Below the pieces are notes generated by a model. The model searched no databases. It was not told the DNA's origin and worked only from the letters and a program-made list of their open reading frames with translations. A stretch of DNA of 64,000 bases from Flammeovirgaceae bacterium. GTDB lineage: Bacteria > Bacteroidota > Bacteroidia > Cytophagales > Cyclobacteriaceae. The translations under genes were made by a program, and so were the position numbers. Each line of letters opens with the position of its first letter. Within the stretch, counting starts at the first letter, position 1. Positions 1 through 64,000 of this stretch are shown piece by piece. The DNA lies in the NCBI GenBank assembly GCA_024638265.1, contig JAHEKQ010000004.1, positions 12,641-76,640 of the forward strand. The letters run 5' to 3'.

Positions 1-788
1 AAGAACAGTGCTTTAAGCAGATCGTGTTGTTCCTGGAGGGGGAAGTTATTCTTGTACTGAAAATTCATAGGGGAGTTTATCATGCTGTCTCCTGAGATAT
101 GTGCTTCACCAAGGAGAATGGGTTCGGGGGCCTGTATAAATTCCGAATTGCTGAGCATGGGTTGTTCCCAAATCACCGAATCTCCTACAATGAACCTAAT
201 GGGGTTTGTCTTTGCATTTTCCTCCTGATCCAGGAAAATGGACAACCTGTGTGTCATTCGGGTTTTTGTAAATCCCTTTTCCCACAACATCTTATTGAAA
301 GGGTGCTGACCGAGGAATTCATACAGCCTGTTATGAGCGTCATTGTCGCTAACCAGTAGGATTTTCTTAATATAATGACCGATTGACGGCAATCCATTTT
401 GTGAAGTACTATCGGTGTGAGCTTTGGCCTGTCCTGACCATGCTGAATCGGAGAGCATTGTGGTATTTAAGTCAAGTCCAGGTACTTTGAGCCTGTCTAA
501 TTTTTCCAGGGAAAGGATGGAGGCAGACAGTTTTACCGTTGAAGCGGGGTAGAAGTAGCGTTCGGGATCATGATTGTAGTAAAACGTCGTGAAAACGGGA
601 CGGTTGCTGGAATCTCTCCGGATCCGTGAATAGATAATCTGAACCTGGTATTTATCCTTATTTTCCAGGATATGCCCAAATTTCGCAGGTTGGGAATGCA
701 TCAGGTTTTCCAAAAGGAATTCATCCTCTTCCAAAGAAGAAGAGCAGGCAGATATGACTGCAAGGATAAATATGTACTTTCTTATCAT
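1..788 (-). CDS. Beta-lactamase-like serine hydrolase lipoprotein, 3' part cut by window edge
   Basis: The reading frame is open for 262 codons from an ATG and runs off the left edge, so the C-terminus is missing. A lipoprotein signal is visible (hydrophobic stretch ending I-S-A-C, Cys15). The active-site pair of class A beta-lactamases and related penicillin-recognising enzymes is present: S-T-V-K (Ser83, Lys86) and S-D-N (147-149). The third box (KTG) would lie outside the window. Known family role: a serine acyl-enzyme acting on peptidoglycan-like or beta-lactam substrates in the periplasm. Whether this one is a true beta-lactamase or another serine hydrolase cannot be told from the fragment. 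It diverges from rlmN with only 25 bases between start codons. Confidence 0.8.
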   Translation of the reverse strand, partial: MIRKYIFILAVISACSSSLEEDEFLLENLMHSQPAKFGHILENKDKYQVQIIYSRIRRDSSNRPVFTTFYYNHDPERYFYPASTVKLSASILSLEKLDRLKVPGLDLNTTMLSDSAWSGQAKAHTDSTSQNGLPSIGHYIKKILLVSDNDAHNRLYEFLGQHPFNKMLWEKGFTKTRMTHRLSIFLDQEENAKTNPIRFIVGDSVIWEQPMLSNSEFIQAPEPILLGEAHISGDSMINSPMNFQYKNNFPLQEQHDLLKALF

Positions 789-801
789 AGAAAATTCAAG
801 G

Positions 802-809
802 TATCTTTG
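802..809 (+). promoter_or_regulatory. TAnnTTTG -7 element of rlmN
   Basis: TATCTTTG is an exact match to the Bacteroidota -7 consensus TAnnTTTG. It ends four bases before the in-frame GTG taken as the rlmN start, which implies a leaderless or nearly leaderless mRNA. No convincing -33 TTTG was seen. Confidence 0.6.
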
Positions 810-813
810 TGCT

Positions 814-1863
814 GTGAGAAAATCAACTGAAGAGAAAACGGATATCAGGAAACTGACAGAAGAGCAGCTGACCGAGGAGTTTATTTCCAGGGGGGAGAAG
901 AAATTCCGTGCAAAACAGGTGATGGAATGGCTATGGGAAAAATCAAGCCATGAATTTGATGTTATGTCAAACCTTTCCCTTGAAACCCGGCAGTGGCTGA
1001 AAGATAATTATGCAATCAACCCCGTAGAGCTTGAAGATATTCAAAAGAGCTCCGATGGAACGATCAAGGCGGCGTTTAAACTTCATGATGGACATTTTGT
1101 CGAAGGAGTACTGATCCCGACTAAAACAAGGATGACTGCTTGTATAAGCTCGCAAGTGGGGTGTTCACTGAGTTGCAAATTCTGTGCTACGGGTTATATG
1201 AAAATACAGCGGAATCTCGACCCTGCTGAAATCTACGACCAGGTGGTTCATATAAGAAACCTTGCTCAGGAAGTTTACGATAAGCCCCTTTCCAACATAG
1301 TTTTTATGGGAATGGGAGAACCCTTATTGAACTATAAAAATGTACTTCAATCCATAGAGTATATCACGGCCGAGCGGGGTCTGGGGATGTCTCCAAAGAG
1401 GATCACGGTTTCCACCGCAGGTATTGCCAAGATGATTCGAAAACTTGCAGATGATGGTCTGAAAACCAAGCTCGCCCTTTCACTTCACGCAGCTAATGAC
1501 GCGAAGCGCGATAAAATCATGTCGATCAATGAAACTAACAACTTGGAGGTATTGAAAGATGCACTGCAATACTTCTCACAAGCGACAAAATCAAGGATCA
1601 CCCTGGAGTACATCGTATTTGATAATTTCAATGATGGCCTGGAGGATGCGAAAGACCTGGCGAGATTTGCCAGCAGTTTCCCAAGCAAAGTGAATATTAT
1701 CGAATACAATCCTATTTCTGAAGCCGATTTCACCAATACCAGCGAAGACAAACTGGACGTATTTGCTGATTACCTGGAGAAAAAAGGGATTGTGGTGAAA
1801 ATCAGGAGGAGCAGGGGTAAGGATATTGATGCGGCCTGCGGTCAGCTTGCGAATAAGAAGTAA
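814..1863 (+). CDS. rlmN: 23S rRNA (adenine2503-C2)/tRNA methyltransferase RlmN
   Basis: Radical SAM methyltransferase that methylates C2 of A2503 in 23S rRNA and A37 in some tRNAs. Seen: the radical SAM motif C117-x3-C121-x2-C124 (GCSLSCKFC), the resolving Cys342 near the C-terminus (DIDAACGQL), and the motif GMGEPLLNY. The frame also contains an ATG 60 bases upstream, but that start would overlap the divergent lipoprotein gene and lies upstream of the -7 element. GTG at 814 gives 349 residues, the normal family length, starting just before the conserved N-terminal KKFRAKQVMEWLW helix region. The stop is followed at once by a repeat shared with recQ. Confidence 0.96.
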   Translation: MRKSTEEKTDIRKLTEEQLTEEFISRGEKKFRAKQVMEWLWEKSSHEFDVMSNLSLETRQWLKDNYAINPVELEDIQKSSDGTIKAAFKLHDGHFVEGVLIPTKTRMTACISSQVGCSLSCKFCATGYMKIQRNLDPAEIYDQVVHIRNLAQEVYDKPLSNIVFMGMGEPLLNYKNVLQSIEYITAERGLGMSPKRITVSTAGIAKMIRKLADDGLKTKLALSLHAANDAKRDKIMSINETNNLEVLKDALQYFSQATKSRITLEYIVFDNFNDGLEDAKDLARFASSFPSKVNIIEYNPISEADFTNTSEDKLDVFADYLEKKGIVVKIRRSRGKDIDAACGQLANKK

Positions 1864-1864
1864 G

Positions 1865-1912
1865 TTAAGGATACGGGAAGGGGATACCGGAACGTATATG
1901 GGTATATGAGGG
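1865..1912 (+). repeat. 48-base dispersed repeat at the rlmN 3' end
   Basis: Begins two bases after the rlmN stop codon. It contains two tandem 12-mers of the form GGATACnGGAAS, then TATATGGG and ATGAGGG. A copy with four substitutions and one small indel follows the recQ stop on the other strand (32482-32528), and a shorter piece follows the LytTR gene stop near 5763. Confidence 0.8.
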
Positions 1913-1920
1913 AGGAGAGT

Positions 1921-1965
1921 GGAATGAGGGAGAAGAGAGGAATGAGGGGAATGAGGGGTACGAGG
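1921..1965. repeat. Short degenerate tandem repeat at the SDR 3' end
   Basis: Three near-copies of GGAATGAGGG (about 9-11 base spacing, separated by purine-rich bases) fill the convergent junction between rlmN and the SDR gene. On the minus strand the array starts directly after the SDR stop codon. Confidence 0.7.
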
Positions 1966-2769
1966 TTACTCTTGTTTCCCCTTCTTGATTTTTTTATCGA
2001 ATGATTTGAAAATATAGGGGTAGATCAGGCTTTTTAGTCTTTTGACGAGCCATAATTGGCGGCCGGTGGTGATGGCGAATTTGCCTCGTCTTGCGCCTCG
2101 GTATATGGAGCGGGCTACTTGTTCAGCAGTAAAAATTCCACCCTGTCCCATCAGTAGTTTAGTTTCCCAGGGCTTCTTATCGGCGACGTTTTGCATCATG
2201 GGGGTATCGGTATCTGGGGGATAGGCAATTGAGACGGTGATTCTGAAAGGTTTACATTCTGAACGGAGCACTTCGGCCAAACCGGTCAGTGCAAACTTGG
2301 AGGCACTATAAGAACTGCTACCAAAAATTCCTACCAGCCCGGCGCCCGAAGATACCAGCACGATATTTCCAATCTTTCGTTTCTTCATGGATGGCAATGC
2401 ATGGCGTATGCAGAACATCGTTCCGAAAAAGTTGATATCAAAAGTTTTCCTGAAAGTAGATGAATCCTGCTCTTCGAAGTATCCCGGTGAGCTAAAACCC
2501 GCACTAGTCACCAGCCAGTCGATTTTTCCCCATGTGTCCAATACGAGATTCATGGCTTTTATGACTTTGCTCTCATTACTGACATCCACGGGGATAGAGA
2601 GGATGCGCACATCATCCGGGGCAAGGGATTCAAGTTCGGTTTTGGAATTTTCCAATTTGACTTGATCTCTTGCCAATAATGCTACCGAGAAGTGATCGGC
2701 GACCATCATTTTTGCCAGGGCGAGGCCAATCCCACTTGATCCACCTGAAATTACTGCTACTTTTCCCAT
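1966..2769 (-). CDS. SDR oxidoreductase, 3-ketodihydrosphingosine reductase-like
   Basis: Short-chain dehydrogenase with the NADP-binding glycine motif SGGSSGIG (8-15), the catalytic Ser (VSSGAG) and the YSASK motif. The segment AYPPDTDTP is the hallmark of eukaryotic-type 3-ketodihydrosphingosine reductase (KDSR), together with the KFALTGLAEVLRSE region. This suggests reduction of 3-ketosphinganine in sphingolipid synthesis, a pathway known in many Bacteroidota. Inference: no serine palmitoyltransferase is in the window. The frame is open 33 codons further upstream, but MGKVAVISGG is the natural SDR N-terminus and gives 267 residues. The C-terminus is Lys-rich. A looser family name (SDR) is certain; the substrate is probable. 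Confidence 0.85.
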   Translation of the reverse strand: MGKVAVISGGSSGIGLALAKMMVADHFSVALLARDQVKLENSKTELESLAPDDVRILSIPVDVSNESKVIKAMNLVLDTWGKIDWLVTSAGFSSPGYFEEQDSSTFRKTFDINFFGTMFCIRHALPSMKKRKIGNIVLVSSGAGLVGIFGSSSYSASKFALTGLAEVLRSECKPFRITVSIAYPPDTDTPMMQNVADKKPWETKLLMGQGGIFTAEQVARSIYRGARRGKFAITTGRQLWLVKRLKSLIYPYIFKSFDKKIKKGKQE

Positions 2770-2822
2770 ATTGAATGAAGAGATCAAAGTTGATTTAAAG
2801 GAACGTAATCTCCAAAAAATGG

Positions 2823-2830
2823 TAATTTCG
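2823..2830 (+). promoter_or_regulatory. TAnnTTTG-like -7 element of the acyltransferase gene
   Basis: TAATTTCG has one mismatch to TAnnTTTG and ends four bases before the GTG start at 2835, the same spacing as at rlmN. Confidence 0.4.
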
Positions 2831-2834
2831 CCCC

Positions 2835-3704
2835 GTGATATTTGTAAGGCTACTTTCAAAGATACCATGGGGGATCATGTTGGCTATCTCAAACCTACTT
2901 TATTTTGTGGGGTACCGAATCCTGGGTTACCGAAAATCGGTGGTACAAACGAACCTTAAAAACAGCTTTCCTGAAAAGTCGGAAGCTGAAATAAAAGTAA
3001 TTACCAAGGCATTCTATCGCTCATTCTTTGATTTCGTAATGGAGACCCTCAACCTGGTTGGTATAACGAGAAAAGAACTGAGACGAAAAATAATATTTAT
3101 AAACCCGGAAGTCCTTGAAGAGATTCCTGACGACCAGGGGGCAATTGTTCTGGGAACACATCTCTTTAACTGGGAAATGTATGGTGTTGCCACTAGTGAG
3201 TATTTTGACAGGAAGGTCATATTCAGCTACCAGCAACTTTCTTCGAGGTTTTCAGATAATTTGATGCTCAAAACCAGGTCAAAATTTGGAGCAGAAGGGG
3301 TATTGCGGCATGAAACTGCCAAGGCGGTAATAGGAGGGAGAAAAGGTAAAAACGCATTTTATGTCCTTGCTGACCAGGCACCGGTTGGTAAAGCCATGAG
3401 GTATTGGTCTCCTTTTCTCAACCAGGATACATCTTTTTATCACGGAATTGGTAAAGTGGCTAAAATGGCTCAAACCCCTGTATTGATCGTTCTCCCCAGG
3501 AAAGTTAAAAGAGGGTATTACGAGATCGAATTTAAATGGGTCGCCAAAGATCTGGATGGCCTTGAAGGAGAGGACATTCTTGACAGGTATATTGCGATAC
3601 TTCAAGATGAGATCAGGGAACGTCCCTCAGAGTGGCTTTGGACCCATAAAAGATGGAAAAACAGGCGAAATGAGGGAGATATTATTGCAAAAGGCCATAT
3701 GTGA
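2835..3704 (+). CDS. LpxL/HtrB-family lysophospholipid acyltransferase
   Basis: Membrane-associated acyltransferase of the lipid A biosynthesis (LpxL/LpxM) family, 289 residues, which is normal length. The catalytic HX4E motif is seen as His109-LFNW-Glu114, preceded by a hydrophobic N-terminal anchor (about 10-30). Known role: transfer of a secondary acyl chain from acyl-ACP to a lipid A precursor in the inner membrane. Some Bacteroidota homologues act on other lipids, such as ornithine or glycine lipids, so the acceptor is uncertain. GTG start chosen because the first residues (VIFVRLLSKIPW) match the usual N-terminal amphipathic helix. It diverges from the sphinganine-reductase-like gene, and its stop overlaps the start of the next gene (TGATG). 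Confidence 0.9.
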   Translation: MIFVRLLSKIPWGIMLAISNLLYFVGYRILGYRKSVVQTNLKNSFPEKSEAEIKVITKAFYRSFFDFVMETLNLVGITRKELRRKIIFINPEVLEEIPDDQGAIVLGTHLFNWEMYGVATSEYFDRKVIFSYQQLSSRFSDNLMLKTRSKFGAEGVLRHETAKAVIGGRKGKNAFYVLADQAPVGKAMRYWSPFLNQDTSFYHGIGKVAKMAQTPVLIVLPRKVKRGYYEIEFKWVAKDLDGLEGEDILDRYIAILQDEIRERPSEWLWTHKRWKNRRNEGDIIAKGHM

Positions 3705-3964
3705 TGTCTAAATCGAGCATTTATATCGGATTGGGATTCTTTGTATTTGGGATATATGAACTCTCACGTGGAAGAGTTGAAGAAATGATCATGTATTCCC
3801 TGGTTGGATTAGCCTTTGTATTTACATGGTGGTCTACTCGACCAGGTCTGGAACCAAAAAATAAAAGAATGCTAACTATCATTTCCTGGGTCCTGATATT
3901 AGCAGCCGGTTTCACATTCCTTTTCCTCGTTCGGACCGATATAGGAAGATCCTGGAACGATTAA
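3704..3964 (+). CDS. Small membrane protein, unknown function
   Basis: About 86 residues with three predicted membrane segments (around 5-20, 27-44 and 55-77) joined by short charged loops. ATG overlaps the stop of the acyltransferase gene by one base, so the two are probably translated together. A GTG one codon upstream is an alternative start. No family recognised. Position between a lipid acyltransferase and a LytS kinase gives no firm clue to its job. Confidence 0.75.
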   Translation: MSKSSIYIGLGFFVFGIYELSRGRVEEMIMYSLVGLAFVFTWWSTRPGLEPKNKRMLTIISWVLILAAGFTFLFLVRTDIGRSWND

Positions 3965-4020
3965 GGAATCGTGGTGATTCCACCAGTATTTGGTAATTTT
4001 AATAAAGTGGCAAGAAGAGT

Positions 4021-5049
4021 TTGAATAAGAAGAAACTATACTGGTGGTTGCAGATTGGAGGATGGAGCTTTTACGTGGGAGCTCAAACAATTTTCCGATT
4101 ATTGTTGACAGAGACCCGGGGGGTTCAAATCCTGTTCTTTTTCTCTGAAGGTATTCTTTTCCTCCTGATGACTCATTATATCAGGTTCCTGATCAAGACC
4201 CTCGACTGGATCAAACTTCCACTTGTGAAATTAATACCCCGGGTAATAGGTATGGTGATCGTGATGGGGAGTGTTCTTTACATCCTGCGTATAGGTATAT
4301 CCATCCCGCTGGGACTTTTTGAAAATTCGGATATCTCGGTGACCAGCTTCCTTGGCCTGGCTGCCACATACTCCCTGATATTTTTTATCTGGATGGTATT
4401 ATATTTTGCCTACCATTATTTCAGGGAATACAATACTGCCTTGAAGCATGAAGCCGCCATTAAGGAGGTAGAATTGAATAACCTAAAATCACAACTAAAC
4501 CCGCATTTCATCTTTAATGCGCTTAACAGTATCAGGGCGCTGGTAGATGAGAATCCAAAAAACTCCAAGAAGGCTATTACGCAACTTTCGAATATTCTTA
4601 GAAACTCCCTTATAACAGACAAGGAACGACTTATTTCTCTCCAGGATGAATTAAGTGTAGTTTCTGATTATCTGGGTCTTGAGCGGATACGGTATGAAGA
4701 ACGGCTTAATGTGAAGATGGATGTCAGTCCTGAAACACTGAATTACCTGATACCCCCTTTAATGATACAGACCCTTGTCGAGAATGGTATCAAGCATGGC
4801 ATTTCAAAATTGAAAAAAGGTGGTAATTTAGAAATTCGTACCCGGCTGGGAGGAAACAAACTCAGGGTGGAGATTTGGAATTCAGGGACACTTGACGACT
4901 CGAATAATTCATCAGGGCCTGGAATGGGGTTAAAGAATACCAAAAAACGACTAAATTTGATTTATGGAGAGGGAGCAAAATTTGACATTTCTCAGCAGAA
5001 TGGAATGGTTGTAACCACTCTTGAGTTCCCGAAACACGAAGTACTATGA
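4021..5049 (+). CDS. LytS/YehU-type sensor histidine kinase
   Basis: 342 residues. Four membrane helices (about 12-135) are followed by a short coiled coil and the His_kinase domain with the signature LNPHFIFNALNSI; His162 is the expected phosphorylation site. The ATP-binding domain shows LVENGIKHGIS and GPGMGLKNTKKRL. The start is TTG, chosen because LNKKKLYWWLQIGGW is the typical family N-terminus. It overlaps the LytTR regulator gene by four bases (ATGA), so they form a two-component pair. The signal sensed is unknown. A purine-rich AGAAGAG lies just before the start. Confidence 0.92.
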   Translation: MNKKKLYWWLQIGGWSFYVGAQTIFRLLLTETRGVQILFFFSEGILFLLMTHYIRFLIKTLDWIKLPLVKLIPRVIGMVIVMGSVLYILRIGISIPLGLFENSDISVTSFLGLAATYSLIFFIWMVLYFAYHYFREYNTALKHEAAIKEVELNNLKSQLNPHFIFNALNSIRALVDENPKNSKKAITQLSNILRNSLITDKERLISLQDELSVVSDYLGLERIRYEERLNVKMDVSPETLNYLIPPLMIQTLVENGIKHGISKLKKGGNLEIRTRLGGNKLRVEIWNSGTLDDSNNSSGPGMGLKNTKKRLNLIYGEGAKFDISQQNGMVVTTLEFPKHEVL

Positions 5050-5762
5050 AAGCACTTATAATTGATGATGAGAGATTGGCAAGGAAAGAACTTACCAGTC
5101 TCCTTGATGAGTATAAAGAAGTCAATATAGTCGGGGAAGCTACGAATGCCGATGAAGCAGTCGAGAAGATCGACGAGTTGAAACCCGATATATTATTTCT
5201 CGACATTCAGATGCCAGGAAAAAATGGATTCGAGCTGCTTGAAACGCTGGACTCCAGTCCACACGTTATATTCACAACCGCTTATGATGAGTTTGCGATA
5301 AAGGCTTTCGACGTAAATGCCCTGGATTACTTGCTAAAACCCATCCAAACCGAGAGGCTGGCGGAGGCAATACAAAAATTGCACAAGGCGATATCCGAGG
5401 AGAAAGCCGAAGAACAGATGGGCCAGTTGGGCCTTGAGAACCAGGTTTTCGTCAAAGATGGTGACCGGTGCTGGTTCGTCAAGCTCAGCAATATCCGCCT
5501 CTTTGAATCAGATGGAAATTATATCAAGGTATATTTCGATACGTTTAAGCCGATGATCCACAAGTCTCTCAATGCCCTCGATGAGAAATTGGATAGCCGT
5601 CACTTTTTCAGGGCCAGCAGAAAGCACATTGTAAACCTCAGTTGGGTGGAAACGATAGAACCCTGGTTCAATGGTGGTCTGATGGTGAAGCTAAAAGGCG
5701 GTGAAAAAGTCGAGGTCAGCAGGAGGCAGGCGGCCAAGTTTAAAGATTTGATGAGCCTATAG
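5046..5762 (+). CDS. LytTR-family response regulator
   Basis: Receiver domain (about 1-120) with acidic pair Asp7/Asp8, phospho-acceptor Asp53 in FLDIQMPG and Lys in YLLKPI, then a LytTR DNA-binding domain (about 133-237) with FFRASRKHIVNL and VEVSRRQAAKFKDL. It is the cognate partner of the overlapping LytS kinase. LytTR proteins bind imperfect direct repeats upstream of target promoters. No such target is obvious in the window. Confidence 0.95.
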   Translation: MKALIIDDERLARKELTSLLDEYKEVNIVGEATNADEAVEKIDELKPDILFLDIQMPGKNGFELLETLDSSPHVIFTTAYDEFAIKAFDVNALDYLLKPIQTERLAEAIQKLHKAISEEKAEEQMGQLGLENQVFVKDGDRCWFVKLSNIRLFESDGNYIKVYFDTFKPMIHKSLNALDEKLDSRHFFRASRKHIVNLSWVETIEPWFNGGLMVKLKGGEKVEVSRRQAAKFKDLMSL

Positions 5763-5830
5763 AGGGGATACTGGAAGAGGATACCCGCCTTCGGTACCCT
5801 TCGGCGGGCAAAGCTGTTAGTTATTAGCTG
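5763..5830. repeat. Gene-end repeats and hairpin between LytTR and dehydratase genes
   Basis: Three parts. First, a short piece (5765-5785) of the GGATACnGGAAG repeat seen after rlmN and recQ. Second, an inverted repeat CCCGCC/GGCGGG (5784-5789 with 5803-5808, 13-base loop) without a T-tract. Third, TGTTAGT/TATTAGC/TGTTAGT, a seven-base period array that abuts the dehydratase stop on the minus strand. The hairpin may help terminate both converging transcripts. Confidence 0.65.
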
Positions 5831-6796
5831 TTAGTTAACAACAACTGTTTCCAAAAACTTCTCGAAACTGATATTTGAACCGCAGATAATGATGGCTACG
5901 GTTTGATCTTTAAACCGATCAGGGTGTTTCAATAAGCTGGCTACGGCCACACCGGCGGCTCCTTCCACAATTTTATGATGGGTCATCGCCATGAACTTTA
6001 TGGCTTTTGCTATTTCCTCCTCGCTTACCAGGATGGAATCATCTACCACCTCCTGGCATATGGGAAACGTTATGGAACCCTCTTCAATACCTCCTGCAGA
6101 ACCATCGGACAATGTTTCCATTGGCTGATCCAATCCAATGATCCTTCCTGCTTCAAGGCTCATGGTCATTTCCGGGGCGTTAGCAGGCTGACAACCGATG
6201 ATCCTGGTTCGAGGTCTTTTTGATTTAAGCCAGCTTCCTATACCGGAAATCAGTCCACCTCCTCCAATAGTTACAAGAACCTGGTCGAGTTGATCACATC
6301 CCTCCATTAATTCGATCCCGATGGTACCCTGACCTCCGATCACTTTCGGGTCATTGTAGGGTGAAACCCAGACTTTTTTCTGTTGTCTCGCTTGCTCCCT
6401 GGCGTGCATTTCCGCGGAAAGGCTGTCTTTTCCATGGAACAATAATTCAACATCATAATATTCCAGTGCTTTGATCTTTGCCTGAGAGGCATTTTCAGGG
6501 AGGTAAACACTTCCATTGGCACTTCCAATTTCAAGGGCCCTTGCAAACCCCAGGGCATGATTCCCGGTAGAGGCGGTGATTACCCCTTGAGATTTTTCTC
6601 GTTCTGAAAGGGAAAGAATTTTGTTAAGGCTGCCCCTTGCTTTAAAGCTCCCGGTATGTTGTTCACTTTCCAGCTTTAGCAATACCTTTCCCCCGGTCAG
6701 TCTACTTAATTCCCTTGATTCAACTAGTGGAGTAGTAAGTATATAAGGGCGAATCCTCTTTTCGGCGGCTTCAATTTCAGCCAGAACCATAAACAT
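5831..6796 (-). CDS. PLP-dependent threonine/serine dehydratase (or serine racemase-like)
   Basis: Fold-type II PLP enzyme of 321 residues. The Schiff-base lysine is Lys52 in TGSFKARGS, and the phosphate-binding loop is GGGGLISG. There is no C-terminal ACT-like regulatory domain, so it resembles the catabolic TdcB or serine racemase/threo-3-hydroxyaspartate dehydratase group rather than the feedback-inhibited IlvA. Likely reaction: deamination of L-threonine or L-serine to the 2-oxo acid and ammonia; racemase activity cannot be excluded. Start is the first ATG; MVLAEIEAAEKRI two codons later is equally plausible. Confidence 0.9.
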   Translation of the reverse strand: MFMVLAEIEAAEKRIRPYILTTPLVESRELSRLTGGKVLLKLESEQHTGSFKARGSLNKILSLSEREKSQGVITASTGNHALGFARALEIGSANGSVYLPENASQAKIKALEYYDVELLFHGKDSLSAEMHAREQARQQKKVWVSPYNDPKVIGGQGTIGIELMEGCDQLDQVLVTIGGGGLISGIGSWLKSKRPRTRIIGCQPANAPEMTMSLEAGRIIGLDQPMETLSDGSAGGIEEGSITFPICQEVVDDSILVSEEEIAKAIKFMAMTHHKIVEGAAGVAVASLLKHPDRFKDQTVAIIICGSNISFEKFLETVVVN

Positions 6797-6884
6797 TTGT
6801 ATTTAGTGACTCCTAAAATTACTATTTCTCCGGCTATATAATTCTCAACCTCCAAGCATTTCAATTCTTAGTAAAATTGAGAGC

Positions 6885-9125
6885 ATGATGAAACGCCTCT
6901 TTTTCCTCGTATTCTTATTATTTCCATATCTAATGGAAGCCCAGGTGGACATACGTCCTGTCAGGATCAACATTGCCCCGACGCTCGATGGAAAGATTGA
7001 TGATGATGCATGGAGGGACGTACCGGTCACTAAAGACTTCAGACAGCAGTTCCCACTTGACACTATCGTGGCCCTGGGTGATACCGAACTTCGCTTTGCC
7101 TACGATGATGTCAATCTATATATAGCAATCCATTGCCAGAGTTCGGGATCAGAATTTGTTACCACATCACTCAGGAGGGATTTTTCTTTCAGGGCCCAGG
7201 ATAATATTACCCTTGTTTTCGATACTTATGCCGATAATACAAATGCTTTTGTATTCGGGATCAATAGCGAGGGTGCCAGGAGGGAAGCCTTGATCGCCAA
7301 TGGGGGCACTTCGTTCCAAAATGGAGACTTTCAACTTAGCTGGGATAACAAGTGGTTTGGAGACGCCTTTATCGGGGAGGATTTCTGGTCTGCTGAAATG
7401 GCCATTCCCTGGAAATCTATCCGATTTACCGAAGGAAGCGATACCTGGTTCTTCAACTGCTACAGGAACGATACGCAATTCAACGAGCGTACCACGCTGG
7501 CCAAAATTCCGAATAACAGGATGATCATGGATCTGAACTTTACCAACCGTATCATCTGGGAGGAACCACTGAAGAAATCAGGTCCAAATGTAGCAGTTAT
7601 CCCATATTTGATCGGTCAGACAAGCAGGGATTTTGAGGATCCACTGGTCGATGGGCCCACCAACAAGTTCAATGCGGGCTTTGATGCCAAAGTGGGGGTA
7701 ACTTCCGGACTGAACCTCGATTTGACTGTGAACCCGGATTTCAGCCAGGTGGAGGTAGATCAGCAGGTCACAAATCTTGACAGGTTTGAGATATTTTTTC
7801 CTGAGCGAAGACAGTTCTTTTTGGAGAACGCTGACTTGTTTGGAAGTTTCGGATTATCAAGGATGAACCCCTTCTTTTCCCGTCGTATAGGGGTAGCACG
7901 AGACACTGCTACTGGCCAGAATATTCAAAACCCCATTTTATACGGGGCCAGGTTGAGTGGTAAAGTAAATGATAACCTTAGAGTGGGCTTGTTGAATATG
8001 CAAACAGCAGCCGAAGAGGAAAACGGCTTACCATCATTTAACTATACCGTGGCTGCGGTTCAGCAGAAAGTATTCGACCGGTCAAACATCTCCTTTATTA
8101 TGGTCAACAAACAGGCGATCAATCCGGGGGAGTATTCAGGTGATTTCAGCCGATTCAACCGCATAGCAGGCCTGGAGTACCGGCTTGCTTCTGCCGATAA
8201 CTTCTGGCGCGGAAAAATTTTTTATCACCGGGCAATTCTGGAGGAAGAAATGGAAGACCCCTACACACATGGAGCTCAGATAGAATATCAGCGACGACGC
8301 TTCAGGCTTGAATGGGCGCATAGTATAATCGGATTGGGATATGATGCACAGGTGGGCTTTGTTCCGCGGAAGGATTACGCACTGATCAGTCCGGAGTTCC
8401 AACTTTATTTTTACCCGAATGGACGCTTGTTAAATACCCATAACATCAACGTCGATACTCGCTGGTTTTATCAGCTGGACAAAGAGGGAAATCCGGTGAT
8501 TGAACCGGGGGAAAATTCAGAACAGCAGGTTGAATTTACTTGGGAGTTTAATTTCACCAATACCTCTGAATTGAGACTGAACGCCTCCAGGAATTTCCTC
8601 AAGCTCCTCAATGATTTCGATCCTACCAGGGTACAGGCCGACGGGGTAGTACTCCCTGCAGGTTCTTCTTATGACTACTTCGAATATTCAATTAGTTACC
8701 GTTCCGATCAGAGGAGACTGTTTGCTTTTGAGCTCGAACCTACCTTTGGCGGATTTTTCAATGGCATCAGAAGAGGGGTAAACGGAGAGATTAACTACAG
8801 AATTCAACCATATGGCACCTTGGGTGTGGGCTATGATTACAATTACATTGAACTCGCTGAACCCTTTGAACCCGTCGATATCTGGCTTGTCGGTCCCCGG
8901 TTTGACTTGACATTCACTAAAAGCTTATTTCTCACTGCTTTTTTCCAGTATAACTCTCAACTTGACAATATTAACGTCAATACGCGCTTCCAATGGCGCT
9001 TTGCACCCGTCTCAGACTTCTTCCTGGTCTACACAGACAACTATTTTGTCAATCCGGGAATCCAGAATTTCACCAAGAGGAATCATGCCCTGGTGGCTAA
9101 ACTGACGTATTGGTTGAATCTGTAA
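6885..9125 (+). CDS. DUF5916 outer-membrane protein with CBM9-like domain
   Basis: 746 residues. An N-terminal signal peptide (about 1-20, ends MEAQ) is followed by a carbohydrate-binding-family-9-like domain (about 25-215, PTLDGKIDDDAW, FWSAEMAIPWKSI) and a long beta-strand-rich region ending in an aromatic C-terminal strand (LTYWLNL), as expected for an outer-membrane barrel. This is the Bacteroidota DUF5916 architecture; the biological role is not known. The start codon is preceded by TAAAATTG, one mismatch from TAnnTTTG, five bases before ATG. The stop codon is also the first base of an octamer array. Confidence 0.88.
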   Translation: MMKRLFFLVFLLFPYLMEAQVDIRPVRINIAPTLDGKIDDDAWRDVPVTKDFRQQFPLDTIVALGDTELRFAYDDVNLYIAIHCQSSGSEFVTTSLRRDFSFRAQDNITLVFDTYADNTNAFVFGINSEGARREALIANGGTSFQNGDFQLSWDNKWFGDAFIGEDFWSAEMAIPWKSIRFTEGSDTWFFNCYRNDTQFNERTTLAKIPNNRMIMDLNFTNRIIWEEPLKKSGPNVAVIPYLIGQTSRDFEDPLVDGPTNKFNAGFDAKVGVTSGLNLDLTVNPDFSQVEVDQQVTNLDRFEIFFPERRQFFLENADLFGSFGLSRMNPFFSRRIGVARDTATGQNIQNPILYGARLSGKVNDNLRVGLLNMQTAAEEENGLPSFNYTVAAVQQKVFDRSNISFIMVNKQAINPGEYSGDFSRFNRIAGLEYRLASADNFWRGKIFYHRAILEEEMEDPYTHGAQIEYQRRRFRLEWAHSIIGLGYDAQVGFVPRKDYALISPEFQLYFYPNGRLLNTHNINVDTRWFYQLDKEGNPVIEPGENSEQQVEFTWEFNFTNTSELRLNASRNFLKLLNDFDPTRVQADGVVLPAGSSYDYFEYSISYRSDQRRLFAFELEPTFGGFFNGIRRGVNGEINYRIQPYGTLGVGYDYNYIELAEPFEPVDIWLVGPRFDLTFTKSLFLTAFFQYNSQLDNINVNTRFQWRFAPVSDFFLVYTDNYFVNPGIQNFTKRNHALVAKLTYWLNL

Positions 9126-9196
9126 GCGGTAGAGCAGTAGAGCAGTAAAGCGGTAGAGCAGTAAAGCGGTAGAGCAGTAGAGCTGTAAATCAGTAG
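9125..9196 (+). repeat. Nine tandem octamers AGCRGTAR
   Basis: Nine contiguous 8-base units: the first seven follow AGCRGTAR (R = purine) and the last two differ by a base (AGCTGTAA, ATCAGTAG). The first unit overlaps the last base of the DUF5916 stop codon. The same unit family lies directly after the trkH stop on the opposite strand (25541-25581). Located at a convergent gene junction. Confidence 0.9.
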
Positions 9197-9262
9197 TACG
9201 TAACTCTTTACCTTTTAATTTCCCCAGATAGATTTACACTTTCCACTTTCTACCCTTCACTT

Positions 9263-11419
9263 TTACTTCTCTATGCCTTCCAGGTCCAGCATGAATGCAT
9301 ATTCCAGTGCGGTTCGCCTGTACCGCTTGAAACGACCGGAGGCGCCGCCATGACCGCTTTCCATGTCGGTATCGAGAAGGAGGATCTTATCCCCCGTTTT
9401 CATGTCACGTAGTTTTGCTACCCACTTGGCAGGTTCCCAGTACTGTACCTGTGAATCGAAAAAGCCAGTTGTAACCAGCATATTGGGGTATTCCTGTGCA
9501 CTAACCTGATCGTAGGGTGAGTAAGAAAGCATATATTCATACGATTCAAAGTTCTTGGGATTACCCCATTCGTCAAACTCTCCTGTAGTCAGCGGGATGG
9601 ACTCATCGAGCATAGTAGAAATGACATCGACGAAAGGCACGGCGGCGACCACCCCGTTGTACAATTCGGGATTCATATTTACTATAGCTCCCATTAGTAA
9701 TCCACCGGCACTGCCTCCTCGTGCATACAAATGATCTTCCGAAGTCCAGTTGTTTTCGATCAGGTATTTGCTGCAATCAACAAAATCATTGAAAGTGTTT
9801 TTCTTACGGAACATTTTGCCGTCTTCATACCATTTTCTTCCCATTTCCTGTCCACCCCTAATGTGGGCAATACCGTAGGCAAAGCCACGATCGAGCAAAC
9901 TCAACATTGATGAATTAAAACGGGGGTATGTGGTCGAGCCATAGGACCCATAGGCGTAAAGCAGAAATGGATTTTGACCGTTTTTCTCGAAGCCCTTTTT
10001 GTAGACAATGGACATCGGTACTTTAACTCCATCGCGGGCTTCCACCCAGATTCTTTCTGTTATATAATCTTCCGGATTATGTCCGCCAACTACTTCCTGT
10101 TGCTTCAGGACTACCCGCTCGCGCGTCTTCATATTGTAATTGTAGGTGGTGGAGGGAGTAGTCAGAGAGCTATACCTGAAACGGAGCTCTTCAGTTTCAA
10201 ATTCAGGGTTGGTGACGGAACTAAGCAGATAGGCAGGCTCATCAAAGGAAATGAAGTGTTCCTCGCCGCTGCTTTGATCTATGACCTTTAGTCGATCCAG
10301 GGCATTATATCGTTCATCCACAACAAGGTAATTGCTAAAAACATCAATACCGTTTAGGAGTACATCCTCCCTATGTGGAATAACCTCTTTCCAATTGTCC
10401 ATTTCAGTGGAGTTTTCAGAGGTTTCCATCAAACGGAAATTCTCAGCGTCCCAGTTGGAAACGATATACCATTTGTCTTCAAAATGTTCAATATTATATT
10501 CGTGTTTGCTCCCCCTGGGGGTAAATTGGGTAAAGTCTCCTGCTGGATTATCTGATTTGAGGGTCCAGTAATCAGAAACCAGGGTACTACCCGCGTAGAT
10601 GATAATGTAGTTGTCGGATTTGGAACGGTAGACTCCTATATAATAAGTATTATCTTCCTCTTCGTACACCAGTTCATCTTCCGACTGATCATCTCCGAGT
10701 GTATGTCTCCAGATTTTTTCAGTCAGCAGGGTAACATCATTTTTTGAGGTATAGAAAAATGTCTGGTTATCATCGGCCCAAGCCCCACCACCACTGGTAT
10801 TGTGGATTCGGTCGGGATGGATCTCTCCAGTCGTGAGGTCCTTGAAGTGGATCACATATTGTCTCCGGCTGATAGTGTCGACACCAAAAGCTACGGTATT
10901 GTTATCAGGACTAACGGTAAGTCCTCCCAATGAGAAATAGTCGTGACCTTCAGCCAGTTCATTGACATTGATTATAACTTCCTCTTCATTTTCCAGGTTG
11001 TCTTTCTTCCTGCAGTAGATGGGGTATTCCCCACCCTCCTCATACCTGGTATAATACCAATACCCGTTCTTAAAATAAGGGACTGAAGAATCATCCTTTT
11101 TAATCCGGCCCACGATTTCGTCATATAATTTGTCCTGGAGACCCTCTGTATGGGCCATAACCTTCGACTTGTATTCATTTTCAGCTTCCAGGTAATTAAT
11201 GACTTTTTGGGTTTGTTCATCCTTTTCCTCTGCCATTTTCTGTTCATCGGTAAGTCTCATCCAGAAATATGGATCGACCCTGGAATCACCATGTACATTG
11301 AGAATAGAATCTTTTTTTTCTGCTACGGGAGGCTCCATACCATTTTTCATTCCTGTTTCATTTTGGGAGTTGCAACTGACAATGGCAATCACAACAACCA
11401 GGGTTAATAGTCTGTTCAT
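9263..11419 (-). CDS. Prolyl oligopeptidase family protease, oligopeptidase B-like lipoprotein
   Basis: 718 residues, peptidase family S9A. Lipoprotein signal MNRLLTLVVVIAIVSC with Cys16. A beta-propeller domain (about 40-450) precedes the alpha/beta hydrolase domain with nucleophile Ser in ARGGSAGGLLMG, Asp in FDSQVQYWEP and His in MESGHGG. Known role: cleavage of short peptides, usually after basic residues for oligopeptidase B. The lipobox implies attachment to a membrane facing the periplasm, unlike cytoplasmic OpdB of enterobacteria. Only 11 bases separate it from the upstream small gene, so they may be co-transcribed. Confidence 0.93.
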   Translation of the reverse strand: MNRLLTLVVVIAIVSCNSQNETGMKNGMEPPVAEKKDSILNVHGDSRVDPYFWMRLTDEQKMAEEKDEQTQKVINYLEAENEYKSKVMAHTEGLQDKLYDEIVGRIKKDDSSVPYFKNGYWYYTRYEEGGEYPIYCRKKDNLENEEEVIINVNELAEGHDYFSLGGLTVSPDNNTVAFGVDTISRRQYVIHFKDLTTGEIHPDRIHNTSGGGAWADDNQTFFYTSKNDVTLLTEKIWRHTLGDDQSEDELVYEEEDNTYYIGVYRSKSDNYIIIYAGSTLVSDYWTLKSDNPAGDFTQFTPRGSKHEYNIEHFEDKWYIVSNWDAENFRLMETSENSTEMDNWKEVIPHREDVLLNGIDVFSNYLVVDERYNALDRLKVIDQSSGEEHFISFDEPAYLLSSVTNPEFETEELRFRYSSLTTPSTTYNYNMKTRERVVLKQQEVVGGHNPEDYITERIWVEARDGVKVPMSIVYKKGFEKNGQNPFLLYAYGSYGSTTYPRFNSSMLSLLDRGFAYGIAHIRGGQEMGRKWYEDGKMFRKKNTFNDFVDCSKYLIENNWTSEDHLYARGGSAGGLLMGAIVNMNPELYNGVVAAVPFVDVISTMLDESIPLTTGEFDEWGNPKNFESYEYMLSYSPYDQVSAQEYPNMLVTTGFFDSQVQYWEPAKWVAKLRDMKTGDKILLLDTDMESGHGGASGRFKRYRRTALEYAFMLDLEGIEK

Positions 11420-11430
11420 ATTTGAGTTTT

Positions 11431-11808
11431 TTAAGATTGTAAGTTTGATATGACCAGGTCTTTTAGTTCCTCCTCGACCCGCCAGTCCTTTGCCAGTTTT
11501 AGCATGGCATTCATTTCGAGTTCGGTCACGAACCCCTTAAGATTATTTGAGTCCCATACCATTTTGATATAACCAACGCGCTTGTCTTTGGAGTAATCTC
11601 CAATGTGGTCATTCAGATAAGTTCTGGCACGCTCAAAAGAATTGAGGTAGTCCTTGGCGATAAATTGATTTGCCCATTTCAATTCATCCTCCGCACCGAG
11701 ATCAATGGCAGTTTGTTCGAGGTGATCACGTTCTTCCTGGTCGAGTCCGTGGTAGTGAAAAATCACGGACTTAAGTAGCATATAGACCTTTTTTTCCTGG
11801 GCATTCAC
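11431..11808 (-). CDS. Small helical protein, unknown function
   Basis: 125 residues from the GTG chosen here (VNAQEKKVYMLLKSV). Mostly predicted alpha-helical and acidic, with no recognised family; it faintly resembles TerB-like helical bundles. Three starts are possible: TTG at 11862 would overlap hemW and give a signal-peptide-like N-terminus, GTG at 11808 lies five bases after a TATAATTG -7-like box, and ATG at 11781 gives 116 residues. The GTG is preferred because its spacing matches other genes here. It lies between hemW and the oligopeptidase gene, all on one strand. Confidence 0.6.
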   Translation of the reverse strand: MNAQEKKVYMLLKSVIFHYHGLDQEERDHLEQTAIDLGAEDELKWANQFIAKDYLNSFERARTYLNDHIGDYSKDKRVGYIKMVWDSNNLKGFVTELEMNAMLKLAKDWRVEEELKDLVISNLQS

Positions 11809-11813
11809 GGGTA

Positions 11814-11821
11814 CAATTATA
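11814..11821 (-). promoter_or_regulatory. TAnnTTTG-like -7 element
   Basis: TATAATTG on the minus strand, one mismatch from consensus, ending five bases before the GTG at 11808. Confidence 0.35.
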
Positions 11822-11854
11822 CAAAAAAATAAGCCGATTTCGCACTTATTCCAG

Positions 11855-12976
11855 TTAGCCAATCATTAGACGGGAGGCAATTTCGTCTGCCAGTAACTTC
11901 CCTTTTTTGGTGGTATACAACACATCCCCTTTTACTTCTAAATATCCCAATGTTATCAACTCCTTAGTTTCCTGATTCTTGTAAGATAAAAGGTCAAGTC
12001 CAAATTGCTCTTTGATCAGCCCCAGATTGCAACCCCAAAGTGTTCTCAGGGAAGTGAAAATGTACTCATTCAGAGTCGAGAATTTTTCCCGGTCTTCCAT
12101 TACCCGGGGAAGTTGGTTTTCAGTCAGTGATCGTATGTAGTTCAGGTTATGAGAAGGATTAGACCAGCGTTTTTCTTTTCGAAATGAATGCGCTGAAGGG
12201 CCAATTCCGAGATAATGGGTTAGATCCCAGTACGATTTATTGTGCTCTGAATATTTTCCCTCCCGCGCAAAATTACTGATTTCATAGTGTTCAAACCCCA
12301 TGCGTGTTAGTGAGTCCATTATCTGTTCAAATTGTGAAGCTTCTTCCTCTTCTGCGATAGGGGTTATTTTTCCCTTGCGAATCCAGTTTTCAAAAACTGT
12401 CTTTGGTTCTATGGTAAAGGAGTAAATAGAAATATGCTCGGGCTGAAGGTCGTTCATTATTGAGAGGTCTTCTGCCAGGGACATTACCGTGCTACCCGGC
12501 AGCGCATAAATCAGGTCAAGGTTAACATTGCTGAATCCACTCTTCCGGGCCATTTCGTATGCCCTTCTAGCTGTTTTGGCGTTGTGATTACGGTTTATCG
12601 ATTTAAGCAATTGATCATCGAAGGTCTGTACTCCCATACTTAACCTGTTGATCCCCAATGATTTAAGGTCGTTGAGATATTCTAAAGACAAATCCTCAGG
12701 GTTAGCCTCAAAAGTTATTTCAAGAGGCTGTATTTTATAAAAGCTGTAAGCGGTTTCCAGTAGTTCTGAAACCTCTCGTATAGTGAGTACACTTGGTGTT
12801 CCCCCACCAAAATAAATGGTTTTGATCTTTTCTTCGAATATGTCAGTGTATAACTCCAGCTCTTTTTGCATCGACTCTACCAGTTCTGATTTTCGTTTGA
12901 AATCAGTAGTAAAGTGAAATCCACAATAGTGACATGCTTTATGACAAAAGGGAATATGGAAATATAATCCAGCCAG
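11855..12976 (-). CDS. hemW: Radical SAM protein HemW, with apparent CTG start
   Basis: Heme chaperone-type radical SAM protein. Seen: CxxxCxxC as Cys11, Cys15, Cys18 followed by G-F, which fits HemW (HemN has a further Cys), then YFGGGTPS, NPEDLS, RLSMGVQTF and NLDLIYALPG. The first ATG of the frame (12871) lies 24 residues after the last cluster cysteine and would delete the iron-sulfur motif. The frame upstream is stopped by TAA at 12980-12982, leaving only CTG CTG GCT GGA TTA TAT as the beginning, so the start is most simply CTG (M-A-G-L-Y-F-H-I-P-F). This gives 373 residues, the family length. An exact TAnnTTTG box lies upstream at 13007-13014. Confidence 0.9.
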   Translation of the reverse strand: MAGLYFHIPFCHKACHYCGFHFTTDFKRKSELVESMQKELELYTDIFEEKIKTIYFGGGTPSVLTIREVSELLETAYSFYKIQPLEITFEANPEDLSLEYLNDLKSLGINRLSMGVQTFDDQLLKSINRNHNAKTARRAYEMARKSGFSNVNLDLIYALPGSTVMSLAEDLSIMNDLQPEHISIYSFTIEPKTVFENWIRKGKITPIAEEEEASQFEQIMDSLTRMGFEHYEISNFAREGKYSEHNKSYWDLTHYLGIGPSAHSFRKEKRWSNPSHNLNYIRSLTENQLPRVMEDREKFSTLNEYIFTSLRTLWGCNLGLIKEQFGLDLLSYKNQETKELITLGYLEVKGDVLYTTKKGKLLADEIASRLMIG

Positions 12977-12982
12977 CAGTTA

Positions 12983-12990
12983 TATATTTA
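12983..12990 (+). promoter_or_regulatory. -7-like element for the Omp85 gene
   Basis: TATATTTA (last base differs from TAnnTTTG), three bases before GTG 12994. It lies inside the transcribed 5' region of hemW, so the two promoters overlap. Confidence 0.35.
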
Positions 12991-12993
12991 AGT

Positions 12994-14682
12994 GTGGGTT
13001 TGTATCCAAAATTAGCCAGAAATCACCGACTTCTTCCATTGGTGTTGATCTTCCTTACCATGATGTCATTGGAAGGGAACTCCCAGGTGATGAAACTGAA
13101 TGTTGCAAACCCCTCAATGCTTGAATCAGTAGAAGGTTTTCAGTTCGCTCCATGTATTTCGGCGGAATGCGATGATAGAATTGATTCGCTGAGAGTCCGA
13201 TTGAATCACCTGGGTTATCTACTTGCCGATTTTGTCAAACGGGTTTCGGGAGATACTATATTCGTTTCCATAAAGGAGGGTCCCCGATATGTATATGGGA
13301 CGATAGAAACCAGCCAGGTACCCCGGGAAGTATCCGTCCAATTTGCCCTCGCTCCGAACTTCGTGTATTCCCCACAGCTGCTGGACAGTCTTTATGAGTC
13401 GATCCTCAAATACTATGAAAACAGGGGATATCCTTTTGCTTCGACCGGTATGGATTCAATTAATATTTCAGGTACCAGAATCAATGGTGTGATTGAGGTT
13501 GACAAGGGCATGGAAGTTTTATTTGCAGGAGTCAGGGATCAGGAGGAGAATTTTCGCTCTTCATGGCTGGCAAAACAGGCATCGATCATCCCCGGAGATC
13601 CATATTCACAGGCAAAGGTTGAGGGTTTGGAAGATGCGCTAAAGAGGGCCGGTATTCGAGTAATTTCACAGTCCGTTGATTTCAGTATTCCTAATCGCGC
13701 CGGTATCATTGTACAGACGGAAAAGTTGAGGAATTCAACATTTGATGGAATCCTTGGATTACAGCAAAATGCCCTGACGGGAAAAACCACACTGGCAGGA
13801 TACCTCGACTTATCGTTGTCTAACCTGTTCAAAACGGGAAAGCAATTGGATTTAAAATGGGAAAGGTTACGCCCTCAGACCCAGGAACTCATGCTGGACT
13901 ATTTGCATCCGGCCTTGTTGAGATCGACGGACCTTCGTTTGGGTTTTGAGCTATTCCGGATGGATTCCAGCTTCCTGAATCGAAATCTCAGGCTGGATCT
14001 GCAGAGAAGATTAGGGACTGAATGGTCAGTTGTCGGAAGTTATCGCTTCCAGAATTCAATTCTGCTGGAAAGGAGTTCATCTGCCGATCTTCCCGATGCG
14101 GCCGAATCAGCCATCCACTCAGGTGGTTTGGGAATTCTGAATTCCAAAGGGAAGAACCATATAAAACTTGTTTTATTGTTGGGTTCAAAATTTATCCGGG
14201 GTAGCAGCGTTGAACCCCCAACTCCTTCAAGCATGGTTGAAAATATTCTCCAATGGTCGGCTGAATTTGAAACCATGCGATTTGCCAGGGTGTCGAAGTT
14301 GTGGGAATTCAGAATTTACGGATTGGCGGGAATCATCAGTTCCGAAAAATTATTTCAGAATGACTTGAGCTTGCTGGGAGGTCTCCGCTCAATCAGGGGA
14401 TTCAATGAGCGAAGTTTTTTTTCAGACCGTTATATGCTTTTCCAGTTTGAACCCAGACTAACATTAGGTGATGATTCAAATTTGTTGATCTTCTGGGATA
14501 GTGGATTTATAAGCACTCCACCTCAAACCGGAACTTCCTGGGTAAACGGATGGGGTGCCGGGCTCGAACTTGAAGTCGATAACAGCAGGTTTCGACTGAT
14601 CGCCGGATGGGGCAAAGAAGAAAATCAACCCGTTGATTACTCCAATCCCAGAATTCATATCGGCTTTGTCTCCAATTTCTGA
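12994..14682 (+). CDS. Omp85/TamA-like outer-membrane protein
   Basis: About 562 residues: signal peptide (hydrophobic LLPLVLIFLTMMSL, cleavage near GNSQ), a POTRA-like region (about 60-210, with RIDSLRVRLNHLGYL and YYENRGYPFAS), then a beta-barrel with the Omp85 loop-6 signature GGLRSIRGFNE and a C-terminal strand ending in Phe. Known family role: insertion or export of proteins at the outer membrane (BamA/TamA group); the substrate here is unknown. Upstream starts (ATG 12934, TTG 13000) are possible; GTG at 12994 is favoured by the -7 box. It diverges from hemW. DUF4271 and hemD follow on the same strand. Confidence 0.85.
   Translation: MGLYPKLARNHRLLPLVLIFLTMMSLEGNSQVMKLNVANPSMLESVEGFQFAPCISAECDDRIDSLRVRLNHLGYLLADFVKRVSGDTIFVSIKEGPRYVYGTIETSQVPREVSVQFALAPNFVYSPQLLDSLYESILKYYENRGYPFASTGMDSINISGTRINGVIEVDKGMEVLFAGVRDQEENFRSSWLAKQASIIPGDPYSQAKVEGLEDALKRAGIRVISQSVDFSIPNRAGIIVQTEKLRNSTFDGILGLQQNALTGKTTLAGYLDLSLSNLFKTGKQLDLKWERLRPQTQELMLDYLHPALLRSTDLRLGFELFRMDSSFLNRNLRLDLQRRLGTEWSVVGSYRFQNSILLERSSSADLPDAAESAIHSGGLGILNSKGKNHIKLVLLLGSKFIRGSSVEPPTPSSMVENILQWSAEFETMRFARVSKLWEFRIYGLAGIISSEKLFQNDLSLLGGLRSIRGFNERSFFSDRYMLFQFEPRLTLGDDSNLLIFWDSGFISTPPQTGTSWVNGWGAGLELEVDNSRFRLIAGWGKEENQPVDYSNPRIHIGFVSNF
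13007..13014 (-). promoter_or_regulatory. TAnnTTTG -7 element of hemW
   Basis: TAATTTTG on the minus strand, exact consensus match, giving a predicted leader of about 25 bases before the CTG start. It overlaps the start region of the divergent Omp85 gene. Confidence 0.5.
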
Positions 14683-14690
14683 TACTTTTG
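14683..14690 (+). promoter_or_regulatory. TAnnTTTG -7 element before the DUF4271 gene
   Basis: TACTTTTG, exact match, ending seven bases before ATG 14698 and starting at the stop codon of the Omp85 gene, so DUF4271-hemD can be transcribed separately. Confidence 0.5.
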
Positions 14691-14697
14691 CGGGCAG

Positions 14698-15708
14698 ATG
14701 AAGTTTGTTTTTATCATAGCGCTGATCCTGGGAACTGTAACTTCTTTAAGAAGCCAGGATTTGATGGGCTCCGACTTTACGAATGAGTTGGAACCGTTGG
14801 GTGACGGGCTATGGAAATTTCAGTATGAAGTAAAAGACTACCTCAATAAAAAGTTAGTGGTTGAGGGATCAGAAATTGGGATTTTCCTGAACAACGACCT
14901 CGTCAAAGTAAGTGATCGGGATACACTTTTACTCGACCAACTTGGTTCCGGTAGAATCTTGTTACACTTTACTTCTGACAAATCCATTAAGGCCAGTTTA
15001 CTTGAACCGGTCCTTCCCTCCGCAATCCAGGCAACTCCAAACCCGAGACTTTTTAAATCTTATTTCAACTTCACATCAGTGTTCTTTAGTGTGTCTTTGC
15101 TTTTCCTTGCAATAATAAAGTGGACCCAGGGACGTGATTTCAATGAATATCTCAGGGTATCGAGAATGTTTGCACCACGAAATGCCGATGAGAATATTCT
15201 CCGAAATAAACTGATGACCAATGCCAACCTGCAATACTTGTTGTTTTTCAACTTGATCGTTTCGGGGTCTATGGTATGCTATGAGAACCTGACGATGGGT
15301 ACAGTTCAGGACCAGTGGATGATTTTCTTAAGATGGCTTGGTTATTATGGATTGTTCGGATCTTTTCTAATGGGAAAATGGCTTCTGATATCATTCATCA
15401 ACTACATTTTTAACTTCCATGCATTCCTTCAATCACACCTGGTTAACTACCTAAGAATTTCCTCCTTTTTTGCACTGATTTGGACATTGGTATTACTCGG
15501 ATTCTCATGGTGGAATCCTGCCGCTTTCCCATCAGAAGTTTTTGTCCTTTCAGTCTTTATTTCAGCCTTGATTAGAATTTTGATCCTGTTTCTTAAACTA
15601 AATAGTACAGAGGGCTATCGTGGTTTTCATTTATTTTCCTACCTTTGCGCCACCGAAATTATCCCCTTTTTAGGGGTTATTTATTTTACTTCTGAGTTTT
15701 TTCAGTAA
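14698..15708 (+). CDS. DUF4271 membrane protein
   Basis: 336 residues: signal peptide (about 1-20, ending SQD), a short beta-rich extracytoplasmic domain to about 115, then about six membrane helices (first at 122-140, last at about 310-330). This is the Bacteroidota-specific DUF4271 family, which is often found directly upstream of uroporphyrinogen-III synthase as it is here. Function unknown. The hemD start is 15 bases after its stop. Confidence 0.88.
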   Translation: MKFVFIIALILGTVTSLRSQDLMGSDFTNELEPLGDGLWKFQYEVKDYLNKKLVVEGSEIGIFLNNDLVKVSDRDTLLLDQLGSGRILLHFTSDKSIKASLLEPVLPSAIQATPNPRLFKSYFNFTSVFFSVSLLFLAIIKWTQGRDFNEYLRVSRMFAPRNADENILRNKLMTNANLQYLLFFNLIVSGSMVCYENLTMGTVQDQWMIFLRWLGYYGLFGSFLMGKWLLISFINYIFNFHAFLQSHLVNYLRISSFFALIWTLVLLGFSWWNPAAFPSEVFVLSVFISALIRILILFLKLNSTEGYRGFHLFSYLCATEIIPFLGVIYFTSEFFQ

Positions 15709-15723
15709 AAAGAGAAGAGGAAC

Positions 15724-16503
15724 ATGGTTGATACGGAAGTTATCAAAGATAGAATGAGAAAGGTTGAAAGTATTTTAGTATCTCAGCCGGCCCCAAGTAA
15801 CGAAAACTCACCTTATTTTGATTTAGCAGATAAGTTCAATATAAAAGTTGACTTCCGTCCTTTTATTGAAGTTCAGTCTGTCGACTCTAAGGAATTTCGA
15901 AAGCAAAAGATCGATATATTGTCTCACTCTGCTGTGATCTTTACCAGCAGAAATGCAGTTGACAATTTTTTCAGGATTTGCCAGGATCAAAAGGTGGAAG
16001 TACCCTCAGATATGAAGTATTTCTGCATAGCGGATCAGACTGCATATTATCTCCAGAAATATATTACCATCAGGAAGAGGAAACTTTTTGTTGGGCACAG
16101 GACAGCTACAGATTTATTGGAAATACTCAAGAAGCACAAGAACGAGTCCTTCTTGTTTCCATGCTCTGATATTAGGAAGAATGACATTCCCGATTTCCTG
16201 AATATCAACGGGTATAAGTGGAATGAAGCGGTGATGTACCGCACCGTGGCCTCTGATCTCTCGGACCTTGATGATGTCTATTATGATATTATTGCATTCT
16301 TCAGCCCAAGTGGGATCAACTCTCTTTTTGTGAATTTCCCCGACTTCAAGCAGAACAAAACCAGGATTGCGGCATTTGGACCAACAACGGCAAAAGCAGT
16401 AAAGGAAGCCGGTTTGATCCTGGATATTCAAGCTCCACTTCCCAATGCACCTTCCATGACCGGGGCTCTTGAAATCTATATTAAAGACGCCAACAACTTA
16501 TAA
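15724..16503 (+). CDS. hemD: Uroporphyrinogen-III synthase
   Basis: 259 residues, HemD/HEM4 family. It cyclises hydroxymethylbilane to uroporphyrinogen III in heme synthesis. Typical features: AVIFTSRNAVDNFF in the first lobe, IIAFFSPSGINSLF and RIAAFGPTTAKAVKEAG in the second. Bacteroidota forms are divergent but keep these segments. The other heme genes are not in the window apart from hemW. Linked to DUF4271 as a conserved pair. Confidence 0.92.
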   Translation: MVDTEVIKDRMRKVESILVSQPAPSNENSPYFDLADKFNIKVDFRPFIEVQSVDSKEFRKQKIDILSHSAVIFTSRNAVDNFFRICQDQKVEVPSDMKYFCIADQTAYYLQKYITIRKRKLFVGHRTATDLLEILKKHKNESFLFPCSDIRKNDIPDFLNINGYKWNEAVMYRTVASDLSDLDDVYYDIIAFFSPSGINSLFVNFPDFKQNKTRIAAFGPTTAKAVKEAGLILDIQAPLPNAPSMTGALEIYIKDANNL

Positions 16504-16543
16504 GATAAAGTCGATACGTCTCGCAATTCTCTTTTCACCACCC

Positions 16544-16551
16544 TATTTTTG
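16544..16551 (+). promoter_or_regulatory. TAnnTTTG -7 element of the radical SAM gene
   Basis: TATTTTTG, exact match, ending four bases before ATG 16556. Same geometry as at rlmN; suggests a leaderless transcript. Confidence 0.6.
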
Positions 16552-16555
16552 ATAA

Positions 16556-17533
16556 ATGAGGTGGGTAAAAAATCCGGTACTTTGTAATTATTACCTTACA
16601 TACAGGTGTAATGCAAAATGCGGATTCTGTGATATATGGGAGCGTCCATCTCCTTTGATCAAGCCTGAAGATGTTTCCCGAAACTTAAAAGACCTTAAAG
16701 TACTCGGGGTCAAAGTCATTGACTTTACCGGGGGCGAACCATTATTGCATCCGCAACTCCCCGAGTTTTTGCGCGAAGCTAAATCCCTTGGGTTTATTAC
16801 CACGGTTACCACGAACGGTCTACTATACCCAAAAAAATCAAAGGATTTGGCCGGTCTGATTGATATGCTTCATTTCAGCCTGGATGCAGCAGAAGCCTCA
16901 ATTCATGATGAGATGCGTGGTGTTTCTTGCTTTGATAAGGTGATCGCTTCCATCCAGTTGGCAAAAGAACTCGGTGAGCAACCCGATATAATATTCACTG
17001 CCTTTGATGACAACCTCGATCAATTGGAAAGGGTATATACTGAGATTACAGTCCCAAATAGACTGGTGCTTATTATTAACCCTGCTTTTCAATACAATGG
17101 TATAGGTGATGAATTGAACCCGCAGACTCTTGATCAATTAGAAACATGGGCAGGTAAGCCTGGGGTATATCTCAACAGGGCGTTTCTTGAATTGAGGAGA
17201 AATGGGGGCAACCAAATCTCAGATCCCGTATGCAAAGCGGCAAGCACTACCATTGTAATTTCCCCTGAAAATAAGTTAATGCTCCCCTGCTACCACCTGG
17301 GGATAGAGGAATTCCCTATCGACGGAAAGCTATATGGCCTCTGGAATTCTGAGAAAATAAACGCACTCAAAAGCATGGAAGGCCGTTACGAGGCATGCCA
17401 GGGCTGTACCATAAACTGCTATATGCAACCCTCGTTTGCAGTCAACATCAATAAGTATTTTTGGAGAGCCTTGGGGAGTACCTGGAAGTATAACAGGATG
17501 AAAGGGACATGGAAGGAACTTATCAGGGTCTGA
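16556..17533 (+). CDS. Radical SAM/SPASM domain protein, substrate unknown
   Basis: 325 residues. Radical SAM motif C18-x3-C22-x2-C25 (YRCNAKCGFC), then FTGGEPLLHP and TVTTNGLL. A C-terminal set of cysteines (DPVCKAAS, LPCYHLG, YEACQGCTINCYM) fits an auxiliary cluster of the SPASM/twitch type. Such proteins modify peptides, lipids or cofactors; which one applies here cannot be read from sequence. No precursor peptide gene was found beside it. The C-terminal 40 residues are basic and aromatic, possibly membrane-contacting. It follows hemD, but with its own promoter. Confidence 0.85.
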   Translation: MRWVKNPVLCNYYLTYRCNAKCGFCDIWERPSPLIKPEDVSRNLKDLKVLGVKVIDFTGGEPLLHPQLPEFLREAKSLGFITTVTTNGLLYPKKSKDLAGLIDMLHFSLDAAEASIHDEMRGVSCFDKVIASIQLAKELGEQPDIIFTAFDDNLDQLERVYTEITVPNRLVLIINPAFQYNGIGDELNPQTLDQLETWAGKPGVYLNRAFLELRRNGGNQISDPVCKAASTTIVISPENKLMLPCYHLGIEEFPIDGKLYGLWNSEKINALKSMEGRYEACQGCTINCYMQPSFAVNINKYFWRALGSTWKYNRMKGTWKELIRV

Positions 17534-17720
17534 TAGGCATCCATAAAAAACATTGACCTAATCGAATTCATTAAACCATATTTAGCTTTTATCACCCCAA
17601 ATAATACGCCCATAGAGAATCCCTCCCGTTTGAGTGAGTGCGATTTTTTTACTAAATGGAAAAAGTTGGTTAAAAAAGCCAAATTTTGATAACCTCAGTG
17701 TGTGGATTATGTTATATGAT

Positions 17721-17728
17721 TATATTTG
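17721..17728 (+). promoter_or_regulatory. TAnnTTTG -7 element of nqrF
   Basis: TATATTTG, exact match, about 43 bases before the nqrF ATG. The rest of the 238-base gap after the radical SAM gene is AT-rich and shows nothing else recognisable. AGAGGAA six bases before the ATG could act as a ribosome site. Confidence 0.45.
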
Positions 17729-17771
17729 TAACCGTTTTAAAAACCGAGTTTTAACTTAGAAGAGGAAATAA

Positions 17772-19076
17772 ATGGGTCCGGTTTTAATATCATCAATACT
17801 TGCTTTTTCAGTTATCATCGTACTACTGGTATTCGTGCTTCTGCTTGCCCAATCAAAACTGGTGCAGTCCGGTCCGGTAAATATCATTGTAAATGGGGAT
17901 AAAGATAATCCTATCGTAACCAGCGCCGGAACATCACTACTGAGTACCCTGGGAGGAGAAAAAATATTTCTACCCTCTGCGTGTGGTGGCGGTGGTACCT
18001 GTGCCATGTGTAAATGTGTAGTAGAAGATGGTGGTGGAGATGTGCTTCCTACGGAAGTGGGACACCTCAGCAGAACTGAACAGAAAGAGAACGTACGACT
18101 CGCTTGCCAGGTAAAGGTGAAGGAGGATATGAAAATCAAAATTCCTGAGGAGATCTTCGGAATTAAGAAATGGGAATGTGAAGTAGTTTCCAACTACAAC
18201 GTTTCCACTTTCATCAAAGAATTTGTCGTTCGACTCCCTGAAGGTGAGAACCTCGATTTCCAATCGGGAGGATATATTCAGATTGATGTACCGGAAATCG
18301 AAGTTGATTTTAAGGATATGGAAATCGCTCCTAAGCCCGAACTCAACCATCCCGATGATGTATTCCAGGAAGATTGGGACAAATTCAAACTCTGGGATCT
18401 CAAGATGAAAAATGATGAACCGATTTTCCGAGCATATTCCATGGCAAACCACCCAGCCGAAGGAAATATCATTATGCTCAATATCAGGATTGCTACTCCA
18501 CCCTGGGATAGAAGTGCCAATAAGTGGATGGATGTGAACCCTGGAATTTGCTCATCGTATGTTTTTAGCCGAAAGCCCGGTGACAAAGTAACAATCTCTG
18601 GTCCTTACGGTGAATTTTTCATCAATCCGACCGACCGCGAAATGGTATACATCGGTGGTGGAGCTGGTATGGCGCCATTAAGATCACATATTTTCCACTT
18701 ATTCCATACTGAAAAGACTGACAGAAAGGTTTCATACTGGTATGGTGGAAGATCGAAGAAGGAGCTGTTTTACCTGGATCATTTCAAAAGAATTGAGGAC
18801 GAATATTCCAATTTCCAATTCAATATTGCGCTCTCTGAGCCCCTTCCTGATGATAACTGGACAATAAAGGAATCACTGGATGACAAAAAAGGAGACGGAT
18901 ATACAGGATTTATTCACCAGGCGCTCTATGATAATTATTTAAAGGATCATCCCGAGCCTGAAGAGGTGGAATATTATCTGTGTGGGCCTCCACTGATGAA
19001 TGCGGCAGTACTCAATATGCTCGATGAACTGGGAGTCCCAAAAGAGAACATCAGGTTCGACGATTTCGGCGGATAA
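17772..19076 (+). CDS. nqrF: Na+-translocating NADH:quinone reductase subunit F
   Basis: 434 residues. N-terminal membrane helix (5-27), a 2Fe-2S ferredoxin domain with C71-x5-C77-x2-C80-x31-C112, an FAD-binding domain (RAYSMAN) and a NADH-binding domain ([25 protein letters not shown]). NqrF takes electrons from NADH and passes them into the sodium-pumping Nqr complex. Normal length and complete. Oddity: nqrA-E are not adjacent. The upstream neighbour is a radical SAM gene with a 238-base gap, and downstream is a ureohydrolase-fold gene. Confidence 0.96.
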
Positions 19077-19131
19077 TCCTTAATTATACTGTCAAGAAAA
19101 TTTAAATTGGCATCCTAAGTCATATCGACCT

Positions 19132-20280
19132 ATGGATGCCAAACTTTTTTTTGACCCGGTAAGCGAGGAATTATGTTCCTCAATTTCTGACCCACACAGC
19201 TTTTTTAAAAATATACATGTATATCACGAGGAGCTCCCCCAATTAAAGGGAATGCAAATTGCCTTAATCGGGCTCACTGAAGATCGCGGTGGACTGGTCC
19301 CATCGGCTGGGGCGGCCGATGAAATTCGCAAAAAACTATACAGTCTCAAAAAGGGTCATGGAGAGTACAGAATTATAGACCTGGGAAACATGCGCAATGG
19401 GGTCAATCTTGAAGAGAGCTACTTGCGATTAAAGGAAATCTGTGAATTCCTTGTAGGTAAGAGCATTCTTCCTGTAATAGTTGGGGGAAGCCATGATATG
19501 GATTATGGGCAATTTATGGCCTATGAGTCGCTTGATAAGCTGGTCAACCTCATCAATGTGGATGCCTACCTGGATATAAAAGATGGTGACAAACCCTGTC
19601 ACGAACATATTGAGAAAATACTCCTCCACGAACCCAATTACCTGTTCAACTACAGTCACCTGGCTTTTCAATCTTACTTAATAAACGAAACGGCATTAAA
19701 CGGCCTGGAAAAACTATACTTTGAGGCTTACCGTGTGGGTGTGATTAAAAATAATATTACGGATATGGAACCGGTGGTTCGCGACGGGGACATGCTTAGC
19801 TTTGATATGGGTTCCATTCGATCCAGCGACGCACCCGGGACTGCCCGTCCTCAGCCATTTGGTCTGACCGGTGAAGAAGCTTGTCAATTATGTTGGTATG
19901 CTGGATTAAACGAGAAGATGAGCAGTGTCGGCATTTATGATTACTACCCCGAAAATGATGACAAGTCAGGAAAGACTGCCTCAATCGCAGCCACTATGAT
20001 TTGGTATTTCATCGAGGGATTTTATCATAGAAAGAATGAGCAAGGGTTCCGAGACAATGATTATATGAAATTTGTGGTATCGATGCCTTCCGAACCTGAG
20101 ATGATTATATTTTATAAGAGTAAACTCAGTGAAAAATGGTGGATGGAAGTCCCTCTGCCTGAGGAGAATCGCAAGTACACAAGAAATTTTATTGTTCCTT
20201 GCCGTTACGAAGATTATCAAACGGCCCAGACCGGCGAGGTACCTGATCGATATGTGACTACCCATGCAAGGTTGATTTAA
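19132..20280 (+). CDS. Ureohydrolase (arginase/formimidoylglutamase) fold protein with altered metal site
   Basis: 382 residues of the arginase superfamily. Compared with the canonical manganese ligands: GGDHS is GGSHD here (His121 kept), DAHxD is D144-A-Y146-L-D148 with His replaced by Tyr, and SxDxD is S-F-D225-M-G227 with the second Asp replaced by Gly. DAPG after it is kept. At least two ligands are therefore lost, so classical two-manganese hydrolysis is doubtful. Related proteins are usually labelled formimidoylglutamase in Bacteroidota. A non-catalytic or changed role is my inference. Confidence 0.8.
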   Translation: MDAKLFFDPVSEELCSSISDPHSFFKNIHVYHEELPQLKGMQIALIGLTEDRGGLVPSAGAADEIRKKLYSLKKGHGEYRIIDLGNMRNGVNLEESYLRLKEICEFLVGKSILPVIVGGSHDMDYGQFMAYESLDKLVNLINVDAYLDIKDGDKPCHEHIEKILLHEPNYLFNYSHLAFQSYLINETALNGLEKLYFEAYRVGVIKNNITDMEPVVRDGDMLSFDMGSIRSSDAPGTARPQPFGLTGEEACQLCWYAGLNEKMSSVGIYDYYPENDDKSGKTASIAATMIWYFIEGFYHRKNEQGFRDNDYMKFVVSMPSEPEMIIFYKSKLSEKWWMEVPLPEENRKYTRNFIVPCRYEDYQTAQTGEVPDRYVTTHARLI

Positions 20281-20367
20281 AAAGTTAGGGAGGTGACAAT
20301 TTTACCGATTGGTCCGTATGTTCCGACCTAAAATTCCTGAATATTGTTTTGAAGTAAAACTAAGAAT

Positions 20368-21138
20368 ATGCGCATATACATAATTCTGATAGTATTGTTT
20401 CTGGCTGCCTGTGGTAAAACGGCAAATGAAAGTCTACCTGAGGAGCAACCCGATCCTGCTCAGACGGTTATCGAAAAAGCCATTGAAGTTTCCGGAGGTG
20501 AAAAATATTTAAACTCTACCATACGATTTGATTTCAGGGATCGCAGTTATGTGGGTACGAGGAAAAATGGCCTGTTTATTTACGAACGATTATTTACTGA
20601 CAGTCTTGGGAATTATCACGATATACTTGATAATAAGGGGTTCACCAGAAGACTCAACGATCAGGATATTGATGTTGTAGATTCCATGGCACAGAAGTAC
20701 ACCAATTCGGTAAACTCTGTATTGTACTTTGCCCTGCTGCCCTATGGATTAAATGATCCGGCAGTAATCAAGGAATATCTTGGAGAGACTGAAATAGGTG
20801 AAAAGAGATATCACAAAGTGAAAATTACTTTCATGCAGGAAGGGGGAGGAGTCGATTACCAGGATGTATTCGTTTACTGGGTAAACATGGAGAATCACTT
20901 TATTGACTATTTCGGATATACGTACGAGACCGACGGTGGGGGTAAGCGATTCAGGGAGGCTTACGACCCGCAAATTGTGAATGGAATTCGTTTTCAGAAT
21001 TATATTAACTATGAACCTAAGGAGGGTGATACGACAGATATCACCCAATTTGACAGCTTGTATGTTTCTGGCCAGTTGGATACATTGTCATTAATAGAAT
21101 TAGAGCAAATCGAAGTTGAACTCGACCCTTCAATATGA
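20368..21138 (+). CDS. DUF6503-type lipoprotein
   Basis: 256 residues with lipobox LAAC (Cys15). The sequence EKAIEVSGGEKYLNS followed by FDFRDRSYVG and repeated aromatic beta-strands fits the DUF6503 family of Bacteroidota lipoproteins, predicted to adopt a LolA-like or related beta fold. Function not known. The 3' end overlaps the acylphosphatase gene by 23 bases in another frame. Confidence 0.8.
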   Translation: MRIYIILIVLFLAACGKTANESLPEEQPDPAQTVIEKAIEVSGGEKYLNSTIRFDFRDRSYVGTRKNGLFIYERLFTDSLGNYHDILDNKGFTRRLNDQDIDVVDSMAQKYTNSVNSVLYFALLPYGLNDPAVIKEYLGETEIGEKRYHKVKITFMQEGGGVDYQDVFVYWVNMENHFIDYFGYTYETDGGGKRFREAYDPQIVNGIRFQNYINYEPKEGDTTDITQFDSLYVSGQLDTLSLIELEQIEVELDPSI

Positions 21139-21394
21139 AATACAAGTTCGGGGAAGAGTCCAGGGGGTGTTTTTTCGTGCATCTACCAGGGACAAAGCAG
21201 TTGAGCTGGGCTTGAATGGCACTGTCAGGAATTTACCCAATGGCAGTGTCGAAGTTATCGCCCAGGGTGAAAAATCCAGGTTAGATGAATTAGTGGCATG
21301 GTGCCGAAGGGGTCCCAGGATGGCTCGTGTAGATTCGGTGACCATTCAGGAGACGCAATTTGTTGAAATGAATGATTTCAGGGTGGTGCGCTAA
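21116..21394 (+). CDS. acyP: Acylphosphatase
   Basis: 92 residues, complete acylphosphatase fold. It hydrolyses acyl-phosphates such as acetyl phosphate and carbamoyl phosphate. Catalytic Arg21 (RGRVQGVFFRAS) and Asn39 (GTVRNLPNG) are present. The start is TTG within the end of the upstream lipoprotein gene; no ATG occurs before the catalytic loop, so the TTG is well supported. Ends overlapping the last four bases of the convergent unknown gene. Confidence 0.93.
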   Translation: MNSTLQYEIQVRGRVQGVFFRASTRDKAVELGLNGTVRNLPNGSVEVIAQGEKSRLDELVAWCRRGPRMARVDSVTIQETQFVEMNDFRVVR

Positions 21395-21885
21395 GCTACT
21401 TCCTGTAGTCCTTTGTACTTGTAAAACTTAATATTGAAATGCTGATGGATGTAGCCCCTTAGGCGGCTGATTGCCAATTCACGACTGTGACCAGTCACCC
21501 GGAAGACTGTAATTTGCAGCACCGTTTTCAAAAAAGGCTCATATCCGAGAAGTTCCACGCACCATTTTTTACAACAGATCTCCCAATCAACGGTGTACTT
21601 GGAGTAATGATCCATTCCATCGAATAAAAATTCAAGTTGATTACTCCCGTAATGCTTACGGTAGATAGCGGAAAGAATTTCATAAAATTCCAGGAATGCC
21701 TCGTGATCATAACCCTGATGTTCCCTGACTGCCAGGGTCGTGTCATCTAATAATCCAAGCGGATTATACATCTGCTGGTAATAATCTTTAGTGGTGTCTA
21801 CTAAATAGGAGAGGAGTGATTCTCTCAGGTCAAACTGAGCCCCCCGAAGGATGAAGTTTTTGTCCTGAGGGAAGTATTTACGCAT
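21391..21885 (-). CDS. Conserved-looking protein, unknown function
   Basis: 164 residues, rich in Tyr, His and Leu, predicted mostly helical, no signal peptide. No family recognised. Segments such as LRESLLSYLVDTTKDYYQQM and DWEICCKKWCVELLG suggest a compact cytoplasmic protein. It has an exact TAnnTTTG box upstream and overlaps the acylphosphatase gene tail-to-tail by four bases. Confidence 0.75.
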   Translation of the reverse strand: MRKYFPQDKNFILRGAQFDLRESLLSYLVDTTKDYYQQMYNPLGLLDDTTLAVREHQGYDHEAFLEFYEILSAIYRKHYGSNQLEFLFDGMDHYSKYTVDWEICCKKWCVELLGYEPFLKTVLQITVFRVTGHSRELAISRLRGYIHQHFNIKFYKYKGLQEVA

Positions 21886-21907
21886 TGGGCATTAATAGAG
21901 GGTTTCA

Positions 21908-21915
21908 CAAAGTTA
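21908..21915 (-). promoter_or_regulatory. TAnnTTTG -7 element
   Basis: TAACTTTG on the minus strand, exact match, about 22 bases before the ATG at 21885. Confidence 0.5.
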
Positions 21916-22075
21916 GAAAATTTGATTTGTTGGCCTTAATTCTCCACATTTTTTTGTGGATAACTTTTGCAATAGGAAGCAAAAATTTAGGTCGCAAACT
22001 GCTTAATTGCATGGGTATTTATGAATAGTACAAGAGCTTATCCAATGTAAAATAATTGTAAAATTTTATCTCAAG

Positions 22076-22107
22076 TTTCGAATGAAGATCTATTACAATT
22101 ACTTTTG
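22076..22107 (+). promoter_or_regulatory. Promoter of the TonB-dependent receptor gene
   Basis: TTTCG, then 19 bases, then TACTTTTG: the -33/-7 layout of Bacteroidota promoters with one -33 mismatch. Leader of about 55 AT-rich bases to the ATG. The remainder of the 282-base gap is AT-rich with no other feature seen. Confidence 0.65.
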
Positions 22108-22167
22108 TTACACAATGATTTTTCAGCGTTTTACAAATAAATCTAAACCTCAATTAACTTACCTAAC

Positions 22168-25100
22168 ATGAAAAGAGTAATACAAAGAGTTATTCTGTCG
22201 GCCTTTGCTGTTTTAATGATTTCCTCATTGGCGATGGCACAGGGTACAACTACTGCGTCCATGAGGGGGCGGATCGTAGATGCGAATGGCGAACCCCTGA
22301 TAGGGGCCACTATTCAGGCTACGCACAATCCTTCGGGGTCACAGTGGGGTAATGTAACCGACTTTGACGGTTACTTCAGACTTCCGGCTATGCGTACAGG
22401 AGGTCCGTACACTGTTGTCGTATCTTTTGTCGGATACGAAACCTATAAAAAAGAGAATATCAACCTGGGATTGGGTCAGACCTATAACCTGAATGTTTCT
22501 CTTGACGTATCTTCTACCGAGTTGGAAGAAGTAGTTGTAACAGCCAGCGTATACAATGATATCTTCGACGGTAACAGGACCGGTGCTGAGACTTATGTGG
22601 GACAGCAGCAAATCAACGCTACACCCACCGTATCGAGATCTATTGGTGACTTTGCAAGATTCACCCCTTCTGCTTCTATCCAGGAAGGTGGTGATGGTCT
22701 TTCTATCTCGATTGGAGGTATGAACAACCGGTACAACGCTATCTATATCGATGGTGCTGTGAACAACGATGTTTTTGGACTTGCGGGTTCGGGAACGAAT
22801 GGTGGCCAGACAGGTGTATCACCTATCTCCTTGGATGCGATCGAAGAATTCCAGGTGTCTGTAGCACCATTTGATGTAAGGCAATCGGGTTTCGCCGGTG
22901 GCTCCATTAATGCGATTACCCGAAGTGGATCAAACGATGTAAAGGGGTCCGTATACCATCTTTTCAGAAACCAGAGCCTTGCCGGTCTTGATCCACAGGA
23001 AGAAGGTCAGACCTTTGAAAGGGAAAAGCTCCCCGATTTTTCCGGACAAACTACAGGAGCTTGGGTGTCAGGAGCTATCACAAAGAACAAGTTATTTTAT
23101 TTCCTGAGTGCTGAGATGCAGCGGGATGAAATTCCACAGCCATTCAACTTTGCAAACTACGATGGTGATGCTACTGTCGGCGACATCAACAACCTGATTA
23201 CTTACCTCGACAATACCTATGGTTTTGATCCCGGAGTGTACGATGCCAATACTGCATTCCTGAACAGTGACAAATTCCTGGCGAAGATTGATTACAACCT
23301 GAATGCCAATAATAAGCTTTCGTTTCGTCACTCGTACACCAAGGCGGAAAACCTTGAAGCAAGATCTTCCAGTGGGTCAGGAATTCGCTTTCTTAATGGT
23401 TCCGAGTACTTTAACTCTGTCACTAATAGTTCAGCCCTTGAATTGAGGTCCAATCTTGGCAACAACATGTTCAATCACCTGACCATTGGTGCCACTTTCG
23501 TTCGCGATGACAGGGATCCCTATGACAATACCAATGCGGGTAGTTCAATTCCATTCCCGGCAGTATTTATCGATGATGGCAGGGGAAGTATTACTTTCGG
23601 TTCCGAGACTTTCTCAACAGCCAACCTGCTTGATCAGGATGTGATTACAATTAATAACAACTTTGAGATATTCAAAGGGCGACATACGTTCCTTATTGGT
23701 GCCAACCTGGAATTCTACAAGGTGAAAAACCTGTTCATTCCTTTTAATTATGGTGACTATGAATGGGACAGGTCTTCACCGATCAATGGATCTGACCTCG
23801 CTGACTTCCTGGCAGGGGAAAACCCTGATTTCTTTATCCGAAGCTACTCCCTTAGAGATAATGTCGTTGGTGATGAATCCATCGCCGGTGTTACTTTCAA
23901 TGGCGCACTTTATGGATTCTATTTCCAGGACGAATTCCAGGCCAATGACAGGTTGAAGCTTATCTTCGGACTTCGCGGTGATATCCAGTCGTTTGATGAT
24001 ACTCCTGTGAATGATTCATTTAACAATACCACAATCCCATTGATTGAGTCATTTGGTTATGATCTGGAAGGAGCTCAGACTGGTGCTTTTATTGAGCCTC
24101 AGCTTTATCTCTCACCCCGATTTGGATTCAATTGGGATGTGAAAGGTGACCAGACAACACAGGTTCGCGGTGGAGCAGGAATCTTTACTTCCAGAATTCC
24201 CCTGGTATGGCCGGGTGGTGCTTATAACAATAACGGGTTGAATCGAGGTACTTACCTCTCGTTTGGGAGCGATCCTTTCGAACCAGATATCAACAATCAA
24301 CCTCCGGGTGCGGTAGACGTGAACAACCCAACTCCAAGTGGAGATGTAGACTTGTTCTCTTCCAACTTCAAGATTCCACAGGTGGCTAAATTCAACCTGG
24401 CGATTGATAAGAAGCTTCCATGGGGCCTGATTGGTACGTTTGAAGGACTGTTCCATAAGTTCCTCAATAATGTTTACTATCAGAACGTAAACCTTAAGCC
24501 TTCAATTGCTAACCTGACGGGTGGCCCGGATGACCGACCTATATTTGACCGACGTGATGAGATTGATCCTACCTATGGACGTATCATCTTCGGTACCAAT
24601 ACCAATAAGGGATATACATACAACGTCACGGCTCAACTGTCCAAGTCATTTGATAATGACCTTTCAGGTTCTGTTGCATACAGCTATGGAGATGCTTATA
24701 CTATCTATGACGGTACTTCATCCCAAAACTCTTCACAGTGGAGAGGGCTCCACGCAATTAACGGAAGGAACTTCTTCAATGATATCAGAAGGTCAGACTT
24801 TTCGCAAGCAAGCAGGATTATTGCCCAGCTGAACTACAGGAAAGAGTACGGAAATAACTTTGCTACTCAGATTGGTCTTGTTTATGAAGGAAGATCCGGA
24901 TCACCCTATTCTTATATCTATGGTTCCGGTGATGATCTCCAGGAAGAGGATTCCAGGAACAGGGCACTCATCTATATTCCTGAAAACCAATCGGACATTA
25001 ACCTGATCGACTATGTTGATGGAAATGGCAATACAGTAACTGCTGCTACCCAGTGGTCTCAGCTGGATTCATTTATTGAAAGTGATCCATACCTGAGTGA

Positions 25101-25467
25101 GAACAGGGGAAGTTATGCAGAGCGTAATCAGAATAGGACTCCTTTTGAGAACATCCTTGATTTGAGAATTCTCCAGGATTTCTACATTGAAAATGCAAGT
25201 GGTAAAAGGCATACCTTCCAGTTATCTGTTGATATCTTTAACTTCACTAACTTCCTGAATGGAAAATGGGGTAAGAGATACTTCGCGGGGAACATCGAAG
25301 CTATCGAATTCGAAGGTTTTGAAGTTGATGGTACTACTCCTCAGTTTACTTATGAGCCATTCAATTCCGATGCTCCCAATGATCCTCTTTATGGAAACCT
25401 TGATGACGGCGGATTTGTAAGTTCAAGATGGCAGATGCAGATTGGACTGAGATATAAGTTCAACTAA
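22168..25467 (+). CDS. TonB-dependent outer-membrane receptor (Oar-like)
   Basis: 1099 residues: signal peptide ending SLAMAQ, a carboxypeptidase-regulatory-like domain (about 30-110, RGRIVDANGEPLIGATI), TonB-box-like ELEEVVVTAS, a plug domain (about 125-260) and a 22-strand-type barrel ending in Phe-Asn. Known role: energised uptake of a large substrate across the outer membrane. No SusD partner is adjacent, so it is closer to Oar-type receptors than to SusCD glycan systems. Its own promoter and strong terminator flank it, suggesting a single, probably well-expressed gene. Confidence 0.93.
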   Translation: MKRVIQRVILSAFAVLMISSLAMAQGTTTASMRGRIVDANGEPLIGATIQATHNPSGSQWGNVTDFDGYFRLPAMRTGGPYTVVVSFVGYETYKKENINLGLGQTYNLNVSLDVSSTELEEVVVTASVYNDIFDGNRTGAETYVGQQQINATPTVSRSIGDFARFTPSASIQEGGDGLSISIGGMNNRYNAIYIDGAVNNDVFGLAGSGTNGGQTGVSPISLDAIEEFQVSVAPFDVRQSGFAGGSINAITRSGSNDVKGSVYHLFRNQSLAGLDPQEEGQTFEREKLPDFSGQTTGAWVSGAITKNKLFYFLSAEMQRDEIPQPFNFANYDGDATVGDINNLITYLDNTYGFDPGVYDANTAFLNSDKFLAKIDYNLNANNKLSFRHSYTKAENLEARSSSGSGIRFLNGSEYFNSVTNSSALELRSNLGNNMFNHLTIGATFVRDDRDPYDNTNAGSSIPFPAVFIDDGRGSITFGSETFSTANLLDQDVITINNNFEIFKGRHTFLIGANLEFYKVKNLFIPFNYGDYEWDRSSPINGSDLADFLAGENPDFFIRSYSLRDNVVGDESIAGVTFNGALYGFYFQDEFQANDRLKLIFGLRGDIQSFDDTPVNDSFNNTTIPLIESFGYDLEGAQTGAFIEPQLYLSPRFGFNWDVKGDQTTQVRGGAGIFTSRIPLVWPGGAYNNNGLNRGTYLSFGSDPFEPDINNQPPGAVDVNNPTPSGDVDLFSSNFKIPQVAKFNLAIDKKLPWGLIGTFEGLFHKFLNNVYYQNVNLKPSIANLTGGPDDRPIFDRRDEIDPTYGRIIFGTNTNKGYTYNVTAQLSKSFDNDLSGSVAYSYGDAYTIYDGTSSQNSSQWRGLHAINGRNFFNDIRRSDFSQASRIIAQLNYRKEYGNNFATQIGLVYEGRSGSPYSYIYGSGDDLQEEDSRNRALIYIPENQSDINLIDYVDGNGNTVTAATQWSQLDSFIESDPYLSENRGSYAERNQNRTPFENILDLRILQDFYIENASGKRHTFQLSVDIFNFTNFLNGKWGKRYFAGNIEAIEFEGFEVDGTTPQFTYEPFNSDAPNDPLYGNLDDGGFVSSRWQMQIGLRYKFN

Positions 25468-25484
25468 AAGCATAGATTCTAAAC

Positions 25485-25514
25485 AAAAAAGGCCTCCTTC
25501 GGGAGGCTTTTTTT
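25485..25514 (+). terminator. Rho-independent terminator after the TonB receptor
   Basis: Perfect stem GCCTCC/GGAGGC around a TTCG tetraloop, preceded by an A-run and followed by seven T. The A-run and T-run make it usable in both directions. Confidence 0.92.
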
Positions 25515-25540
25515 ATAGGATGATGTATGGAGGATGAAGC

Positions 25541-25581
25541 GGGCTCTACCGCTTACCGCTTTACCACTTACCGCTCTACAG
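25541..25581 (-). repeat. Octamer array directly after the trkH stop
   Basis: Read on the minus strand, units such as AGCGGTAA and GCGGTAG with mostly 8-base period begin right after the trkH TAA. Same family as the AGCRGTAR array at 9125-9196. Confidence 0.75.
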
Positions 25582-27036
25582 TTAATACTTCTTCCAGAAG
25601 CTCGGACTGAACAACATCAGGATTGTGAAGAGCTCCAATCGGCCCATAATCATCAGGCCTGAGAGTAGCCATTTCCCGTAAGCGGAAATGCCGGAGAAGT
25701 TCTCGGACGGGCCGACATCCCCGAATCCGGGGCCGATGTTTCCGAGGGCCGTAACTACTGCCCCAAGCGTAGTTTGGAAGTCTTCGCCGGTGAAAGAGAA
25801 CAAAATCAGTCCCGTAAAAAATACGGAGAGGTAAAGCATGATAAATGCGAGGATATTATAAGTAATCTCAGGACTCACCACTTTGCGATTCAAACGAACC
25901 GGGATCACAGCAGAGGGATGCAACTGTCGTCGTATTTCCAGGATACTGTTCTTTAAGAGTAATGTATGTCGCACGATTTTTATACCACCACTTGTTGAGC
26001 CCGCCGATCCCCCAATGAACATGAATATGAAAAAGAGCACAACCAGACTTGGAGCCCACATAGTATAATCATAAGTCGCATAACCTGTGGTCGTGATTAT
26101 CGATACTACCTGGAACAGGGCATCACGAAAGGATTTTTCGGTGGTACTCACGTGTAGCGAGATTACAGCCAGGAAAACAAGCGCAACGGCAAGCAGGGTT
26201 ACAATCAGGTAATTTCTGAATTCTTCATTGGACCAAACCTTCCTGAAATTACCCTTGAGGGCGAAATATGTAATGGTAAAATTAGTTCCTGCCAGGAACA
26301 TAAATACGGTAATCGTATAGTGTATAAAAGGTGAATCCCAATACCCAATACTGGCTTGCTTGGTACTGAATCCGCCTGTGGCCATGGTGGTCAATGAATG
26401 GTTGATCGCATCAAAATATTCCATTCCGCCAGCATAGAGCAGGACGGATTCCAAGAGGGTGAGCCCAAGATAAATAATCCAAAGTCTTTTGGCAGTTTCC
26501 TTGATCCTGGGTTTCATCTTATCAGGACTGATCCCGGGGGCTTCCGCACCAAATAGCTGCATCCCTCCAATACCAAGGAAAGGGAGGATAGCCACCGCGA
26601 GGACGATGATCCCCATACCTCCAATCCATTGTGTCAGGCTCCTCCAGAAAAGCAATGCTTTGGGCAGGCTTTCTATATCAGTAAGTATACTGGCTCCGGT
26701 AGTCGTATACCCACTTATCGTTTCAAAAAATGCATCGGTAAAGGAGGGGATAGCCCCCGAAACCAGGTAGGGTAAGGTCCCAAAGAGCGACATAACAAGC
26801 CAACCACTTGCAACGATCAGGAACCCGTCCTTTTTGTTGAGTTCATTCGTTCTTTGCGAATGACCTACTGCGCGGAAAATGGCTCCCCCCAGCATAGTAA
26901 ATGCACCGGAAAAAAGGTAGGGCAACCAATATTCCCCGTAGGATAATGCCAGGGGAACACAAAGGAACATAAAGAGTCCATTGAAAAGGAGCAATGTCCC
27001 AAGAATGAAAATTACGGCCCTGAAATTAAGGTTCAT
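25582..27036 (-). CDS. trkH: Trk potassium uptake membrane subunit TrkH
   Basis: 484 residues, polytopic membrane protein with four pore loops whose filter glycines lie in TTTGAS, MATGGFS, TTTGYAT and LGNIGPG. Carries K+ across the inner membrane, regulated by TrkA. Starts three bases after the trkA stop, so the two form one transcript. Confidence 0.95.
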   Translation of the reverse strand: MNLNFRAVIFILGTLLLFNGLFMFLCVPLALSYGEYWLPYLFSGAFTMLGGAIFRAVGHSQRTNELNKKDGFLIVASGWLVMSLFGTLPYLVSGAIPSFTDAFFETISGYTTTGASILTDIESLPKALLFWRSLTQWIGGMGIIVLAVAILPFLGIGGMQLFGAEAPGISPDKMKPRIKETAKRLWIIYLGLTLLESVLLYAGGMEYFDAINHSLTTMATGGFSTKQASIGYWDSPFIHYTITVFMFLAGTNFTITYFALKGNFRKVWSNEEFRNYLIVTLLAVALVFLAVISLHVSTTEKSFRDALFQVVSIITTTGYATYDYTMWAPSLVVLFFIFMFIGGSAGSTSGGIKIVRHTLLLKNSILEIRRQLHPSAVIPVRLNRKVVSPEITYNILAFIMLYLSVFFTGLILFSFTGEDFQTTLGAVVTALGNIGPGFGDVGPSENFSGISAYGKWLLSGLMIMGRLELFTILMLFSPSFWKKY

Positions 27037-27039
27037 GGT

Positions 27040-28389
27040 CTAATTAAAGAATGACTCCACTTTGTGGATACAATCCGGCTGACATAAAACGACAGCCCGG
27101 TCCTTTGGTTTGAATTGAAAATTACCTGTAGTGGTCATGCCTTTCCCATCCCTTACAGCTCCTCCAATAATTGCACTCTGAGGGAACCCCAGGTCCTTAA
27201 TAGGTTTGGCGGTGATCTTTGATCCTTCTTTTACGATGAATTCGAGAACTTCCGCATCGACCCCGTGGATGGAAGTAAGTGAGATAATTTCCCCCTTTCG
27301 GATATACCTGAAGATGAAATTGGCAGCGATCAATTTCTTGTTGATCATGGTATCCACCCCGATATTTTGTGAGAGGTGGATGTAATCAATATTCTCTACG
27401 AGGGCTATTGTTTTGTTGACGTTGAATTTTTTGGCCACCAGGCATGACATGATATTGGTTTCGGTATTGCCCGTAACCGCGATAAAGGCATCCATGTTGC
27501 CAATACCTTCCGCTTCGAGCAATTCGATATCTCTGACATCCCCGTTGATGATCAACACATCTTCCAATTCGTCAGCGAGTGCAAAACACTTGTCTTTACC
27601 TTTTTCGATCAGTTTGACATTGTATTTCTTACTCAACCGTTTAGCAGCGAAGACCCCCACTTTACTACCCCCGAGGATCATCACTTTCTTGATGACTTTT
27701 TTACCTACATCCTTCTTCGATACCATTTTCAGGATGCTGTCAATGCCATCCTGTGCGGTAATAAAGTAAGCGTGGTCTCCCGGCTCAAAGGTGGTGCTAC
27801 CATGGGGGATAATGGTTTCGGTTTCCCGGAGAATGGCCACCGTTATATAATTCTGTTCACCATTGAGCTTTGCCGCTTCCTGGATAGTTTTCCCACTGAT
27901 CCGGCTATCTTCCTCTATATTTAATCCTATCAGCGACAGTTTTCCTTCATCGAAATCAAAATTATCGGTGATGGCCATTTCCTTGAGCAAGCGTTTTATT
28001 TCTCTTGCCGCCAGCGATTCGGGAGAAATCAACTCATCTATACCAAGCTTCGCGAGGTCAATTTTATCCTTATCGAACAGGTATTCTTCATTCTGTATCC
28101 TGGCCACCGTTCTTTTGGCCCCCATGTGTTTACCAATAATTGCAGTGGTAAGATTTGTTTCCTCGGAAGAAGTAACTGATATCAGGAGATCGGCCTTGGA
28201 TACATCGGCTTCCTGGAGTGTTTTATATGAAGTGCTGCTTCCCTTGATCGTCACGACATCCAGGTTGGTAGCTGCCTGGTTAAGGCATTCCTGGTCCTTG
28301 TCGATGATCACAATATCCTGCTCCTCGTAAGCCAGTAATTTGGCCAGGTGATAACCTACATCCCCCGCTCCGGCGATTATGATTCTCAT
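27040..28389 (-). CDS. trkA: Trk potassium uptake NAD-binding regulator TrkA
   Basis: 449 residues, two tandem RCK_N/RCK_C modules. First Rossmann motif GAGDVGYHLA (7-16), second GGSKVGVFAA (about 240). Cytoplasmic ring that gates TrkH in response to nucleotide. Directly upstream of trkH; about 30 bases after gldH, so the set probably belongs to a longer operon. Confidence 0.95.
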   Translation of the reverse strand: MRIIIAGAGDVGYHLAKLLAYEEQDIVIIDKDQECLNQAATNLDVVTIKGSSTSYKTLQEADVSKADLLISVTSSEETNLTTAIIGKHMGAKRTVARIQNEEYLFDKDKIDLAKLGIDELISPESLAAREIKRLLKEMAITDNFDFDEGKLSLIGLNIEEDSRISGKTIQEAAKLNGEQNYITVAILRETETIIPHGSTTFEPGDHAYFITAQDGIDSILKMVSKKDVGKKVIKKVMILGGSKVGVFAAKRLSKKYNVKLIEKGKDKCFALADELEDVLIINGDVRDIELLEAEGIGNMDAFIAVTGNTETNIMSCLVAKKFNVNKTIALVENIDYIHLSQNIGVDTMINKKLIAANFIFRYIRKGEIISLTSIHGVDAEVLEFIVKEGSKITAKPIKDLGFPQSAIIGGAVRDGKGMTTTGNFQFKPKDRAVVLCQPDCIHKVESFFN

Positions 28390-28419
28390 GAAAGGCTCTT
28401 AATAAGCGTGTAAATATAG

Positions 28420-28920
28420 CTATTCCTCTGAGTCATTTACTATCTCCAGCTGCGAAGATTCGATTCTTACTCCCAGTGAAATGATATGCTTAAGGCTGTC
28501 CTGCCGCATATATTGGGTCAAGCTAAGGCTATAAATACCGGGTTCTGAAAATCCGTAATCTTCCAGGAGTGGTAAGGCATTACTAAAAATATCACCGGCT
28601 CCGGTACCTAGGGGTTTGCCCGCCTTGTCAAACAAGTCAAATTCTACCAGGCTTTCATCCACTACATTCCCTTCTTCATTTTTCAGGACATAGTTCAAGT
28701 AGATGTTCCGATATGAGTATGAAAGTGTATTTCTCAGGTTGATTATGACATCGTACTTCAAATTCCTGTTCAAAATCTCAAACTCATAGGTCTGTGTACT
28801 GTCGGCTCTCCAGATAGCTCCCTGGAAATCACGATTCTCCTCATAAAAGGATGACGATTCACATGAAACACCGAATAACAGGATACCAACTACCAGCGAA
28901 TAAATATTACTTCTTGTCAA
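28420..28920 (-). CDS. gldH: Gliding motility lipoprotein GldH
   Basis: 166 residues. Lipobox LFGVSC (Cys20). The sequence (FYEENRDFQGAIWRADS, IIIN-type strands, SLGVRIE) fits GldH, a lipoprotein found across Bacteroidota and needed for gliding in Flavobacterium johnsoniae. Its start overlaps the end of the ricT-like gene by 14 bases, a linkage commonly kept in the phylum. Non-gliding members also carry it, so gliding is not proven. Confidence 0.88.
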   Translation of the reverse strand: MTRSNIYSLVVGILLFGVSCESSSFYEENRDFQGAIWRADSTQTYEFEILNRNLKYDVIINLRNTLSYSYRNIYLNYVLKNEEGNVVDESLVEFDLFDKAGKPLGTGAGDIFSNALPLLEDYGFSEPGIYSLSLTQYMRQDSLKHIISLGVRIESSQLEIVNDSEE

Positions 28921-30022
28921 AATTCCTTCTCTTCTTTTTCTTACTTTTTCTCCTTGATTTATTCTTGTATTTCTTATCCAACCGATCCAGGTCGGTATTC
29001 AATTGTCCGGTGTCAAGGTGCTCTTTTTCAATGTCTTCCAGGAGTCCTGCAGGATTTTTACCTTCTTTATTCAGCCGCTGTATCTCCCTGACCCTGTCTA
29101 CATGAATCGGATGCCAGTTATTCTCATCTTCATAGCCAAACCACATGACTTTCCGAAAGATATCGGTTTTCTGGAGTTTGGCCTCTCCTCTTTCGGTAAT
29201 TAGGGGGGATTTTACTTCAGGAATGTCTTTTAACGCATCCTTGTAGTTGTCCAATTCATAATTGAGACAACATTTAAGCCGTCCGCATTGGCCTGAGAGC
29301 TTGGAAGGGTTCAGACTGAGATTTTGATATCGCGCGGCACCGGTACTCACACTTTTAAATGATGTTAACCAGGTGGAACAACATAATTCCCTGCCACAGG
29401 ATCCAATTCCACCCAGGTACCCGGCTTCCTGCCTCAAACTGATCTGCCTCATTTCAATCCTTACCCGAAATTCAGCTGCGAGCACTTTTATCAACTCACG
29501 GAAATCCACTCTCCCATCGGCTGAATAATAGAATGTAGCCTTGGAGTTATCAGTCTGATATTCAACATCCGTAAGCTTCATTTCCAGGCTTAAACTGGCT
29601 ATGATCTCCCTGGCCCTGAACATCGCACCGGGTTCTTTTTTACGAACCTCTTCATACTTTTCAAGGTCATTGTGGTGAGCTTTTCTGACAATGTCAAGGA
29701 GACTGTCATCCTCAACATTCTTCTTTCGCATCTGTAGCCTGACCAACTCTCCCTGAAGTGATACAAATCCAAGGTGATAGCCTTTATCCATTTCAACGAC
29801 TACGGGATCTCCTGTGGAAAGCAAGAGGTGGTTTTTATTTCGAAAAAAATGTTTTCTTCCATTCTTGAACCTTACCTCCATAATGTCATATGAGGAATCG
29901 ACGGGCAAGTTCATGTCCGTCAACCAGTCAAAAACGTTGAGTTTATTGCACCCACCGGTTTCGCATCCACCGTTATTCCGGCATCCTGCCACTTCTCCAT
30001 TTACACATGATGCACAAGCCAT
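28907..30022 (-). CDS. ricT: PSP1/RicT-like protein
   Basis: 371 residues. PSP1 domain (about 40-250) with the family's conserved cysteine clusters (GSCGRELCCSTW and SGQCGRLKCCLNYE) and a Cys-rich N-terminus (CASCVNGEVAGC). RicT (YaaT) in Bacillus is part of an iron-sulfur-containing Ric complex that influences RNA processing; whether that holds here is inference. The C-terminal 25 residues are a Lys/Arg-rich tail (KKYKNKSRRKSKKKKRR), suggesting RNA contact. Confidence 0.88.
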   Translation of the reverse strand: MACASCVNGEVAGCRNNGGCETGGCNKLNVFDWLTDMNLPVDSSYDIMEVRFKNGRKHFFRNKNHLLLSTGDPVVVEMDKGYHLGFVSLQGELVRLQMRKKNVEDDSLLDIVRKAHHNDLEKYEEVRKKEPGAMFRAREIIASLSLEMKLTDVEYQTDNSKATFYYSADGRVDFRELIKVLAAEFRVRIEMRQISLRQEAGYLGGIGSCGRELCCSTWLTSFKSVSTGAARYQNLSLNPSKLSGQCGRLKCCLNYELDNYKDALKDIPEVKSPLITERGEAKLQKTDIFRKVMWFGYEDENNWHPIHVDRVREIQRLNKEGKNPAGLLEDIEKEHLDTGQLNTDLDRLDKKYKNKSRRKSKKKKRRNFDKK

Positions 30023-30060
30023 ATTTCGGTTGGTCAGTTGGTCTGTTCTGCGTTTTATCT

Positions 30061-30123
30061 GCCGAAGCTTTAGCCTAGGCAGGCTTTACCGCTTTGCCCA
30101 ACGAAGCCTTGGTGAAGTTGGGC
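30061..30123. repeat. REP-like inverted repeat between purD and ricT
   Basis: Perfect arms GCCCAAC (30096-30102) and GTTGGGC (30117-30123) around a 14-base loop, next to a related GCCGAAGC...GGCAGGC stretch. It adjoins the purD stop. Could slow or end transcription, or protect mRNA ends, within the purD-ricT gap. Confidence 0.6.
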
Positions 30124-30124
30124 A

Positions 30125-31402
30125 CTACTGTTTCAAATCCTCACCAATATCTCTCCTAAAATAACAATCCTTCCACGATATTCCATCAATTCGTTCATAG
30201 CACTTTTTGAGTGCTCCTTCCAAGTGGTCATGGAGGGCGGTTATCCCGAGTACGCGGCCCCCGTTGCTGAGTACATTTCCATTCTCAACGCGTGTTCCGG
30301 CATGAAAGACAATTTCTTCGGATTGATTCGACAATCCACTGATTGCATGGTCTTTTTCATATTTACCCGGATATCCACCAGCAACCATGACTACCGTAGT
30401 GGCAGTCTCCGGTCTAAACCGAATATCCGTATCTCCTAATTTTCCCTCAGCCGCTGCCTTTAACAGTTCCACCAGGTCATTATCCACCCGTGGGATCACC
30501 GCCTGGGTCTCTGGGTCTCCCATCCTCACATTATACTCCACCACGTAGGGATCACCCCCCACATTCATCAGCCCAATAAAAATAAACCCGCGATAATCAA
30601 TCCCTTCGGCATTAAGACCTGAAACTGTGGGTTTAATGATTCTTTCTTCCACTTTCGACATAAATGTGTCGTCTGCAAATGGTACGGGTGAAACGGCACC
30701 CATACCACCCGTATTGAGTCCGGTATCTCCCTCTCCAATGCGTTTGTAGTCCTTTGCTTCGGGCAGTATGACATAGTCTTTTCCATCCGATAGCACAAAT
30801 ACGGAAACTTCGATTCCCTTCATGAATTCTTCGATAAGCACCTTTTCACTGGCTGCTCCAAACTTGTTATCGAGCAGCATCTCCTTCAGGCTGTTTACCG
30901 CTTCATCGATCGTATTTAATATTAAAACTCCCTTTCCCGCTGCTAAACCGTCGGCTTTGAGTACATAAGGAGCGGACATGTCCTCAAGAAAGGCATAGCC
31001 ATCCTCGAGTGTGTCCCTAGTGAACGTACTGAACCTGGCAGTCGGGATATTGTATTTATTCATAAACTGCTTTGAGAAATCCTTGCTGCCCTCCAGCATG
31101 GCACCGCGCTTGTCAGGCCCCACAATAAGCACTTTTGAACTTCTCGGATCATTCAGGAGGAAATCGCGTATTCCATTAACCAAAGGATCTTCGGGTCCGA
31201 CTATTACTAGTTGAATATTCTCTTCCTTGATAAAGTTGGCCACTTCATCAAAGTCACTGATGTTGATTGAGACATTTGCTCCAACATTTGAAGTTCCCGC
31301 ATTGCCCGGGGCGATAAAGAGCTTGTCACACATTTCACTTTGAGCAATTTTCCAGGAGAGTGCATGTTCTCTTCCCCCGCTACCTATCACCAGAATATTC
31401 AT
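30125..31402 (-). CDS. purD: Phosphoribosylamine-glycine ligase
   Basis: 425 residues, ATP-grasp enzyme joining glycine to 5-phosphoribosylamine (GAR synthetase) in purine synthesis. N-terminus MNILVIGSGGREHAL, VLKADGLAAGKGV in the ATP-grasp domain, and MGDPETQ near the metal site. Complete. Own promoter box at 31422-31429. Confidence 0.97.
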   Translation of the reverse strand: MNILVIGSGGREHALSWKIAQSEMCDKLFIAPGNAGTSNVGANVSINISDFDEVANFIKEENIQLVIVGPEDPLVNGIRDFLLNDPRSSKVLIVGPDKRGAMLEGSKDFSKQFMNKYNIPTARFSTFTRDTLEDGYAFLEDMSAPYVLKADGLAAGKGVLILNTIDEAVNSLKEMLLDNKFGAASEKVLIEEFMKGIEVSVFVLSDGKDYVILPEAKDYKRIGEGDTGLNTGGMGAVSPVPFADDTFMSKVEERIIKPTVSGLNAEGIDYRGFIFIGLMNVGGDPYVVEYNVRMGDPETQAVIPRVDNDLVELLKAAAEGKLGDTDIRFRPETATTVVMVAGGYPGKYEKDHAISGLSNQSEEIVFHAGTRVENGNVLSNGGRVLGITALHDHLEGALKKCYERIDGISWKDCYFRRDIGEDLKQ

Positions 31403-31421
31403 CTTCGATTCGATTTTGAAT

Positions 31422-31429
31422 CAAAGATA
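31422..31429 (-). promoter_or_regulatory. TAnnTTTG -7 element of purD
   Basis: TATCTTTG on the minus strand, exact match, about 19 bases before the purD ATG. It may drive purD-ricT-gldH-trkA-trkH. Confidence 0.55.
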
Positions 31430-31445
31430 AGAGGAGCATGGGAAA

Positions 31446-32390
31446 TTATGTAAGTCGACTTTTAAAAGCTTCTATTGTTTGACTTATTCCTTCCTCGTTG
31501 GAAGTAACTTCAAAGTCTGGATATCGCTTCCTGAATTTATCATCCGAGAGAATATAAGCATCCGTGAACTGGTAGTTCATCTCATTGAGCTCTGACAGTG
31601 CTGGAATGAATATCCTCAGGATGGCTTTGATAAAACCCGGAACTACGCTGACCTCCAGGTTATTGTTCAATACATCATTCATAATCCCGGTAGCTTCTTC
31701 AAGAGTAATAGGTTCTCCAACCGGTGTATGGAATATTTCCCCGTTGGCGGATTCATCCATGGCAATTTTGATCATTGCCCTACCGATATCCCCTGTAAAT
31801 GAATAAGTGTGCTTTACTCCCAGGGGAAAAAATAATTGTGGTCTCTTGCCTTTCAGCATTCTTTCCATGAAAGATATCCACAACATACTGTTCACTGCAT
31901 AAGGACCATAGAAATCCGGTGCCCGTACAATATTCCCTCGTATTCTACCAGATTTAATAGCATCCATCAGTTTTTCTGCCACAAATTTCCTGATTGCTCC
32001 CTTTTTGGACGAAGGTTCTTGACTGTGGGTCTCCTCGATAGGAACATCAAGAGGGGGTGGGCCATACATATATATATTATCCAGGAAAATGAGGGTACTT
32101 CCCGTTTGTTCGCAGGCTTTTATCACGTTTTCCATTAACAATGGCCAGCTTTTCGACCAAAATTTAACGCTATAGGGCAGGCCAACACATAAATAGGTAA
32201 TATTCGATCCCTTAATCGCTTCCACAGCCTGTTCAGGATCTAAAAGATCGGCCTTTATAGTATCAATCCCCTCGATTTTGGAGGTTCGTTCCACCACCCG
32301 GACATTTTCTCCTGTGGATTGCAGCTTTGAGAGCACCTCCCTGCCTACACCACCCGATGCCCCGAGAATTGTATGTACCAGTTCACCCAT
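31446..32390 (-). CDS. NAD-dependent epimerase/dehydratase family protein
   Basis: 314 residues, atypical extended SDR with N-terminal nucleotide motif GASGGVGREV (about 10-19) and FLDNIYMYGPP followed by the conserved region RKFVAEKLMDAI and VRAPDFYGP. Looks like NAD(P)-binding sugar-nucleotide epimerase/reductase relatives, but the YxxxK catalytic pair is not clearly placed. The substrate cannot be named. Confidence 0.85.
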   Translation of the reverse strand: MGELVHTILGASGGVGREVLSKLQSTGENVRVVERTSKIEGIDTIKADLLDPEQAVEAIKGSNITYLCVGLPYSVKFWSKSWPLLMENVIKACEQTGSTLIFLDNIYMYGPPPLDVPIEETHSQEPSSKKGAIRKFVAEKLMDAIKSGRIRGNIVRAPDFYGPYAVNSMLWISFMERMLKGKRPQLFFPLGVKHTYSFTGDIGRAMIKIAMDESANGEIFHTPVGEPITLEEATGIMNDVLNNNLEVSVVPGFIKAILRIFIPALSELNEMNYQFTDAYILSDDKFRKRYPDFEVTSNEEGISQTIEAFKSRLT

Positions 32391-32481
32391 ATCTCAAGAT
32401 AAATAGACCCTGCTCATGCGATTAATTTATTTTGATTAATTGCGTGGTATTATTATAGAAAGCTAACAGGTGCATAGTACA

Positions 32482-32528
32482 CCCTCATTCCCCATATATG
32501 TTCCTGTATCCACTTCCGGTATCCTTAA
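32482..32528 (-). repeat. Copy of the 48-base repeat at the recQ 3' end
   Basis: Directly follows the recQ stop on the minus strand and matches the repeat after rlmN (1865-1912) over its whole length with four substitutions and one indel. Confidence 0.85.
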
Positions 32529-34715
32529 TTAATTGGCCACCTCAGACATAAACTTGATGCGCATCAGCCGGACTTCGTCTTCAGAGTAGAATTCTTCCAG
32601 TTCGTCCATTGCAGACTCTATATCATCAGAATCGGCCGCCATGAAATAATCGTAGATATCCTCCTGCTTTTCCTCATCCAGCAGTTGATCTATGTAATAG
32701 TCGAGATTCAGGCGGGTACCGGAATAGCAGATATTCTCAATCTCTTCCAATAGGCCGTCAAATGATATCGCTTTATTTTCAGCAATCTCTTCCAGGTCCA
32801 TTTTCCTGTCGATTTGCTGAATAATGTAGATCTTCATTTTTGACTTGTTCACCGAAGATTTAACTACTACTTCCGCTGCAGTGGTGATATCGTGCTCTTC
32901 AACATACTCGTTTATCAGCTTGAGAAATTCCGTACCGAATTTCTTCACCTTTCCCATCCCTACTCCGTTGATTTGTGCTAATTCGTCCTCAGTAGTAGGG
33001 TAGACGGTAGCCATTTCCTCGAGGGATGGATCCTGGAAAATAACGTAGGGTGGGAGTCCTCTCTTTCTGGCCAGTGCTTTCCTCAGTGCCTTGAGCTCAT
33101 CAAAGAGGATCTCGTCATAGGCCTTAGTGCGCATTACCTGACGAATGCTCTCTTCCTCCTCCTCGGCATCGGTTTCAAACTCGTGATCGCGTGCAAGCTC
33201 GATGGACACCGGTTGCTTAAGGAAGTTACGTCCTTTGGCTGTGACTTTCAGAATGCTGAGCTGATCGAGATCTTTTGCGAGGAATTCGTGAACCAGGGTT
33301 TGCCTGACTACAGATTTCCAGAAATCATCGTCTTCATCTTTCCCCGCTCCGAATATCTCCAGTTTATCGTGATTGTAGGAAGCTACGTACTGTGTTTTTT
33401 CCCCTTCCAGCACATCGACCAAATGATCGAGCCCAAAACGCTGTTCGGTTTGAACGGCTGCCTGCAAAACTTTCAGGACATGTTCCATACCCTCGAATCG
33501 ATCTTTGGGCTTCACACAGTTGTCGCAGGCATGGCAATTATCTTCCATGAATTCTTCCCCGAAGTAGTGGAGAAGCAGTTTCCTTCGACATACGGGAGAC
33601 TCGACAAAAAAGGTCATCTCCTGGAGGAGGATACGGGCATTTTCCCTTTCGGTGACCGGTTTATCCTTATTGAACTTCTCCAGCTTGTTGATGTCATTGT
33701 GGGAATAGAACATCAGGCAATTCCCCTCCAGCCCATCTCTACCGGCTCGGCCTGTTTCCTGGTAATATCCCTCTAACGATTTAGGCACATCGTAATGCAC
33801 CACAAAGCGAACGTCGGGCTTATCGATCCCCATTCCAAAGGCAATGGTAGCTACAATAATATTTGTATCCTCTGTGAGAAATGCATCCTGGTTACGCTCC
33901 CTGACAGATGCTTCTAATCCGGCATGATAGGGCGCTGCACTGAATCCATTGACCCTGAGCAACTCAGCTATCTCTTCCACTTTCTTCCGGCTCAGGCAGT
34001 AAATGATGCCCGATTTACCATTATGCTCTTTCATAAACCGGATCAATTGTTTCTTCGCGTCCTTTTTTGGACGTATTTCATAATAGAGGTTCTTGCGGTT
34101 AAAAGAAGACTGGAATGTGGAAGCACTCGGAATTTCCAGGTTCTTAAGTATATCCAACTGGACCTTTGGGGTGGCAGTAGCGGTGAGTGCAATTACAGGA
34201 AGATTTCCAATCTGATCGATGATTGATCTGATCCTACGGTATTCGGGCCGGAAATCATGGCCCCATTCAGAAATACAGTGCGCTTCGTCGACTGCGATAA
34301 AGGCGATATCTACCTTTTTGAGAAACTCCACATTCTCTTCTTTTGTGAGAGACTCTGGAGCCACATAGAGAAGTTTGACCTCCCCGGCTATACTTTCTTT
34401 CTTTATCCGGGTAATCTCGGATTTGCTCAGGGTAGAGTTAAGGAACTTTGCATTAATTCCAAAAGCATTCAGCTGGTCTACCTGGTTTTTCATCAAGGCG
34501 ATCAAAGGGCTGATCACGATCGCCATTTTATCAGTCATCATAGCCGGCAATTGATAGCAAAGTGATTTACCCGCTCCTGTGGGCATAATCACAAACGTAT
34601 CTCTTCCGTCGAGGATATTCCTGATAATCGGTTCCTGATTACCCCGGAACTGGTTGTAACCGAATACTTCCTTTAATTTTACCTTAAGCAGATCCTGTTC
34701 CTCAACTACAGTCAT
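32529..34715 (-). CDS. recQ: ATP-dependent DNA helicase RecQ
   Basis: 728 residues. SF2 helicase core (about 1-350; GAGKSLCYQLP Walker A, DEAHCISEWGHDFR, QETGRAGRDG), zinc-binding Cys cluster with CHACDNC (about 400), winged-helix RQC, HRDC domain (ARKRGLPPYVIFQDPSLEEMA, about 530-600) and an acidic C-terminal helix-turn region as in Bacteroidota RecQ1. Unwinds duplex DNA 3' to 5' in recombination and fork repair. Divergent from kdsD with overlapping promoters. Confidence 0.96.
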   Translation of the reverse strand: MTVVEEQDLLKVKLKEVFGYNQFRGNQEPIIRNILDGRDTFVIMPTGAGKSLCYQLPAMMTDKMAIVISPLIALMKNQVDQLNAFGINAKFLNSTLSKSEITRIKKESIAGEVKLLYVAPESLTKEENVEFLKKVDIAFIAVDEAHCISEWGHDFRPEYRRIRSIIDQIGNLPVIALTATATPKVQLDILKNLEIPSASTFQSSFNRKNLYYEIRPKKDAKKQLIRFMKEHNGKSGIIYCLSRKKVEEIAELLRVNGFSAAPYHAGLEASVRERNQDAFLTEDTNIIVATIAFGMGIDKPDVRFVVHYDVPKSLEGYYQETGRAGRDGLEGNCLMFYSHNDINKLEKFNKDKPVTERENARILLQEMTFFVESPVCRRKLLLHYFGEEFMEDNCHACDNCVKPKDRFEGMEHVLKVLQAAVQTEQRFGLDHLVDVLEGEKTQYVASYNHDKLEIFGAGKDEDDDFWKSVVRQTLVHEFLAKDLDQLSILKVTAKGRNFLKQPVSIELARDHEFETDAEEEEESIRQVMRTKAYDEILFDELKALRKALARKRGLPPYVIFQDPSLEEMATVYPTTEDELAQINGVGMGKVKKFGTEFLKLINEYVEEHDITTAAEVVVKSSVNKSKMKIYIIQQIDRKMDLEEIAENKAISFDGLLEEIENICYSGTRLNLDYYIDQLLDEEKQEDIYDYFMAADSDDIESAMDELEEFYSEDEVRLMRIKFMSEVAN

Positions 34716-34723
34716 GACTGTGA

Positions 34724-34731
34724 CAATTATA
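34724..34731 (-). promoter_or_regulatory. TAnnTTTG-like -7 element of recQ
   Basis: TATAATTG on the minus strand, one mismatch, eight bases before the recQ ATG. Shares two bases with the kdsD -7 box on the other strand. Confidence 0.4.
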
Positions 34732-34737
34732 CCTTTG
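34730..34737 (+). promoter_or_regulatory. TAnnTTTG -7 element of kdsD
   Basis: TACCTTTG, exact match, 50 bases before the TTG start. A second candidate, TATCTTTA, lies at 34744-34751. Confidence 0.4.
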
Positions 34738-34787
34738 ATTGATTATCTTTACGCTGATCGGGGTGAGAAAAATTAATCAAGGGCCAT

Positions 34788-35756
34788 TTGAAGATAACAA
34801 AAAATATTAAAAGTTGGGCTAGGGATGCAATGCTAAATGAGAGCTCAGCTATAGAGAATTGTGCGTCCCTTTTAGACGACCAATTTGAGAATGCGGTCCT
34901 TGAAATTTTCAACTCAGCCGGTCGTGTTATTGTTACCGGTGTAGGTAAGAGTGCTATCATTGCGAACAAAATTGTATCTACCCTTAACAGCACAGGTACC
35001 CCTTCGGTTTTCATGCATGCCGCCGATGCAATACATGGAGATTTGGGTATGGTCAGAAAGGAGGATGTAGTCATTTGTATTTCAAAAAGTGGCAATACCC
35101 CGGAAATAAAGGAGTTGGTACCCTTGATCAAACGGACGGGCGTTAACATTATTGGCCTGCTCAGCCAAATGGATTCGTACCTGGCAAAACATTCCGACTT
35201 TGTATTGAACGGGACCATTGGGGAAGAGGCCTGTCCCAATAACCTGGCACCGACCACGAGCACAACCGTACACCTTGCTTTAGGTGATGCATTGGCAATT
35301 TGCCTGCTTAGGCTCCGTGGATTTTCAAGCGAGGATTTTGCCAAACTCCATCCGGGGGGCTCCCTGGGCAAAAAACTGTACCTACTGGTTGACGATATCG
35401 TTCCAAACAATGAAGTACCCGTGGTCCGGGAGAATACGCCGGTAAAAGAAGCCATCATTGAGATCTCAGCGAAAAGATTGGGTGCCGCGGCCGTAATTTC
35501 TGAAAATGGAGACCTGACGGGAATTATTACAGATGGAGACTTAAGACGAATGCTTGAAGGTGCGGACGGATGGGAGGTTTACAACGCAGTAGACATTATG
35601 TCGAAAAATCCAAAGACAGTCAGCATCGGTGACCATGCGGTTAAGGCACTTCAAATAATGCAATCAAATTCCATCACGCAACTCATTGTAGTGGACAATG
35701 GGAACGTGGCTGGATTTGTCCATTTACATGATCTTTTAAAAGAAGGAATAGTCTGA
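34788..35756 (+). CDS. kdsD: D-arabinose 5-phosphate isomerase (KdsD/KpsF)
   Basis: 322 residues: SIS sugar isomerase domain (about 30-185, VTGVGKSAIIANKI, STGTPSVFMHAADAIHGDLGM, CISKSGNTPEIKEL) followed by two CBS domains (about 205-320). Converts ribulose 5-phosphate to arabinose 5-phosphate for Kdo and hence lipopolysaccharide. TTG start chosen because KITKNIKSWARDAM is the usual N-terminal helix; ATG at 34830 would trim it. First gene of a four-gene run with manC three bases downstream. Confidence 0.94.
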   Translation: MKITKNIKSWARDAMLNESSAIENCASLLDDQFENAVLEIFNSAGRVIVTGVGKSAIIANKIVSTLNSTGTPSVFMHAADAIHGDLGMVRKEDVVICISKSGNTPEIKELVPLIKRTGVNIIGLLSQMDSYLAKHSDFVLNGTIGEEACPNNLAPTTSTTVHLALGDALAICLLRLRGFSSEDFAKLHPGGSLGKKLYLLVDDIVPNNEVPVVRENTPVKEAIIEISAKRLGAAAVISENGDLTGIITDGDLRRMLEGADGWEVYNAVDIMSKNPKTVSIGDHAVKALQIMQSNSITQLIVVDNGNVAGFVHLHDLLKEGIV

Positions 35757-35759
35757 AAA

Positions 35760-36836
35760 ATGAATAAAAACACCTATGTAGTAATAATGGCAGGAGGAAT
35801 AGGCAGCAGGTTCTGGCCTGCGAGTCGTGAATCCAAGCCCAAACAGTTCATGGATCTCCTCGGAACGGGGAAGAGCCTGTTAGTTCACACTTTTGAAAGG
35901 TTCTCATCTATTATCCCGCGTGAGAATATAATCATCGTCACCAATAAGAAATACGAGCCGATCATCCGTGAGCAGATTCCGGACCTCGGTGATCACCAGG
36001 TTCTCAAGGAGCATGTGGGAAAAAACACAGCACCGTGTATCGCGTATGCTGCCTTTAAGATCAGGAAGTTAAATCCCGATGCAACTATGGTGGTTGCCCC
36101 TTCGGATCATGCTATTTTTAATGAGACGCGTTTTCATGAAGTGATATTAAGCGCTGTGGAGAAGGCCGAAAAAGAAGAGGTACTAATTACCCTGGGAATC
36201 CAACCCCATAAACCCGAGACGGGTTATGGCTATATCCAGTATATCTTGGATGATGGCAGTGAGTTTAAAAAAGTGAAAACTTTTACCGAAAAACCGGAAT
36301 TGGAATTAGCTCAAAAATTCCTGGAAAGTGGTGATTTTGTATGGAACAGCGGTATGTTCATTTGGAATAATAATGTAATCCTTTCCGCCATTGAGGAGCA
36401 CCTTCCAGATGTGTATGAGATATTCCAGGAGGCAGAAAAAGACATCAACACGAAAAAGGAACAAGACAGTATAGATCTTGCCTACTCGCAGTGTAAAAAT
36501 GAATCCGTGGATTATGGGATTATGGAGAAAGCCTCTGATGTTTTTGTGGTTCCGGTTGATATTGGATGGTCGGACCTCGGTTCATGGGCTGCCCTGCATG
36601 AGATATCTGAGAAAGATGAAGATAATAACTATGCAGACGCTGAAGCCTTGCTTTTTGATGTGAACAATTCAGTGATCTATGGCCCAAAAGATAAGTTGAT
36701 TGTAGTTGACGGCTTGCAGGATTACCTGGTAGCTGATCATGGGAATGCACTCCTCATCTGTAAAAAAGATGATGAGCGAAAATTCAGACAGATTTTTGGA
36801 GAGGTGAAGAAAAATAAGGGAAACAAATTCCTCTGA
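35760..36836 (+). CDS. manC: Mannose-1-phosphate guanylyltransferase
   Basis: 358 residues, nucleotidyltransferase with the signature MAGGIGSRFWPASRESKPKQ (about 10-29), TEKP and DIGWSDLGSW. Makes GDP-mannose from mannose 1-phosphate and GTP for polysaccharide or O-antigen. It lacks the C-terminal isomerase (cupin) domain of bifunctional AlgA-type enzymes. Its stop overlaps the next start by one base (TGATG). Confidence 0.95.
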   Translation: MNKNTYVVIMAGGIGSRFWPASRESKPKQFMDLLGTGKSLLVHTFERFSSIIPRENIIIVTNKKYEPIIREQIPDLGDHQVLKEHVGKNTAPCIAYAAFKIRKLNPDATMVVAPSDHAIFNETRFHEVILSAVEKAEKEEVLITLGIQPHKPETGYGYIQYILDDGSEFKKVKTFTEKPELELAQKFLESGDFVWNSGMFIWNNNVILSAIEEHLPDVYEIFQEAEKDINTKKEQDSIDLAYSQCKNESVDYGIMEKASDVFVVPVDIGWSDLGSWAALHEISEKDEDNNYADAEALLFDVNNSVIYGPKDKLIVVDGLQDYLVADHGNALLICKKDDERKFRQIFGEVKKNKGNKFL

Positions 36837-39481
36837 TGAACAGAACAGCGCTGATCATTACGCTAGTTATTGTTGGATTGGTTGCAGGCGGGATATGGAC
36901 CTATGATCGGTACTTCAACAGACCCGAGGGGACCCTATGGGATCTTGTACCTGAATCCGCATCCCTGGTCTATGAGCCCCAAAATGGATTGGATATCATT
37001 TCGGCGATCAACGAAACGACCCTTTGGGAATCGCTTACTGGAGAAGAATCCTTTGGCTTTATTAAATCCAACCTCTCACAACTCGATTCACTGGTGCCAA
37101 GAGATAAGGTCAATCGCATGATACGGGACGGAGGTTTGTTGATAGTGATTAACCCGGTTTCAGGAACCGATTTTGATTATCTCTACATCCTGGATAAAAA
37201 GAGGAATCCGAAAGTCCTTGAATCTTTTATTGCCGAACTAAACAAATCATCCACGAAAGCTGCTGCTGAGAGAATCTATAATGGCTATACAATTAATGAA
37301 ATACCCTTGGAGGCCCGTGATTTCAGCTATGCTATGAATGAGGACTATTGGTGGGGGAGCTATTCTTCTTTCCTTACGGAAGATGTGATCAGAAGGCTCA
37401 CAGAAGATGGAACCAGGTCATTCCAGGCTGCTAACCCCGAACCATTTTTCAATACCAAAATCGCTCAAGATGCCGGCAATCTCTATTTCAATTATGATCA
37501 ATTGGGTGTGCTTCTGAATTCTTTCGTGGCCCCTCAAAGCCGCCGCCTTTCAGCCGGTCTTGGAAAGGTGGGAAAATCAGCTTTCCTGGACCTGGATATC
37601 AAGGATGATTTAATTCTACTGACGGGATTTAGTTATTATGAAAATGAGGATTTTCTGAAAAGTCTGGAAGCGAAACCTTCGGGAACCAGCAATATTAAAT
37701 TATACATCCCATCACAAACGGCTTATTATATCAATTATTTTTCTGAGGAATTCAATGCGACCGAAGTCGACAAAGAGTGGTTGAACACCTTGAGTGGTGA
37801 GGTAGCCTATGCTGTAATGGAAGGGATATCCCTTACAGAATCGGAAAAGCTCGTATTCCTCCGTTCGAATGAGCCAGACGAGACCTCACGGTTATTGTTA
37901 CAATTAGCGCAAGACGCTGTGAATTCACTGGATGATACCTTGTATTATGAGGATTTCAGTGATTCGCGGATCCTGGAAATGAGAAATCCCGAATTTCTTC
38001 CCTCACTAACACCTTATTTCAAGGATCAATCCGATCGGTATTTCTACACCGTTACGGACAACCTGGTCGTCTTGAGTAGCTCGATCCAGACGATTAAGAA
38101 CTGGTTAATCGATATGGATACGGAAAATACATGGGGAAAGTCGATCAAAAAGAACAGCTTCTATGAAAACACGCTAAAGGAATCGAGCTTCAGTATTTAC
38201 TTTGATGTCAACCGTTCGTGGGATTATATCCTTGAAAACCTGCATATCTATTGGGGGGATCATTTCGAAGTGATGGGGGATACCTACCGAAATTTTGATC
38301 TCCTTGCAATTCAGTTCAGTTACACCGATAAGAAATTTTTCACCAGCCTGGCGATGTCATACAATGCCGACAACAGCAGCATTTTAACCCGGCGCAGAAG
38401 ACTCGATCCCGACCTGAGCGTTGAATTGAATTCACCGGTTCAATTGAAACCAAAGGTGGTGAGGAACCATCGTACTCCTTCCCTCGAAGTAATTATTCAA
38501 GACAATGAAAATGAACTTTACCTGATCTCACCTCAACGGGGAGTATTGTGGTCAAAGACCTTGTCATCGGACATCAGGGGAGAGATTACCCAGGTGGATT
38601 TCTACCGGAATGATAAACTGCAATATGCTTTCGCCACAGATTCTGCTATCCACGTGATCGATAGAGACGGAAATTACGTTGAGGGATTTCCAAGCAAACT
38701 ACCCTACAAGATCGATCGATTTAACATAATCGATTACGACAACACTAAAAGGTACCGGTTTGCCACAAGTGATCTCCGTGGCAATGTTTACTTGTACGAC
38801 CAGCAAGTTAACGACCTCAATGGATGGAGCCCAAGGGCTCTCCAGGGTCGCCTTGCTATTGCCCCCTTTCATTTCCGTGTCAGGGGACGGGATATAATTG
38901 TAGCAGTTCAGGAAAAGGGGAGGGTCAACCTGATGAACAGGAGAGGGGAAATGCTCCCGGGATTTCCAATTGACCTGGGCCCGAACTTACGGCCGGTCTT
39001 TCACCGTGAAATTGGAAGCTCGTTTTCCTCTACCGTTTTGACATTTATAACAAAGGATGGATTGCTATATAAGTACGACCTTAATGGCAAAAGGATCAAC
39101 TCACAGCAACTTTTCAGATCTTCGAGAAATGTACAGTTTGATATTGTTCCCGAGTATAGCAACAAAGGGTATATCCTGGTAAATAAGGATATCGGGTACT
39201 TCCAGGTAATGGATAAATCGGGAAATGAGATCTTCAGGAGTAATATTATTAGCACGCGACCATTCAATTACCAATATTATGACTTTGGATCTGACCGGAA
39301 ATTATATGTGGTTACGGATGAAGAGCAGGAATTTTCCTACCTGTATAACAGGAACGGAGACCTCATCAATAATAGTCCTATCAACAGCAAATTTGATATT
39401 GGGGTAATATTTTCTGAAAAGAATAATGAGTACAAAATATACACAGCCTATGAGAACAAGATCAGCATCTACTCATTTTAA
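36836..39481 (+). CDS. Membrane-anchored protein of unknown function with propeller-like C-terminal half
   Basis: 881 residues. One N-terminal transmembrane helix (about 5-24), then a region (about 40-540) rich in beta-strands and resembling DUF3352-type extracytoplasmic proteins, then a C-terminal region (about 555-881) with repeats of the kind DRDGNYVEGFPSKLPYK and NRRGEMLPGFPIDLG, typical of blades in a beta-propeller. Likely anchored in the inner membrane facing the periplasm. Co-translated with manC and mscS, so an envelope role is likely. I do not recognise a named function. Confidence 0.85.
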   Translation: MNRTALIITLVIVGLVAGGIWTYDRYFNRPEGTLWDLVPESASLVYEPQNGLDIISAINETTLWESLTGEESFGFIKSNLSQLDSLVPRDKVNRMIRDGGLLIVINPVSGTDFDYLYILDKKRNPKVLESFIAELNKSSTKAAAERIYNGYTINEIPLEARDFSYAMNEDYWWGSYSSFLTEDVIRRLTEDGTRSFQAANPEPFFNTKIAQDAGNLYFNYDQLGVLLNSFVAPQSRRLSAGLGKVGKSAFLDLDIKDDLILLTGFSYYENEDFLKSLEAKPSGTSNIKLYIPSQTAYYINYFSEEFNATEVDKEWLNTLSGEVAYAVMEGISLTESEKLVFLRSNEPDETSRLLLQLAQDAVNSLDDTLYYEDFSDSRILEMRNPEFLPSLTPYFKDQSDRYFYTVTDNLVVLSSSIQTIKNWLIDMDTENTWGKSIKKNSFYENTLKESSFSIYFDVNRSWDYILENLHIYWGDHFEVMGDTYRNFDLLAIQFSYTDKKFFTSLAMSYNADNSSILTRRRRLDPDLSVELNSPVQLKPKVVRNHRTPSLEVIIQDNENELYLISPQRGVLWSKTLSSDIRGEITQVDFYRNDKLQYAFATDSAIHVIDRDGNYVEGFPSKLPYKIDRFNIIDYDNTKRYRFATSDLRGNVYLYDQQVNDLNGWSPRALQGRLAIAPFHFRVRGRDIIVAVQEKGRVNLMNRRGEMLPGFPIDLGPNLRPVFHREIGSSFSSTVLTFITKDGLLYKYDLNGKRINSQQLFRSSRNVQFDIVPEYSNKGYILVNKDIGYFQVMDKSGNEIFRSNIISTRPFNYQYYDFGSDRKLYVVTDEEQEFSYLYNRNGDLINNSPINSKFDIGVIFSEKNNEYKIYTAYENKISIYSF

Positions 39482-41087
39482 AGTAGGCTTTTTGCTTCTG
39501 GGTTTGGTAATATCCGGAGGTATGCTCTTTGGCCAGGATTCGGTCAATGTAGCAACTCCCTATCACAGCGTATACAATCACCTGAAGTATTTACAACACG
39601 ACAGTTACCAGCCGGAAAAAGCTGCCTTGTCTTTCCCGAAGGACGAGGGAGAACGGAAGGATTTGGCAATTAAACTCAAGCAGGTTCTCGATGGGCGAGG
39701 GATTTATATCGATATGGAGATCATATCAAAGGATCCCGATTACCTCGATTCCACCAGGAACCGAAATCGTTATTACCTCGATCACCACATTCCTGAATTA
39801 TACCTGGAGAAGGTCGATGATAAGTGGCTTTACAGTAAGCGCAGTTCACAGCTGATTGCTTCATGGCACAGAGAGACTTTTCCCCTGGGAACTGACAAGT
39901 TGTTGGACCTCATGCCCAAATCGGGCATTGATAAATACCTGGGTCTCTACCTCTGGCAGTATATAGGCTTGTTTGTGATTATCCTGTTCACTTTTGTGAT
40001 GCACAGGGTATTCACTTTCCTGATTGAAAAGATATTTATCCGTCTTCTGAAATTGGCGGGTTATGAAAAGCTGGCTACGAAAGTGCTTCAAAGAGTAGCC
40101 CGGCCTGTCAGTATCCTGATTATTTTTCCGATTCTGATGACCCTGATCCCGGTACTTCAGTTACCGATAAAGATCAGCTCATTCATAGTGACGGGCCTCC
40201 AGGTAGTTTGGCCGGTCTTTGCGGTTATATTCTTTTACCGGGTAGTAGATATTTTCAGCGAATACCTCGCCAAACTCGCCCTTAAGACAGAGAGTACGCT
40301 GGATGACCAACTGGTTCCGCTGGTTAGGAAATCCCTGAAGACTTTCGTTGTGATTATAGGTATTCTTCTGATACTGGATAATCTTGAAGTCAATATCACC
40401 GGCTTAATCGCCGGACTTTCCATTGGTGGTCTGGCCTTTGCGCTCGCTGCACAAGACACGATTAAAAATTTCTTTGGTTCCCTGATGATCTTTTTCGACA
40501 GGCCATTCCAGGTAGGTGATTGGGTCACTTCTGGTGATGTTGACGGTACTGTGGAAGAAGTGGGCTTTCGCGCCACGAGGATCAGGACCTTCCGCAATTC
40601 TGTGATGTATATTCCGAATGGTGTAATCACCAATCAGACCATCGATAACCATGGCTTGAGGGTCTACAGGAGGTTTTTTACTCAATTGTCGGTAACCTAT
40701 TCCACTCCACCCGAATTATTACAGGCTTTTGTGGATGGGCTAAAAGACATCGTTAAGAATCATCCCGATACCAGGAAGGACTACTACGAAGTACATGTGA
40801 ATAATCTAGCCTCCAGTTCTATAGAGATCATGTTTTATATTTTCTTTTCAGTGCCCGACTGGTCCAATGAATTGAGATCCCGACATGAGATTATTTTACT
40901 GGTTATCAAGCTCGCGGATCAATTGGGAATTGACTTTGCTTTCCCTACACAAACCTTGCATGTTGGTTCAACCCCCGATCAATTAACAAAGATTGAATAC
41001 GATAGGGATAAGGCGTCTTTAAAGGCCAAAGTGGAGAGTTTCCTTCAACTTGAGATGGGTAAGGGTAAGCCCGGAAAAGAGAAGTAG
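39426..41087 (+). CDS. MscS-family mechanosensitive channel
   Basis: 553 residues. Signal peptide (hydrophobic FKVGFLLLGLVISGGMLFG), a periplasmic N-terminal domain to about 170, several membrane helices, and the MscS core with the pore-lining GLSIGGLAFALAAQDTIKNFFGS and beta-domain FDRPFQVGDWV. Releases solutes on membrane tension. Start uncertain: ATG 39426 overlaps the previous gene by 56 bases; ATG 39450 (MRTRSASTHFK) gives a better signal peptide. The large periplasmic domain is like the extended MscS relatives. Confidence 0.92.
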   Translation: MSTKYTQPMRTRSASTHFKVGFLLLGLVISGGMLFGQDSVNVATPYHSVYNHLKYLQHDSYQPEKAALSFPKDEGERKDLAIKLKQVLDGRGIYIDMEIISKDPDYLDSTRNRNRYYLDHHIPELYLEKVDDKWLYSKRSSQLIASWHRETFPLGTDKLLDLMPKSGIDKYLGLYLWQYIGLFVIILFTFVMHRVFTFLIEKIFIRLLKLAGYEKLATKVLQRVARPVSILIIFPILMTLIPVLQLPIKISSFIVTGLQVVWPVFAVIFFYRVVDIFSEYLAKLALKTESTLDDQLVPLVRKSLKTFVVIIGILLILDNLEVNITGLIAGLSIGGLAFALAAQDTIKNFFGSLMIFFDRPFQVGDWVTSGDVDGTVEEVGFRATRIRTFRNSVMYIPNGVITNQTIDNHGLRVYRRFFTQLSVTYSTPPELLQAFVDGLKDIVKNHPDTRKDYYEVHVNNLASSSIEIMFYIFFSVPDWSNELRSRHEIILLVIKLADQLGIDFAFPTQTLHVGSTPDQLTKIEYDRDKASLKAKVESFLQLEMGKGKPGKEK

Positions 41088-41181
41088 AAAAACTGTATTT
41101 CCAGCAAGCATTTTATGTATAAAAATCAGTTTTATTAGTGATTATCGCCTTTTGATGTCCCCGAGTTGGGAGCTAAATTCA

Positions 41182-41206
41182 GCATTAATTAAATTGACAT
41201 TAATGC
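41182..41206. promoter_or_regulatory. Operator-like inverted repeat upstream of acs
   Basis: Perfect 8-base arms GCATTAAT and ATTAATGC separated by nine bases, ending eight bases before the acs ATG. The spacer contains TTAAATTG, a weak -7-like sequence. A dimeric regulator bound here would cover the transcription or translation start. Confidence 0.5.
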
Positions 41207-41213
41207 TAAGAAA

Positions 41214-43139
41214 ATGGAGCCTGTACTAACGAACAAAACAATCGAAATGGAGCCGATTAAAACCTTTGAAGATTATAAAAATGTTTATGAACGAAGTGTT
41301 CAGGACCCGGAGGGTTTCTGGTCAGAAGTAGCTGAATCATTTGACTGGAAAAAGAAGTGGGATAAGGTACTTGAGTGGGACTTTAATAAACCTGAGATAA
41401 AGTGGTTTGAAGGGGCCAAGTTGAATATCACTGAAAATTGCCTTGACCGTCACCTTGAAACCAGGGGAGATCAGCCCGCGATAGTGTGGGAACCCAATGA
41501 TCCCAATGAAATGGGTATCACCCTCACCTATTCAGAACTCGCCGAGCGCGTGGGAAATTTTGCCAATGTTCTTAAGAAGAACGGTGTAGGAAAAGGTGAC
41601 AGAGTTTGTATTTATATGCCCATGGTTCCCGAGCTGGCCATTGCCCTTCTGGCCTGTGCCAGGATTGGTGCTGTTCACTCCGTGGTTTTTGCAGGCTTCT
41701 CTGCCAATTCATTGGCCGACAGAATAAATGACTCTAGCTGCAAACTCGTTCTGACAACAGATGGGTCTTTCCGTGGGGCCAAAGCAATTTCACTCAAGGC
41801 AATTGTGGATGAAGCACTTGAAAAGTGTACTACCGTTGAGAGAGTTATTGTTCTTGAGCGCACAGGTACAGAAATCAACATGCAGGAAGGGCGCGATGTC
41901 TGGTGGATTGACGAATGCAGTATGGTGGATAGTGAATGTCCTGCCGAGGTAATGGATGCCGAGGATATGCTGTTCATCCTCTATACATCAGGATCGACAG
42001 GAAAACCCAAAGGGATGGTCCATACCTGCGGAGGGTATATGGTGTATACGAATTATACTTTTAAGACGGCTTTTAATTACCAGGATGGAGATGTTTACTG
42101 GTGTACTGCTGATATTGGCTGGGTTACAGGCCACAGTTATATTGTATATGGTCCACTGAGTGCAGGAGCTACCACCGTTATGTTTGAGGGTGTGCCTTCC
42201 TATCCCGATATGGGACGGTTCTGGCAGGTGGTTGAAAAGCTGAAAGTGAACATTTTCTATACGGCGCCTACTGCGATCCGCGCTTTACAAATTGCGGACA
42301 TCAGCTTCGTCGAGAAGTGCGATCTCTCCAGCCTGAAAGTCCTGGGCACGGTGGGAGAGCCCATTAACGAGGAGGCCTGGCATTGGTATAATACCAACAT
42401 CGGTAAAGGCAATTGTCCAATCATCGATACCTGGTGGCAAACAGAAACCGGCGGATTTATGATCTCGCCTATTGCTCATGCCACACCTATGAAACCCTCG
42501 CATGCTTCATTCCCTATGCCGGGTGTTCAAGTTGCACTGGTAGATAATGAAGGGAATGAAATAGAAGGAAATGGTGTAGAGGGCAACCTTACAATCAAAT
42601 TTCCATGGCCCGGAAGTGCCAGGACTATTTATGGCAACCACCAGAGATTTAAGGATACTTACTTTGCAGCCTTTCCAGGCAAATATTTCACTGGGGATGG
42701 TGCCAGAAGAGACGAGGAAGGATTCCTGAGAATTACTGGCCGGGTGGATGACGTACTGGTTGTATCGGGTCATAACCTCGGTACCGCAGAGATTGAAAGC
42801 GCCATTGATGAACACCCCAATGTTGGAGAGTCTGCCGTGGTTGGATTTCCGCACGAAATAAAAGGTAATGCAGTTTATGCCTATGTAATCTGCTATGAAA
42901 AGCCTGAAGATGAGGATGCCCTCCGCAAAGAGATCCTTTCAATAGTAACCAAGGAGGTAGGACCGATCGCCAAACCCGATAAGATCCAGTTTGTAACGGG
43001 CTTGCCTAAAACACGTTCAGGAAAGATTATGCGAAGGATACTCCGTAAGATTGCTTCCGGGGATATGAAGGATTTAGGCGATACTTCGACATTACTCGAT
43101 CCGGGTGTTGTAGAGGAAATTAAAGAAGGAGCATTATAG
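41214..43139 (+). CDS. acs: Acetyl-CoA synthetase
   Basis: 641 residues, normal length. AMP-forming ligase: YTSGSTGKPKGMVHT (phosphate loop), DTWWQTETGG (active-site WWQTE), YFTGDGARRDE and the acetylation-controlled lysine in TRSGKIMRRILRKIA. Activates acetate to acetyl-CoA using ATP. Start: ATG 41214; the internal ATG at codon 12 (MEPIKTFEDY) is an alternative. A hairpin terminator follows. Confidence 0.97.
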   Translation: MEPVLTNKTIEMEPIKTFEDYKNVYERSVQDPEGFWSEVAESFDWKKKWDKVLEWDFNKPEIKWFEGAKLNITENCLDRHLETRGDQPAIVWEPNDPNEMGITLTYSELAERVGNFANVLKKNGVGKGDRVCIYMPMVPELAIALLACARIGAVHSVVFAGFSANSLADRINDSSCKLVLTTDGSFRGAKAISLKAIVDEALEKCTTVERVIVLERTGTEINMQEGRDVWWIDECSMVDSECPAEVMDAEDMLFILYTSGSTGKPKGMVHTCGGYMVYTNYTFKTAFNYQDGDVYWCTADIGWVTGHSYIVYGPLSAGATTVMFEGVPSYPDMGRFWQVVEKLKVNIFYTAPTAIRALQIADISFVEKCDLSSLKVLGTVGEPINEEAWHWYNTNIGKGNCPIIDTWWQTETGGFMISPIAHATPMKPSHASFPMPGVQVALVDNEGNEIEGNGVEGNLTIKFPWPGSARTIYGNHQRFKDTYFAAFPGKYFTGDGARRDEEGFLRITGRVDDVLVVSGHNLGTAEIESAIDEHPNVGESAVVGFPHEIKGNAVYAYVICYEKPEDEDALRKEILSIVTKEVGPIAKPDKIQFVTGLPKTRSGKIMRRILRKIASGDMKDLGDTSTLLDPGVVEEIKEGAL

Positions 43140-43153
43140 GTTGAAGAGTAGAA

Positions 43154-43187
43154 GGGTAGAAGGGTTCACCCATCAACCCATCTACCC
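43154..43187. terminator. Hairpin built from octamer repeats between acs and era
   Basis: Arms GGGTAGA/TCTACCC and GGGTT/AACCC pair with one A-A mismatch around an 8-base loop. The arms are made of octamers: TAGAAGGG twice, then TYnACCCA four times (43152-43191). No T-tract, but it sits between converging genes and could stop both. Confidence 0.6.
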
Positions 43188-43202
43188 ATTTACCCATTCA
43201 CT

Positions 43203-44087
43203 TCAATAGCCAAATCTCCTAAGTTTCATCTCATTCTTACGCCAATTGTCGGCAACTTTTACGAAGGTCTCCAGGTGGACCTGCTTGCCGAAAAAGGATT
43301 CCATATCGCTGCGGGCTTCGATTCCTACTTTCTTGAGAGCCTCCCCACCCTTTCCAATGAGGATTCCCTTCTGGCTTTTTCGTTCGACAAAAATCTCAGC
43401 CCTCATTCGGATGATTTTCTCGTCCTCTTTGAATTCGGTGATCTCTACTTCAGTAGAATAGGGAACCTCTTGTTTGTAGTTCATAAAGATCTTCTCGCGG
43501 ATAATCTCTGCCGCGAAAAACCGCTCTGATTTATCCGTCAGTTCATCTTCCGGGAAATAGGGTGGATGTTTAGGAAGTAATTTCTTCAGTACTGCTTTTA
43601 GCTCTTTTACTCCATCCCCCTTAAGTGCTGATACAGGGACGAATTCCTTAGCGGGCAGACACCCTTTCCAGTATTCGAGTTTATCCTCTACCTGGGTTCC
43701 AACCCCGAGGTCCGTTTTATTCAGAACGAGAATAATGGGGGCGTCAATCTTCTCCAGCCTGGAAAGTAGTTCGGCATCATATTTTTCGCCCAATTCGACC
43801 ACCAGTAAAACAATGTCAGCATCTTCAAGGGACTGGTTTACAAAGCGCATCATGGACTCCTGCAATTTGTACTCGGGGTTCAGTATTCCCGGTGTATCCG
43901 AATAGACGATCTGAAAATCCTTTTCCGTCAGTATCCCCATGATCCGGTGCCTGGTGGTTTGGGCCTTTCGCGTAATAATGGAGAGCCGTTCACCTACGAG
44001 TTGATTCATCAGGGTGGATTTGCCAGCGTTAGGCTTCCCGATAATGGAAACGAATCCGGATTTAAAGTCTTCTGCCACGTGGTGCAA
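43203..44087 (-). CDS. era: GTPase Era
   Basis: 294 residues. G1 GKPNAGKST, G3 DTPG, G4 NKTD, and the C-terminal KH domain with EVEITEFKEDE and GKGGEALKKVG. Assists 16S rRNA maturation and 30S assembly. Start is TTG here; a GTG three codons later (VAEDFKSGFVSIIG) is equally possible. Confidence 0.96.
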   Translation of the reverse strand: MHHVAEDFKSGFVSIIGKPNAGKSTLMNQLVGERLSIITRKAQTTRHRIMGILTEKDFQIVYSDTPGILNPEYKLQESMMRFVNQSLEDADIVLLVVELGEKYDAELLSRLEKIDAPIILVLNKTDLGVGTQVEDKLEYWKGCLPAKEFVPVSALKGDGVKELKAVLKKLLPKHPPYFPEDELTDKSERFFAAEIIREKIFMNYKQEVPYSTEVEITEFKEDEKIIRMRAEIFVERKSQKGILIGKGGEALKKVGIEARSDMESFFGKQVHLETFVKVADNWRKNEMKLRRFGY

Positions 44088-44197
44088 GGTAAGATATTAT
44101 CAGTTATTCGCCCTTTTTCGATTAGGAGCAGGAACAATTTTCCAGGGCTTCTGTTTCAAAAGAAAGTTAAATCTTAACACTGAGTTCTCAATTCACA

Positions 44198-44205
44198 TAT
44201 ATTTG
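44198..44205 (+). promoter_or_regulatory. TAnnTTTG -7 element of crtY
   Basis: TATATTTG, exact match, 28 bases before the crtY ATG. Confidence 0.5.
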
Positions 44206-44233
44206 ACCTAACTCGTGTTTTTTGGAACTCTCT

Positions 44234-45373
44234 ATGTCGCGATCCTCTTATGATTTTATTGTAGTAGGAGCAGGAGCCGCCGGACTTCAGCTGGTGTTGT
44301 CAATTCTTGAGGAAGAATTTTTTTCCGAATCCACTATCCTCATTATTGACAAATCCCCAAAAAAGGAGAATGACCGCACCTGGAGCTTTTGGGAGAAGGG
44401 GATGGGTCCCTACGATTCCATTATCCATAAATCCTGGAGCAAGGGCTTATTCCATTCCTCGAAAAGGAGTATTGATCTAAATATGGGGGAATATCTCTAT
44501 AAGACACTTCGTGCCGTAGATTTCTATCAGTATGCCAAAGGTATAATTGGGGAACATGACCGGGTGGACTGGTTGCAATCGGAAGTTGAATTGGCGGGTT
44601 CTGACGGTACCGTCATTGCATCCGGAAAAGAATACAAGGGAAACTGGATTTTTGATAGCCGGATTCCGGAGGAGTACCACACCGATACCGACTCAGTGAA
44701 ACTGCTTCAACATTTCCTGGGCTGGGTAATTGAATTTGAGGATAAAGTCTTCGATACGGACATGTTTACTATGATGGATTTCAGGGACAGGATGCCCGGG
44801 ACCTGCAGTTTTATGTATATACTTCCATTCGGTCCGAGAAAAGGGCTTGTGGAATTTACCTTTTTTAATGAGACATTGATCAAGAAGGAGGAGTATGAGG
44901 AGTACCTCACTCGATATTTGTCAAAATACTATCCCGGCAGGAATTACAGGATTATTGAAAAAGAAGTTGGCATAATTCCCATGACCACTTACAAATTCAA
45001 CCGGCATCACGACGGAAAACTGATCAAGATCGGAACGGCAGGAGGCTGGGTTAAGCCCTCCAGCGGATATTCTTTTAAGATTTCTCAAAGATTTATATCT
45101 CGGGTGATAGACAACCTCAAAAGAGGCAAGTCTCCTCAAAAGGGTGTAGCCAAGGGGAAAAACAGATTCTATGATTCCATATTCCTGGGAATACTTGAAG
45201 ATCAGAATGACAAGGGAGAGGAGTTGTTCGACAATATGTACAGCAAGCTCCCTGCTGATTTGATATTCAAGTTTCTGGACGAGGAGACTTCAGTGGCTGA
45301 AGATATCAGGATCATGTCCAAATACGCAAACGCCACTTTTACAAGGGCCTTTTTCAGGCAATTATTTTCTTAA
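44234..45373 (+). CDS. crtY: Lycopene beta-cyclase (CrtY-type)
   Basis: 379 residues from the ATG. N-terminal FAD/NAD-binding motif DFIVVGAGAAGLQL, RTWSFWEKG, then MDFR and GTAGGWVKPSSGYSF, all characteristic of the CrtY/CrtL lycopene cyclase family. Cyclises both ends of lycopene to beta-carotene. Convergent with crtZ, which would act next in the pathway; other crt genes are not in the window. A TTG four codons upstream is possible but less likely. Confidence 0.92.
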   Translation: MSRSSYDFIVVGAGAAGLQLVLSILEEEFFSESTILIIDKSPKKENDRTWSFWEKGMGPYDSIIHKSWSKGLFHSSKRSIDLNMGEYLYKTLRAVDFYQYAKGIIGEHDRVDWLQSEVELAGSDGTVIASGKEYKGNWIFDSRIPEEYHTDTDSVKLLQHFLGWVIEFEDKVFDTDMFTMMDFRDRMPGTCSFMYILPFGPRKGLVEFTFFNETLIKKEEYEEYLTRYLSKYYPGRNYRIIEKEVGIIPMTTYKFNRHHDGKLIKIGTAGGWVKPSSGYSFKISQRFISRVIDNLKRGKSPQKGVAKGKNRFYDSIFLGILEDQNDKGEELFDNMYSKLPADLIFKFLDEETSVAEDIRIMSKYANATFTRAFFRQLFS

Positions 45374-45398
45374 AAGGGCAAATATTCCTGGAGTGGAA

Positions 45399-45872
45399 TT
45401 ACTTGTGATCGATGGCCCGTTTGTCAAACTTTTTCGGCGCATAGAGGAATCCGAATGCCTCTGCTCCACCTTTCGAATGCACCTTGTGATGGATATAGTG
45501 GGCATTGATCATCCTTTTCAGATAGGAACTCTTCTTTTTCGGATTCCATTTGACCCGCTGGTGTACTACGATATCGTGAAAGACTATATAAAATACCCCA
45601 TAGGCAAATATTCCGAGTCCGACCGCAGAGATATAGGGATTGTTACCCCATGAAAGTGCGAGCAGCAAAATACTCGGCAAACTGAAAACTACTGCAAAAA
45701 GATCGTTTCGTTCCAGCACATGGTCATGAACCTTATGGTGTGATTCATGCCAAATCCAAAGGAACCCGTGCATCACATATTTATGGGTAAACCACGCCAC
45801 CCCCTCCATGAAAAGGAAAGTCCCGATCACTATCAGTCCGCACAACACAATGGTCAAAATGCTAAAATCCAT
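45399..45872 (-). CDS. crtZ: Beta-carotene hydroxylase (CrtZ-type)
   Basis: 157 residues, fatty acid hydroxylase/sterol desaturase superfamily membrane enzyme with the di-iron histidine motifs HKYVMH, HESHHKVH, HDIVVHQR and HYIHHKVH. Converts beta-carotene to zeaxanthin. Tail-to-tail with crtY, 25 bases apart. Confidence 0.92.
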   Translation of the reverse strand: MDFSILTIVLCGLIVIGTFLFMEGVAWFTHKYVMHGFLWIWHESHHKVHDHVLERNDLFAVVFSLPSILLLALSWGNNPYISAVGLGIFAYGVFYIVFHDIVVHQRVKWNPKKKSSYLKRMINAHYIHHKVHSKGGAEAFGFLYAPKKFDKRAIDHK

Positions 45873-45890
45873 AAGTCTTTAATCTCGCTG

Positions 45891-45898
45891 CAAAGATA
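45891..45898 (-). promoter_or_regulatory. Promoter of crtZ
   Basis: TATCTTTG on the minus strand, exact match, with TTTC 19 bases upstream, the same layout as the TonB receptor promoter. Confidence 0.55.
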
Positions 45899-45985
45899 AT
45901 TGTTTGTATCTGGAATAGAAACATCTGGGGAAAGACAAAAGTTTAGGGGACGAGGGGAACAATTGAACATCCTGCTGAAAGAATT

Positions 45986-46058
45986 CACCACAGAGACACA
46001 GGGAACACAGGGATCCACAGAGAACATTACCACTTTACCACATTTACACTTTCCCTCA
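45986..46058. repeat. CACAGAG-type repeat plus octamer array after the M48 protease gene
   Basis: 45986-46024 is a degenerate CACCACAGAGACACAGGG-type repeat, a widespread environmental-genome repeat. 46025-46055, read on the minus strand, is an 8-base period array (AAGTGTAA, ATGTGGTA, AAGTGGTA) that starts shortly after the protease stop. Confidence 0.7.
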
Positions 46059-47003
46059 CTAAAACTGTTCCAGCAGAGCGATCCTCTTATCAATAGGTGG
46101 ATGCGTGGCGAAAATACCAGTGAGGAAGGCGGCAGCTTTTGATTTCTTCTTAGGGTGTTCGATGAACATCTGGGCGACATCATCTCTTTTTACGGCTTCA
46201 ATGATGGGGTCACCTTTGATCTTTCGCAGGGCATTAGCAAGGGCTGGGGCGTTCCGGGTGAGTTCGACGGCACCTGCATCTGCCATGTATTCCCTTTTGC
46301 GGGAAATTGCAAAACGGGTCAACAGGGCAACAAAATACCCGAGTATTAGAAGTAGAAGTAGTATGATCATTGCAGCATTTCCCTTGTTGTCCTTACTGCC
46401 TCTACCTCTGCCACCGTAGATCAGGGACCTCGCTGCTACTTCACCGAGGAAGGCAAATATCCCGACAAAGACTATCGAAACAATCAGGAGTCGTACGTCC
46501 CGGTTCATGATATGTGTGAGTTCATGGGCGATTACCCCTTCGAGTTCATGGTCATCGAGTTTTTCAATGATTCCACGAGACAGTGAGATAGCATAGGTTT
46601 TTTCAGAAATACCACTGGCAAACGCATTAAGTGAGTCATCCTCAATTATATAGATTTTGGGAACGCGTAAACCCCGTGAAATGCATAGATTTTCTACGAG
46701 GTTATACACCTTGGTATTCTCTTTTCTTTCAAGGGGTTTTGATCCGGTGGCTTTGCGGATCATAGAGGAGTGAGAAGTCCAGGCCACGAGAAGCCAGATG
46801 CCCACTCCAATGACTACAAATGGTGCGGCACCGAGAAAAAATTCGCTGGCAACACCCATATCGATTCCTGTTGCCTCACTGTAGCCCATGTACAGGGAAA
46901 ATAACCACAAGATCAGGAGCATCTCCAGCGGAAATGCGATCAGGAGAAGGACAGAACGAAAATTGTTGCGCCAGATTTGGGTTTGGACGCCGACGTATTC
47001 CAT
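46059..47003 (-). CDS. M48 family (HtpX-like) membrane metalloprotease
   Basis: 314 residues. Two N-terminal membrane helices, zinc motif HELTH with the third ligand Glu in KREYMADAGA, and two more membrane helices between them. Known relatives (HtpX) degrade misfolded membrane proteins. Its start overlaps the stop of lemA by one base (TAATG), a LemA-HtpX pairing found in many bacteria. Last gene of the seven-gene block. Confidence 0.93.
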   Translation of the reverse strand: MEYVGVQTQIWRNNFRSVLLLIAFPLEMLLILWLFSLYMGYSEATGIDMGVASEFFLGAAPFVVIGVGIWLLVAWTSHSSMIRKATGSKPLERKENTKVYNLVENLCISRGLRVPKIYIIEDDSLNAFASGISEKTYAISLSRGIIEKLDDHELEGVIAHELTHIMNRDVRLLIVSIVFVGIFAFLGEVAARSLIYGGRGRGSKDNKGNAAMIILLLLLILGYFVALLTRFAISRKREYMADAGAVELTRNAPALANALRKIKGDPIIEAVKRDDVAQMFIEHPKKKSKAAAFLTGIFATHPPIDKRIALLEQF

Positions 47004-47572
47004 TATTTAAAGCTGATCTTCGGGGCTTCTTCCATTTGTTCCCTGTCATCTTCACCCAGGTCAAAGAAAGGTTCGGTTTTGAATCCAAACATGCCTGCCA
47101 CCACATTATTGGGGAATACCTGTGTGGCATTGTTGAATTCTTTGGTAGCCGAGTTGAAATACCTTCGTACCGCAGCCAATTTATTTTCCACATCGGAAAT
47201 CTCGGTCTGCAACTGCATGAAGTTGGAACTGGCTTTCAAGTCAGGGTAAGCTTCTACCGCAATATTCAGTCCTCTCAGGGCCGTTGTAAGCTGCTTTTCC
47301 GCAGCGATCTTGTCATCCACACTGGAGGCTGCCCTCGCTGCATTTCGAGCCTCGGTAACATCGATCAACACCTTGGCTTCGTGGTCCATATAACCCCTTA
47401 CTGTTTCCACCAACTGTGGAATCAGATCGTGACGCTGACGCAGTTGAACATCAATATCCGCAAAGGCATTTTCGCGATTGTTCCTGAGCCTTACTAACCT
47501 GTTATATACACCGATCAGGAAGAATATAATGATAGCAACGGCTGCTATGAGGATGATAAACCCGGTACCCAT
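47003..47572 (-). CDS. LemA family protein
   Basis: 189 residues. One N-terminal transmembrane helix (about 5-24), then the helical LemA domain (YNRLVRLRNNRENAFADIDVQLRQR, VFPNNVVAGMFGF). Function poorly known; often paired with HtpX-like proteases, as here. Follows the response regulator gene by 43 bases. Confidence 0.93.
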   Translation of the reverse strand: MGTGFIILIAAVAIIIFFLIGVYNRLVRLRNNRENAFADIDVQLRQRHDLIPQLVETVRGYMDHEAKVLIDVTEARNAARAASSVDDKIAAEKQLTTALRGLNIAVEAYPDLKASSNFMQLQTEISDVENKLAAVRRYFNSATKEFNNATQVFPNNVVAGMFGFKTEPFFDLGEDDREQMEEAPKISFK

Positions 47573-47615
47573 GTTATTTTAATTTAGTTATAAGTAAATA
47601 TAACGAATTTCTGAG

Positions 47616-48098
47616 CTACCCGTTGTCCTTCATAAATCTCAGGATAGTTGCATGATCCGTTATTTCCGAATAGCCCTGGTAGTCCAACCCTTTTTCCAAT
47701 AAATACTCGGTTATCAGGGTTCGAACAATTTGCAGGAACTCCTCTTTATCCCAGGGTTTTTCAACATACCGGTGTATGCTTGCCTGGTTAATGGCATTGA
47801 TTGTATCTGAATGTGTGGCGAGCCCGGTGAGCAAAACTTTTTTGACATCGGCAAACCGGGAATCCTCGCTTAGCTCGGAGAGAAACTCGACTCCTGTCTT
47901 GACGGGCATGACATGATCTGAAATAACGACGGCTGGGTAATCGCCGTTGGCATCAATTTCTTCGATCAGTTCCCAGGCTTCTGCCGGGGATTCGCACTCT
48001 TCCACGAATACCAGGGAGCCCAGAGCTTCAAGTTCTGAACTGACGGTAGTAAGTACTTCCCGTTGGTCATCCACTACTATGATAAACAGTTTTTCCAT
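47616..48098 (-). CDS. Receiver-only response regulator
   Basis: 160 residues. Receiver with acidic pair Asp10/Asp11, phospho-acceptor Asp61 (VISDHVMP), Thr91 and Lys114 (YVEKPW). The 40 residues after it are too short for a known output domain. It starts one base after the cNMP-kinase stop, so that kinase is the obvious partner. Output must be through protein contacts, or the protein is a phosphate carrier. Confidence 0.93.
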   Translation of the reverse strand: MEKLFIIVVDDQREVLTTVSSELEALGSLVFVEECESPAEAWELIEEIDANGDYPAVVISDHVMPVKTGVEFLSELSEDSRFADVKKVLLTGLATHSDTINAINQASIHRYVEKPWDKEEFLQIVRTLITEYLLEKGLDYQGYSEITDHATILRFMKDNG

Positions 48099-48099
48099 C

Positions 48100-49428
48100 C
48101 TAGGCTACAGGCAATTTAACAATAAACTCGGTTCGTCCCGGATTTGAATTCACGGATATACTCCCGTTATAATCCTGGATAATATTTAATGAAATCGGTA
48201 ATCCCAGCCCCAAGCCAAAGGATAGCCCCCCTTTCTTAGTAGTCACATTGGGCTGAAATATTTTTCCAATGATGTCATCCGGGATACCGGGACCGTTATC
48301 AATTACCCTGACGGTTATCCATTTGGCAGTCCCTGAGGTCTCAACCCGGAGCACTGGATTTTCCATCCTGGAATTAATCATACTCTCGCAAGCGTTCTTC
48401 AGTAGATTGATCCATACCTGGACTAATTCACCACTGCTCGCCATAGTATAAAGTCCTTCTTTTAATTCTGTCTGGACCTCCACTTGTCTCAGGACGCTTT
48501 GGATGAGGGTTAGAGCATCACGGAGCGTTTTGTTGATATCAAGTCCGCTTTTTCGCTCTGCAGAACCGGCGCCGAGTTCTTTTACCGATTGAACCACCTG
48601 GGACGCATGTTCAGAGGCCAGACCCATATCGTGGAAGGCGGCACCAATCTCCCAGTAAATGATGAGTCTTTCAAGATCACCCCGATGCTCTTTTAATGTA
48701 GATATTGGAAGTCCTGTTCTTGCCAGTCTTTTGGCTGTATTCCGGTCCACACCCAGTTCAACGGAAATCTTTTCACGGTCCTCCCTGACTTCCCGGGAGC
48801 TCATAGCTTGGCCGGTTTCAAGTCCGCGATGGTAGAAATCAAAAACCTCAGCCCCCTGGTTGCGGAAAAAGTTATCGAGTTCCCTGGCCAACCAGTCTGA
48901 CTTGCTCTTTAAGACACTCACCGCATTGTTTAATTCATGTGCTAGTCCCGCCGCAAGCTGACCGAGGGTAGCCATTTTTTCGGCTTTTAGTAATTGGGTA
49001 ATAGCTTCTTCTTTTTCGGAAGCCATCTGATGCGCCGATTCCATCCGTGCATTGAGATCACTCAGGATAACTGGTAGCAGAAAGCGGATTTCCGATTCTG
49101 TATCCTCACGTTCTTCGAAGGGTTGAGCCTCCAGGAATAGCAGTTCAGAATCTTCAACTGCTTCCATGGTAGTTCTGCTCATGTAGCTCCCGGAGAAAAA
49201 ACTGTATACACCGGCAAACATCCCGGGATTGATCCTGAAAACTTCGTATTTATTGCCAGCTTCATTGCTCACATAGGCAATTATCTTCCCTTTAATCAAC
49301 AGGTAGAGCCGATCGTTTTTCGCTCCCTGTTTCATCAGGATTTCTCCCTTTTTTAATTTCCGGCTGTTCTTTTCCTCTGAAAAATAACGCTCCCTGATCT
49401 GCTGATATGAATACCCTTTGAAATCCAT
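48100..49428 (-). CDS. Histidine kinase with N-terminal cyclic-nucleotide-binding domain
   Basis: 442 residues. cNMP-binding-type beta-roll (about 20-105), coiled coil, DHp with GLAHELNNAV (His164, NtrB-like HELNN signature), an unusual insert (about 190-290) between H-box and N-box, then ATPase boxes NLLKNACES, DNGPGIP and GLGLGLP. No membrane segment, so cytoplasmic. It overlaps the transporter gene by one base (TGATG) and precedes the receiver gene. The nucleotide-binding phosphate cassette is not obvious, so ligand binding is unproven. Confidence 0.92.
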   Translation of the reverse strand: MDFKGYSYQQIRERYFSEEKNSRKLKKGEILMKQGAKNDRLYLLIKGKIIAYVSNEAGNKYEVFRINPGMFAGVYSFFSGSYMSRTTMEAVEDSELLFLEAQPFEEREDTESEIRFLLPVILSDLNARMESAHQMASEKEEAITQLLKAEKMATLGQLAAGLAHELNNAVSVLKSKSDWLARELDNFFRNQGAEVFDFYHRGLETGQAMSSREVREDREKISVELGVDRNTAKRLARTGLPISTLKEHRGDLERLIIYWEIGAAFHDMGLASEHASQVVQSVKELGAGSAERKSGLDINKTLRDALTLIQSVLRQVEVQTELKEGLYTMASSGELVQVWINLLKNACESMINSRMENPVLRVETSGTAKWITVRVIDNGPGIPDDIIGKIFQPNVTTKKGGLSFGLGLGLPISLNIIQDYNGSISVNSNPGRTEFIVKLPVA

Positions 49429-50831
49429 CAGATTGCGGTGTTAAAAAGGTACGCGAAAAGATGGATAAAAAGATATCCTACAGCCATTATGATCAGGCCT
49501 ACCCTGACCATATCCGGGGTCTTGAAATATCCGGTTCCAAAAGCCAGGGCATTTGGGGGAGTACTCACCGGAAGCAACATTCCCATTGAACAGCTGAGAG
49601 CAGTCATGACAATAAGGTGGCGAACCCCTCCGAATTCTGCAAGTGCCGGGATCGACATAGCCAAGGCAGCAACAATAGGCAGCAACAAGTTTGCCGTAGC
49701 AGTATTTGAAATGAAGTTAGCCATAACGACTGCAAGCAAGGTAATACTGATGATGATAATGTAGGCAGGTAGTGTGCCAAATGGTATGGCATCGATCAGG
49801 TGAGCTGCGAGCCCACTTTTCTCAAGACCAAGCCCCAGGGCAATACCCCCTGACACCAGCCAAAGAACATCCCAACTAATATTCTTCAGATCAGATTTTG
49901 TGATGATCCCGAAACTGGTGAAAACAGCCACGGGTATGAGAGCCACGATGTATGAATTCATACCGTGAAGAAAATCTGTCAACCACAGCAGGATGGTAAG
50001 TATGAAACTGATATAGACTACATAAGCCTTCCATGTTTTCAGGAACTTACCCTTGATATCCATATCCACTTCCTTGACTTTAGCAGGAAAGAGCCATTGA
50101 AGGACCACCCAGCTAATGAAGAGAATAACCAGCACGTATGGTAGCCCAAAGACCATCCATTCTCCAAAGCTTATATAATCCTCTCCAGTCAGGTACTTGA
50201 GCGCTATTGCATTGGGTGGAGTACCAATCGGGGTACCTATCCCTCCAACATTAGCGGCAATTGGAATTGAAAGAGCAAACCCGATTTTGCCTTTCCCGTC
50301 CGTTGGGAAAAGCGCAAGTACAGGCATGAGTATGGAGAGCATCATAGCCGTAGTGGCGGTATTGCTCATGAACATGGAGAAGAGGGCGGTGATAACCATC
50401 AGGCCGAGCATGACGAATTTGGGCTTGTTCCCAAAAGGCTTCAGCATTACCCTTGCCAGGTTGACATCGAGGCGGTATTTGGTGGCTGCCATCGCGAGGA
50501 AGAAGCCCCCCAGGAACAGCATGATTATAGGGGAAGCGAAGGTACCCATGATCTCCCCATAGGGTATCAGTTCCCCCAGTGTGTTTCCGTCCTCCCTGAA
50601 AATGACCAGGCTTTTATCGGAGATCATTACCAATTCAAGCACGATGATTAGAATCGAAGTGGAAAACACGGGAATAGGTTCCAGAATCCAGCAAAGGGCT
50701 GCCATGAAAAGAATTGCGATCATTCGCTGCTCAACCAATGTCAGATTATCCAGGGGGATGAAGGAGGCCGGCATGAATAAGATCAGCAGGGGAATCCCAA
50801 ATGAAATGAGCAGCTTCAGCCTCTGATTCAT
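49428..50831 (-). CDS. SLC13/DASS-family sodium:carboxylate symporter
   Basis: 467 residues, about 11-12 membrane helices. DASS signatures are visible twice, as expected from the inverted-repeat fold: MSNTATTAMM with PIAANVGGIGTPIGTPPN, and ISNTATANLLLP with LPVSTPPNALAFG. Imports di- or tricarboxylates such as succinate with Na+. Coupled to the cNMP kinase gene by a one-base overlap, suggesting the kinase-regulator pair senses or controls transport. Confidence 0.94.
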   Translation of the reverse strand: MNQRLKLLISFGIPLLILFMPASFIPLDNLTLVEQRMIAILFMAALCWILEPIPVFSTSILIIVLELVMISDKSLVIFREDGNTLGELIPYGEIMGTFASPIIMLFLGGFFLAMAATKYRLDVNLARVMLKPFGNKPKFVMLGLMVITALFSMFMSNTATTAMMLSILMPVLALFPTDGKGKIGFALSIPIAANVGGIGTPIGTPPNAIALKYLTGEDYISFGEWMVFGLPYVLVILFISWVVLQWLFPAKVKEVDMDIKGKFLKTWKAYVVYISFILTILLWLTDFLHGMNSYIVALIPVAVFTSFGIITKSDLKNISWDVLWLVSGGIALGLGLEKSGLAAHLIDAIPFGTLPAYIIIISITLLAVVMANFISNTATANLLLPIVAALAMSIPALAEFGGVRHLIVMTALSCSMGMLLPVSTPPNALAFGTGYFKTPDMVRVGLIIMAVGYLFIHLFAYLFNTAI

Positions 50832-50853
50832 GCGTGCAATTTAAATATTAATG

Positions 50854-53800
50854 TCACCATACTGAAAAGTCAAATTCAAGGTTTTCCTTCCGGGAAGTCG
50901 GATTTTGTTTGCCATCAGTCAGAGCTTCCACCTTACTGATCACATATTCCCGCAGCTCGGAAACCCTGATTTCCCCATCATTATTTAAATCACAATTCCG
51001 GGTCTTTAGGCCCTCCAGTAATGAATAGGTAAATACCCCATTTTTCCAAATAGTCCCTTCCAGGGCAACTTCTACTCCTCCTGCGGAGCTGATTACCATA
51101 GCCCCTGTACCTCTTCGTAAATCAGCAAAAAGCATCTGCATGAGTTCAAAGGAGTTTTTAAGTCCGAGCTCACCTTTCTTATTTTCAAATCCCTTAAACC
51201 CCCGGAATTGCAAACTACCGACATCAATCTCCTCGGTCGTCTGCACAACCTCTTCCTTATCGATCTCCCCGGAATGGCAAGCATCAATCAACAAAAGCTT
51301 TTTACGAGCGGGAATTCCATCTAATAATCCTTCTAATTCTTCGTAAGGTAGACTTCCCTTGGAGGGGTCTGTGAAATCGGTTCCATAGGTGGCAAAATAA
51401 TAGTCCAGATTTTGATCCAGAAGGCCATGACCCGCATAGAATAAAATTACCACATCCTGGGGGTTACTTTTTAACAGATCTGATTTCAATGATTTGATCC
51501 GATCAGTGGTCACCTCATGGTTGAGGAGAATAGTGGAATGAATTTCATTGTAGTCCCCGGATAGTTCTGAAATAGTGAAATCGGCCAGATCTTTCGCATC
51601 TTTTGCAGCGTACGTTAAATTGAAATTCTCATTACCATACTTACTGGCTCCAATGCTCACGAGGTACAAATCAGACTTTCCAAAGGAATGGGTGGATTCA
51701 ATGCGGAACGTTTTTTTCAAGCTTTCAGAACCCTTTTCATTGGTTACGGATACCTGTACCTTGTTTTGACCAGGAGTAAGGGGTATCTCAATTTCTGTAT
51801 TATAGGACTTCCCACTATCAATAATCCTCCCGCCGGAACCGTAAACCGGTACATCATTGATCCAAAGATGGAGCCTATTTAAAGTATACAGACTGTCAAG
51901 GGCGGATACCGGAATTACGATCTTAGAGCCTTCAGTAGTGGGAGTCAGCTGCGATATTTCCCAACTCACTTCCGGCAAATGAAATGTATTGCTTATATCC
52001 TCCGGGTTGAATCCAGTCTTTTTAAGGCGTTTAAGGTAAGCCCGTTCAAATGCCTCCGCCAGACTTTGATCGGTGATATTGAGATCCACCAGGTTTTTCA
52101 CCGCACGATCGGGTCGGTTATAAATAAGGTCAAATTGCTCAAATGGGAATACCTGGGCCCCTTTTTTAAAAGCAATTGATCCAATTGCACCCCTGGAAGC
52201 ATAATAATACCCTTCTTCATTCGCTATTACGAACTCACCCTCGCCCATAAAGCTGCAGGTATAGATCTTACGGAATTCATTTTCTGTATCGAAAACATTG
52301 ATCTTGTCATTACTGCCAAGAATAAGCAGAAAACGTCCATTGATCTGAAAGTTGGAGATATCTCCCTCCATCCCGATAAAATTATAGATTTCCTGCCCTT
52401 TCGAGAGGACTTTAACTTTACCATCTACAAATCCAAGGACAAGAAACTGGCCGTCATTGCTGTAAGCACCCGATCTGATGTCATTCGTCCACTGGTCTGC
52501 CATAATCTCACTAGTACTTAAATCTTCTATTTTAAGATGATAATCTTCAAGGTAGGCGTACTCCAATAACTGCTGGTTTACCTCGTTGAGACGCGTGTTG
52601 TATCGCAGGCTTAATTTGTCCCAACCTTCCATATCCTCGATACTCTGGTACCTTTTTCGCGATAATTCTTTTAGTTTCCCACTTTCAAAGTTGTACTCCA
52701 CCAGGGTCATACCTAAGCTGGTGTCAGACTCCTTTGAGATACCGACTCCGATAAGGGTTTTTCTTTCGGCATCAATATTCTTTACGGTAAAACTCAGGTA
52801 TTCCCCAATGCCGGCTTTAGGCACTGTATATTTCAACTCGCCAGACGCTGTATAAACCAGGTATTCATCAGTATTATTATCCAGCATAAGGAACATGCTG
52901 CCATCTTCAGATAATATAATATTACCGGCATCCTCTTTCTCAATAGTACCGGAAAGGACTTTTTCCCTAATATGATCCTGTAAATCATATCTCCATATTT
53001 CATTTTCCTTTCTGAAATAATAATGCCTGTTATCGCTGCTAAAGGCTCCAAAGTAAGGGTAATTGGTTCCTTCGAGGTCGATGGTTCTCAACTCTGTCAG
53101 GTCAAAGAGAAATATGCCCTGTTTATTGTTGAAGGCAATGTACTTTCCATTGGAACTGATCTCCGAATGGTAGATATCGTTGGTGAATCGATCAATCTCT
53201 GAAAAGGTCTTGCCCTCTTCAAGGTCCCAAAGTTTCAAATTACCCCAGATGTCAGAAGATGCAGCAATGTTCTGATTGGGGTCGTATGCCAGGCTTTGAA
53301 TAAGGCTGTTATGAAAATTATCAGATCGGAGTATCCGGCTTTCTACTTTAGAAATATCGAATGTGGACAGTAAAGTATTGGAGGTCATTCTCAATACGGA
53401 ATTCTTACCGGTAAACAGCTGGAGCTTTCCAGGCTCCTCGCTTATGATAGTGTCTTCGAGAAGGTCATAGATCACAACAGTATTAGGATCACCGAATTCA
53501 ATATAGGATAGGTACCTCTCATCGGGACTGAAAGACATGATATCTACCCAATACTCATTATGGATTTCCGGATTTTTACGGGGAATAGCCTTTACCTGGC
53601 GAAAGATGAAATTCTCATCCGGCTGGAATATTTTAATATAACTCTGGCCGTATGTAGCTAAATATTTCTCTGCGGGGGATACTTTGAGATTGATAATAGA
53701 CTTGTCAATTTCTTCGCCGGGGTTAAGGTTGAAAGTACCAAAACTCTGACCGGAGTTCTGATGGAGTATGACCGGAAAATGCCATCCATGCCGGTTGATG

Positions 53801-55968
53801 GCATATACTATATTTCTCTTCGGAAAAACTTCGATCTCATGAATGCTCCGGTTCTGAAATTCCAGTGACACCGCTTTTCTCAGTTTACCGGTGAAGGGAT
53901 CATAATATTCCAGTCCCTTTCCCGCTGCGACGATCAATGTGCTTCCATTATTATCAAATTCGATATCGTTGACCACACCACTAACGGAGTTGATCTCGGT
54001 TAGCATAAACCCTGTCTGAACTTCCCTAACCCTGATCTTATCTCCATCCGTATTGGCAAGGAGCTTTCCATCAGGGCTGAATACGGTTTTTCTCACTTCG
54101 GAAGTGTTGGAAGTTTGGATCAGCAGTTCCGGACTTGGACTGGTAATTTGCGCGAAAAGGGCAGGGTTGTATACTGTGGAGGTGACAAGGCCAGGACCGT
54201 TTCCAACGATCACCATACTGTCATATAAGGAAAGTTGATCAATCCAGGCAGAATCGAGATTAAGACTCTCGAGGAGATGCCCCTTATTCACATCCCATAA
54301 TTGCAGGTCGCCTTCCATCGAACAACTGGTTAAGAACCTGTTTTGTCTATCCAGACTCATGGCCGTTATGTAACTGTCATGACTGATTAAGACTTCATCA
54401 CTTATCTCACCGCTATTTTCAAGTCCGGCCTCAACGATCCTACCGATACTGCCAAGAAACGCTTTTTCACCTGAAATTTCGATGGAAGTTAAAGGCGTGT
54501 TGAAAATGGTGAAGTCAGACTTATGAGGGGTCCAGGTACCGCGGTTAAGCTCCCAACTGTACAAAGATCCAGTAGAGGTTCCAACTGCGAGCCAGTTGCC
54601 GTCAAAGTCTATTGAGGTAGGATACCCACCAGGCAGGCTAAACTTTTCCTGCAGCTTCGCGCTCCTGTAATCATAGACCTCAACCGAATTTCCATGCCGA
54701 CTTGCGGCAATAAGAAGACTTAGTTCTTCTGATATTGCGAGGAAAGAACGGTACTCTCCTTTATAATTTATTCTCTTGATAACCTGGCCTGATTCCACAT
54801 CCCAGATAAGAAACTCACCTTCACGTGTGCCATGCGCTACTATTTTCCCATCATGAGCAAGCCCATTCACCAATGATCCTCCAATTTCCCTGGGAATATT
54901 ATTGAGCTCCTCCGAGATTTCCTGGTGAAAATATTGATTTTCGGCCAACATCAGGAAATGCTTACCATTATCATCGAGATGTCCTCTTGAATGATAGGAA
55001 GACTTGGCAAAGACCCGGGATAGTAGCCTGCCTTCGGTATCCAATAATTCAATCCGCTTTCCGTAGTTTACTACAAATCCCTTTCCTGGAACGAATTGGT
55101 AGTCCACAACATTCTCTGGCAATTTGAACTTATACTCATTCCCCCGAGCATCGATCAAATCAACGGCGTTGTAGGATGAATAGAAAATCGAGCCATCATT
55201 AAAAGGTTTCATTACAGATCCCGCCAACTGGTAAACTCCAGTAGGGTAAACGTCCTTCAAATGTGTCCCTTCGATACTAAAAAACTGAAGCCAAACCCTG
55301 GAGCCTTGCGTTTTTCGACTGTCCTTTAGGGTTACTACCAAATTATTGGTCACTGTGAAATTTAGCAGCTCCTTTCCCGGTATTTCTGTGATCTTAGGAG
55401 CTCCGTTAAGTGAACGGCCCAGAATCTGACCTGAGGCCATTTCAAACAGAACATTACCATCCGGTGAGAATTTTATCCGGTCACCATACAGATACCCTGA
55501 ATTCTTACTGGCTGAAAAAAGACTGTTTTCAAGCAGACCGGACTTCACATTATAAATATGAATGTAAGAGCGGGACATAAAAGCCATCCGCTGTGTTGCT
55601 TCATTGAAGTCGGAAGCCAGACTGCCGGGGTTAGCGAAACTCAGGGTCCTGTGGTAATTGTCAGCATCCCAGATATGTATTGAATCGCTGAATTGGCCTA
55701 TGATCAAATTATTACCCTTGTCGTAATATACCTTTTCAGGAGATTGCGAACTGGAGCTCAAGCGCATAAGTTCCTTTCCGGTTAAAAGGTCGAACACTGA
55801 AATCTCAGGGGATGGATAAATGACGACCGCTAGTTTATCTCCATTCTTGTTTACATCAAAAGAACGGATATTCAATATTCCCTCAGGAACGTAATTGGCA
55901 ACGAGATCCTGGCTGAATGCCAGTACAGGCAAGACTATTAAGCTGAGGATAATGAAAAAGCGAAACAC
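50854..55968 (-). CDS. Exported WD40-repeat caspase-like protein
   Basis: 1704 residues. Signal peptide MFRFFIILSLIVLPVLAFSQ, then many WD40/beta-propeller blades (to about 1270; e.g. FSPDGKLLANTDGDKIRV, DRQNRFLTSCSMEGDLQLWD), an Ig-like linker (about 1340-1425) and a C14 caspase domain from about 1432. Catalytic dyad: His1514 (FYAGHG) and Cys1564 (IDACHSG). A calcium-loop-like sequence DLNNDGEIRVSE (1660-1671) lies near the C-terminus. WD40-caspase proteins are known in Bacteroidota, but this one is unusually long. It starts 71 bases after the 7TMR-DISM kinase stop. Acts in the periplasm or at the surface by prediction; substrate unknown. Confidence 0.9.
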   Translation of the reverse strand: MFRFFIILSLIVLPVLAFSQDLVANYVPEGILNIRSFDVNKNGDKLAVVIYPSPEISVFDLLTGKELMRLSSSSQSPEKVYYDKGNNLIIGQFSDSIHIWDADNYHRTLSFANPGSLASDFNEATQRMAFMSRSYIHIYNVKSGLLENSLFSASKNSGYLYGDRIKFSPDGNVLFEMASGQILGRSLNGAPKITEIPGKELLNFTVTNNLVVTLKDSRKTQGSRVWLQFFSIEGTHLKDVYPTGVYQLAGSVMKPFNDGSIFYSSYNAVDLIDARGNEYKFKLPENVVDYQFVPGKGFVVNYGKRIELLDTEGRLLSRVFAKSSYHSRGHLDDNGKHFLMLAENQYFHQEISEELNNIPREIGGSLVNGLAHDGKIVAHGTREGEFLIWDVESGQVIKRINYKGEYRSFLAISEELSLLIAASRHGNSVEVYDYRSAKLQEKFSLPGGYPTSIDFDGNWLAVGTSTGSLYSWELNRGTWTPHKSDFTIFNTPLTSIEISGEKAFLGSIGRIVEAGLENSGEISDEVLISHDSYITAMSLDRQNRFLTSCSMEGDLQLWDVNKGHLLESLNLDSAWIDQLSLYDSMVIVGNGPGLVTSTVYNPALFAQITSPSPELLIQTSNTSEVRKTVFSPDGKLLANTDGDKIRVREVQTGFMLTEINSVSGVVNDIEFDNNGSTLIVAAGKGLEYYDPFTGKLRKAVSLEFQNRSIHEIEVFPKRNIVYAINRHGWHFPVILHQNSGQSFGTFNLNPGEEIDKSIINLKVSPAEKYLATYGQSYIKIFQPDENFIFRQVKAIPRKNPEIHNEYWVDIMSFSPDERYLSYIEFGDPNTVVIYDLLEDTIISEEPGKLQLFTGKNSVLRMTSNTLLSTFDISKVESRILRSDNFHNSLIQSLAYDPNQNIAASSDIWGNLKLWDLEEGKTFSEIDRFTNDIYHSEISSNGKYIAFNNKQGIFLFDLTELRTIDLEGTNYPYFGAFSSDNRHYYFRKENEIWRYDLQDHIREKVLSGTIEKEDAGNIILSEDGSMFLMLDNNTDEYLVYTASGELKYTVPKAGIGEYLSFTVKNIDAERKTLIGVGISKESDTSLGMTLVEYNFESGKLKELSRKRYQSIEDMEGWDKLSLRYNTRLNEVNQQLLEYAYLEDYHLKIEDLSTSEIMADQWTNDIRSGAYSNDGQFLVLGFVDGKVKVLSKGQEIYNFIGMEGDISNFQINGRFLLILGSNDKINVFDTENEFRKIYTCSFMGEGEFVIANEEGYYYASRGAIGSIAFKKGAQVFPFEQFDLIYNRPDRAVKNLVDLNITDQSLAEAFERAYLKRLKKTGFNPEDISNTFHLPEVSWEISQLTPTTEGSKIVIPVSALDSLYTLNRLHLWINDVPVYGSGGRIIDSGKSYNTEIEIPLTPGQNKVQVSVTNEKGSESLKKTFRIESTHSFGKSDLYLVSIGASKYGNENFNLTYAAKDAKDLADFTISELSGDYNEIHSTILLNHEVTTDRIKSLKSDLLKSNPQDVVILFYAGHGLLDQNLDYYFATYGTDFTDPSKGSLPYEELEGLLDGIPARKKLLLIDACHSGEIDKEEVVQTTEEIDVGSLQFRGFKGFENKKGELGLKNSFELMQMLFADLRRGTGAMVISSAGGVEVALEGTIWKNGVFTYSLLEGLKTRNCDLNNDGEIRVSELREYVISKVEALTDGKQNPTSRKENLEFDFSVW

Positions 55969-56039
55969 GATCTGAAATTAAGGGGCTTACCCAAGGAAAG
56001 AAAACGCAATAGTTAATTAATTTCAGAAGAATGGTGTGG

Positions 56040-58148
56040 TTATAGGGGGTGCCTGATCTCCACGATAGTCCCCTTCCCATAGGTGCTCTTTAGATCAATG
56101 GACCCACCCAGGAAATCCATACACTTGGAGGAAACATAAAGGCCCAAGCCATTTCCATCAGACTTCTCATGGCCACGGAAAAACATTTCAAAGACTTTAT
56201 CCCGAACATCTCCTGAAATGCCGATTCCATTATCCTTGATGTAGATGATCAGCATATCATATTGAGACTCAGTCCAGATTTCCACCTTGGTAAATCCATT
56301 GTTGGTAAACATGAAGGCATTCTCCAGGACACTTCTGATTACCGTATAAAATACCTGTCGGTTCGTGTCTATCCTGAGGTCATCTTCAATGGCAATATCA
56401 TGATGGACTTCATGTTCATAGACATTTTCCAGGTCGTTGAGGGCATCCAGTATTATTGATTTCAGCCGGATACTCTTCTTGTTGTTTTCCGGCTGATTCA
56501 ACATCCCGACCGTAGCCAATTTTTGAGTGAGTTTATCAAGGTCTTCAACAGACTTGACGATTTTATCATTGAGTTCATAGATGGTTTCTACATCCTTCTC
56601 CATCGTGATCAAATTGTTGAGGCCCAGGATCGAAGTGAGCGGACGCCTGATATCATGGGCCGACCGGTACAGAAACAGGTCGAGTTCGTTTAGGGTTTCC
56701 TTTAGTTTGGCCGTTCGTTCCTTGACAGTTTCCTCAAGGTTTTTGTTCATTGATGAAACCAATTTGTTGGCTTTTCGCAGTTCTTCTGATTGCAGCCTTA
56801 CCTCATCATTGGTCTTCATAAGTAAGAGGTTTGCCTCGGTCAGTTCCCTGTTTTTCCTTTCAATCACTGCCGTTCTTTCATTCACCTCTTCATTTAAACG
56901 CTTATTCTGATCTGCAAGCAGGAGGTTCTTTTCTTCCATGGCCGTTCTCATTTCAGATTCAAGCATTTGGACCCGTTGAATAGCAACTATCGAAAAAATG
57001 ATCATCTGGATCAGGATACTGAGCATATTAGGAATATCACTCAGCACGTAGGTATTGCTTAAGACCGCAGTTGACATCAGTTCGTTCCAGATATTGAGTG
57101 AACCTGCGACCAGTATCAAAATAAAAAGAAGGAATGCTCCCGTGACTTTGCGATAAGTTGCCACACCGGTCACATAGAGAAAAGCAAGGACGGTAATTAT
57201 CCGTTTTTCAATGAATAATATTGGTTGGTTCTGCACTAAGAGGTATATCAGGGATAGCGCAAAAAGTCCTATGACTCCCCAGATTATGTAATTGAGATGA
57301 TCTTTGCCCTTTATATCCAGGATCAATTTAATAGCAAAGGCAGCAGAAATGCTCACCACATGGATTACTATCACGTCCAGGAATAGTTCAAAACCGTGAA
57401 TTGATTTCAGAAAATAGTTGGTATTGATCCCTTGCATCCCCGAAGCAAGGACTGCGTTCCCGAGAAAGTATAATCCCAATACGAGAAACGCCCGGTTCCT
57501 GTTGCTGGCATATACCAGGATACAAACTACCATCAGGAAGGCGGTGATTCCCAAAACAAAAAAAACGCTGAATTGATTTAGTAGAAATTTTGACCTGGCA
57601 TATTTTTCTGATTCAAACTCGATCTTTGTCAGGAATTCAAACTGACGGGAGAAATAGCGGTTTATTGGGGAGTTGTTTTTCAGCCGTAACATATATTCCC
57701 CTGTCTGGGCTTTGCGTAATATGATCGGAATGGAAATAAGGCGGTGTAGAGATAATGGCCTGTCTGCAACGGGTACATCAGTACCCGTCCTCACCGACTT
57801 CCAGCCCTCCTCGGTTTTGCTAAATAATTCTACTTCTTCCCACATATCCACCGTTAAGACAAAATCCTCGGTGTTGTAATTATTGGTGACCTCAAATTTC
57901 ACCCAGAACTGGCCTCCTTTGCGATAGTCAGCCTTGTCAAAGGTGGGTGAAAAGAATTGGGCTTGAAGTTGTTCAAATGCCAGCCCGCTGCTATCAAAGA
58001 AGTATTGGCTTTGCCCGGATATGTTGAGATTGTTGAAGTCTGATTGGGCAGAAGTCTGGTGTGAGATAAGGATTGCCAATATCAGGACTGCACGGTTTAA
58101 AAAACCCACAGGTATTGCCTTGAATGGTCCCCCTTCAATCCAATCCAT
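56040..58148 (-). CDS. 7TMR-DISM sensor histidine kinase
   Basis: 702 residues. Signal peptide (ILISHQTSAQ), 7TMR-DISMED2-type extracellular domain (about 40-185), seven membrane helices (about 190-400), coiled coil (about 405-485), HisKA with SAHDIRRPLTSILGL (His498) and a full ATPase domain (LENAFMF, DNGIGIS, GNGLGLYVS). The intact kinase nearest to two catalytic-domain-less relatives on the same strand. The ligand is unknown; DISMED2 domains are thought to bind carbohydrate-like ligands. Confidence 0.94.
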   Translation of the reverse strand: MDWIEGGPFKAIPVGFLNRAVLILAILISHQTSAQSDFNNLNISGQSQYFFDSSGLAFEQLQAQFFSPTFDKADYRKGGQFWVKFEVTNNYNTEDFVLTVDMWEEVELFSKTEEGWKSVRTGTDVPVADRPLSLHRLISIPIILRKAQTGEYMLRLKNNSPINRYFSRQFEFLTKIEFESEKYARSKFLLNQFSVFFVLGITAFLMVVCILVYASNRNRAFLVLGLYFLGNAVLASGMQGINTNYFLKSIHGFELFLDVIVIHVVSISAAFAIKLILDIKGKDHLNYIIWGVIGLFALSLIYLLVQNQPILFIEKRIITVLAFLYVTGVATYRKVTGAFLLFILILVAGSLNIWNELMSTAVLSNTYVLSDIPNMLSILIQMIIFSIVAIQRVQMLESEMRTAMEEKNLLLADQNKRLNEEVNERTAVIERKNRELTEANLLLMKTNDEVRLQSEELRKANKLVSSMNKNLEETVKERTAKLKETLNELDLFLYRSAHDIRRPLTSILGLNNLITMEKDVETIYELNDKIVKSVEDLDKLTQKLATVGMLNQPENNKKSIRLKSIILDALNDLENVYEHEVHHDIAIEDDLRIDTNRQVFYTVIRSVLENAFMFTNNGFTKVEIWTESQYDMLIIYIKDNGIGISGDVRDKVFEMFFRGHEKSDGNGLGLYVSSKCMDFLGGSIDLKSTYGKGTIVEIRHPL

Positions 58149-58296
58149 TCAGAAAGTAAAGGGGTTTTCAAAAAATGGGAAAGGGAATCGACAAATTTGT
58201 TTAACCGATGTATGATTTTTCTCAATCTTACACCGATACAACCGTGTTTGTTGTAAGTTGATAGCTATAAAATGTTTGTCATCTAATCGCTGTATA

Positions 58297-59130
58297 ATGG
58301 CCTATCCTATTCCCTGGCTAGATTGCCGATTTCCATTTGATGAAAAGGCCCGAAACACCTCGTTGATCCGGATGCTGGTATATAAACTGATAGATTATGA
58401 TAATCCACACATCCTTGACCTTGGGGCAGGGAACGGATCCAACTACAAATTCTGGAAAGATAAGCTCACGACGGGAACACATTGGACTTTCCTGGAAACC
58501 GATGCCGATTTATGTGAAGAGCTTGCAAAGTTAGGTGTGCATAATACCGTGGTAAATGGTACCGTGCAGAACCTTGAAAAACTGGTGGACCTTTCGACAG
58601 TAGATCTTGTTATGGCTAATGCCTTGTTCGACTTATTTCCCAAAAGTGATTTCAGGGCAACGAGCAAAATAATGAAGCTGTATGATCTGCCTTTTTACTT
58701 TACTTTGAATTACACCGGAATGAATTTCAATCCTGGACACCATGACGATGAACTGGTAATAGGGTTGTACCACCAACACATGCAGCGAGAGCAGCATTTT
58801 GGAAGGGCCATGGGGCATGAAGGACCAAAGGATATGGCCTCAACACTCGGTGAGATGAACATCCCTTTTCGAACGGGTGAAAGTATTTGGAATGTAGAGC
58901 CCGATGATAATCTAATGTTAAGTTACCTCCTGGGTTTTATGGATGAGGCGATCCATGAATTAGAGCTCACCACCGGAGAACTCAATAAGCTTGAAAATTG
59001 GCTTCAATTGCGAAGAGCGCAGATAGTGGAGGGTCAACTAAAGATTGTAGTCTTTCATGAGGATATTGTTGGGGGTTCACTAGTTCACTGGTTAAAAATT
59101 CACCGCAAGGGCGCAAAGGGCGCTAGGTAA
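58297..59130 (+). CDS. Class I SAM-dependent methyltransferase, tail formed by a repeat
   Basis: 277 residues from ATG 58297; an upstream in-frame start at 58258 is less likely. Rossmann motif ILDLGAGNGSN (about 40-50) and acidic residue after beta-2 (FLETDADLCEEL) identify a class I methyltransferase. Substrate unknown. The last nine residues (HRKGAKGAR) are encoded by the CACCGCAAGGGCGCAAAGGG repeat, so the natural end of the protein has been replaced or extended by that repeat. Divergent from the 7TMR-DISM kinase. Confidence 0.85.
   Translation: MAYPIPWLDCRFPFDEKARNTSLIRMLVYKLIDYDNPHILDLGAGNGSNYKFWKDKLTTGTHWTFLETDADLCEELAKLGVHNTVVNGTVQNLEKLVDLSTVDLVMANALFDLFPKSDFRATSKIMKLYDLPFYFTLNYTGMNFNPGHHDDELVIGLYHQHMQREQHFGRAMGHEGPKDMASTLGEMNIPFRTGESIWNVEPDDNLMLSYLLGFMDEAIHELELTTGELNKLENWLQLRRAQIVEGQLKIVVFHEDIVGGSLVHWLKIHRKGAKGAR
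59101..59127 (+). repeat. GCAAAGGGCGC-type environmental repeat inside a coding end
   Basis: CACCGCAAGGGCGCAAAGGG followed by CGCTAGG, the common dispersed repeat of many environmental bacteria, read in frame as the methyltransferase C-terminus. Confidence 0.75.
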
Positions 59131-59131
59131 T

Positions 59132-59236
59132 GTGAACATGTGAACAAGTAAACAAGTGACCTACTACGCGCAGCAATGTCTTCGTCTGTTAGTTGTTAGC
59201 TAAATTATCCTCTATCCTCTATTATCTATCCTCTAA
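59132..59236. repeat. Short-period arrays between methyltransferase and DHp gene
   Basis: First, an octamer array GTGAACAW about three to four times, starting directly after the methyltransferase stop. At the other end, read on the minus strand, AGAGGAT heptamers (three copies plus variants) begin two bases after the DHp gene stop, followed by AGCTAACAACTAACAG, which also occurs near 5820. Confidence 0.75.
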
Positions 59237-60109
59237 TTAGCTTAATATATCGCTGATCTTTCGTATAATCTGATCCGTGCGATTGGCACTGTCCAAAATT
59301 TTTTCCAGCTGCGGATCTTTGCGCGCCTCAGGGTAGTCATTCCGGATCAGGCGGGAAAGCCCGATGATACGGGTAAGGGGGGCTCTCAGATGATGGGCGT
59401 TCATGAATGCGTAGCGGGAGAGCTCCTGGTTCCTGTTTTCCACCTCCTCTGTCCTGGTAAGTACCATTTGCTCGAGGTTCTGATTGATCTGGAAAGTCTC
59501 ATCGTGAATTTGCTTCAGTTCTTCGCCCTGTTCTCTGAGACGTTCCTGCTTGGATTGAAGTTCAAGATTCTTCTTTTCTATTATTTCATTTGTCTTGGCA
59601 AAAACATACTTCATGTGGATTACAATTGCCCCAAGTAACAACATCGTCCCTGTAAGTATGTTCTTTTTATCGAGCTGCCCCTCAAAGGCAATCAATTCAA
59701 AGATCCTAAAATAAAAAAGGAGAATGATCAGTACTACCAGGAAGAAGTAAAGGATCAGTCTTGATTTGCCCCTGAACAGGATCATTGCAACCGCAAAGCC
59801 AATGAAAAACAGAAAAGGCGCCGGACTATTGATCCCCCCTCTTGTTATGAATGTTATTGTTGCACCTAGGGCGCTAACAAAAAACATGAAATAGAGAGTG
59901 AATTGATATGCACTTCTCCGGTAATGGATGAGAATTATTAATACAGTAAATATGACAGAAATCACCGGCGCAATAATAGATGGACTTCCCTCCTGGATGG
60001 AACTGTAGGCACGGACCAGTGACCAGAGTATTCCCCCAGCCATGAAGAACCTGAGAAGGTTAAATGACAGCCCGTCAGTTGCCTGAATACTCTGTTGGTA
60101 CTTCATCAT
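59237..60109 (-). CDS. Membrane histidine-kinase-like protein without catalytic domain
   Basis: 290 residues: about six membrane helices (20-165), a coiled coil (about 170-225) and a DHp helix pair with YAFMNAHHLRAPLTRIIGLSRLI, where His239 aligns with the phosphorylated His of SHELRTPL. The protein ends 51 residues after that His, so the ATPase domain is absent and no frame continues it: the stop is followed by a repeat. It overlaps the upstream paralogue by 35 bases. It could accept phosphate from another kinase or act as a scaffold (inference). Confidence 0.88.
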   Translation of the reverse strand: MMKYQQSIQATDGLSFNLLRFFMAGGILWSLVRAYSSIQEGSPSIIAPVISVIFTVLIILIHYRRSAYQFTLYFMFFVSALGATITFITRGGINSPAPFLFFIGFAVAMILFRGKSRLILYFFLVVLIILLFYFRIFELIAFEGQLDKKNILTGTMLLLGAIVIHMKYVFAKTNEIIEKKNLELQSKQERLREQGEELKQIHDETFQINQNLEQMVLTRTEEVENRNQELSRYAFMNAHHLRAPLTRIIGLSRLIRNDYPEARKDPQLEKILDSANRTDQIIRKISDILS

Positions 60110-61019
60110 TAGCGTTTAATTGATTATTGATATCTACATAGATATCCTCCAGTTCATCGGCAGATTCCCGCAAAAGCTTTTTCAAGTCAATACTTTCCTG
60201 AGACAATTCATACGACGGATGCCACTTCTTTACCTCCCTGGAGGTTTGGTATAGTGGTGATTTGACCTCTCTGGAATTAAGCTCCATATAGTCGGAAATA
60301 GCTGCGTTCTTCTTAAAAAGTTCCCTGGTCCTCTCCTCAACCCTTTGATTCAGGATATGGTTAGCATTATCCAATTTAGCCCTGGTCGTTTCCAGGAATT
60401 GGTTTTGCTTTGACAACTCCTCGTTAGAAGCTTTGAGTTTTTCGTTCAATACAGAAATTTCAAGTGCTCTTTTGTTATACGTATTTTTGAGATAATAGAG
60501 CAGTATGCTGACTGCTGAACTGGCTATCCAGAAGTTAATATCCCAGCGGAAGGGAGAGCTGACATTCTCACTTCCGGCACCTAAGAACGTGTACATCTCA
60601 GGATAAAACATGACTGAGAGTATCAGTAACAAGTAAATAGAAGGCACAATAAACATCCAGACTCCCCGGTATACGAGAATGAGCATTGTCAGACTTCCAA
60701 GAGCAGTGAAAGACGCAAAATCTTCCAAGGCACCGGTGATCAGGTAGTGCAGTGACATTACTGTGCAAAAAATAAGTCCGAAGATCACCCGGAGCCATTC
60801 CTTGGCCCAACCTTCGACTTCGAGAATAATTACACTGCCAAATACCAAACCAAAGATCAGGTTTCTGAACTGTAGGGTAGAATCAGTGGACCAGGTATGC
60901 CAGTCGGATATCAGCGCCAGGACAGACCTCAGCAACCCAAAAAAGCAAATAATGATTATAATATTCCCCTCAGGAGAGTTCTCATCGAAAAATCTGCGAA
61001 TGTTGCGAAAAAGGCCCAA
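60075..61019 (-). CDS. Membrane pseudo-histidine-kinase, phospho-His replaced by Arg
   Basis: 314 residues with the same layout as its downstream neighbour: six membrane helices (about 15-170), coiled coil (about 175-240) and a DHp-like helix YMELNSREVKSPLYQTSREV. Aligned to SHELRTPL, the phospho-His position is Arg250, while the following E, hydrophobic, basic, small and Pro-Leu positions are kept. No ATPase domain; a unique acidic C-terminus follows. Probably forms a complex with the neighbouring DHp protein. First gene of the pair. Confidence 0.85.
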   Translation of the reverse strand: MGLFRNIRRFFDENSPEGNIIIIICFFGLLRSVLALISDWHTWSTDSTLQFRNLIFGLVFGSVIILEVEGWAKEWLRVIFGLIFCTVMSLHYLITGALEDFASFTALGSLTMLILVYRGVWMFIVPSIYLLLILSVMFYPEMYTFLGAGSENVSSPFRWDINFWIASSAVSILLYYLKNTYNKRALEISVLNEKLKASNEELSKQNQFLETTRAKLDNANHILNQRVEERTRELFKKNAAISDYMELNSREVKSPLYQTSREVKKWHPSYELSQESIDLKKLLRESADELEDIYVDINNQLNANDEVPTEYSGN

Positions 61020-61113
61020 TCCTTAACCGTTTAGACTTAGGTAATCCTGCAATCTAAGAAATGTGATCATATTAGGCCTTGAGACGTAATAAAATGGTCA
61101 TTTCTCCATAGTT

Positions 61114-62202
61114 TTGAATATGATTCGAGCTATCCCAATGCTTTTGGGCCTGACTATAATATTTGGGTCCTGTCGTGGAGTATCTGATCAACAGGAAAAA
61201 TCACTTCCTAAATTGATATTAGTAACCCTTGATGGTTATCGCTGGCAGGAACTATTTCATGGGGTTGATTCAGTACTGATAAACAGTGAATTCAATTCTG
61301 AAAAAGATCAGCTGACCAGTAATTTCTGGACTAATGACCCTGCTGAGCGCACCAGGAAGCTGAATCCATTTTTTTACGAAATCGTGCAGGAACAAGGAGT
61401 ACTTATCGGGAACCGCAATGAGAATAGTCTCATGGACTGCCGTAATAAGCTCTGGTTTAGTTATCCGGGCTATAACGAGATTCTCACAGGCCGGGCAGAT
61501 GATGAACGCATTCAGTCGAACGACAAAGAACCTAATCCGAATATTACATTTCTTGAAACCCTGAATCAATCGGAAGATTACCGCGGGAAGGTAGCCGCCT
61601 TCTGTTCATGGGATGTATTCCCGTTCATTATCAATGAGGAAAGGAGTAGTGTCTATGTAAGTGCAGGATTCGATAGTGCCGGCTTCCAGGATATCACCCG
61701 GAATGAGGGACTTCTCAACCGGATTCAATCACAGACTTCCGGTCCCTGGGGTACCGTCCGACTCGATGTATTCACCCATAATTTCGCCCTCGAATATATG
61801 AAGCAAAGAAAGCCTGCGGTAGTATATATTGCTTACGGGGAGACCGATGATTTTGCCCATGACGGCGATTATGACCACTACATACGCTCGGCAAAACTTA
61901 CGAACACCTTCTTAACGGAAATCTGGGAAATGGTTCAGACCGATGAGTACTATCGCGATCAGACCACTATGATTATTACTACGGACCACGGCAGGGGGAC
62001 AGTACCCATTGAAACATGGCGTGGCCACGGTGGCTCCGTGGAAGGTGCCGGGGAGATATTCCTTGCAGCGATCGGTCCGGGGATTAAATCCAGCGGGTTG
62101 ATTGAAGGCCAATTTTACCAGGACCAGGTGGCAGCCACTTCCATGAAACTGTTGGGGTATGATTGGGAAAATGGTGATCCCATTTTGGAAATCCTGCGCT
62201 AA
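61114..62202 (+). CDS. Alkaline-phosphatase-superfamily lipoprotein
   Basis: 362 residues, lipobox FGSC (Cys20). Metal ligands and nucleophile of the AP/NPP superfamily are recognisable: Asp40 (LVTLDGYRW), Ser116 in FSYPGYNEILTGR as nucleophile, GETDDFAHDGDYDHY, TTDHGRG and WRGHGG. Likely a periplasmic phosphatase or phosphodiesterase; substrate unknown. Divergent from the pseudo-kinase and convergent, overlapping by four bases, with the propeller lipoprotein. Confidence 0.88.
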   Translation: MNMIRAIPMLLGLTIIFGSCRGVSDQQEKSLPKLILVTLDGYRWQELFHGVDSVLINSEFNSEKDQLTSNFWTNDPAERTRKLNPFFYEIVQEQGVLIGNRNENSLMDCRNKLWFSYPGYNEILTGRADDERIQSNDKEPNPNITFLETLNQSEDYRGKVAAFCSWDVFPFIINEERSSVYVSAGFDSAGFQDITRNEGLLNRIQSQTSGPWGTVRLDVFTHNFALEYMKQRKPAVVYIAYGETDDFAHDGDYDHYIRSAKLTNTFLTEIWEMVQTDEYYRDQTTMIITTDHGRGTVPIETWRGHGGSVEGAGEIFLAAIGPGIKSSGLIEGQFYQDQVAATSMKLLGYDWENGDPILEILR

Positions 62203-63422
62203 TCCCAGACAGCGGTCTTAATGACTTTCTCACCTGCTTCCGTCCCGGTCCAGGCAAAGTACACTTTTCCATTATGCATCTCCATCTGGGGGAACCCACT
62301 GCTTCGGGCTTCACTGCTTTCAGCGACGGTTATTCTCTCCCCCCTTTGACCATTCAAGTATACTTTCTCTGCACGTATAATTGCTTCTGAACCTTTGCGA
62401 CCCATCCAGGATACTACCCCAGTGGTATCGTTGAGTAACCCTAAGTCCACTCGTCCAAGTGGGTTCATATTGTCAATGGATATGGGGTCAGCAAATGACC
62501 TGCCTCCATCTGTCGAGAAGATGACTTTTACTTCCGGGAAGTTGTTTGCAGCGGTAAACCAAGCAACTCCCAGGGTATTGCCAATGGCATCAGCCCTTGG
62601 ACCATTAACCGGGCAGGCAGCAATATTCCAGATATCCTCAGAAACAGTTTTGGGCTCCGTCCATATTCCATCGGTAAACCTTACAATTGAAATATCCCTG
62701 ACCTCCGCATCTGATCTATCCCGGTACATAACGACTGGACCTTCGGAAGTCAGGGCCCCGGTAGTCTGGCAACAATCACAGGTTTTATTATCCAGTTCAA
62801 ATTCTTCACTTTTATTCCCCTCACTATCGAAAACAGCCGTTCTAAGTGTCATAGCACCCTGGTGACCACCCTCATGGTCACCCTCACTACCACCCTCATC
62901 ACTACCTGTATTCCTGCCATCCAGCCAAACCAGTTGGAACCGGTCATCGGGGAGGGGCAGCATGGTAACAAAGCCATGCTCAGTAGGCGTATGGTCATCG
63001 TGAGCAATAATGGGCCCGTTCCAATATTCATTTTGACGGAAAGCCAGGTTCACATCATATGAATAAGTACCCGCAGAACTCTTCGCGAGGTAGTGTGCCA
63101 CCATCTCTCCCTTACTGTTGGCTGTCACCATGGGATAGTCTGCCCAATTCACAAACCAGTTTTTTCCGCTTGCTATGGGCTCAGGTTCTGACCAACTGCC
63201 TTCATCTAATATGGAATATTTCAGTGCAGCATATTCAGGGGTCTGCTCCACCCATGAAAGGTACAAGTTACCATCCGGAGCGGATTCCAGGTGTGGCAGG
63301 GAGCTGCTTCGCGCTGTTGGTGGCGAAATTGAAGTCAAGGAGCTTCGTTCTTGATTATCCGGTCGTTGATTGCAGGCAACCAGGACCGTAATACAGATTA
63401 TTGGTACGAATTTTCCAAACAT
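62199..63422 (-). CDS. Sialidase-like beta-propeller lipoprotein with CDCC motif
   Basis: 407 residues, lipobox LVAC (Cys17). Propeller-type repeats with one Asp-box STDGGRSF and the sialidase-like pattern. Cys215-D-Cys217-Cys218 (TCDCCQTTG) and a later ACPVNGP give a possible metal site. An acidic/His-rich insert GSDEGGSEGDHEGGHQG (173-189) is coded by a short tandem repeat. No true sialidase catalytic Arg triad could be assigned. It follows the CusB-like gene by 17 bases, so a metal-related role is plausible. Confidence 0.85.
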   Translation of the reverse strand: MFGKFVPIICITVLVACNQRPDNQERSSLTSISPPTARSSSLPHLESAPDGNLYLSWVEQTPEYAALKYSILDEGSWSEPEPIASGKNWFVNWADYPMVTANSKGEMVAHYLAKSSAGTYSYDVNLAFRQNEYWNGPIIAHDDHTPTEHGFVTMLPLPDDRFQLVWLDGRNTGSDEGGSEGDHEGGHQGAMTLRTAVFDSEGNKSEEFELDNKTCDCCQTTGALTSEGPVVMYRDRSDAEVRDISIVRFTDGIWTEPKTVSEDIWNIAACPVNGPRADAIGNTLGVAWFTAANNFPEVKVIFSTDGGRSFADPISIDNMNPLGRVDLGLLNDTTGVVSWMGRKGSEAIIRAEKVYLNGQRGERITVAESSEARSSGFPQMEMHNGKVYFAWTGTEAGEKVIKTAVWD

Positions 63423-63439
63423 AATTACAAGTTAGGGCA

Positions 63440-64000
63440 TTACATTTTTTCTTCAACATTTCCGCACCTCAGCATCGCTTCCCCGAAATAGGGATTCAAT
63501 ATCTCATCAGAATTACTCAGCCAGAAGGCTCCCTGGTTGTCGAACGCCATGGGACAATAGAGCCGGAATCCACCGGTAGTTACTTCAAACTTGGTCAGAG
63601 TCTCATACAACTGGTCGCTCAATGGTGAAAAAGCAGACCTACCAGATTCTATTTCATCAATTTCAATAATTGCATTTGTTGCGCCTTTCAGGACGGCGAA
63701 GTCAGCTATCCATTCCAAATGAGCGTTTCCTTTAACAAGCTTCATGTCTACACCATTAATAGCCTTTAATACTTCATTCGCTGCCTTTTTAGCGGCTTCA
63801 TGGTCCGAATCAATAAACGCTTCTCTCAGCGGCTGGTAGGAGGCATATATTTTCAACAACTGATTTTTAAAGTTTTCATCGGCTTCGAATGTTTTATCCG
63901 ATTGATTGACCCCTATTTGTGATGAATTAGTCGCTTTTTGAACCTCAATTCCCATTTCTTCGCCCTGAAAATGATTGTGACCTGTAGGCTTAGCCCCTCC
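63440..64000 (-). CDS. C-terminal part of a CusB-like efflux adaptor with DUF3347 domain, cut by window edge
   Basis: The frame is open to the right edge with no stop: GGAKPTGHNHFQGEE precedes the internal ATG at 63955, so the true start lies outside. The segment AKPTGHNHF resembles the C-terminal Gly/His-rich tail of CusB/RND periplasmic adaptors, and residues after it form a DUF3347 domain (ending YCPMAFDNQGAFWLSNSDE, NPYFGEAMLRCG). Adaptor-DUF3347 fusions are known in Bacteroidota copper and heavy-metal efflux. Reading it as a stand-alone 171-residue protein would be wrong. Confidence 0.85.
   Translation of the reverse strand, partial: GGAKPTGHNHFQGEEMGIEVQKATNSSQIGVNQSDKTFEADENFKNQLLKIYASYQPLREAFIDSDHEAAKKAANEVLKAINGVDMKLVKGNAHLEWIADFAVLKGATNAIIEIDEIESGRSAFSPLSDQLYETLTKFEVTTGGFRLYCPMAFDNQGAFWLSNSDEILNPYFGEAMLRCGNVEEKM

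Follow-up and report, generated by a model that had tools for sequence, protein, structure and literature searches.

A conserved pair of DHp proteins without CA domains, one with and one without the phospho-acceptor histidine, looks like an undescribed two-part sensor of Cyclobacteriaceae

Two overlapping genes in the genome of a Flammeovirgaceae bacterium encode membrane proteins that end in a DHp hairpin without a CA domain, and only one of the two possesses the histidine expected to accept a phosphoryl group. Because related bacteria keep the same His/no-His pair, the lopsided arrangement appears to be a two-part sensor of an undescribed kind and not a broken gene. We speculate that the products assemble into a hetero-oligomeric receptor whose only phospho-acceptor His exchanges phosphate with response regulators, a tentative reading to which we give a little less than even weight.

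Results

Two overlapping genes encode kinase-like proteins that end before a CA domain

The pair lies in a stretch of 64,000 nucleotides, the whole of which is referred to as the window. The following features (positions of the window) are needed for the argument.

59237..60109, minus strand: P0001, the downstream gene, 290 aa, ATG start; six-TM sensor, coiled coil and DHp with His239 (NAHHLRAPL), no CA domain
60075..61019, minus strand: P0002, the upstream gene, 314 aa, TTG start; sister layout of P0001, Arg250 replacing the His (SREVKSPL), Glu kept at H+1, no CA domain
60075..60109, minus strand: overlap of the P0001 and P0002 genes, 35 nt
59393..59395, minus strand: codon of His239, the predicted phospho-acceptor of P0001
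60270..60272, minus strand: codon of Arg250 of P0002, site of the lost His
56040..58148, minus strand: intact 7TMR-DISM histidine kinase (HisKA and HATPase_c), outside the conserved module
58258-59130, strand opposite to the pair: gene between the DISM kinase and the pair, weak methyltransferase match

Open reading frames, Pfam and AlphaFold2 agree with a first-pass annotation of this DNA, which had described two neighbouring genes of the same layout that both end before a CA domain. In the AlphaFold2 models (mean pLDDT 82 for P0001 and 80 for P0002) each protein shows five hydrophobic helices, a sixth that runs into a long coiled coil, and then the DHp hairpin, whose alpha2 stops at residue 289 of 290 in P0001. 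The six membrane helices claimed for both proteins were recovered by Kyte-Doolittle hydropathy for P0001; hydropathy gave five segments for P0002, whose sixth is visible in the AlphaFold2 model only. Pfam detected HisKA in P0001 (4.7e-7) and no family in P0002, leaving P0001 as the only one of the two with the DHp and phospho-His of a HisKA-type kinase. The P0001 and P0002 families are homologous along their whole length (hhalign, 99.9%, 5.6e-31), and Arg250 of P0002 aligns with His239 of P0001. The DHp of the P0001 model resembles those of GacS, CpxA, ERS1 and RetS-GacS with high Foldseek probability and E-values that are not significant; PDB matches were confined to the DHp, and the membrane part of the models found no fold match.

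HATPase_c was absent from P0001 and P0002 in the Pfam search and from all homologues of the pair. When all six frames of positions 56000-62300 were searched with a CA profile derived from local kinases, no frameshifted CA remnant appeared after either gene; the sole match was the CA domain of the DISM kinase (56040-58148).

Elsewhere in the window, positions 61114-62202, transcribed divergently to the pair, encode a protein of the Metalloenzyme superfamily (PF01676, 1.5e-5), and positions 50854-55968 a protein of 1704 aa that combines WD40-type propellers with a caspase domain at its C-terminus (Peptidase_C14, 8.7e-12).

The pair is conserved as a two-gene unit within one family

A search of P0002 against 84,980 GTDB species genomes gave no close relative, and the pairs came from family-wide whole-genome searches in which P0002 was compared with 396 genomes of its own family and the loci were then inspected. 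Joined by further loci, the resulting set comprises 25 tandem pairs from 23 loci, the window included, and spans at least nine genera of one family (Cyclobacteriaceae, Reichenbachiella, Ekhidna; genus codes g1, g12, g17, g35, g65, g86, g89, g93 and g96, plus one Ekhidna MAG). Gene order, CA-less ends and a protein size of ~290-310 aa are shared, and the C-terminus lies 45-54 residues from the His in all downstream proteins. The tandem order, the absence of a CA domain and the His/no-His difference, for which the first-pass annotation had asked whether they are conserved, were thus found in 25 pairs. No homologue at such a locus carries a CA domain, and the truncation that had been considered as a refuting case fails.

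The genes of the other pairs overlap by up to 83 nt or stand up to 10 nt apart, a 17-nt overlap being frequent, which suggests translational coupling. The partner is adjacent for 25 of 26 members of the downstream clade, as would be expected of two subunit genes of a heteromeric receptor that obligately co-occur; the remaining member is close to the start of a contig, where bases are masked. Judged by dN/dS values of 0.05-0.11 for both genes (close pairs with computable dS), each gene is under purifying selection.

The distance matrices of the partners correlate (r = 0.94; 0.84 for distances > 0.4), which partly reflects plain shared descent. The upstream, His-less proteins form one clade (support 100/99) in a tree of 64 proteins, and its branching order largely mirrors that of the downstream proteins, which indicates that the His-less partner arose once. 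Strict monophyly does not hold for the downstream proteins, groups of which fall among single DHp-only relatives on long branches, and we are unsure of their exact history.

No response regulator or kinase gene was conserved beside the pairs at the pair loci with their flanks. When the neighbours were compared by eye (L125, L126, L127, L128, L132, L133, L137 and other pair loci), they were alike within a genus and not across genera, for example a His-rich transporter-like or a MutS-like gene. By this comparison the pair looks to behave as a two-gene unit.

One partner has lost the phospho-site histidine

The phospho-site His is found in all 25 downstream proteins and in 1 of 25 upstream proteins. 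The 25 downstream proteins, at ~73% mean distance, show no variation in N-A-H, Arg(+3) or Pro(+5). The upstream proteins carry T (six), Q (four), F (three), E (three), R (two), N (two) or one each of I, V, K, M and H at the site. The contrast between His239 and Arg250 drawn by the first-pass annotation therefore needs rewording: both residues are present, but Arg occurs in 2 of 25 upstream proteins and appears incidental, while a residue other than His occurs in 24 of 25, so that by this alignment the family trait is loss of the His. The concern that the Arg might be unique to this strain falls away as well, as the His loss is not strain-specific. In a single upstream protein the site does hold a His (SSHEI; L131:4758-5852); this protein lies inside the His-less clade, and its His is possibly a reversion.

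An acid at H+1 is missing from all 25 downstream proteins (P0001 has a His there), and Glu occupies this position in 18 of 25 upstream proteins. P0001 hence lacks the D/E at H+1 that marks HisKA-type kinases. His and acid are divided between the two chains, the upstream site including positions 60267-60272. This division may reflect ancestry only, because single DHp-only relatives lost the acid without having such a partner; the complementary loss might even indicate a single active site to which both chains contribute.

Conservation of the membrane domain and of the coiled coil is similar in the two partners, but that of DHp alpha1 amounts to 2.02 bits in the His-less and 2.95 bits in the His-bearing partner. 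This pattern fits the idea that P0002-type proteins retained a partner role and abandoned the phosphoryl site. As the sensor, the coiled coil and the hairpin core are retained and the site is not, the His-less chain may act as a hetero-dimer partner.

P0001 is a member of a wider DHp-only class

Many further proteins that end in the same DHp without a CA domain were recovered in searches with P0001, which by sequence is thus part of a larger DHp-only class in Cytophagales. We compared 137 non-redundant CA-less DHps with 30 CA-bearing DHps from the same loci. Asn at H-2 was present in 134 of 137 CA-less but in 0 of 30 CA-bearing DHps, and an acid at H+1 in 11 of 137 (always E) versus 28 of 30. 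As part of the loci had been chosen by the motif NAHx(L/V)R, the count was repeated on the remaining loci. There, Asn at H-2 was found in 70/73 versus 0/24 (Fisher p 8e-20) and an acid at H+1 in 7/73 versus 22/24 (Fisher p 1e-13), both p values ignoring sequence relatedness. T or N at H+4 was absent in all CA-less members seen, which have A, G, S or R at this position, and was present in only 1 of 30 local CA-bearing kinases.

Long members of the class carry TPR, GAF, PAS or two-component-propeller/Y_Y_Y domains. In two cases the DHp is linked to a receiver. One is an apparent operon (L095:2582-6399, genome G018) that encodes a GAF histidine kinase, a CA-less REC-coil-DHp protein of the NAH type and a REC-SpoIIE phosphatase, the two REC domains being closely similar. 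A second NAH-type REC-DHp fusion was not found among the loci inspected, where 291 genomes of the order gave many REC proteins, and fusions of this type are probably rare. The other case (L287:937-2243 / L323:4670-5976, genome G698, outside the taxonomic class) is a NAH-type DHp-only membrane protein with a lone receiver gene 5 nt on; the family of G698 consists of a single genome.

A DNA pattern for DHps of the Y-x-x-x-N-A-H type, which is strict and undercounts, occurred phylum-wide in 5 of 395 genomes, four of them in the pair's own family and one outside the taxonomic class. In the source genome no member of the class besides P0001 was found. At another locus (L081:5734-8032, genome G027) two tandem DHp-only genes lie 538 nt apart and both have the His, an arrangement that we read as duplication without site loss.

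Discussion

We propose that P0002 and P0001 are two subunits of one membrane receptor. Each consists of a six-TM sensor and a coiled coil ending in a DHp hairpin, and neither can use ATP. The paired DHp bundle would present a single His, that of P0001, with P0002 contributing half of the sensor and half of the dimer interface. We infer that the two proteins associate, that His239 becomes phosphorylated and exchanges phosphate with receivers, that a signal gates this exchange, and in which direction phosphate flows. A heteromer would fit the joint inheritance of the two genes, their overlap, the homology of their products from end to end and the mirrored trees; two separate homodimers are a possible alternative.

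His239 would exchange a phosphoryl group with receiver domains without ATP, in the manner of HPt or Spo0B, since the His and the surrounding Asn, Arg and Pro are invariant while the H+1 acid has been lost. The likely route would be reverse transfer from a phosphorylated response regulator, with the receptor serving as phosphate sink or relay and the signal read by the two sensors gating the exchange. The receiver linkage of the two class members described above, neither of them a pair protein, speaks for such exchange; the lack of a conserved response regulator or kinase gene at the pair loci speaks against it.

HPt proteins, Spo0B and ChpT are helical bundles with a phosphate-relaying His, and in Spo0B and ChpT the bundle is DHp-like and a degenerate CA domain is kept. 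Unlike these, P0001 is predicted to be membrane-bound and sensor-coupled, and it has a His-less partner. The closest described likeness is among archaeal HisKA proteins without HATPase, for which a phosphoacceptor or phosphatase role has been suggested but not proven and which P2CS labels as possible incomplete histidine kinases (Galperin et al., 2018, PMC5847659). Like P0001, these combine a sensor with a C-terminal DHp that has a conserved His and lack HATPase, and REC-containing versions exist as well (PMC5847659). P0001 shows all features of such HATPase-less kinase-like proteins, and P0002 all but the His. The pair differs from the archaeal proteins (PMC5847659) in its occurrence in Bacteroidota, its six-TM sensors, the NAHx(L/V)R motif without an H+1 acid and the overlapping His-less sister. 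No description of a Bacteroidota DHp-only class or of a His/no-His pair was found in the literature, subscription journals being largely outside the search, and the novelty of both is provisional.

The pair might instead handle no phosphate at all and modulate allosterically the kinases, regulators or other proteins to which its bundle binds. Several pseudo-kinases are precedents, namely DivL, RetS with GacS, and truncated ChrS (PMC9491836), in which, as in the pair, a non-autophosphorylating relative acts through its DHp; in the laboratory-evolved CA-less ChrS the His is dispensable (PMC9491836), and a phospho-His is certainly absent from P0002. The known examples keep the CA domain or are laboratory mutants and have a complete kinase as partner, the pair differing on both counts. 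Against a role without phosphate, invariance of the His, Asn(-2), Arg(+3) and Pro(+5) in 25/25 downstream proteins implies strong selection on the site. We consider a phosphate-free role unlikely.

Somewhat harder to accept is a CA domain provided in trans, whereby P0001 would mix with a canonical HisKA kinase, the DISM kinase or another of the many in the genome, and together they would make up a split or mixed kinase in which His239 is phosphorylated by the CA domain of the partner. Homology links CA-less to CA-bearing DHps, the genome holds 38 HATPase_c matches above the family cut-off, and phospho-His and other functions are placed on separate proteins in the split kinases CheA3/CheA4 of Rhodobacter (PMC3591291) and Hik36-Hik43 (PMC7656254). 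In those systems, however, one partner carries the CA domain, whereas neither P0001 nor P0002 does. No CA-bearing gene is conserved beside the pair, though a partner encoded at a distance is conceivable. Moreover, the H+1 acid, which in four HisKA kinases tested was needed for autophosphorylation and not for phosphatase activity (PMC3510030), is missing in 25/25 downstream proteins and ~92% of the class. The first-pass annotation had named the neighbouring DISM kinase as possible trans donor, a proposal that finds no support here. A gene on the opposite strand intervenes, the kinase is not conserved beside the pair, and 0 of 18 other pair loci (~5 kb flank, among L124-L143) have a CA-bearing gene nearby. 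P0001 lacks the H+1 acid that HisKA proteins need for phosphorylation from ATP (PMC3510030), and the resemblance between the DHp of the DISM kinase and that of the pair is that of any HisKA domain.

We regard as more improbable still that the DHp alone dephosphorylates a response regulator. EnvZ without its catalytic domain is reported to have phosphatase activity (Zhu et al., 2000, as cited in PMC5727384), and the same activity was proposed for the archaeal HATPase-less proteins (PMC5847659). Phosphatase activity of HisKA proteins requires T/N at H+4 (PMC3510030), and the CA-less members seen lack it, a weak point against the idea given that it is also scarce among the local CA-bearing kinases. 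Finally, an assembly error, sequencing truncation or decaying pseudogenes, which the draft state of the source genome (173 contigs, 97.6% complete) might bring to mind, are refuted by 24 other pairs with the same ends and arrangement, several on complete or near-complete chromosomes, by the low dN/dS and by the absence of a CA remnant in any frame, and their likelihood is negligible.

Receptors that exchange phosphate without a kinase domain of their own may extend beyond the pair. In a broader and doubtful proposal, Cytophagales would use a kinase-free architecture in which receptors of several kinds (membrane, TPR, GAF, propeller, REC) have a DHp with an invariant His as sole output and serve as signal-gated acceptors or relays on regulators phosphorylated by other kinases; one branch would have become an obligate heterodimer whose His-less subunit makes the bundle asymmetric.

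DHp proteins without an ATP domain are commonly dismissed as incomplete or mis-called kinases. The signature described here (Asn at H-2, no acid at H+1, an end soon after alpha2) divides DHp-only proteins from real kinases and would allow their correct annotation. With the conserved His/no-His pair, nature supplies an asymmetric DHp bundle for studying how hetero-dimers signal and what one phospho-acceptor contributes, and the hosts of the pair, cultured and free-living marine bacteria, are suited to such work.
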